Virus record (IMG/VR): IMGVR_UViG_3300037357_000073
Span: 1 to 20,289 of that record
Reading direction: 5' to 3' (one strand)
DNA: 20,289 nucleotides
Source: a virus
Shown here: positions 1 through 20,289 of the stretch, one piece after another
Numbering within the stretch: the stretch's first letter is position 1
How the letters are laid out: every line of letters starts with the position of its first letter
Position numbers and translations under genes: made by a program
Notes under the pieces: model-generated
What the model was told of the DNA's origin: nothing
Databases searched by the model: none
What the model saw: the letters and a program-made list of their open reading frames with translations, nothing else

Positions 1-59
1 ACGGCGTCCTGATGACGAAGTGCCCGAATCCAATCTCGGATATCTTGCGTCCTAATCAC
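1..59 (-). CDS. Partial small phage protein (N-terminus only)
   Basis: A GTG start at 59-57 begins a reading frame that runs off the left edge of the window after 19 codons (MIRTQDIRDWIRALRHQDA). A GGGAG ribosome binding site lies seven bases upstream, inside the end of the preceding gene, and the GTGA overlap with that gene's stop indicates translational coupling. The opening resembles small phage proteins that start MIRTxxxLRDWLxxL and whose function is unknown. Only the N-terminus is visible, so no function is proposed. Confidence 0.5.
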   Translation of the reverse strand, partial: MIRTQDIRDWIRALRHQDA

Positions 60-259
60 GGTATGCTCCCTTCTACCTGCCGAATCGGGGGGCCTGGCGG
101 TTTTTGGTAAACGTGCGGAACGTAGCCGGGTTCTCGCATGCAGCGTGCTTGTTCCAGCACTGTCACATGCCGAAACCACTCCCAGGCTTCCTCCCGATTT
201 CTCGCGTGGTCTATTTCCCACTGCCGGGCTGCGTAAATGTTATCTTGCAACAAGTCCAT
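56..259 (-). CDS. Hypothetical small protein, 67 aa
   Basis: The chosen start is the ATG at 259, preceded on the minus strand by AGAAGAGG about six bases away. A longer frame opens at 301, but that would run through the promoter and inverted repeat at 279-313, so the shorter form is preferred. The protein begins MDLLQDNIYAARQWEIDHAR, has a charged helical N-terminal half rich in Trp, Arg and Glu, and ends in a Pro-rich tail. I recognise no domain. It is followed by the GTG-started partial gene at the window edge with a four-base overlap. Confidence 0.6.
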   Translation of the reverse strand: MDLLQDNIYAARQWEIDHARNREEAWEWFRHVTVLEQARCMREPGYVPHVYQKPPGPPIRQVEGSIP

Positions 260-270
260 TGTGGGCCTCT

Positions 271-326
271 TCTGATAGACAATACCACAATTCGCCAACA
301 AAGCAAATTGTGGAATTGTGCATCAG
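271..326 (-). promoter_or_regulatory. Palindrome-threaded promoter for 56-259
   Basis: On the minus strand TTGCTT (306-301) and TATTGT (284-279) are 16 bases apart. Arms CCACAATT (285-292) and AATTGTGG (306-313) flank the spacer as a perfect eight-base inverted repeat 13 bases apart. Upstream is the box TGATGCACAATTCC. The spacing is one base short of ideal, so strength is uncertain. Confidence 0.6.
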
Positions 327-328
327 AC

Positions 329-832
329 TTATTCGGCGTTGCCACCGACCACGGCATTGCCACGGACACGGGCACTGCCACAGACCAAGGCATTGCCATA
401 GATACAGGCGGTGCCATAGATACAGGCCTTGTCATAGACCAAGGCCTTGTCACAGACCAAGGCCCAGTTACGGACACGGGCACTGCCAAAGACACGGGCA
501 TCGCCACGGACCATGGCACGGCCACAGACCAAGGCATTGCCACCGACCACGGCCCAGTCATAGACACGGGCACTGCCACGGACACGGGCATTGCCACCGA
601 CCACGGCACTGCCACCGACCACGGCCCAGTCATAGACACGGGCACTGCCACAGACCACGGCGTTGCCACAGACCATGGCACGGCCACAGACCAAGGCATT
701 GCCACGGACACGGGCATCAGGGCCGATAGTTGCTGTATCTGATACGTTAGCCGTATCCGCTACCCATCCACCGCCGTTAGGATGGCGATGAGCAGAAACC
801 GGACCATTACCATCATCGAAATCGAAAGTCAT
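329..832 (-). CDS. Left-handed beta-helix (hexapeptide-repeat) protein, copy 1
   Basis: This 167-residue protein has an N-terminal cap (MTFDFDDGNGPVSAHRHPNG, then GGWVADTANVS) followed by about 20 six-residue repeats of the form V-x-G-x-A-x, such as VRGNAL, VCGRAM and VYDWAV. Val at position 1 and a small residue (Ala) at position 5 fit the hexapeptide rule for a left-handed parallel beta-helix. No acyltransferase-type catalytic His loop is seen, so a purely structural, binding or mimicry role is more likely than enzymatic transfer. Caps of the type HPNGGGWVADTA are known to me from phage and enterobacterial repeat proteins of unknown role. The ATG at 832 follows AAGAGGAAGAG. It is a paralogue of the gene at 3024-3620. 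Confidence 0.85.
   Translation of the reverse strand: MTFDFDDGNGPVSAHRHPNGGGWVADTANVSDTATIGPDARVRGNALVCGRAMVCGNAVVCGSARVYDWAVVGGSAVVGGNARVRGSARVYDWAVVGGNALVCGRAMVRGDARVFGSARVRNWALVCDKALVYDKACIYGTACIYGNALVCGSARVRGNAVVGGNAE
345..716. repeat. 18-bp coding tandem repeat, copy 1
   Basis: About 20 tandem units of 18 bases, each close to GCCACGGACCACGGCATT on the plus strand, encode the hexapeptide pairs of the beta-helix protein on the minus strand. Units have diverged at wobble positions and at the codon after Gly. Several other frames stay open because of the period. Confidence 0.85.
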
Positions 833-853
833 TGTTTCTCTTCCTCTTCTGAT

Positions 854-903
854 AAACTACACCACAATTCGCCAACAAAGCAAATTGTGGAATTGTGCAT
901 CAG
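854..903 (-). promoter_or_regulatory. Palindrome-threaded promoter for 329-832
   Basis: A near copy of the cassette at 271-326: TTGCTT (883-878) with TAGTTT at 18 (859-854) or TGTAGT at 16 bases. The same perfect arms lie at 862-869 and 883-890, and the TGATGCACAATTCC box ends at the first arm. It is placed between the stop of the upstream gene and the ribosome binding site of the beta-helix gene. Confidence 0.6.
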
Positions 904-1176
904 TTACTTGAGGCCTTCAAGCATGCGGTCGTATGCCGCATAAGGCCACCGGGCATCGTAGCGACGAATAATGTTCAAAATTCGATAAAAACTTTGAGTC
1001 TGTCCCAAGGCCATGTAGACAAAGTAGCTTCGATCTACATCCGCCGGTTTCCGATTTTCCGGGAGTGCTCTGCCGCCGTCCTTTACCATCCGGGCGAATT
1101 TATATGGGCCAATGTGCGGCCACTTCGCCCGCAGGGCCTCAACGGCCTGTTTTGCTTCTGCTCGTGTGTACAGCAT
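904..1176 (-). CDS. Hypothetical protein, 90 aa
   Basis: ATG at 1176 with AGAAGAGGAGA upstream on the minus strand. The protein begins MLYTRAEAKQAVEALRAKW and appears mostly alpha-helical, with many aromatic residues in the second half (YFVYM, RWPYAAYD). I do not recognise the family. It has its own palindrome-type promoter at 1198-1226 and is followed by a second such promoter at 854-883 for the next gene, so it sits as a self-contained cassette. Confidence 0.7.
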   Translation of the reverse strand: MLYTRAEAKQAVEALRAKWPHIGPYKFARMVKDGGRALPENRKPADVDRSYFVYMALGQTQSFYRILNIIRRYDARWPYAAYDRMLEGLK

Positions 1177-1197
1177 CGTCGTTTCTCCTCTTCTGAT

Positions 1198-1246
1198 AAA
1201 CTACACCATAATTCGCCAACAAGCAAATTATGGAATTGTTCATCAG
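1198..1246 (-). promoter_or_regulatory. Palindrome-threaded promoter for 904-1176
   Basis: TTGCTT (1226-1221), 17-base spacer, TAGTTT (1203-1198). Arms CCATAATT (1206-1213) and AATTATGG (1226-1233) still pair perfectly although both differ from the other two copies by one compensating base. Confidence 0.6.
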
Positions 1247-1554
1247 TCCCGAGGCAAGTCCGCCACAAGAATCGGGCTGGCAACTTCCTTCGCATGACGG
1301 GCCTTAATCAAGCCCAGGATGTACTCGCCCGCATCATCAGCCCGATTGTTCGGGAAGTACCGGGTGTCACCCAAAGTCACGTTGAATCCCAAAGCATCGT
1401 GCCGCTGGATGGCAATGCCCTTGACCCACCGGGTCAGGCAGCCTGGACTGAACCGGACATCTTCAATCGTGTTAGCAATCACGTTCTTGATCCGCTGATC
1501 GGGGTCGGTAACCACGTTAATGCGGTCAAAAGACGACGGATAGTAGCTTCGCAT
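1243..1554 (-). CDS. Hypothetical protein, 103 aa
   Basis: ATG at 1554, preceded by ACAGGAGAGA six to ten bases upstream. The sequence (MRSYYPSSFDRINVVTDPDQ and onward) looks like a compact alpha/beta protein without a signal peptide or membrane segment. No family is recognised. It starts 15 bases after the stop of the upstream gene, so it is probably co-transcribed with the SprT-like protein and the Lys/Arg-rich protein. Its stop is followed directly by the conserved TGATGAACAATTCC box and promoter of the next cassette. Confidence 0.7.
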   Translation of the reverse strand: MRSYYPSSFDRINVVTDPDQRIKNVIANTIEDVRFSPGCLTRWVKGIAIQRHDALGFNVTLGDTRYFPNNRADDAGEYILGLIKARHAKEVASPILVADLPRD

Positions 1555-1569
1555 AGTTCTCTCCTGTTG

Positions 1570-2136
1570 TTAAGACTCTGCTGATTCTACACCGGGAACG
1601 TCCCGTGTCAACTTTTCTTGTTCTTTTCTCGCAAGCACTCTGTCCGCGTACCACTGGGCCTTATAAGCTAAAATTCGTTCCCGATTCTCGCGGTAGTTCT
1701 GCCGCCGCCGGGTCTTGCACCGCTCGCTCTTGCTGTATTTAGCCTTTGCCAACGCCTGCTTTGCACGCGATATCATCGCACGCCGCTTCGCTTTGTTTTC
1801 TAACCACACCAACCAATCAGGCCGTTCGCCATCGGGTACTTCGGCCGCACGCTTCTCGGCGATGCATTGGTCCCACGCTGGGGCGTTTGCTGCATTCTCT
1901 GCTTCGATGCGTGCCCACTCCGCCCGCAATGCGGCATCACCCTCTTTAGCCACCCAATCTTCAAGGGACATGCCGGCAGCGTCTGCCGCCTTTTGGTCAG
2001 TGGCGTGTTCCCACGCCCTCAACTTGGCCATGTTGCTAGCGTGTTCTTCGGCGGTTGCCCTACGCGGGCGTCCTGCTTCACCGGCTTGGTGAACGTGCCA
2101 CACATCGCGAAGAATGAGTTCGGGCAGCAGGGCCAT
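1570..2136 (-). CDS. Hypothetical basic helical protein, 188 aa
   Basis: The preferred start is the ATG at 2136 (MALLPELILRDVW), because the upstream gene ends at 2142 and longer versions would overlap it by up to 76 bases. The ribosome binding site is weak (AGAAGG, about 12 bases away). The middle is Ala/Glu-rich and probably helical. The C-terminal third is strongly basic (KAKYSKSERCKTRRRQNY) and contains a Y-R-E-N-R-E-R-I-L-x-Y-K pattern like the basic N-terminal arm of endonuclease VII-type HNH proteins, but no HNH core is present. A nucleic-acid-binding role is possible but unproven. Confidence 0.65.
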   Translation of the reverse strand: MALLPELILRDVWHVHQAGEAGRPRRATAEEHASNMAKLRAWEHATDQKAADAAGMSLEDWVAKEGDAALRAEWARIEAENAANAPAWDQCIAEKRAAEVPDGERPDWLVWLENKAKRRAMISRAKQALAKAKYSKSERCKTRRRQNYRENRERILAYKAQWYADRVLARKEQEKLTRDVPGVESAES

Positions 2137-2141
2137 AGTGT

Positions 2142-2747
2142 TTACACGCCTTCCTTCTGTTCTGGTTCTAATTCCAAGCCGCAACACCCGCATTGGGGCA
2201 ACCCCAAGTCTATCCACTTTTGCGTAGTCCGTACTTTATACCCACAACCAGGGCAAGTCAAGGCAATCATCCGTGTACCTTGCTTTTTGGGCCCGTCCGT
2301 CTTTTGACCCACCAGGGCACCGTGCGGATATGCCGGGAGGTCTTTGACGATTTCCGCCAACGTGCTGGTAAGTTCCGGGCCGGCGGTTGTTGCGGTCATC
2401 TTCCCCGTGAGGCCCAGGGCGATTGCCACGGTCTTAAATTCCTTGCCATGGCCTTGTTGCCCGCTGGCATGAACCAGTTCATGTATCACAATGGCCAACA
2501 CGTCGATAGGGTCGGCAATCTCCGGGTGGATGAAGATTTCCGTATGCTGATCCGCACTACATTCTGGAAACCAGCATTCCCCTATTCTATGTGTCCCTTT
2601 GCCCCTACGCCCGCCGCCAGGAAACCCTACGCTGATGCGTAGCTTTTCCGGCAGGGCGATCTTTTGAGGCTTGAACAACCTCGTATCGATTACGCCGATT
2701 GCCTGATTAAGCCAACTTTCGCGGACTTGTATACTGTTGTCTTCCAT
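2142..2747 (-). CDS. SprT-like zinc metalloprotease
   Basis: The 201-residue protein has the zincin motif HELVH at residues 89-93, with Glu90 as the catalytic base and His100 in the following QGHG as the likely third zinc ligand. A C-terminal zinc ribbon follows, with CPGC at 165-168 and CGCC at 186-189. HExxH plus a Cys4 ribbon is the SprT/Spartan domain layout. In cells Spartan cleaves DNA-protein crosslinks; phage members have no established substrate. The ATG at 2747 lies just downstream of a strong promoter (TTGCCT-17-TATGAT at 2757-2785), with only a modest ribosome binding site (AGGTGAAGC). It is followed by 1570-2136 with a five-base gap, so the two are likely co-expressed. Confidence 0.9.
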   Translation of the reverse strand: MEDNSIQVRESWLNQAIGVIDTRLFKPQKIALPEKLRISVGFPGGGRRGKGTHRIGECWFPECSADQHTEIFIHPEIADPIDVLAIVIHELVHASGQQGHGKEFKTVAIALGLTGKMTATTAGPELTSTLAEIVKDLPAYPHGALVGQKTDGPKKQGTRMIALTCPGCGYKVRTTQKWIDLGLPQCGCCGLELEPEQKEGV

Positions 2748-2756
2748 GCTTCACCT

Positions 2757-2793
2757 ATCATACCCCACGTCCACCGATAAGGCAAACGTGGGG
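2757..2793 (-). promoter_or_regulatory. Palindrome-threaded promoter for the SprT-like gene
   Basis: TTGCCT (2785-2780), 17-base spacer, TATGAT (2762-2757). Arms CCCCACGT (2763-2770) and ACGTGGGG (2786-2793) are a perfect inverted repeat unrelated in sequence to the AT-rich arms upstream but in the same position relative to the -35 and -10. Confidence 0.75.
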
Positions 2794-2862
2794 TTTTGGC
2801 AATCTTGTACCCGCCGGATCAATTACCAGGGCGATCTAGGGATACGCTGACTGCCTGAAAGC

Positions 2863-3009
2863 TCACTTGGACCGCTGTATGACTACGCCACGCCCTGTGG
2901 CATATTTGCCATCGTGGGCCTTCTGGGCCTTGTCATAACTTGTCCGGCCCTTGGATTGGCGACGATGCTGCTTTGCGTTCACTTGACCATTCGGGGAACC
3001 TTGATTCAT
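2863..3009 (-). CDS. Hypothetical small basic protein, 48 aa
   Basis: An ATG at 3009 sits immediately behind the standard leader TTAACCGGAGAAGAGACA-type sequence (here ending GACAATGAATC, so the in-frame start is the second ATG). The frame is open for 48 codons: MNQGSPNGQVNAKQHRRQSK and onward to VVIQRSK. It is rich in Lys, Arg, Gln and Asn, suggesting a basic, perhaps disordered nucleic-acid-binding peptide. It follows the beta-helix gene at 3024-3620 by 14 bases. No family is recognised. Support is from the leader and position rather than homology. Confidence 0.55.
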   Translation of the reverse strand: MNQGSPNGQVNAKQHRRQSKGRTSYDKAQKAHDGKYATGRGVVIQRSK

Positions 3010-3023
3010 TGTCTCTTCTCCGG

Positions 3024-3620
3024 TTAAAAGTATACTACACCATAGACACGGGCATTGCCACGGACACGGGCATTGCCATAGACACGGGCATTGCCACAGA
3101 CACGGGCATCGCCACAGACACGGGCATCGCCATAGACATAGGCATCGCCACAGACAATGGCACCATCACAGACAAGGGCATCGCCAAAGACAACGGCCCT
3201 ACCGTAGACAATGGCCTTGCCATAGACATAGGCCCTGCCACGGACAATGGAAAGGCCATAGACACGGGCATTGCCATAGACACGGGCATTGCCACAGACA
3301 CGGGCATCGCCATAGACACGGGCATCGCCACAGACAATGGCCCTACCGTAGACAATGGCCTTGCCATAGACACGGGCATCGCCATAGACAATGGAAAGGC
3401 CATAGACACAGGCATTGCCATAGACACGGGCATTGCCACAGACACGGGCATCGCCATAGACATAGGCCCTGCCACGGACACGGGCGTTGCCATAGACAAC
3501 GGCCACAGGACCAACATACACCGCTTTTGATACGTTAGCCGTATCTGCCACCCACCCCCCGCCATTTTGGTGCCTATGAGCCGGGACAGGCCCATTACCA
3601 TCGTTAAAATCGAATTTCAT
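3024..3620 (-). CDS. Left-handed beta-helix (hexapeptide-repeat) protein, copy 2
   Basis: This 198-residue paralogue of 329-832 has the same cap (MKFDFNDGNGPVPAHRHQNG, then GGWVADTANVS) and about 27 repeats, mostly V-[YRC]-G-[NDRK]-A-[RIY]. Repeats are more uniform than in copy 1, and several multi-repeat blocks recur (for example YGLSIV and VYGKAIVYGRA twice each), which suggests recent expansion by slippage or recombination. No catalytic acyltransferase His is seen. The ATG at 3620 follows AAGGAGAATGAATC, and the promoter at 3643-3671 is near consensus (TTGACA-17-TATCTT). The C-terminus (VYGVVYF) runs into the leader of the next gene. Confidence 0.85.
   Translation of the reverse strand: MKFDFNDGNGPVPAHRHQNGGGWVADTANVSKAVYVGPVAVVYGNARVRGRAYVYGDARVCGNARVYGNACVYGLSIVYGDARVYGKAIVYGRAIVCGDARVYGDARVCGNARVYGNARVYGLSIVRGRAYVYGKAIVYGRAVVFGDALVCDGAIVCGDAYVYGDARVCGDARVCGNARVYGNARVRGNARVYGVVYF
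3042..3520. repeat. 18-bp coding tandem repeat, copy 2
   Basis: About 27 units of 18 bases, close to GCCATAGACACGGGCATT on the plus strand, make up the beta-helix repeats of 3024-3620. Units are more uniform than at 345-716, and larger multi-unit blocks recur, for example around 3186-3250 and 3315-3400. Confidence 0.85.
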
Positions 3621-3642
3621 GATTCATTCTCCTTGTAGGGGA

Positions 3643-3698
3643 AAGATACATCACACCTTGGCACTTGTCAACACAAATGCCAAGGAATTATGCATCAG
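3643..3698 (-). promoter_or_regulatory. Near-consensus palindrome-threaded promoter for 3024-3620
   Basis: TTGACA (3671-3666), 17-base spacer, TATCTT (3648-3643). Arms CCTTGGCA (3656-3663) and TGCCAAGG (3678-3685) pair perfectly. The box TGATGCATAATTCC overlaps the stop of the upstream gene. Confidence 0.8.
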
Positions 3699-4003
3699 TC
3701 TTCGTCAAAACCCTTTAGGATGTTCCCCGACCGATCAAGATACCCTCGGCCGATGAGGGCGGTTGCGGCACGACCATAACTACCTTGCAAACTCCACACA
3801 AGGCCATTCTTGACAAGAACCGCGAACAAGATAAGCGTGTCAGCGGACGATAGTTCGCCTTGCTCATAAGCCATGATGTTTGCCACTTCGTCGTATGGTT
3901 TCGCTTTCGTCGTCCTGAGTCTTTCCAAGCGTTCCTCTTCACGCCGGTTCTCTTCTTTGTTCTGGGCACGTCTGATTGAACACGTTATTCCAACTGGTCC
4001 CAT
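3695..4003 (-). CDS. Small conserved phage protein, 102 aa
   Basis: The start is the ATG at 4003 because the standard leader with GGAGAAGAG lies directly before it. A longer frame from 4066 would translate the leader and overlap the upstream gene. The N-terminus is a charged helix (NKEENRREEERLERLR). The rest fits a pattern common in small phage proteins: an acidic MAYEQGEL stretch, a helix LILFAVLVKNGLVW, then LQGSYGRAATALIGRGYL. To my knowledge this family has no assigned function. Its stop TGA begins the TGATGCATAATTCC box of the promoter for the beta-helix gene downstream. Confidence 0.75.
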   Translation of the reverse strand: MGPVGITCSIRRAQNKEENRREEERLERLRTTKAKPYDEVANIMAYEQGELSSADTLILFAVLVKNGLVWSLQGSYGRAATALIGRGYLDRSGNILKGFDED

Positions 4004-4022
4004 TGTCTCTTCTCCGGTTAAC

Positions 4023-4172
4023 CTAATCTCCGCAGCTAGCACAATAAGGGACATAGCGTGCGTCATGCCCCGCTTCCCGTAATCGCCTTACCAAGTCGGT
4101 AGCTTGGCCTGACCCGTATGCAGTGGCATAGTACAACCATTTGGACCCACTCAGATACTCAACATGATACAT
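4023..4172 (-). CDS. Hypothetical small protein, 49 aa
   Basis: The ATG at 4172 is preceded by the identical leader used by neighbouring genes (TTAACCGGAGAAGAGACA). The product begins MYHVEYLSGSKWLYYATAYG and ends in YCASCGD. It looks like a small alpha/beta fold (strand, helix DLVRRLREAGHDARYV), with two Cys near the end. The stop TAG is two bases before the TTAACCGGAG leader of the next gene, so the two are tightly coupled. A perfect 30-bp palindrome lies upstream at 4206-4235. Confidence 0.6.
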   Translation of the reverse strand: MYHVEYLSGSKWLYYATAYGSGQATDLVRRLREAGHDARYVPYCASCGD

Positions 4173-4205
4173 TGTCTCTTCTCCGGTTAAGGTTTATCGT
4201 TGCAA

Positions 4206-4235
4206 AGGCGAGCGTACCTCGAGGTACGCTCGCCT
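4206..4235. repeat. Perfect 30-bp palindrome
   Basis: AGGCGAGCGTACCTC is followed with no spacer by its exact reverse complement, centred on CTCGAG. With one A/A mismatch the symmetry continues into TGCA on both sides (4201-4240). It lies between the stop of 4252-4569 and the leader of 4023-4172. It could be a rho-independent terminator stem (the trailing T run is only three bases) or a dimeric protein's binding site. Confidence 0.8.
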
Positions 4236-4251
4236 ATGCACAGATAGACGA

Positions 4252-4569
4252 TTAGATAAACTGGACGCTCACATTCTCTTCCACTGTGAGAACTACGCTG
4301 TTTTGGTTGAACAAATCACGCACAAACAACGCAAATTCACGACCGTAATCATTTATCTCGGTAACAACCTGAATTGTGATACCGTGTTCCGTGACAAGCT
4401 CACCATGTCCGTCAATCCATGATCCAGTATGGCGATAGACGGTCACGCCGCCGTATACGTCGCTCGCGTGTTTGTGGACAGCCTCCACACAATCACGGGC
4501 ACGTTGAGAATCTAACGGACATCCAGCCCGATCTTCGCCAATGCCGCATTGAACCGTAATCCGTCTCAT
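4252..4569 (-). CDS. Hypothetical protein, 105 aa
   Basis: ATG at 4569 directly behind the conserved leader (GGAGAAGAGACA) and promoter TTGCTT-17-TATAGT at 4607-4635. The protein begins MRRITVQCGIGEDRAGCPLD. The middle, VYGGVTVYRHTGSWIDGHG followed by an E-x-G-I-T-I-Q-V-V strand, resembles small alpha/beta proteins with a GGxTxxxGxGxW turn, which I cannot place in a named family with certainty. No membrane segment. Its stop is followed after 16 bases by the 30-bp palindrome, which may end or modulate this transcript. Confidence 0.7.
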   Translation of the reverse strand: MRRITVQCGIGEDRAGCPLDSQRARDCVEAVHKHASDVYGGVTVYRHTGSWIDGHGELVTEHGITIQVVTEINDYGREFALFVRDLFNQNSVVLTVEENVSVQFI

Positions 4570-4606
4570 TGTCTCTTCTCCGGTTGATTGTTATCGATAC
4601 ACTCAC

Positions 4607-4643
4607 ACTATACACCACATTTACCGATTAAGCAAACGTGGTG
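4607..4643 (-). promoter_or_regulatory. Palindrome-threaded promoter for 4252-4569
   Basis: TTGCTT (4635-4630), 17-base spacer, TATAGT (4612-4607). Arms CACCACATTT (4613-4622) and AAACGTGGTG (4634-4643) pair at nine of ten positions. Confidence 0.75.
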
Positions 4644-4650
4644 CGATTTT

Positions 4651-5250
4651 TTATGCCGCTATTCGCAGCTTGCCGTTGCTCTTCACAACATTGTGCAATC
4701 GTCGCCACACAACCCACACGACCGCTTGTAGCTGGGACGGACGTAAGCCTAGTTGCTTCGCAACAGTGGCATACGAAACGGACAAGCGGTTGTACGCTCG
4801 CCTACCGATAGGTGGGACATCTTCCAAGCTAATACGCTTCCCATGGGCAATCGCCCAAACATGGCCATCGATACATACGCAAAGGGAACGCTCAGGCTGT
4901 ACAAGGTTATCGTAGAATGCCCGTACCTTGTTTCCTCGCAAGATGTTTGCTGGCATGTTTCCTGCAAGTATCAGCTTAGCCTTGCGGACATTTGCGTACC
5001 AGCGTACGCCCAAGCCATCTAATTCACGTCCTTGGATGATACGCTCGGCAACCTCCACGTTCCGTTCCCAACGTAAACCGGGAGATACTGCGGCAATGAT
5101 GCCGCAAGCGGAAGCGACGCTAAGCCTGTACGTCTTGGCCAAGCGTACGCCTTGCTTGTGTGCGATGGCGTACCATTCTACGCCTTGCTGTAGTTCACAA
5201 GCGGTTGCTTGTTCAAAGACGCTTCGGATGTTTTTCTCTCTTTGCAACAC
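4651..5250 (-). CDS. Conserved phage protein of SPxxxWxxN / IDxH type, 199 aa
   Basis: A GTG start at 5250 follows AACGGGAGATGTC, a good ribosome binding site. Conserved-looking motifs in order: WYAIAH (26-31), AAVSPGLRWERN (53-64), KVRAFY (108-113), IDGHVWAIA (127-135) and QAVVWVVWR (175-183). I recall this order from all-helical phage proteins, especially actinophages, which are usually left as hypothetical and are sometimes compared with helix-hairpin-helix or DNA-glycosylase folds. The invariant-looking Asp128 and His130 could be functional. A DNA-related role is plausible inference only. No clear promoter was found directly upstream. Confidence 0.8.
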   Translation of the reverse strand: MLQREKNIRSVFEQATACELQQGVEWYAIAHKQGVRLAKTYRLSVASACGIIAAVSPGLRWERNVEVAERIIQGRELDGLGVRWYANVRKAKLILAGNMPANILRGNKVRAFYDNLVQPERSLCVCIDGHVWAIAHGKRISLEDVPPIGRRAYNRLSVSYATVAKQLGLRPSQLQAVVWVVWRRLHNVVKSNGKLRIAA

Positions 5251-5337
5251 GACATCTCCCGTTAAGGTACACTACTGAAGGAAAAATCCGTTGCATGGAA
5301 TTGCACCATGCGTTACCACTAGGAACGGACGTTGGTA

Positions 5338-5415
5338 TTAGTCGTTAGTTGCACAATGAAACCACAAACAGAGAATCACGATTGCGACAATCCACCCAGT
5401 GATTAAACAGAACAT
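5338..5415 (-). CDS. Possible 25-residue membrane peptide
   Basis: An ATG at 5415 overlaps the last codons of the 5403-5639 gene in another frame. AAAGGACG lies about six bases before it. The product MFCLITGWIVAIVILCLWFH plus CATND is essentially one transmembrane helix with three Cys. Tiny membrane peptides of this kind occur in phages as lysis or superinfection modulators and as toxins, but no such role can be shown here. Its short length means it could be chance; the ribosome binding site, the coupling and the hydrophobicity are the support. Confidence 0.4.
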   Translation of the reverse strand: MFCLITGWIVAIVILCLWFHCATND

Positions 5416-5639
5416 CGGTCACGTCCTTTCAAGATACTCTTGCCGGTCGGCTCGCCAGTGTTCGGGTTAATGCCTGACCATTCGCCCACGGCATCCGCAT
5501 CAGTGTAAAAATCGCGTGTTGGACATGGGCCACACCATCGTGTCGTGATGCGGTCGTTAATCGCATGCATCAGCATGAGATTGCTCCCCGTAACATCCAC
5601 GATTGTAAGCGGCCCGTTGTGAACGATAAGACGATACAT
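5403..5639 (-). CDS. Hypothetical protein, 78 aa
   Basis: The start is the ATG at 5639, behind a leader variant (TTAACCGGAGAAGAAGCA). A longer frame from 5753 would run through the promoter at 5682-5710. The product begins MYRLIVHNGPLTIVDVTGSN and contains WCGPCPTRDFY. The CGPC is reminiscent of thioredoxin active sites, but the protein is too short, and the motif wrongly placed, for a thioredoxin. This is the first leftward gene next to the control region. Confidence 0.65.
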   Translation of the reverse strand: MYRLIVHNGPLTIVDVTGSNLMLMHAINDRITTRWCGPCPTRDFYTDADAVGEWSGINPNTGEPTGKSILKGRDRCSV

Positions 5640-5681
5640 TGCTTCTTCTCCGGTTAAGGTTGTTGCTTCGGAACACGGCGA

Positions 5682-5710
5682 ACTATACCTCATGTTCTCG
5701 GAAAAAGCAA
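5682..5710 (-). promoter_or_regulatory. Leftward promoter for 5403-5639
   Basis: TTGCTT (5710-5705), 17-base spacer, TATAGT (5687-5682). Unlike the others it has no good inverted repeat around the spacer; only CCTCAT and ATGGGG nearby pair, imperfectly. It is the outermost leftward promoter, facing the control region. Confidence 0.75.
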
Positions 5711-5728
5711 ATCGGATGGGGAAAGATT

Positions 5729-5883
5729 TTTGTAGCACGATATTTCGTACCATTTACTTTCTACTAATGTGTATGGGAAAAAAAAAGATAGAGATATATA
5801 GAAGAGGGTATATATGTGAGGCGAATATATGGTAAAGGACGAACATAGTTGGAACCTAATGGTCCGAAATATCGGACTACAAA
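5729..5883. repeat. Nested inverted-repeat element, copy 1 (155 bp)
   Basis: Ends at 5729-5751 (starting TTTGTAGCACGATATTTCG) and 5861-5883 (ending TATCGGACTACAAA) are inverted repeats matching at 20 of 23 positions. Inside, ATATATA (5794-5800) and TATATAT (5809-5815) form an inner hairpin with loop GAAGAGGG. The interior is AT-rich, with a run of nine A. A relative is at 7244-7383. Confidence 0.75.
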
Positions 5884-5884
5884 G

Positions 5885-5898
5885 GTCGTTGCAACGAC
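5885..5898. repeat. 14-bp perfect palindrome
   Basis: GTCGTTGCAACGAC directly follows element copy 1. It could be an operator half of the control region; no second copy was seen. Confidence 0.5.
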
Positions 5899-5952
5899 TA
5901 ATATGGGGAAATGGCGTTTTTACTATCGAAAACGCAGTTAGTCTCGAATAAC

Positions 5953-6001
5953 TGCATAATTCCATGATTTCTTCTTGACATTCAATGAAACGTGATATTA
6001 T
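5953..6001 (+). promoter_or_regulatory. Rightward promoter candidate
   Basis: TTGACA at 5975-5980, then TGATATTAT with an extended -10 TATTAT at 5996-6001 (15-base spacer) or TTATTG at 17. Just upstream, 5953-5963 reads TGCATAATTCC, the same box that precedes the leftward promoter at 3643-3671, at almost the same distance (11 versus 12 bases). Confidence 0.5.
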
Positions 6002-6132
6002 TGGACGTTAGACCTCGTGCCGCAAGGTCCGGTAATCCTTATTATGTTAAGCTCATCATACACTGATGATCGTAAGTGTTTGATGCTACTGAGGTTATGG
6101 TAGAAGGTAGGGCGGTCCTACCCTTGGCTTGC

Positions 6133-6162
6133 TTGGCACGGGACTCCCACGTACTATATAGT
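6133..6162 (+). promoter_or_regulatory. Rightward promoter candidate before the repeat field
   Basis: TTGGCA (6133-6138), 18-base spacer, TATAGT (6157-6162). A transcript from it would start near 6170 and run directly into the inverted-repeat field, whether as a leader or as a separate RNA. Confidence 0.4.
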
Positions 6163-6185
6163 CAAAACAACTTTATGCAAAATTT

Positions 6186-6597
6186 GAAACCCCACTTCAA
6201 AGGCCCCGATAGGCGGGCTTCAAACCACACTTCAAACCCGCGAGTGGGGCTTCCAAACCCCATAAGATTGGTTGAAGTGGGGCTTCGCGAGGTGTGTGGG
6301 GTTTGACGCATGGGGCTTGCCAGGTTGAAGTGGGGCTTGGTATATGGGGCTTCGACCGCCCCAAGCCCCACTACAAACCCCATAAAACAGTGTGAAGTGG
6401 GGCTTCCCCCTGGACCAAGCCCCACGCTTCAAGCCACACTTCAAACCCCGAGCCTCCTTTATCAAGCCCCATATGGTAGGTCGAAGCCCCACTATGGGTT
6501 TTGAAGTGTGGCTTCGACCCGCACTTCAAGCCACACTTCAAACCCTAATACGCGACTCCAAGCCCCATATGATGGGTTGGAGTGGGGTTTGAAGCAA
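6186..6597. repeat. Inverted-repeat field with AAGCCCC / GGGGCTT cores; candidate origin or structured RNA
   Basis: Six GGGGCTT cores (near 6246, 6279, 6312, 6333, 6347, 6399) and five AAGCCCC cores (near 6363, 6417, 6465, 6485, 6560) occur here, often extended to GAAGTGGGGCTTC or CCACACTTCAAACCC. Neighbouring copies in opposite orientation give strong stems, for example 6482-6494 with 6506-6518 (12 of 13 pairs) and GGGGCTT at 6347 with AAGCCCC at 6363. Two larger units beginning near 6251 and 6371 are offset by 120 bases. Open frames here are by-products of repetition. No gene is called between 5640 and 6671. Confidence 0.8.
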
Positions 6598-6621
6598 CCA
6601 GCGGGCTACTTGTTTATGTAG

Positions 6622-6650
6622 TGGACAAGCCCCAGATTGTATGGTACACT
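6622..6650 (+). promoter_or_regulatory. Rightward promoter for 6672-7235
   Basis: TGGACA (6622-6627), 17-base spacer, TACACT (6645-6650). The end of the spacer and the -10 read TGGTACACT, identical to the scaffold promoter at 15761-15789. Its location rules out the ATG at 6651 as the gene start. Confidence 0.7.
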
Positions 6651-6671
6651 ATGATTAAGAGGAACCTTTAT

Positions 6672-7235
6672 ATGCCAGCACGATCAAAATATCCAGACAT
6701 GCCCGAGGATGCTATCCTGGCCGAATACGCGAACCCCGCCGTGCGGACCAAGGACATCGTCGCTCTCTACGGTATCACCTATGAGGCCCTGCGGGCTCTA
6801 GTGCATCGTCGGAACGTGGCACGCCGCCCTCATGGAAGACGGGCCGGCGGTCCTCCTGTTCCCCCTCGGGTTACCAGCGGTCCCCGGCCTGTGTATGGAG
6901 CCCCGGAGGTTGTGGTCCCTCTCTCCACGCCTCCTGATCGCAAGGTGTCCTGTATACGAACGACTGGTAGCCCCCCTTCCGCCTGGCACCAGCGTAATGC
7001 CGAAGAGGCCATTAAGGCCCGAGAGAAACAAGCGGAGGAAACTCCCAAACCGCCCAAAGGTGCCCGCTGGGGTGACCCCGTTCCCCATGTCGTTGACTAC
7101 CCGACCTGTGCGTGGAACGCGGATGGGACACCCAGGGAGTTGACGAAGGATCAGAAGTACGACTGGGACTTCAGCCAAAATCAGAAGGCTGAGGAGCGTG
7201 CGGCGGGGATCGTTCCTGACGTGCATGTGCATTGA
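6672..7235 (+). CDS. Putative HTH-type DNA-binding protein, 187 aa
   Basis: The preferred start is the ATG at 6672 (MPARSKYPDMPEDAILAEYA), with AAGAGGA nine bases upstream. The ATG at 6651 abuts the -10 box of the promoter at 6622-6650 and would lie outside the transcript. Residues 10-45 read as a homeodomain-like helix-turn-helix: a first helix around AILAEYA, then TKDIVALYGITYEALRALVH followed by an Arg-rich patch. The middle is Pro-rich and probably flexible, and the C-terminal part has WGDPVPHVVDYPTCAW. It is the first gene after the repeat field at 6186-6597 and could bind it, as regulator, replication initiator or small-terminase-like protein. All three are inference. Confidence 0.7.
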   Translation: MPARSKYPDMPEDAILAEYANPAVRTKDIVALYGITYEALRALVHRRNVARRPHGRRAGGPPVPPRVTSGPRPVYGAPEVVVPLSTPPDRKVSCIRTTGSPPSAWHQRNAEEAIKAREKQAEETPKPPKGARWGDPVPHVVDYPTCAWNADGTPRELTKDQKYDWDFSQNQKAEERAAGIVPDVHVH

Positions 7236-7243
7236 GCGAGATT

Positions 7244-7383
7244 TTTGTAGCACGATAATTCGTACCCATTTACTTTCTACTCTCTCTGTGTGAAAAAGAA
7301 GTAATACATATGGTATAGGGGAGTATGTATTATAGTAGCCGGGAACTCTTGGAACAAATGGGTTGTTAATATCGTACTACAAA
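7244..7383. repeat. Nested inverted-repeat element, copy 2 (140 bp)
   Basis: The left end shares about 40 bases with copy 1 (GATTTTTGTAGCACGATA through ATTTACTTTCTACT) apart from one substitution and one indel. The right end is AATATCGTACTACAAAGGT. Terminal arms pair well over the outer 14 bases. The inner hairpin has different but complementary arms, TAATACATA (7302-7310) and TATGTATTA (7324-7332). It starts nine bases after the stop of 6672-7235. Confidence 0.75.
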
Positions 7384-7394
7384 GGTTTACCCAC

Positions 7395-8102
7395 ATGTTA
7401 CAAACCACACCACTTCCCCAACTCCTGCCAGGTAAACCCAAGCCGGCCTTCGCTCGGATCGCCGGCTTGGTATGGAGGGTTCTATTATGCTCTCTGATGA
7501 TTTGGTCGATGTCTATCCTTTGTGGGTCTATGGCTGGGCCTCTTGGGACTCGGTCGATTCGCCCTTTGATCCTGGGGCTTTCCCCCGCCAAGGGCGGGAA
7601 CCCCATCGTCTACGGGGCGTACCCGCTGATCGTGGCAATGGACACAACCGCGACGGACCGTGCGGGATTCGAGGATTGGATTGATATCATCGCGGCCGAG
7701 TTTCCCCAGGGGTGCATCGTGATCGTTGGGCACGGCAACGACATCGGGGGCCAGTGGGCCATCTTCCCGACTTCCGATGACGTTCCCTTTGATTGCCGCC
7801 CCTTTGCCGGCTGCCCGGTGCCCCTAGACTGGTTATGCCACTGCCTTCGACACGACTACGGTGATGCTATACCCATAGTCATCCTTAGCTGTAATCCTTG
7901 TCACGACCGCATCACAGACATTCCCAATTGCTGGCAGGCCACTGAGTCAATCTGGATCACACCGGACGCCTATGTGGCTAGTGCCGTGGTGCTGGCGAGG
8001 AGTATGACCGAGCCCAACGTGGTCGGAACTTTCGACAGGTTCCGGTGCTTCTACGAGAACCGCACAACCAAACCCACTACGCGACCCACCACAAAGCCAT
8101 GA
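7395..8102 (+). CDS. Caspase/CHAT-like protein candidate with frame ambiguity at its N-terminus
   Basis: The frame is open for 235 codons from 7395, but the first part is doubtful. A GGAGGG ribosome binding site at 7474-7479 serves an ATG at 7487 in another frame, giving MLSDDLVDVYPLWVYGWASW, which looks more natural. That frame could pass into this one by +1 slippage at CCC-C (7583-7586), followed by AKGGNPIVYGAYPLIVAMD. The body has a hydrophobic strand ending in GHG (His113) and, 53 residues later, a strand ending in LSC (Cys166). This spacing and strand context are as in caspase-like and CHAT peptidases. The C-terminus is a Thr/Pro/Lys tail. Function is unproven. Its stop overlaps the next start (ATGA). 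Confidence 0.65.
   Translation: MLQTTPLPQLLPGKPKPAFARIAGLVWRVLLCSLMIWSMSILCGSMAGPLGTRSIRPLILGLSPAKGGNPIVYGAYPLIVAMDTTATDRAGFEDWIDIIAAEFPQGCIVIVGHGNDIGGQWAIFPTSDDVPFDCRPFAGCPVPLDWLCHCLRHDYGDAIPIVILSCNPCHDRITDIPNCWQATESIWITPDAYVASAVVLARSMTEPNVVGTFDRFRCFYENRTTKPTTRPTTKP
7438..7470 (+). promoter_or_regulatory. Stable leader hairpin upstream of the GGAGGG site
   Basis: CCAAGCCGGC (7438-7447) and GCCGGCTTGG (7461-7470) form a perfect ten-base stem with a 13-base loop, ending four bases before GGAGGG (7474-7479). No U-run follows, so it is more likely a translational control or RNA-stabilising hairpin than a terminator. It argues that the downstream coding region starts after it. Confidence 0.55.
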
Positions 8103-8323
8103 TACCCACCGTGTTCCTACTGCTCACCCTCGTGCTGCTCCCGGCCATACTGGTCGTGGTGCCATGGTCATATAAGCGGCGGGCTCTACGGCGTGCATAC
8201 TATGAGAAAGAGAACGACCTGATCCGCAAGGCCTTCCTGATGAATCGGTTCAAACGATGGATCAGGGGCCAGCAGTACGTAGGCCCGGATCAGATTCAAC
8301 CGAAATGGACGACCTTCAAATAA
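8099..8323 (+). CDS. Small single-pass membrane protein, 74 aa
   Basis: The ATG at 8099 overlaps the previous stop (ATGA), implying coupling. Residues 2-22 (IPTVFLLLTLVLLPAILVVV and on) form one hydrophobic segment, followed by a basic amphipathic tail (SYKRRALRRAYYEKENDLIR). The layout, N-terminal anchor with charged cytoplasmic tail, fits holin- or spanin-like lysis accessories but also many unrelated small phage membrane proteins. No lysis partner (endolysin) is visible in the window, so a lysis role is not claimed. Confidence 0.7.
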   Translation: MIPTVFLLLTLVLLPAILVVVPWSYKRRALRRAYYEKENDLIRKAFLMNRFKRWIRGQQYVGPDQIQPKWTTFK

Positions 8324-8336
8324 GCAGGAGTACTAG

Positions 8337-9065
8337 ATGTCACTCTGGACAGGTTTCACTAAAATCCTCGGTCAGGGCCTCGCCATCATTGGCGGGGCAA
8401 TCGGCGTCAATGTTGATGGCACTACCATTACCATAAACGACAGCAACCAGTTAGTGTCCTCTGGCGGTGGCGGCGTCCCTGTCACTGGGCCTTTCGAGTA
8501 TGTCAATACAGAACCCCTGACTGACGGCAGTAGTAACCTCTACTACGGAACAGGGACCTATCTTTCGGATGCCAGTGGGAATCTCTACTACTCGGACGGT
8601 CAGGTACTGGCGGACTCCTTTGGGAGCCTTTACTACGACTACAACAACAAGGAACTAACAGATGGCGTCGGAACCCTTTACTACGGCAACGGCAACAAAC
8701 TGGCAGACCACAACGGACACATTTACTACAGCAACGGCACCGCAATAACGATCGGCACCGGAAGCCTGACTGCGACATCGATTTATTTTAACACATCGCA
8801 GACGACCACTAATGGCAGTACGTCGGGCTCTACCGTGTCCAGTATGCCCTTTACGGGAACCGCATACAAGAAGGTCGTGATCTACGTCAACGCCTTGGTC
8901 AATGCAACCTCCACGTCCTATACCTTCCCCACGGTGTTTACAACCCAGCCAGCTTTTACATACATCGCTAGTGGGGACGCTAGCCTACTGACCCTAAGCA
9001 CCACTACGGTAACCTTTGCTGTTGGAACGTTTTCCAGCGGCTGGATCATCATTGAAGGATACTAA
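8337..9065 (+). CDS. Repeat-containing virion or tail-fibre-like protein, 242 aa
   Basis: ATG at 8337 behind GCAGGAG. The N-terminus is hydrophobic and Gly-rich (ILGQGLAIIGGAIGVNV), then a Gly hinge (SSGGGG, 41-46). Residues about 59-134 hold five repeats of 15-16 residues with the core [LA]-[TS]-D-x-x-G-x-LYY-x-x-G, the YY pairs ending at residues 70, 85, 100, 116 and 131. The C-terminal 100 residues are Thr/Ser/Val-rich beta strands ending WIIIEGY, a composition typical of fibre tips or decoration domains. A role in the virion surface or receptor binding is inferred from composition and neighbours only. Confidence 0.7.
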   Translation: MSLWTGFTKILGQGLAIIGGAIGVNVDGTTITINDSNQLVSSGGGGVPVTGPFEYVNTEPLTDGSSNLYYGTGTYLSDASGNLYYSDGQVLADSFGSLYYDYNNKELTDGVGTLYYGNGNKLADHNGHIYYSNGTAITIGTGSLTATSIYFNTSQTTTNGSTSGSTVSSMPFTGTAYKKVVIYVNALVNATSTSYTFPTVFTTQPAFTYIASGDASLLTLSTTTVTFAVGTFSSGWIIIEGY

Positions 9066-9067
9066 CT

Positions 9068-9394
9068 ATGCCACAGATTATCAACACCACCCCTCTCACT
9101 CCGGTCCAACAGACGGCGGCGAGGTACGCGGCCCAGGCCAACCAGCAATGGCTTCAGTTGGCCCAGTTGTTTGCCGGCCTTACCAGGTTCATCTACAGCA
9201 ACCCGGCCGGGCCGCAGGCAGCCTTTGATGCCTTCGGCACGTCCGCTGCCGACTTGCTGACCATGGGCAATGCGTATTCCGCCCTCGTCACTGCGTATAC
9301 GGGCGTGGCTCCCGCGTCCCCCGTCCCTGTCGGCTCGACCATCACGGTGAACACAGACGGGACCGTTACCTACACTGCCCCCGCGTCTGCTTAA
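9068..9394 (+). CDS. Hypothetical protein, 108 aa, likely virion-associated
   Basis: ATG at 9068, two bases after the previous stop, with GAAGGA upstream inside the previous gene. Residues 1-80 are Ala/Gln-rich and helical (AARYAAQANQQWLQLAQLFA). The C-terminus turns to a short Thr/Val beta segment (VGSTITVNTDGTVTYTAPAS). Coupling to the fibre-like gene suggests a partner of that structure, but no family is recognised. Confidence 0.7.
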   Translation: MPQIINTTPLTPVQQTAARYAAQANQQWLQLAQLFAGLTRFIYSNPAGPQAAFDAFGTSAADLLTMGNAYSALVTAYTGVAPASPVPVGSTITVNTDGTVTYTAPASA

Positions 9395-9409
9395 ACAAAG
9401 GAAACTCCC

Positions 9410-9856
9410 ATGGCTTCACAAGGAATGAAAAAAGGGGAAACCGTCAGGTTGGCCCTCGATACGACGGACACCTATACGGCGAACCAGGCAGTGGGCGTCT
9501 ACGACTCCAACGGAAACGTCCGGCCTATTCAGTCCTGGGAGCGGCTGGTCATCGACTCGATCAACTGTGATGTCGATGCGTCGGCGTCCCGTGTTGCTCT
9601 TCTGGACCCCGGATCGGCAACGGCCACAACCAGCGGACAGTTGCTAGCCAGTTTCGCCTTCGATGGCGTCGGTGAGTCCCACGTTGACGACGAAGGGATC
9701 AACGTCAGTGTTGGTACTACGCCCACGTTGCAGGCCCAGGCTGCCGGCGGCGTACACTTCATCGCCAATGCCCGTGTGGTCAACGGCAAGAGCCAGGGGG
9801 TTCGGGCCGGGTACAAAGAGCTTTTAACTCCTGGCGGGAACAACACTGGACAATAA
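9410..9856 (+). CDS. Hypothetical beta-rich protein, 148 aa, likely structural
   Basis: ATG at 9410 behind AAAGGAAACTCCC. The protein begins MASQGMKKGETVRLALDTTD and is rich in Val, Thr, Gly and Asp with predicted beta alternation (VRPIQSWERLVIDSINCDVD). No signal peptide, membrane segment or catalytic motif is seen. Short beta proteins in this position are often head decoration or fibre components, which I offer as inference from position. It is the third of a tight three-gene group. Confidence 0.7.
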   Translation: MASQGMKKGETVRLALDTTDTYTANQAVGVYDSNGNVRPIQSWERLVIDSINCDVDASASRVALLDPGSATATTSGQLLASFAFDGVGESHVDDEGINVSVGTTPTLQAQAAGGVHFIANARVVNGKSQGVRAGYKELLTPGGNNTGQ

Positions 9857-9860
9857 GGTT

Positions 9861-10298
9861 ATGTCGTTTTTAGGAAAGGGAATGCCCTACAAAGACCTGC
9901 AAAGTCCCGCTGCCCGTGCCAGTCGGAAACGACGCAGCCGGAAGTATTACGAGACGCATCGAGAGATGTTGATCGAAAAATCCGCCGGATACACGGCGGC
10001 TAACTTGACTAAGATTGCCTTACGCAGGGCTAAGCACCGGGTTAAAAAATATGGCCTCACGCCCGAGGATGTAGAGCGTATGTTCGTTGAGCAGGGTGGC
10101 CGCTGTGCTGTAAACTCGGCACATGAAATATCCATGGTGTTCGGTTCGCCTTCGATCAGGCATATCGACCACGACCACAAGACTGGGAGGGTCCGTGGGC
10201 TGGTGTGCGGGCGGTGTAACGTGATGTTGGGAATGGGGAACGACGACCCCGAAACCTTACGCCTTGGGGCGGAATACCTGGAGCGACATGGCCAGTAA
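9861..10298 (+). CDS. Endonuclease VII-like HNH nuclease
   Basis: The 145-residue frame has a basic Arg/Lys/Tyr arm (SRKRRSRKYYETHREML), then GLTPEDVERMFVEQGGRC (66-82), the metal-binding core HIDHDHKTGRVRGLVCGRCN (101-120) and a C-terminal helix. This matches the recombination endonuclease VII family (T4 gp49-like, ββα-metal), which cleaves branched DNA or acts as a homing-type nuclease. The first zinc knuckle, normally CxxC, here reads CAVN, so one Cys is missing; Cys116 and Cys119 are kept. The start may instead be the ATG at 9882, which has AGGAAAGGG just before it, while the ATG at 9861 has a weak site. It sits beside terminase genes, where HNH nucleases often occur. Confidence 0.88.
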   Translation: MSFLGKGMPYKDLQSPAARASRKRRSRKYYETHREMLIEKSAGYTAANLTKIALRRAKHRVKKYGLTPEDVERMFVEQGGRCAVNSAHEISMVFGSPSIRHIDHDHKTGRVRGLVCGRCNVMLGMGNDDPETLRLGAEYLERHGQ

Positions 10299-10653
10299 AC
10301 CTCCCACACGCCCACCCCCGCCTGTACGTCCGGTGAAGCTGAAGGCCGATACTCTACGCGAGATCGGCCTGGAGGCTCATTCCGTTGATGAACAGGGCCG
10401 GTCAATCACCAACCAGGAGGCCCTGTATCGACAAATGTGGAAGCAGGCGTTAGGTTGGACCGACCTTGTGCGGGACGAATGCGGCTATGCCCGCAAGGTT
10501 GTTCACGAGCCGAACCTGACAATCAGCAAGTCTCTGCTGGAGCAGTTGGCCGGCAAACCCGGTACGGCACAAGTCGAAGAGAAGAAGGGACCCTCGGCCG
10601 CTGAACGGGTCCGGGCCTTGGCAGTCGAACGTGTAAACGCCATCAAGACATGA
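10288..10653 (+). CDS. Possible small terminase subunit, 121 aa
   Basis: The start is the ATG at 10288 (MASKPPTRPPPPVRPVKLKA), with GGAG six bases upstream. It overlaps the end of the nuclease gene by 11 bases, and a longer version from 10264 lacks better support. After a Pro-rich tail come two predicted helical regions (NQEALYRQMWKQALGWTDLV, and SKSLLEQLAGKP), and the C-terminus is basic and helical (AAERVRALAVERVNAI). The stop overlaps the terminase start by four bases. Small terminase is suggested by position alone; no clear HTH is visible, so it may be another terminase-adjacent protein. Confidence 0.6.
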   Translation: MASKPPTRPPPPVRPVKLKADTLREIGLEAHSVDEQGRSITNQEALYRQMWKQALGWTDLVRDECGYARKVVHEPNLTISKSLLEQLAGKPGTAQVEEKKGPSAAERVRALAVERVNAIKT

Positions 10654-12584
10654 ACTCTTTTGCCTCACAGCCTGATATCAAAGAGCCGGTCCTGGCAGAG
10701 TCCTGGACCTGCCCGATCACGGGTATGCGGGTTCCACTCGACCCAACAAAGAATCTCCTGTGGCGTGCGGACCTCCTGGAGATGGCGGAGACGGACCCGT
10801 TACTCCAGACTGATCTCTACACGGCCTGCTCTCAGTCCGCAGAGTTTTTCGTTTTGGCCTTCTGCTTTACGCTCCGGGTCTTCAATGTAGGTGTCAACGG
10901 TATCTTACAACAGGCCGAAGAGAAGCACGTCCCATTCTGCCTGTGGCCGGAGCAGGCAAAGCTGTTTGAACGGCTGGTGCAGTGCATCGAAGACGGCGAG
11001 GAGAATCTGACTGATAAGTCCCGAGACATGGGAGCCACCTGGCTGCACATTGCGGCCGCGACCTGGGCTTTCCTGTTCAAGCCGCACACGTCTGGCCTGT
11101 TCATCAGTCGTAAGGAAGACGTGATCGATCAGCTTGATGGCATGGTCAACAACTATCCGAACGGCCGGCTCGCGGACCCTGGTACTCTGTTCGGCAAGAT
11201 CGACTACATACTTAACCGGTTGCCGGCCTGGTTTCTTCCACTTATGGGCCGGAAGAAACTACATCTTGTGAATCACAGCAACGGCTCGCGTATCGATGGC
11301 GAGTCGAGCAACGCAGCGGCAGGTAGCTCTGACCGTCGCGATTATATTTTCCTGGATGAAGTCGCCAAGATTCCCGAAGCGGAGTCCATCATCCAATCCA
11401 CAAAGGCGGTGACAGCATGCCGGCTATTCTGTTCAACCCCACTCGGTTCAGGTACAGCCTTCAGCAAGTTACGCCTGAGCGGTATGGTGCCGGTGTCGGA
11501 ACTGATGTGGTGGGCGTCACCCGAGAAGGCCAAGGGCCTATACGCGGCCCAGGATGCCCTGGGACGATGGAAGATGCGATCCCCATGGTACGATGCACAG
11601 TGCCGGGCGTCCTCCCCGAAAGAGGTCGCTACTGAAATCGATGCCGACCACCTAGGCAGCGGGGAGCGGTTCTTTGAGGATGCGATCATACTGGAGCACC
11701 AGAAGCTGCTGGCTCGGCCCCCTCGGGTTCGGAAGACGATTGCGTTCAAGAGAACGCTAACGGATGAATTGGTGGTGAGGGCCCTGCGATCCTCCGACAG
11801 CACTACATTAAGTTACACCAGCACGGATGGGCCGTGGAAAATCTGGTGCCCTCTCGTCAGCGGTCGCCCCGAGCAATCGAAGACCTACACGGTCGCGGCC
11901 GATATCAGCAAGGGACAGGGGGCGTCAAACAGCGTGTGCGTGATTGGCTGCAACGAAACCCACGAGAAGGTCGCTGAATATGCAGATGCGAATACACCGC
12001 CGTATGAGTTCGCGAAGATCGTCGCCGCTGCTGCCCTATGGGCCGGGGGACGTGACAAGAGGCCAATGGTCATTTGGGAAAATAACGGTGACCCTGGTAT
12101 CGACTTTCAGCGGGTGCTGGTACATACTCTTAGGTACCCAAACCTTTATTTTGATCGTCAACCAGGAACACTACGCCAGAGAATCGGAAAGAGGTATGGA
12201 TGGCGAAGCAACACGGATAAGAAGGCGGAAGCGTTGGGTGTACTTCGTCGAGCATACGCAACGGGTAAGATCATTGATCGCTCGTCCCAGTCGCTTACGG
12301 AGTGCCTGTCTTATATCCATTATGACGGTGGTGGCATTGGTCCGGCAGCTTTGGTCAGTGAGCCGGACGCCGCCCGCAAGGCCCACGGTGACCGAGTCAT
12401 CGCAACTATGTTGCTGACCTGGGTGTGGGGGAACTCCGGCGGCACAGTACGCCCTGAGAAGTCCACGACTCCCGAGAGATGCTTCGGCCATCGCCTAGAG
12501 CAATGGCGAAAGACCCGCAAAGAGAACAAGGATGGTCTACCACGGATCGGGCAAGTTCTGCATATGGATGGGAGCTATGTATGA
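10650..12584 (+). CDS. terL: Terminase large subunit (packaging ATPase and nuclease)
   Basis: This 644-residue protein drives genome packaging into the prohead. The ATPase domain shows a divergent Walker A-like segment KSRDMGATW starting near residue 122, Walker B IFLDEV near 233-238, and a coupling segment FCSTPLGSG. The RNase H-like nuclease domain starts with AADISKGQGAS (Asp418), continues with VIWENNGDPG (Glu477) and ends with HGDRVIA (Asp581), giving the expected acidic triad. Length is slightly above the common 450-600 because of an N-terminal extension. The start overlaps the previous stop (ATGA), and its own stop overlaps the portal start in the same way, so the three genes are coupled. 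Confidence 0.93.
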   Translation: MNSFASQPDIKEPVLAESWTCPITGMRVPLDPTKNLLWRADLLEMAETDPLLQTDLYTACSQSAEFFVLAFCFTLRVFNVGVNGILQQAEEKHVPFCLWPEQAKLFERLVQCIEDGEENLTDKSRDMGATWLHIAAATWAFLFKPHTSGLFISRKEDVIDQLDGMVNNYPNGRLADPGTLFGKIDYILNRLPAWFLPLMGRKKLHLVNHSNGSRIDGESSNAAAGSSDRRDYIFLDEVAKIPEAESIIQSTKAVTACRLFCSTPLGSGTAFSKLRLSGMVPVSELMWWASPEKAKGLYAAQDALGRWKMRSPWYDAQCRASSPKEVATEIDADHLGSGERFFEDAIILEHQKLLARPPRVRKTIAFKRTLTDELVVRALRSSDSTTLSYTSTDGPWKIWCPLVSGRPEQSKTYTVAADISKGQGASNSVCVIGCNETHEKVAEYADANTPPYEFAKIVAAAALWAGGRDKRPMVIWENNGDPGIDFQRVLVHTLRYPNLYFDRQPGTLRQRIGKRYGWRSNTDKKAEALGVLRRAYATGKIIDRSSQSLTECLSYIHYDGGGIGPAALVSEPDAARKAHGDRVIATMLLTWVWGNSGGTVRPEKSTTPERCFGHRLEQWRKTRKENKDGLPRIGQVLHMDGSYV

Positions 12585-14527
12585 GTATCCTGGATGACAT
12601 CAAGCCTCAGAAGTTTCAGCAGACAGTACAGCGTGGAGCCGAACGCTTGGAAAAGTTCCGAGCCGCACGGGTTCACTTCCTGAAGGAATATGTTGGTGCG
12701 TGGTACGATTGCTCGTCGGGAACAGTAGGATCGCGTCCCATTAACCTGATCCACAATGCCATTCGGGTGTTGCTCCCTAATCTCGTGATGAACTTCCCGA
12801 AGCACACTATCGAGACGCCGTACCTTGCGGTGCGGCAATACGCAAACTTGTTGGGACTCGCCCTGGACCAACATGACCGGAAGGTCAACATCCGGGACAT
12901 ATACCGTCGTTGCATTGTGGATGCCATGTTCACCCTCGGAATCTGCAAGACCGGACTCGCCCAGTCGGACAGCGTGTACGTCTTCGATGATGAGATGGGC
13001 CAGGACACTGTGGACAACGGGACCGTGTATACCGAAGCCGTCGATTTCGACAACTTCGTAATCGATCCGTCGAGCCGGGAGCACATGTTCCGGGACGCGA
13101 CATTCATGGGCGACCGGGTAACGCTTCCTCGTCAGATGCTGCTGGACAGCGGGCTCTACAATAATGATCTCATCGAGCGTCTGCCTCGTGCTGGTGGAAA
13201 GGTCCAGGAGGGTGCGGCCGAAGACCTAAGCATGAAGAACATACAGAAGGATGAAAACTACGATCTCCAAGATGAGGTTACAGTCTACGAAATTTTTGTC
13301 CCGGCCGCAAACTCCATCGTCACTGTTCCTGGTGACAAAGACATCACCTTTGACGATTACCTCCGAGTCGCTGATTACTACGGGGTTAAAGAGGGGCCGT
13401 ATACGCTCCTCTCCTTCTCTCCTCCCGTTCCTGGAAACCCTCTACCTGTTCCGCAAGTCGGGATATGGTATGACCTCCATGTTCTCGCCAATCGAATGGC
13501 GAAGAAGGTGGTGGAGCAAGCTGAACGGCAAAAGGATATCGTCACCTACAAGCGGTCCTCGGCAGACGACGCGGAGAGTTTGAAGGATGCCGGCGACGGG
13601 GAAGCCGTGGCTGTTGATGATCCCGATGGCGTCAAGACTATCAGCTTTGGAGGCCAGCAGAACAGCAATGTGAACCATCTGGCGTCCCTGGAGCAGTGGT
13701 TCAACATGATGGCGTCTAACCCGAATCAGGTTGGGGGCCAGAACATCGAAGCCAAGTCCGCTACGGCTGCAAACATCCTTCAGGCGAATAGCGGCATTGG
13801 CCTGGAAGACTGCAAGGATGCCCTGTACATTTTCGCCGCCTCTGAGGCTCGCAAGCGTGCGTGGTACTTCCACACTGATCCCCTGATGAACGTCCCGCTT
13901 ACCCAGCGGCAGCTTCAGCCCGGCGGCATTCAGATTGGGCCGGCCGGAGTACCCTGGATGGCCCCACCTACGATGCAGGACGTTCAAGTTATCCTGACCC
14001 CTGAACAGAAGGCGGGGAACTACATAGACTTTGTGTTTACGATTGAGCCCGAGTCGATGGGGCGGGTGGACAGCAAGGTGCGTTTGCAACAGGAAATGTC
14101 CCTGTGTCAACAGGTGCTGCCGGCGGTAATGGCGGCGGCTCAAGTCGGCATGTCTATGGGTATGCCCCTCAACGCCCAGGCCCTATTGCTGCGGATGGCC
14201 CGCGACATGGGGATAATGTGGATGGACGAAGTTCTCTATGATCCCGCCTTCCAGCAGCAGATGGCAATGCAGATGCAGATGGGTATGGGGGCACAAGGAC
14301 AGAACGGCCCCCAGAAGGGGCAGATACCGGGCCAGCCAAACCCTGGTTTGCTGAACGGTGTTTTGCAAAACGGACAGCCGGGTCAGGTGCAGGCTCCGCC
14401 TCCTGGTCCGCAAGTGCAGCAGAATCAAGGGGCACAACAGGGGGCTCAGGACAGCCAACGATTTATCGGGCGAGCAATGAATAACGCCCTCAAGGTTGCC
14501 CCGCAAGGTCCACCAACGTTACCCTAA
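12581..14527 (+). CDS. Portal protein
   Basis: The start is the ATG at 12581 (MSILDDIKPQKFQQTVQRGA), which overlaps the terminase stop as ATGA; a frame from 12479 is rejected because it lies inside terL. The 648-residue protein follows the large terminase and has portal features: an N-terminal helical region, beta-rich wing, and a long helical segment around ANRMAKKVVEQAERQKDIVT followed by the NQVGGQNIEAKSATAANILQ stretch common in podovirus-like portals. The C-terminal 120 residues are Met/Gln/Gly/Pro-rich and probably disordered. It forms the dodecameric DNA entry ring at one capsid vertex and docks the terminase. Confidence 0.87.
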   Translation: MSILDDIKPQKFQQTVQRGAERLEKFRAARVHFLKEYVGAWYDCSSGTVGSRPINLIHNAIRVLLPNLVMNFPKHTIETPYLAVRQYANLLGLALDQHDRKVNIRDIYRRCIVDAMFTLGICKTGLAQSDSVYVFDDEMGQDTVDNGTVYTEAVDFDNFVIDPSSREHMFRDATFMGDRVTLPRQMLLDSGLYNNDLIERLPRAGGKVQEGAAEDLSMKNIQKDENYDLQDEVTVYEIFVPAANSIVTVPGDKDITFDDYLRVADYYGVKEGPYTLLSFSPPVPGNPLPVPQVGIWYDLHVLANRMAKKVVEQAERQKDIVTYKRSSADDAESLKDAGDGEAVAVDDPDGVKTISFGGQQNSNVNHLASLEQWFNMMASNPNQVGGQNIEAKSATAANILQANSGIGLEDCKDALYIFAASEARKRAWYFHTDPLMNVPLTQRQLQPGGIQIGPAGVPWMAPPTMQDVQVILTPEQKAGNYIDFVFTIEPESMGRVDSKVRLQQEMSLCQQVLPAVMAAAQVGMSMGMPLNAQALLLRMARDMGIMWMDEVLYDPAFQQQMAMQMQMGMGAQGQNGPQKGQIPGQPNPGLLNGVLQNGQPGQVQAPPPGPQVQQNQGAQQGAQDSQRFIGRAMNNALKVAPQGPPTLP

Positions 14528-14539
14528 CGGAGAATTTCA

Positions 14540-14875
14540 ATGGCAGCAGAACAAGAAATGGCAAACAGTAGCGAGACGCAGGACATCATGGACCCGGACC
14601 ATCCCGATCACTACACGGTGAAAGCGGATGCACAAACTCTTCAGGATCACGCGGATATCACCAGTGACCCTCCCCGGCACGCCGCTGCCCACCAGTTCCT
14701 TCAGAACCAGGTGAAACAGGGTCAGCAGGCCGTGAAGTCTTCAGCTAAGTCGATGCACGGCAAGGTGAAGAAGGGTCTTGGCAAAGCGTTTCCGACCAGC
14801 GGCGGCAAAACCCCTTTTGAAAAGGCCGGTGCCAACAGTACATCCCAAGGCGATAAGGCAGAACAAGGAGACTGA
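14540..14875 (+). CDS. Small hydrophilic head-region protein with GLGKAFP motif, 111 aa
   Basis: ATG at 14540 behind ACGGAGAATTTCA. The product starts MAAEQEMANSSETQDIMDPD and is highly hydrophilic and helical. The region around residues 76-86 (KVKKGLGKAFPTSGGK) carries an AFP motif that also ends the next protein and the one at 15223. The family is not recognised by name. Position between portal and scaffold suggests an internal virion or assembly component. Confidence 0.7.
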   Translation: MAAEQEMANSSETQDIMDPDHPDHYTVKADAQTLQDHADITSDPPRHAAAHQFLQNQVKQGQQAVKSSAKSMHGKVKKGLGKAFPTSGGKTPFEKAGANSTSQGDKAEQGD

Positions 14876-14877
14876 CC

Positions 14878-15072
14878 ATGAGTAAGAATTGGATCAAAGG
14901 AGCGATCAAGCATCCGGGTGCATTGCACAAGCAACTCGGTGTTCCGCAGGGGAAGAAAATCCCCGCGAAGAAACTTGCCAGTGCCGCGACGGCCGGCGGG
15001 AAGTTGGGTCAGCGGGCCAGGTTCGCCGAGACATTAAAGGGTTTGAATAAAGCGTTTCCCAAAGGGAAGTGA
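14878..15072 (+). CDS. Small basic phage protein of the IKHPGALHKQLGVP type, 64 aa
   Basis: ATG at 14878, two bases after the previous stop, with AAGGAGACTGACC upstream. It begins MSKNWIKGAIKHPGALHKQL, a pattern I know from many small phage proteins found near portal or capsid genes without assigned function. It is strongly basic, so DNA or capsid-lumen contact is plausible. The C-terminus is LKGLNKAFPKGK, sharing the GL-x-K-AFP motif with its neighbours. Confidence 0.8.
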   Translation: MSKNWIKGAIKHPGALHKQLGVPQGKKIPAKKLASAATAGGKLGQRARFAETLKGLNKAFPKGK

Positions 15073-15080
15073 GGCAACGG

Positions 15081-15233
15081 ATGTTCTACAAATTTCCCGG
15101 TTTCGTGTACCGATGGAAGATCGTCGGCGAAGATTGTGAGCTATACAACAGGGCGGGTTACCTGAACATCTATCGTGGGGCAGCCGGGTGGTTGCACGGC
15201 GAGATCGCTGCTGGGCGGTGCCATGCCATTTAA
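15081..15233 (+). CDS. Hypothetical small protein, 50 aa
   Basis: ATG at 15081 behind GTGAGGCAACGG. The frame runs 50 codons (MFYKFPGFVYRWKIVGEDCE and onward to GEIAAGRCHAI) and overlaps the next start by 11 bases. It is aromatic-rich with probable beta strands and no membrane segment. It fills the gap exactly between two small genes in a tightly packed operon, which is the main argument for it; no homologue is recognised. Confidence 0.55.
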   Translation: MFYKFPGFVYRWKIVGEDCELYNRAGYLNIYRGAAGWLHGEIAAGRCHAI

Positions 15234-15405
15234 GTCAGAAGCACAACGCCGGTACATGCACGCTAACATGCCGAAGATGGCGGCGGAGTGGGAGAAGGAG
15301 ACCCCCAACGATGCAGCCCTTCCCCGGTATGTCAAGGGTTCGCCCGCCGCGAAGAAGCGTTTACACGCCTCGCAGGGTTTGAAGCGGGCGTTCCCGAACA
15401 GATGA
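15223..15405 (+). CDS. Small phage protein of the MPFKSExQRRYM type, 60 aa
   Basis: The start is the ATG at 15223 (MPFKSEAQRRYMHANMPKMA). The opening MPFKSExQRRYxxAxxP followed by A-x-x-W-E-K is a common signature of very small phage proteins of unknown role. A GGGCGG about five bases upstream gives a weak ribosome binding site, and overlap with the previous gene suggests coupling. The C-terminus SQGLKRAFPNR repeats the AFP motif of the two preceding proteins. Confidence 0.8.
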   Translation: MPFKSEAQRRYMHANMPKMAAEWEKETPNDAALPRYVKGSPAAKKRLHASQGLKRAFPNR

Positions 15406-15419
15406 TGGGAGATGGATAT

Positions 15420-15752
15420 ATGCCATGTTACGAATACAAATGTGCCTCGTGCCAGTTCGCCGATACGGAGTACCAGCACATACACGACAATCCCCTGGTC
15501 GAGTGTCCCGAGTGTCACAAGCCGACCTATGAGAAGCAGGTGTCGCGGGTCCACTCTTCCATGCAGGAGTTCTCTGCCCCGATAGAAATGTTCTCCATCG
15601 CCTGCAACACGACCGAAGAGATTCAGGAAATGCAAAAGGCCGGCGTGAATATCAGCGATGATCCCGAGAACCCACTATTCGGCGTGCCCGTGGCCCGGTC
15701 CCGACACGAGAAGTTAAAAGCGTTAAAGGTCGCCCATTTTGTTGAACGGTGA
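15420..15752 (+). CDS. FmdB-like zinc ribbon protein, 110 aa
   Basis: The start is the ATG at 15420 (MPCYEYKCASCQFADTEYQH), with GGGAG about eight bases upstream. An opening MPxYEYxCxxC, with a second CPEC pair at about residues 38-41, is the FmdB/CxxC-CxxC-SSSS zinc ribbon signature, named for a putative regulator of formamidase. Phage members are common between portal and capsid genes, with unknown role. The rest is acidic, helical and unfamiliar (TTEEIQEMQKAGVNISDDPE). It is the last gene before the scaffold promoter. Confidence 0.8.
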   Translation: MPCYEYKCASCQFADTEYQHIHDNPLVECPECHKPTYEKQVSRVHSSMQEFSAPIEMFSIACNTTEEIQEMQKAGVNISDDPENPLFGVPVARSRHEKLKALKVAHFVER

Positions 15753-15760
15753 CAAAGGGG

Positions 15761-15789
15761 TTGACTTGTTATCGGACGTGTGGTACACT
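15761..15789 (+). promoter_or_regulatory. Promoter for scaffold and capsid genes
   Basis: TTGACT (15761-15766), 17-base spacer, TACACT (15784-15789), in the 64-base gap before the scaffold gene. It shares TGGTACACT with the promoter at 6622-6650. It would raise expression of the most abundant virion proteins above the upstream operon. Confidence 0.75.
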
Positions 15790-15816
15790 ACCTTCGTAGA
15801 GAGCGGGAGATAAATT

Positions 15817-16905
15817 ATGGCAGATGAAATCACACCGGCAGCGGTTGAATCAACCCCTACCCCGGTCAATTCCGATCCGGCGTCTTCAACGTCCGTTGAA
15901 GCCCCGAGATCAACTGAAACCGAACGAAGTGCTGTAGAGGCATCGGTCGGTTCCAAGTTTTCCAGCGTGTTCAAAGACGCTGACGACGACACAGTCGTTG
16001 AGCCGGCCGCAACGGTCACTGATCCGAAGACCGGCGAAGAGAAGCCAGCGGAAGTCTCTGTCGAAGCGGCTGCTACCGAGCAGGCCCCTAAGCCTACCCC
16101 CGGTGCCATCCCCGCCACACAAGTCGTTCCTGCGGCGTATGCCCGTAGCCTAAAAGCCTATGGGTGGACGGAAGATGAAATCGCGTCGGCCTACAAGGCA
16201 GACCCGGCCAACTTCCTTCGGACTGCGGCAAAATTTCACGAAAACCGGAATGAGGAAACTCGCCGGATGAGTGAAATGGGCCGGCTTGCGAAACAGCAAT
16301 CTGATGCCCAACAGGCTGCGGTCCAGCCCCCGCCATCGTCTGTGTCGGAGAAATTCTCCGTCATCGACATCGCGGCCCTGAAGAAGGCCTACGGCGATAA
16401 AGAGCCGTTCGTCCAGCAGCTTGAACAAGTCAACAAGGTTGTTGAATTTGCAAATCAAGTTATGCCCTGGATGAAGCAATCCCAGGAACGTCAGCGTCAG
16501 GCGGAGATGCAGACACTGAGCGGCCAGATTGATAGTTTCTTCGGTGGAAAAGACCTTGCCGAGTACGCCGACGCCTACGGCAAGACTGCTGCGGACTTGA
16601 AACCCGAGCAGATGGCATCCCGACAAAAAGTGCTGGAGACTGCGGACCTGTTGATCCGTGGGGCTAGAGTATCGGGGAGAACGCTGTCATTGGATGACGC
16701 CCTGACAATGGCCCATGATTCCGTCTCCGGTCCCGTAAAAACCAAAGCTGTCCGGCAAGAAATTGTCGCGGCAGCCAAGACCCGCAACGCCGCGATCTCG
16801 CTCAAGCCGTCAAGTCGATCCAGTTCCGCGAAGGGGGGCAACCCTCACAAAGAACTGGAGACGAGAGTTGGTAAGAGTCTGGCCGGGGTGTTCTCGAGTA
16901 ATTAA
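15817..16905 (+). CDS. Probable scaffolding protein
   Basis: ATG at 15817 behind GCGGGAGATAAATT and downstream of a near-consensus promoter. The 362-residue protein immediately precedes the major capsid gene. It has an acidic, Pro/Thr/Ser/Ala-rich disordered N-terminal third, a helical Gln/Glu/Lys-rich centre (FVQQLEQVNKVVEFANQVMP) and a basic C-terminus (KPSSRSSSAKGGNPHKELET). Acidic-helical-basic layout and position match phage scaffolds, which guide capsid assembly and leave before or during packaging. No protease motif is seen. Confidence 0.8.
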   Translation: MADEITPAAVESTPTPVNSDPASSTSVEAPRSTETERSAVEASVGSKFSSVFKDADDDTVVEPAATVTDPKTGEEKPAEVSVEAAATEQAPKPTPGAIPATQVVPAAYARSLKAYGWTEDEIASAYKADPANFLRTAAKFHENRNEETRRMSEMGRLAKQQSDAQQAAVQPPPSSVSEKFSVIDIAALKKAYGDKEPFVQQLEQVNKVVEFANQVMPWMKQSQERQRQAEMQTLSGQIDSFFGGKDLAEYADAYGKTAADLKPEQMASRQKVLETADLLIRGARVSGRTLSLDDALTMAHDSVSGPVKTKAVRQEIVAAAKTRNAAISLKPSSRSSSAKGGNPHKELETRVGKSLAGVFSSN

Positions 16906-16920
16906 GATGTGGAGCTTCCA

Positions 16921-18042
16921 ATGCCTGTTGACCAGAATGCTCTCAGTGACCTGATTGCCACCACTCTCCGCGATCTCCCCAAAGACCAGTTTGAGGTCAT
17001 GTGGGATTCCCAGAACTACAAGTTCTGCCAGATTTATCAGGAAGAGAAGCGTGCAATCGATGGCGGTACGTCCATCCAACGCAACGTGATCCTCGACCGT
17101 CATGGCCGTGCCCACTATCGCCGGCTGTTTGATACCGACCAACCCACGGTGGATCAGAGCCAGTTTCAGATTAACGTCCCTTGGACGCAGATCGGGACTG
17201 ACTATTCGTGGGACGTTCTCGAAATCATGCGGAACAAGAACAGCGTGAAGGGCTTCATCGATCTGATGGAATCTCGGCGTGTTGAACGGCTGTGGGACTT
17301 GGCAGAGTTGATCGAGACTCGCGGCTGGTCCACTCCCGTGTCCTCGACCGATACGCTGTATCCGTTTGGTGTTCCGTATTACCTGAACTTCCTCAACGCA
17401 GGTTCTACCGCTGGCGGATTCTTCGGCCAGACCATCCGATACCAGAACGGCAGCACGGGCACCGTCTGTGCCGGCATCGACGCCGCCTCCGAGCCGAAGT
17501 GGAACAACTACGCCGACGTGTACACTCGCATTGACAACAACCTGCTCCGAAAGCTGCGGGCAGCCGTGCGTACCACCCGGTTCAATCCTCCGAAGATGGT
17601 GGAGAAGCCCGGCAATGATAAAGTGGGCAGCCTGATCGAACTGTACGCGGCCAACGACGTTGTTACCGAACTGGAAGACCTGGGTGACAAGCGGGATGAC
17701 GCGAGCGAGCCGGCCGAACTGGCTGGCAAAATGCTGCACAGCTTTGACGGCGTGGTCCATTTCAACCGTATGCCCGTGGTGTACATCCCGCAACTGGACG
17801 GTTATACCGTTGCGACTGGCCCCACGGCTGCCACTACTCAGGAGATCAACCCGATCTTCTGTGTTGACTGGAGCCGCATTCAGCCCATCGTGCAAGAGGG
17901 CTACTGGATGGAAGAGAGCAAGCCGATGGTGGATCGTGGACAGCACACGACCTTCACCGTGTTCCTTGACGGTTCGCACAACAACTTGTGCATCAACCGT
18001 CGTACGGCGGGCTTCGTCATCCACAACCCAATCTCGGCCTAA
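16921..18042 (+). CDS. Major capsid protein
   Basis: The start is the ATG at 16921 (MPVDQNALSDLIATTLRDLP) because GTGGAGC lies about seven bases upstream; the ATG at 16909 has no such site. The 373-residue protein follows the scaffold and has a helical N-terminal arm, long beta-rich segments (NVILDRHGRAHYRRLF, QFQINVPWTQIGTDYSWDVL) and a long spine-like helix (RVERLWDLAELIETRG), compatible with an HK97-fold capsid protein. The C-terminus (NNLCINRRTAGFVIHNPIS) is like the end of podovirus-type capsid proteins. Assignment rests on position, size and composition. Confidence 0.83.
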   Translation: MPVDQNALSDLIATTLRDLPKDQFEVMWDSQNYKFCQIYQEEKRAIDGGTSIQRNVILDRHGRAHYRRLFDTDQPTVDQSQFQINVPWTQIGTDYSWDVLEIMRNKNSVKGFIDLMESRRVERLWDLAELIETRGWSTPVSSTDTLYPFGVPYYLNFLNAGSTAGGFFGQTIRYQNGSTGTVCAGIDAASEPKWNNYADVYTRIDNNLLRKLRAAVRTTRFNPPKMVEKPGNDKVGSLIELYAANDVVTELEDLGDKRDDASEPAELAGKMLHSFDGVVHFNRMPVVYIPQLDGYTVATGPTAATTQEINPIFCVDWSRIQPIVQEGYWMEESKPMVDRGQHTTFTVFLDGSHNNLCINRRTAGFVIHNPISA

Positions 18043-18083
18043 CGGGATCGGGTATAAACCACAACGACTTTTGAGGTATAATC

Positions 18084-19151
18084 ATGGCTTACGGAATTGT
18101 CGGCTTCAGTCAGCAGAATCAACTGGATCAGCCCTCGGGGGCGATCTGGGGCGACTGCTCCGCACAGGAACTCCTGGACGAGGGTTCCGGTTACTGGGAC
18201 TTCAAGGATTTCAAGACCCGTCTCCCCCAGACCGCTGACGGTGCCTCGGTGACGTGGGCGATTGACAGCGGCAGCTTCGCGTGGAACACGCACTATGACA
18301 GCGTGATCACCGCGACGACAGGTGCTACCCTGTACGACGATGCGGGCATCGCGACACGACCTGTTGGGCCTATCGCTCCCGGCGGTGGACAGAAGATTTG
18401 GTTCGAGGCTCTGGTTTCCGTTGGCACTGCCAGCGGCCAAGGCCTGTTCATCGGCCTGGCGAACCTGGCAGCCCTGGGCAGCAAAAACCTCCTCTCCCAG
18501 TCCAGCACTGTGACCTACGGCAACAACCTGATCGGCGGTGCGTCGAAGTCCTCGTTCTACGGTTTCTGGGCTATCCCGACCGTGTACAACTCTTCGACTG
18601 CACCCCTGGGTACGGGCGGTGTGAACTTCCATGCAGTGTGGGCGAATCAGATCACCACCCCGATGACGCCGGCTCAGTTCGCGGCGTATTCGGCGAACCC
18701 AAACCTGTCCAGCGGAACTGGCGTGGTTCTTCAGAACGTGCTGACCCCCACGATCACCCAGTACCCCAACAGCCTGAACCCGTTGGGTTATGTGGGTCCG
18801 ACCCCCGCCTCTGTTCCGCCTGGTGCCCTGATTGCGACGGCCACGGCGAACGCCACGCCCGTTGGGTATGGCACCGCCCAGACCCCGCAGCAGTTGCTGC
18901 ACATCGGTCTGCCGCCCTCCATCACTGCCGCCTACGGTGCCACCGGCTTCGTGAAACTGGGCATCCGATATGACGGTCAGCAGTACCTGTACTTCTACGT
19001 CAATGGTGTCCAGACCGCCAAGATGGTAATCACGTCGGGCAACGACACGGTCAGCGACTTCGGTGGTATCGCCGTGATCCAGGCGGGTGCGGCTGCGGCG
19101 GTCACGCTCAACCTCGGCTTCGAGCGTACCGCTTCCCTGATCTATCCGTGA
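18084..19151 (+). CDS. Beta-rich structural protein, probably capsid decoration or minor head protein
   Basis: ATG at 18084 behind TTTGAGGTATAATC. The 355-residue protein directly follows the capsid gene and is rich in Gly, Ala, Ser and Thr. The C-terminal segment FVKLGIRYDGQQYLYFYVNG resembles a strand-turn-strand of concanavalin/LamG-like beta sandwiches, where a VNG turn is typical. Position after the capsid gene suggests a decoration or head-surface protein, but a dedicated family is not recognised. A hairpin terminator follows at 19186-19217. Confidence 0.7.
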   Translation: MAYGIVGFSQQNQLDQPSGAIWGDCSAQELLDEGSGYWDFKDFKTRLPQTADGASVTWAIDSGSFAWNTHYDSVITATTGATLYDDAGIATRPVGPIAPGGGQKIWFEALVSVGTASGQGLFIGLANLAALGSKNLLSQSSTVTYGNNLIGGASKSSFYGFWAIPTVYNSSTAPLGTGGVNFHAVWANQITTPMTPAQFAAYSANPNLSSGTGVVLQNVLTPTITQYPNSLNPLGYVGPTPASVPPGALIATATANATPVGYGTAQTPQQLLHIGLPPSITAAYGATGFVKLGIRYDGQQYLYFYVNGVQTAKMVITSGNDTVSDFGGIAVIQAGAAAAVTLNLGFERTASLIYP

Positions 19152-19185
19152 TCGTATGTACCTTTAACCGGGTACGTTTGAGACT

Positions 19186-19227
19186 GCGGGCCAGTCGGCG
19201 AAGGCTGGCTGGCCCGCTTAGTTCTAG
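19186..19227 (+). terminator. Probable hairpin terminator after the capsid region
   Basis: GCGGGCCAG (19186-19194) pairs with CTGGCCCGC (19209-19217), and the stem continues imperfectly inward. It is followed by TTAGTTCTAG, a weak U-tract. A second small hairpin (GTACC at 19157, GGTAC at 19170) precedes it. It lies between 18084-19151 and the adaptor-like gene. Confidence 0.6.
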
Positions 19228-19237
19228 AGAGAAGAAC

Positions 19238-20289
19238 ATGCCGACCGATCCAAACCTTCCAATTCCATCCTATCCGATCCTTGAGCCCACGTCAGCAATG
19301 ACGTTCAATGATCTGATCCTGGAAGTGGCTTATAAGCTCGGATGCAGCTACTATGGGGCAGATGGCACGGGGGCTCCCCAGGTTCCTGTTGACGCCCACG
19401 ACCTGGCCCTGTGTCAGGGGATCGTGAACAAGGCAGTCAGGAAGATGATTAACGACGGGCCGAAGGGAGCGGGCTGGCGGTGGCTCAATGTCGTTGCTCA
19501 GGTCGATCTCTGGCCGCAGATTAGCTATGACCCGACCGGAAACACCTTCGTCGCGTTGACATATAACCCCACGGTCGGCGGGGTGACGTACACCGGCTGC
19601 ACGCTCCTGACACTCCAGACCCCGCCTGCTCCGCCCTATGGCACTGATGCGTATCCCAACGGAGGTCCGCCGCAGCCAAACCCTTTGCCTACGCCGTCCT
19701 TCGGCTATACGGATGGGGACACCAGCTACGTTCCGCGATTCCTCGCTTCGATGGAGTTGCGGCAGATATGGCTGAATGGCAATCCCCCGCCGACTACGCC
19801 AGGCTGGTATCTTCCCATCGACGAGGATTTCACGGGTGATCTGATCGGTCAGCCTTTTACTGTCCTCCGGTACATAAGCCCAACCCAACTGATTGTGGAC
19901 GGCAACGCGACGGCCCCCACCGTAACAGTCGCGACCAATACGATCACGATCTCGCCGTTTGCGACTACCGGGGATGGGGCGATTGTAGTATCCTTCACCA
20001 CAGCGAAACTCGGTACAGTTGTCGCCAATTCGTTTCAGGTCAACGACTCTGCTGGAGACATGGAGGGTAAGTTCAACGCGAGTAACGTACTTGGGACCAA
20101 TGGCTGTACCGTGGTGAGTTCTAACAACGGGTACTTATACACCCTTACGTTCAACGCGGCCCTCGGCCCCGTGTACATGAACCTGGTATCCGCTTCACTT
20201 AACACGACTGGAAGCGGACAGCTTTCTGCTCCATTCAGCTTCGCCTGTTCTGGCGACTACACCCTGCCGGCCAACTTCGGCGGGCAGTA
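19238..20289 (+). CDS. Probable head-tail adaptor or tail-tube protein (3' end outside window)
   Basis: An ATG at 19238 (MPTDPNLPIPSYPILEPTSA) behind AGAGAGAAGAAC opens a frame with no stop through the window end, at least 350 codons. Residues about 20-95 (MTFNDLILEVAYKLG, a conserved-looking CQGIVNKAVRKMINDGP and GWRWLN) look like helical adaptor proteins that follow the capsid gene in many phages and bind beneath the portal. Beyond that the sequence becomes Gly/Pro/Thr-rich with immunoglobulin-like beta strands (TLTFNAALGPVYMNLV). Gene order supports a connector or tail-tube role. It starts just after a terminator, so it may be expressed at a reduced level or from an unseen promoter. Confidence 0.7.
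   Translation, partial: MPTDPNLPIPSYPILEPTSAMTFNDLILEVAYKLGCSYYGADGTGAPQVPVDAHDLALCQGIVNKAVRKMINDGPKGAGWRWLNVVAQVDLWPQISYDPTGNTFVALTYNPTVGGVTYTGCTLLTLQTPPAPPYGTDAYPNGGPPQPNPLPTPSFGYTDGDTSYVPRFLASMELRQIWLNGNPPPTTPGWYLPIDEDFTGDLIGQPFTVLRYISPTQLIVDGNATAPTVTVATNTITISPFATTGDGAIVVSFTTAKLGTVVANSFQVNDSAGDMEGKFNASNVLGTNGCTVVSSNNGYLYTLTFNAALGPVYMNLVSASLNTTGSGQLSAPFSFACSGDYTLPANFGGQ

Follow-up and report, generated by a model that had tools for sequence, protein, structure and literature searches.

A dense two-orientation array of short DNA words beside a helix-turn-helix gene in the control region of a tailed phage

The window analysed here is an entire IMG/VR record of 20,289 bases from a tailed phage, which encodes a terminase large subunit (at 10650) and a portal protein (at 12575). 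Between its divergent gene blocks lies a control region packed with copies of one short DNA word, followed by a gene for a helix-turn-helix (HTH) protein (Table 1). The sequence-only reading of this DNA had reported at least eleven exact AAGCCCC/GGGGCTT cores in both orientations; we counted 11 within 6186-6597 and found a twelfth copy at 6627-6634. The density described earlier thus stands, but the limits of 6186-6597 do not, since the array spans 6187-6634 and its last word falls within the sequence that resembles a promoter for the HTH gene. The 8-mer AAGCCCCA matches the window 13 times, 12 of them at 6245-6634, against 0.90 expected in the whole window and a largest count of 4 in 100 dinucleotide shuffles; the degenerate form AARCCMCAY has 22 matches (20 at 6187-6590), against 1.6 expected and a largest shuffle count of 5. 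The exact words run in the order -----+-+++++, the left half mainly one way and the right half the other, which is more two-sided than random (p ~0.004). The longer repeat unit of the field approximates ACTTCAARCCMCA, and the words keep no helical phase, with spacings of 8-9, 12, 14, 20, 24 bp and more.

Beyond the field the words occur at chance level only, and no second cluster was found elsewhere in the records tested. A mobile dispersed repeat, which the earlier reading had named as evidence that would count against it, is therefore not supported by the phage records covered here: in these, the words are confined to the field. The field DNA has no match in the annotated phage collection, in which all terminase matches stay below 60% identity. 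When compared with viral contigs, a 14-base piece of the window unit gave one match per contig among the matches listed, which is uninformative.

Table 1 Features of the control region in the window and of strong fields in related records.
Feature	Position or record	Strand	Details
AT-richest window stretch	5740-5815		purine run and TATATA; part of the ~150-nt repeated element
~150-nt element	window 5724-5886, 7239-7386; L012 ~2290-2440, 3867-3995; L011 207-356		
Conserved non-coding block	6057-6181		adjoins the field; also in L012, L139, L187
Leftward promoter-like sequence	6153-6181	-	TTTGCA-17-TATAGT; first word begins 6 bp from the -35
Word field	6187-6634	both	21 copies of AARCCMCA, 12 of them exact AAGCCCCA
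Field, left half	6245-6405	-	exact words at 6245, 6278, 6311, 6331, 6345, 6398
Field, right half	6363-6634	+	exact words at 6363, 6417, 6464, 6484, 6560, 6627
Rightward promoter-like sequence, HTH gene	6622-6650	+	TGGACA-17-TACACT, extended -10; contains the word at 6627-6634
HTH protein gene, 187 residues	6672-7235	+	HTH at about residues 10-52; exchangeable C-terminal half
Strong field, word TGTAAAGG	L139, L200, L212, L256	both	strand-switch word scan
Strong field, word TGTAAAA	L140	both	strand-switch word scan
Strong field, word CTAATTCAAC	L187	both	strand-switch word scan
Strong field, word AACGTCACAT	L249	both	strand-switch word scan
Strong field, word TGTGAACCGATAGGCA	L241	both	strand-switch word scan

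Several other elements of the window were recorded alongside the field. The ~150-nt element is bounded by long inverted repeats, contains a purine run and a TATA tract, and occurs twice in each of the window, L008 and L012; its consensus fold has 26 pairs, 5 of them changed on both sides, with an unfavourable covariation term, and it has no Rfam match. Two highly repetitive proteins are encoded at 329-832 (-) and 3024-3620 (-), the second of which matches YdcK beta-solenoid repeats. A DUF7178 protein (phrog_3842; 4651-5250, -) lies beside the control region; in L241 and L245, genes that look like its homologues are found next to the field. A stand-alone endonuclease VII gene at 9861-10298 is missing from the near-identical L006, L009 and L010, where the alignment skips 9807-10315; on this comparison it is a recent gain or loss.

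The protein encoded just downstream of the field has its HTH at the N-terminus. When a profile of the HTH halves was compared with the PDB, the DNA-binding domains of Hin (E 0.013) and of the IS5376 transposase (E 0.003) appeared amid unrelated weak matches. An AlphaFold model of the HTH has three helices at a mean pLDDT of 73, and Foldseek searches with it returned insignificant matches only, many of them HTH domains. HTH-X genes lie near the field in the window, L012, L139, L187 and L241, while no HTH gene adjoins the fields of L140, L200/L256, L212 and L249. The first rightward gene combines the HTH with a long uncharacterised part in L187, for whose protein the viral collection yielded no second relative, and with endonuclease VII in L139 (893-1456) and L227 (6914-7369), in both cases upstream of the terminase; in L213 a gene likewise upstream of the terminase (180-899) encodes two HTH motifs and endonuclease VII.

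Both ends of the array are marked by promoter-like sequences, by which we mean sigma-70-like consensus matches only. The L012 counterpart of the window arrangement, TTGCTA-17-TATAGT at 3196-3224, carries its own unrelated word in the spacer, and the rightward promoter-like sequence of L200, L201 and L256, TTGCTA/TTGCCA-17-TACACT, has a word directly against its -35. On the left, the outward promoter-like sequences of the window, L012, L200, L201 and L256 start 4-6 bp from the first word, the matches in L012 and L256 being weak. Two further records fit the pattern in part: an ATTCAAC copy in L187 ends just before the -35, and a word in L139 lies inside TTGACA-17-TATATT on the left side. A tight relation of end word and promoter was not seen in L249, L212 and L241. 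The promoter proposed earlier at 6133-6162 (TTGGCA-18-TATAGT) scores 10/12 in our scan, but the same scan misses it in the homologous L012 block. Promoters for a single-subunit RNA polymerase, considered for the TATAGRRGAG-like tracts beside the array, were set aside: 16 relatives gave no PF00940 match, which is a weak negative because the control genomes gave none either.

That the end words lie at outward promoter-like sequences or inside them, in several lineages whose words are unrelated, supports the main rival to the reading we prefer. In this rival account, a phage repressor or activator would use the words as operators to silence or switch the early and late promoters on either side, setting superinfection immunity in temperate members, and replication would start elsewhere. 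Integrases in some relatives would fit, as would heteroimmune phages, which show such an exchange of site and reader as a cassette between close relatives; lineage-specific asymmetric sites read by a monomeric HTH repressor also have precedent (PMC6550527, PMC9283540). Against this stand the 10-20 sites in one region, which are many for a promoter switch and come with no second cluster in the records, and the endonuclease VII domain on several of the HTH proteins, which would be odd for a repressor. No integrase was seen in the window, itself a fragment. We regard a purely regulatory array as a possible but less likely account.

The near-copies L008 and L010 and the relative L012 were found by searching with the HTH protein and the terminase. 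The L012 terminase is 93% identical to that of the window, and the two records can be aligned up to window position 6181 and again from 7047. Between these parts L012 has no AAGCCCC field but an equally dense TGGTTGCATC array in both orientations (~20 copies at 2719-3216), which also lies upstream of the homologous HTH gene. In the window, L012 and L187 the conserved block at 6057-6181 comes ahead of the main cluster of words, and in L139 it follows that cluster. Within the HTH gene, the record L006 combines the field and HTH half of the window with another C-terminus, and L012 combines the C-terminus of the window with another HTH half and another word; alignment of L006 525-1052 with window 6672-7235 places a crossover at about window position 6977. 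Judged by these alignments, the word array and the HTH domain of the window genus are exchanged like a single cassette, and it is from this one genus that the cassette argument for a pairing of HTH and word is drawn.

The same comparison bears on a partition (centromere-like) or packaging site, the latter of which the sequence-only reading had also offered. A single dense array of short sites with a small DNA-binding protein would fit such a role, but the window and L012 share ~90% identity across the terminase-gene region and have entirely different words, which disfavours packaging, and no ParA/ParB-type protein was identified among the proteins covered by a general scan. We consider either function very unlikely.

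More distant relatives were collected by terminase searches, which defined a clade of ~80 records, most at ~43-60% identity; one of its contigs belongs to a Planctomycetia genome bin, and a literature search did not find the group described. Among terminase relatives of ~51-60% identity, strong fields built from other words (Table 1) sit at the early/late strand switch or close to it. The strong-field regions, window and L012 included, reach -log10(E) values of 7-30, against a 99th percentile of 3.2 for 400 control pieces taken at random from the same loci; three of these controls reached 8 to 20 and, given where they were drawn, may be fields themselves. Each array of the clade is contained in one region of 300-800 bp and uses both orientations. 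The L241 field lies between two left-block genes and so not at the same gene pair. Fields were weak or absent in the strand-switch word scan of L188, L190, L192, L215, L224, L227 and L228, and the word scan of the near-complete records G002, G006 and G007 gave no strong field. We disregarded a cluster of words found in G010/L227 at 9 kb upstream of the terminase, since it resembles a coding repeat. Dense two-orientation clusters away from the control region were also observed in G014 (12456-12546, TCCTCGA x8) and G016 (45352-45743, AATCCGCC x6).

Mapped onto the terminase tree, the distribution of the shared word TGTAAAGG requires three changes, so word and backbone do not have a simple common history. 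Of the columns compared between L200 and L256, 5 of the 63 that belong to words differ, against 318 of the remaining 891; gaps were counted, and a word in any row defined a word column, so that lost words are scored as differences. By this count the words are better conserved than the spacers. Such constraint on words while spacers drift, together with the recurrence of unrelated words at the same position in several lineages and the fixed relation of end words to promoter-like sequences, argues against a functionless neutral or selfish expansion of short inverted repeats. Slippage and template switching can create repeat arrays, and some relatives lack an array, yet we hold this to be the least probable explanation of all.

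A structured leader or small RNA, or cruciform DNA, would make the inverted words stems and the word itself secondary. Predicted folding is indeed strong on both strands (z -9.2 and -7.7 against dinucleotide shuffles), and L249 (7290-7610) and L140 (4416-4531, 4721-4836) have field-wide inverted symmetry beyond their word content. For the window and L012 arrays, however, placing the word-bearing segments in random order gives folds at least as strong, L200 and L256 keep the word itself with no paired changes on both stem sides, and there is no Rfam match. Fields spelt with different words do not align with one another. The promoter-like sequences at the ends point outward, and promoters so placed would leave most of the array untranscribed. 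With the two strands folding about equally, the folded leader RNA suggested earlier is not favoured, and we judge a structural role for the words highly improbable. The quadruplexes once proposed for the GGGG runs were likewise dropped, since neither strand contains a motif with loops of up to 12 nt.

The fusions of HTH and endonuclease VII in L139, L227 and L213 raise a different possibility, in which the HTH steers a nuclease to the word arrays of rivals and a phage's own array is a remnant or decoy. Precedent exists in Odn of ICP1, where the DNA-binding domain of a nuclease reads the iterons of a rival (PMC8263062). Pfam, however, detects no nuclease domain in the window, L012 and L187 proteins, and the fields of L227 and L213 are weak or undetected, which makes a nuclease target or self-protection system improbable as the explanation of the field. 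Slightly less improbable, though still unlikely, is a broader scheme of a conserved hub with a hypervariable word, in which array and HTH would be replaced as a unit, HTH-endonuclease VII proteins would attack the hubs of rival phages or satellites, and word turnover would reflect an arms race.

The reading we prefer, with a probability of roughly 0.45, is that the field is a recognition-site array for the phage HTH protein and forms an origin-like hub that would also regulate the flanking promoters, array and HTH changing together. That the words are read by a phage-encoded protein seems probable in itself. The asymmetric words of 8-10 bp would be recognition sites that a phage protein binds sequence-specifically, the HTH protein from 6672-7235 being the likeliest candidate. 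This protein would coat the ~450 bp that separate the diverging early and late promoters, and the resulting complex would most likely be an iteron-type replication origin beside an AT-rich stretch. Occupancy of the end words may repress or tune both outward promoters, that of the HTH gene included, and the array and HTH domain would be swapped as one specificity cassette. Such an exchange would explain why the words differ completely between related phages and their position, density and two-way layout persist. Binding of the words by the HTH protein, a replication start at the field and the direction of regulation are what we infer. Origin and operator roles are compatible, because initiators often repress their own promoter.

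Several observations bear on the origin component. In most loci the 60 bp with the highest AT content fall in the control region, but AT-richness is also seen in relatives without a field; in the window, the AT-richest stretch (Table 1) is a possible unwinding element. Near-complete relatives encode PolA and a primase-helicase of their own, which in G016 is of the D5/DUF5906 type. The cumulative GC-skew curves of G014 and G012 change direction close to the field, and that of G016 does so locally, as an origin at this place had been expected to show, but the turning points coincide with the switch in gene orientation, which confounds them, and the minimum of the window lies at 9.5 kb. Near-complete relatives in which no field was detected (G002, G006, G007) are awkward for an essential origin. 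An origin with initiator boxes beside the HTH gene, as first proposed from the letters of the window, is thus retained as the single best reading in view of the cassette, the AT-richest region and the skew turn; none of these is decisive, and the operator array is a close rival.

If correct, the field would be a testable control site for this phage group. The relatives form a natural series in which unrelated DNA words occupy one conserved position and several of these words have a small HTH domain encoded next to them; this series offers a test bed for the joint change of a DNA-binding specificity and a whole array of sites.

Among known systems, the iteron origins of lambda (O/ori), phage P4 and iteron plasmids resemble the field in having a replicon-specific site array, and multiple copies of one lineage-specific short site are present here as well. 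Their arrays lie near an AT-rich stretch, a likeness that is less clear-cut here, as AT-richness of the control region also occurs in relatives without a field. In these systems the site and the DNA-binding domain are expected to co-vary, as is proposed here for word and HTH. The field differs in that direct repeats in helical phase are replaced by unphased words in both orientations, within a divergent intergenic array beside a Hin-like HTH protein, and in that no field was detected in some relatives. Plasmid iterons bind monomers (PMC5043065).

The origin and repA alleles of PLE move as modules across backbones (PMC8263062, PMC7145576), and ICP1 Odn is a nuclease with a RepA-like DNA-binding domain aimed at PLE iterons (PMC8263062); the present clade is alike in joining a related DNA-binding domain to a nuclease. 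In contrast to the arrays described here, PLE1 has only three semi-palindromic iterons of ~30 bp, its RepA belongs to the RepA_N family, and the nuclease type differs; Pfam gave no RepA_N match for P0001, P0004 and the L187 protein, and only an unrelated weak match for P0003. Cluster A mycobacteriophages carry many asymmetric sites with a lineage-specific consensus, read by a monomeric HTH repressor (PMC6550527, PMC9283540). Sites at promoter-like positions and a distinct consensus in related phages are found here too, but Cluster A stoperators are dispersed over the genome mainly in one orientation, whereas each array of this clade uses both orientations within a single region. As neither system matches in all features, we do not class the array as a member of the PLE or the Cluster A type. 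The HTH itself matches in profile those of Hin-type resolvases and transposases (Hin, IS5376); in the present clade it comes without a recombinase or transposase domain and is instead fused to endonuclease VII or to uncharacterised C-termini.
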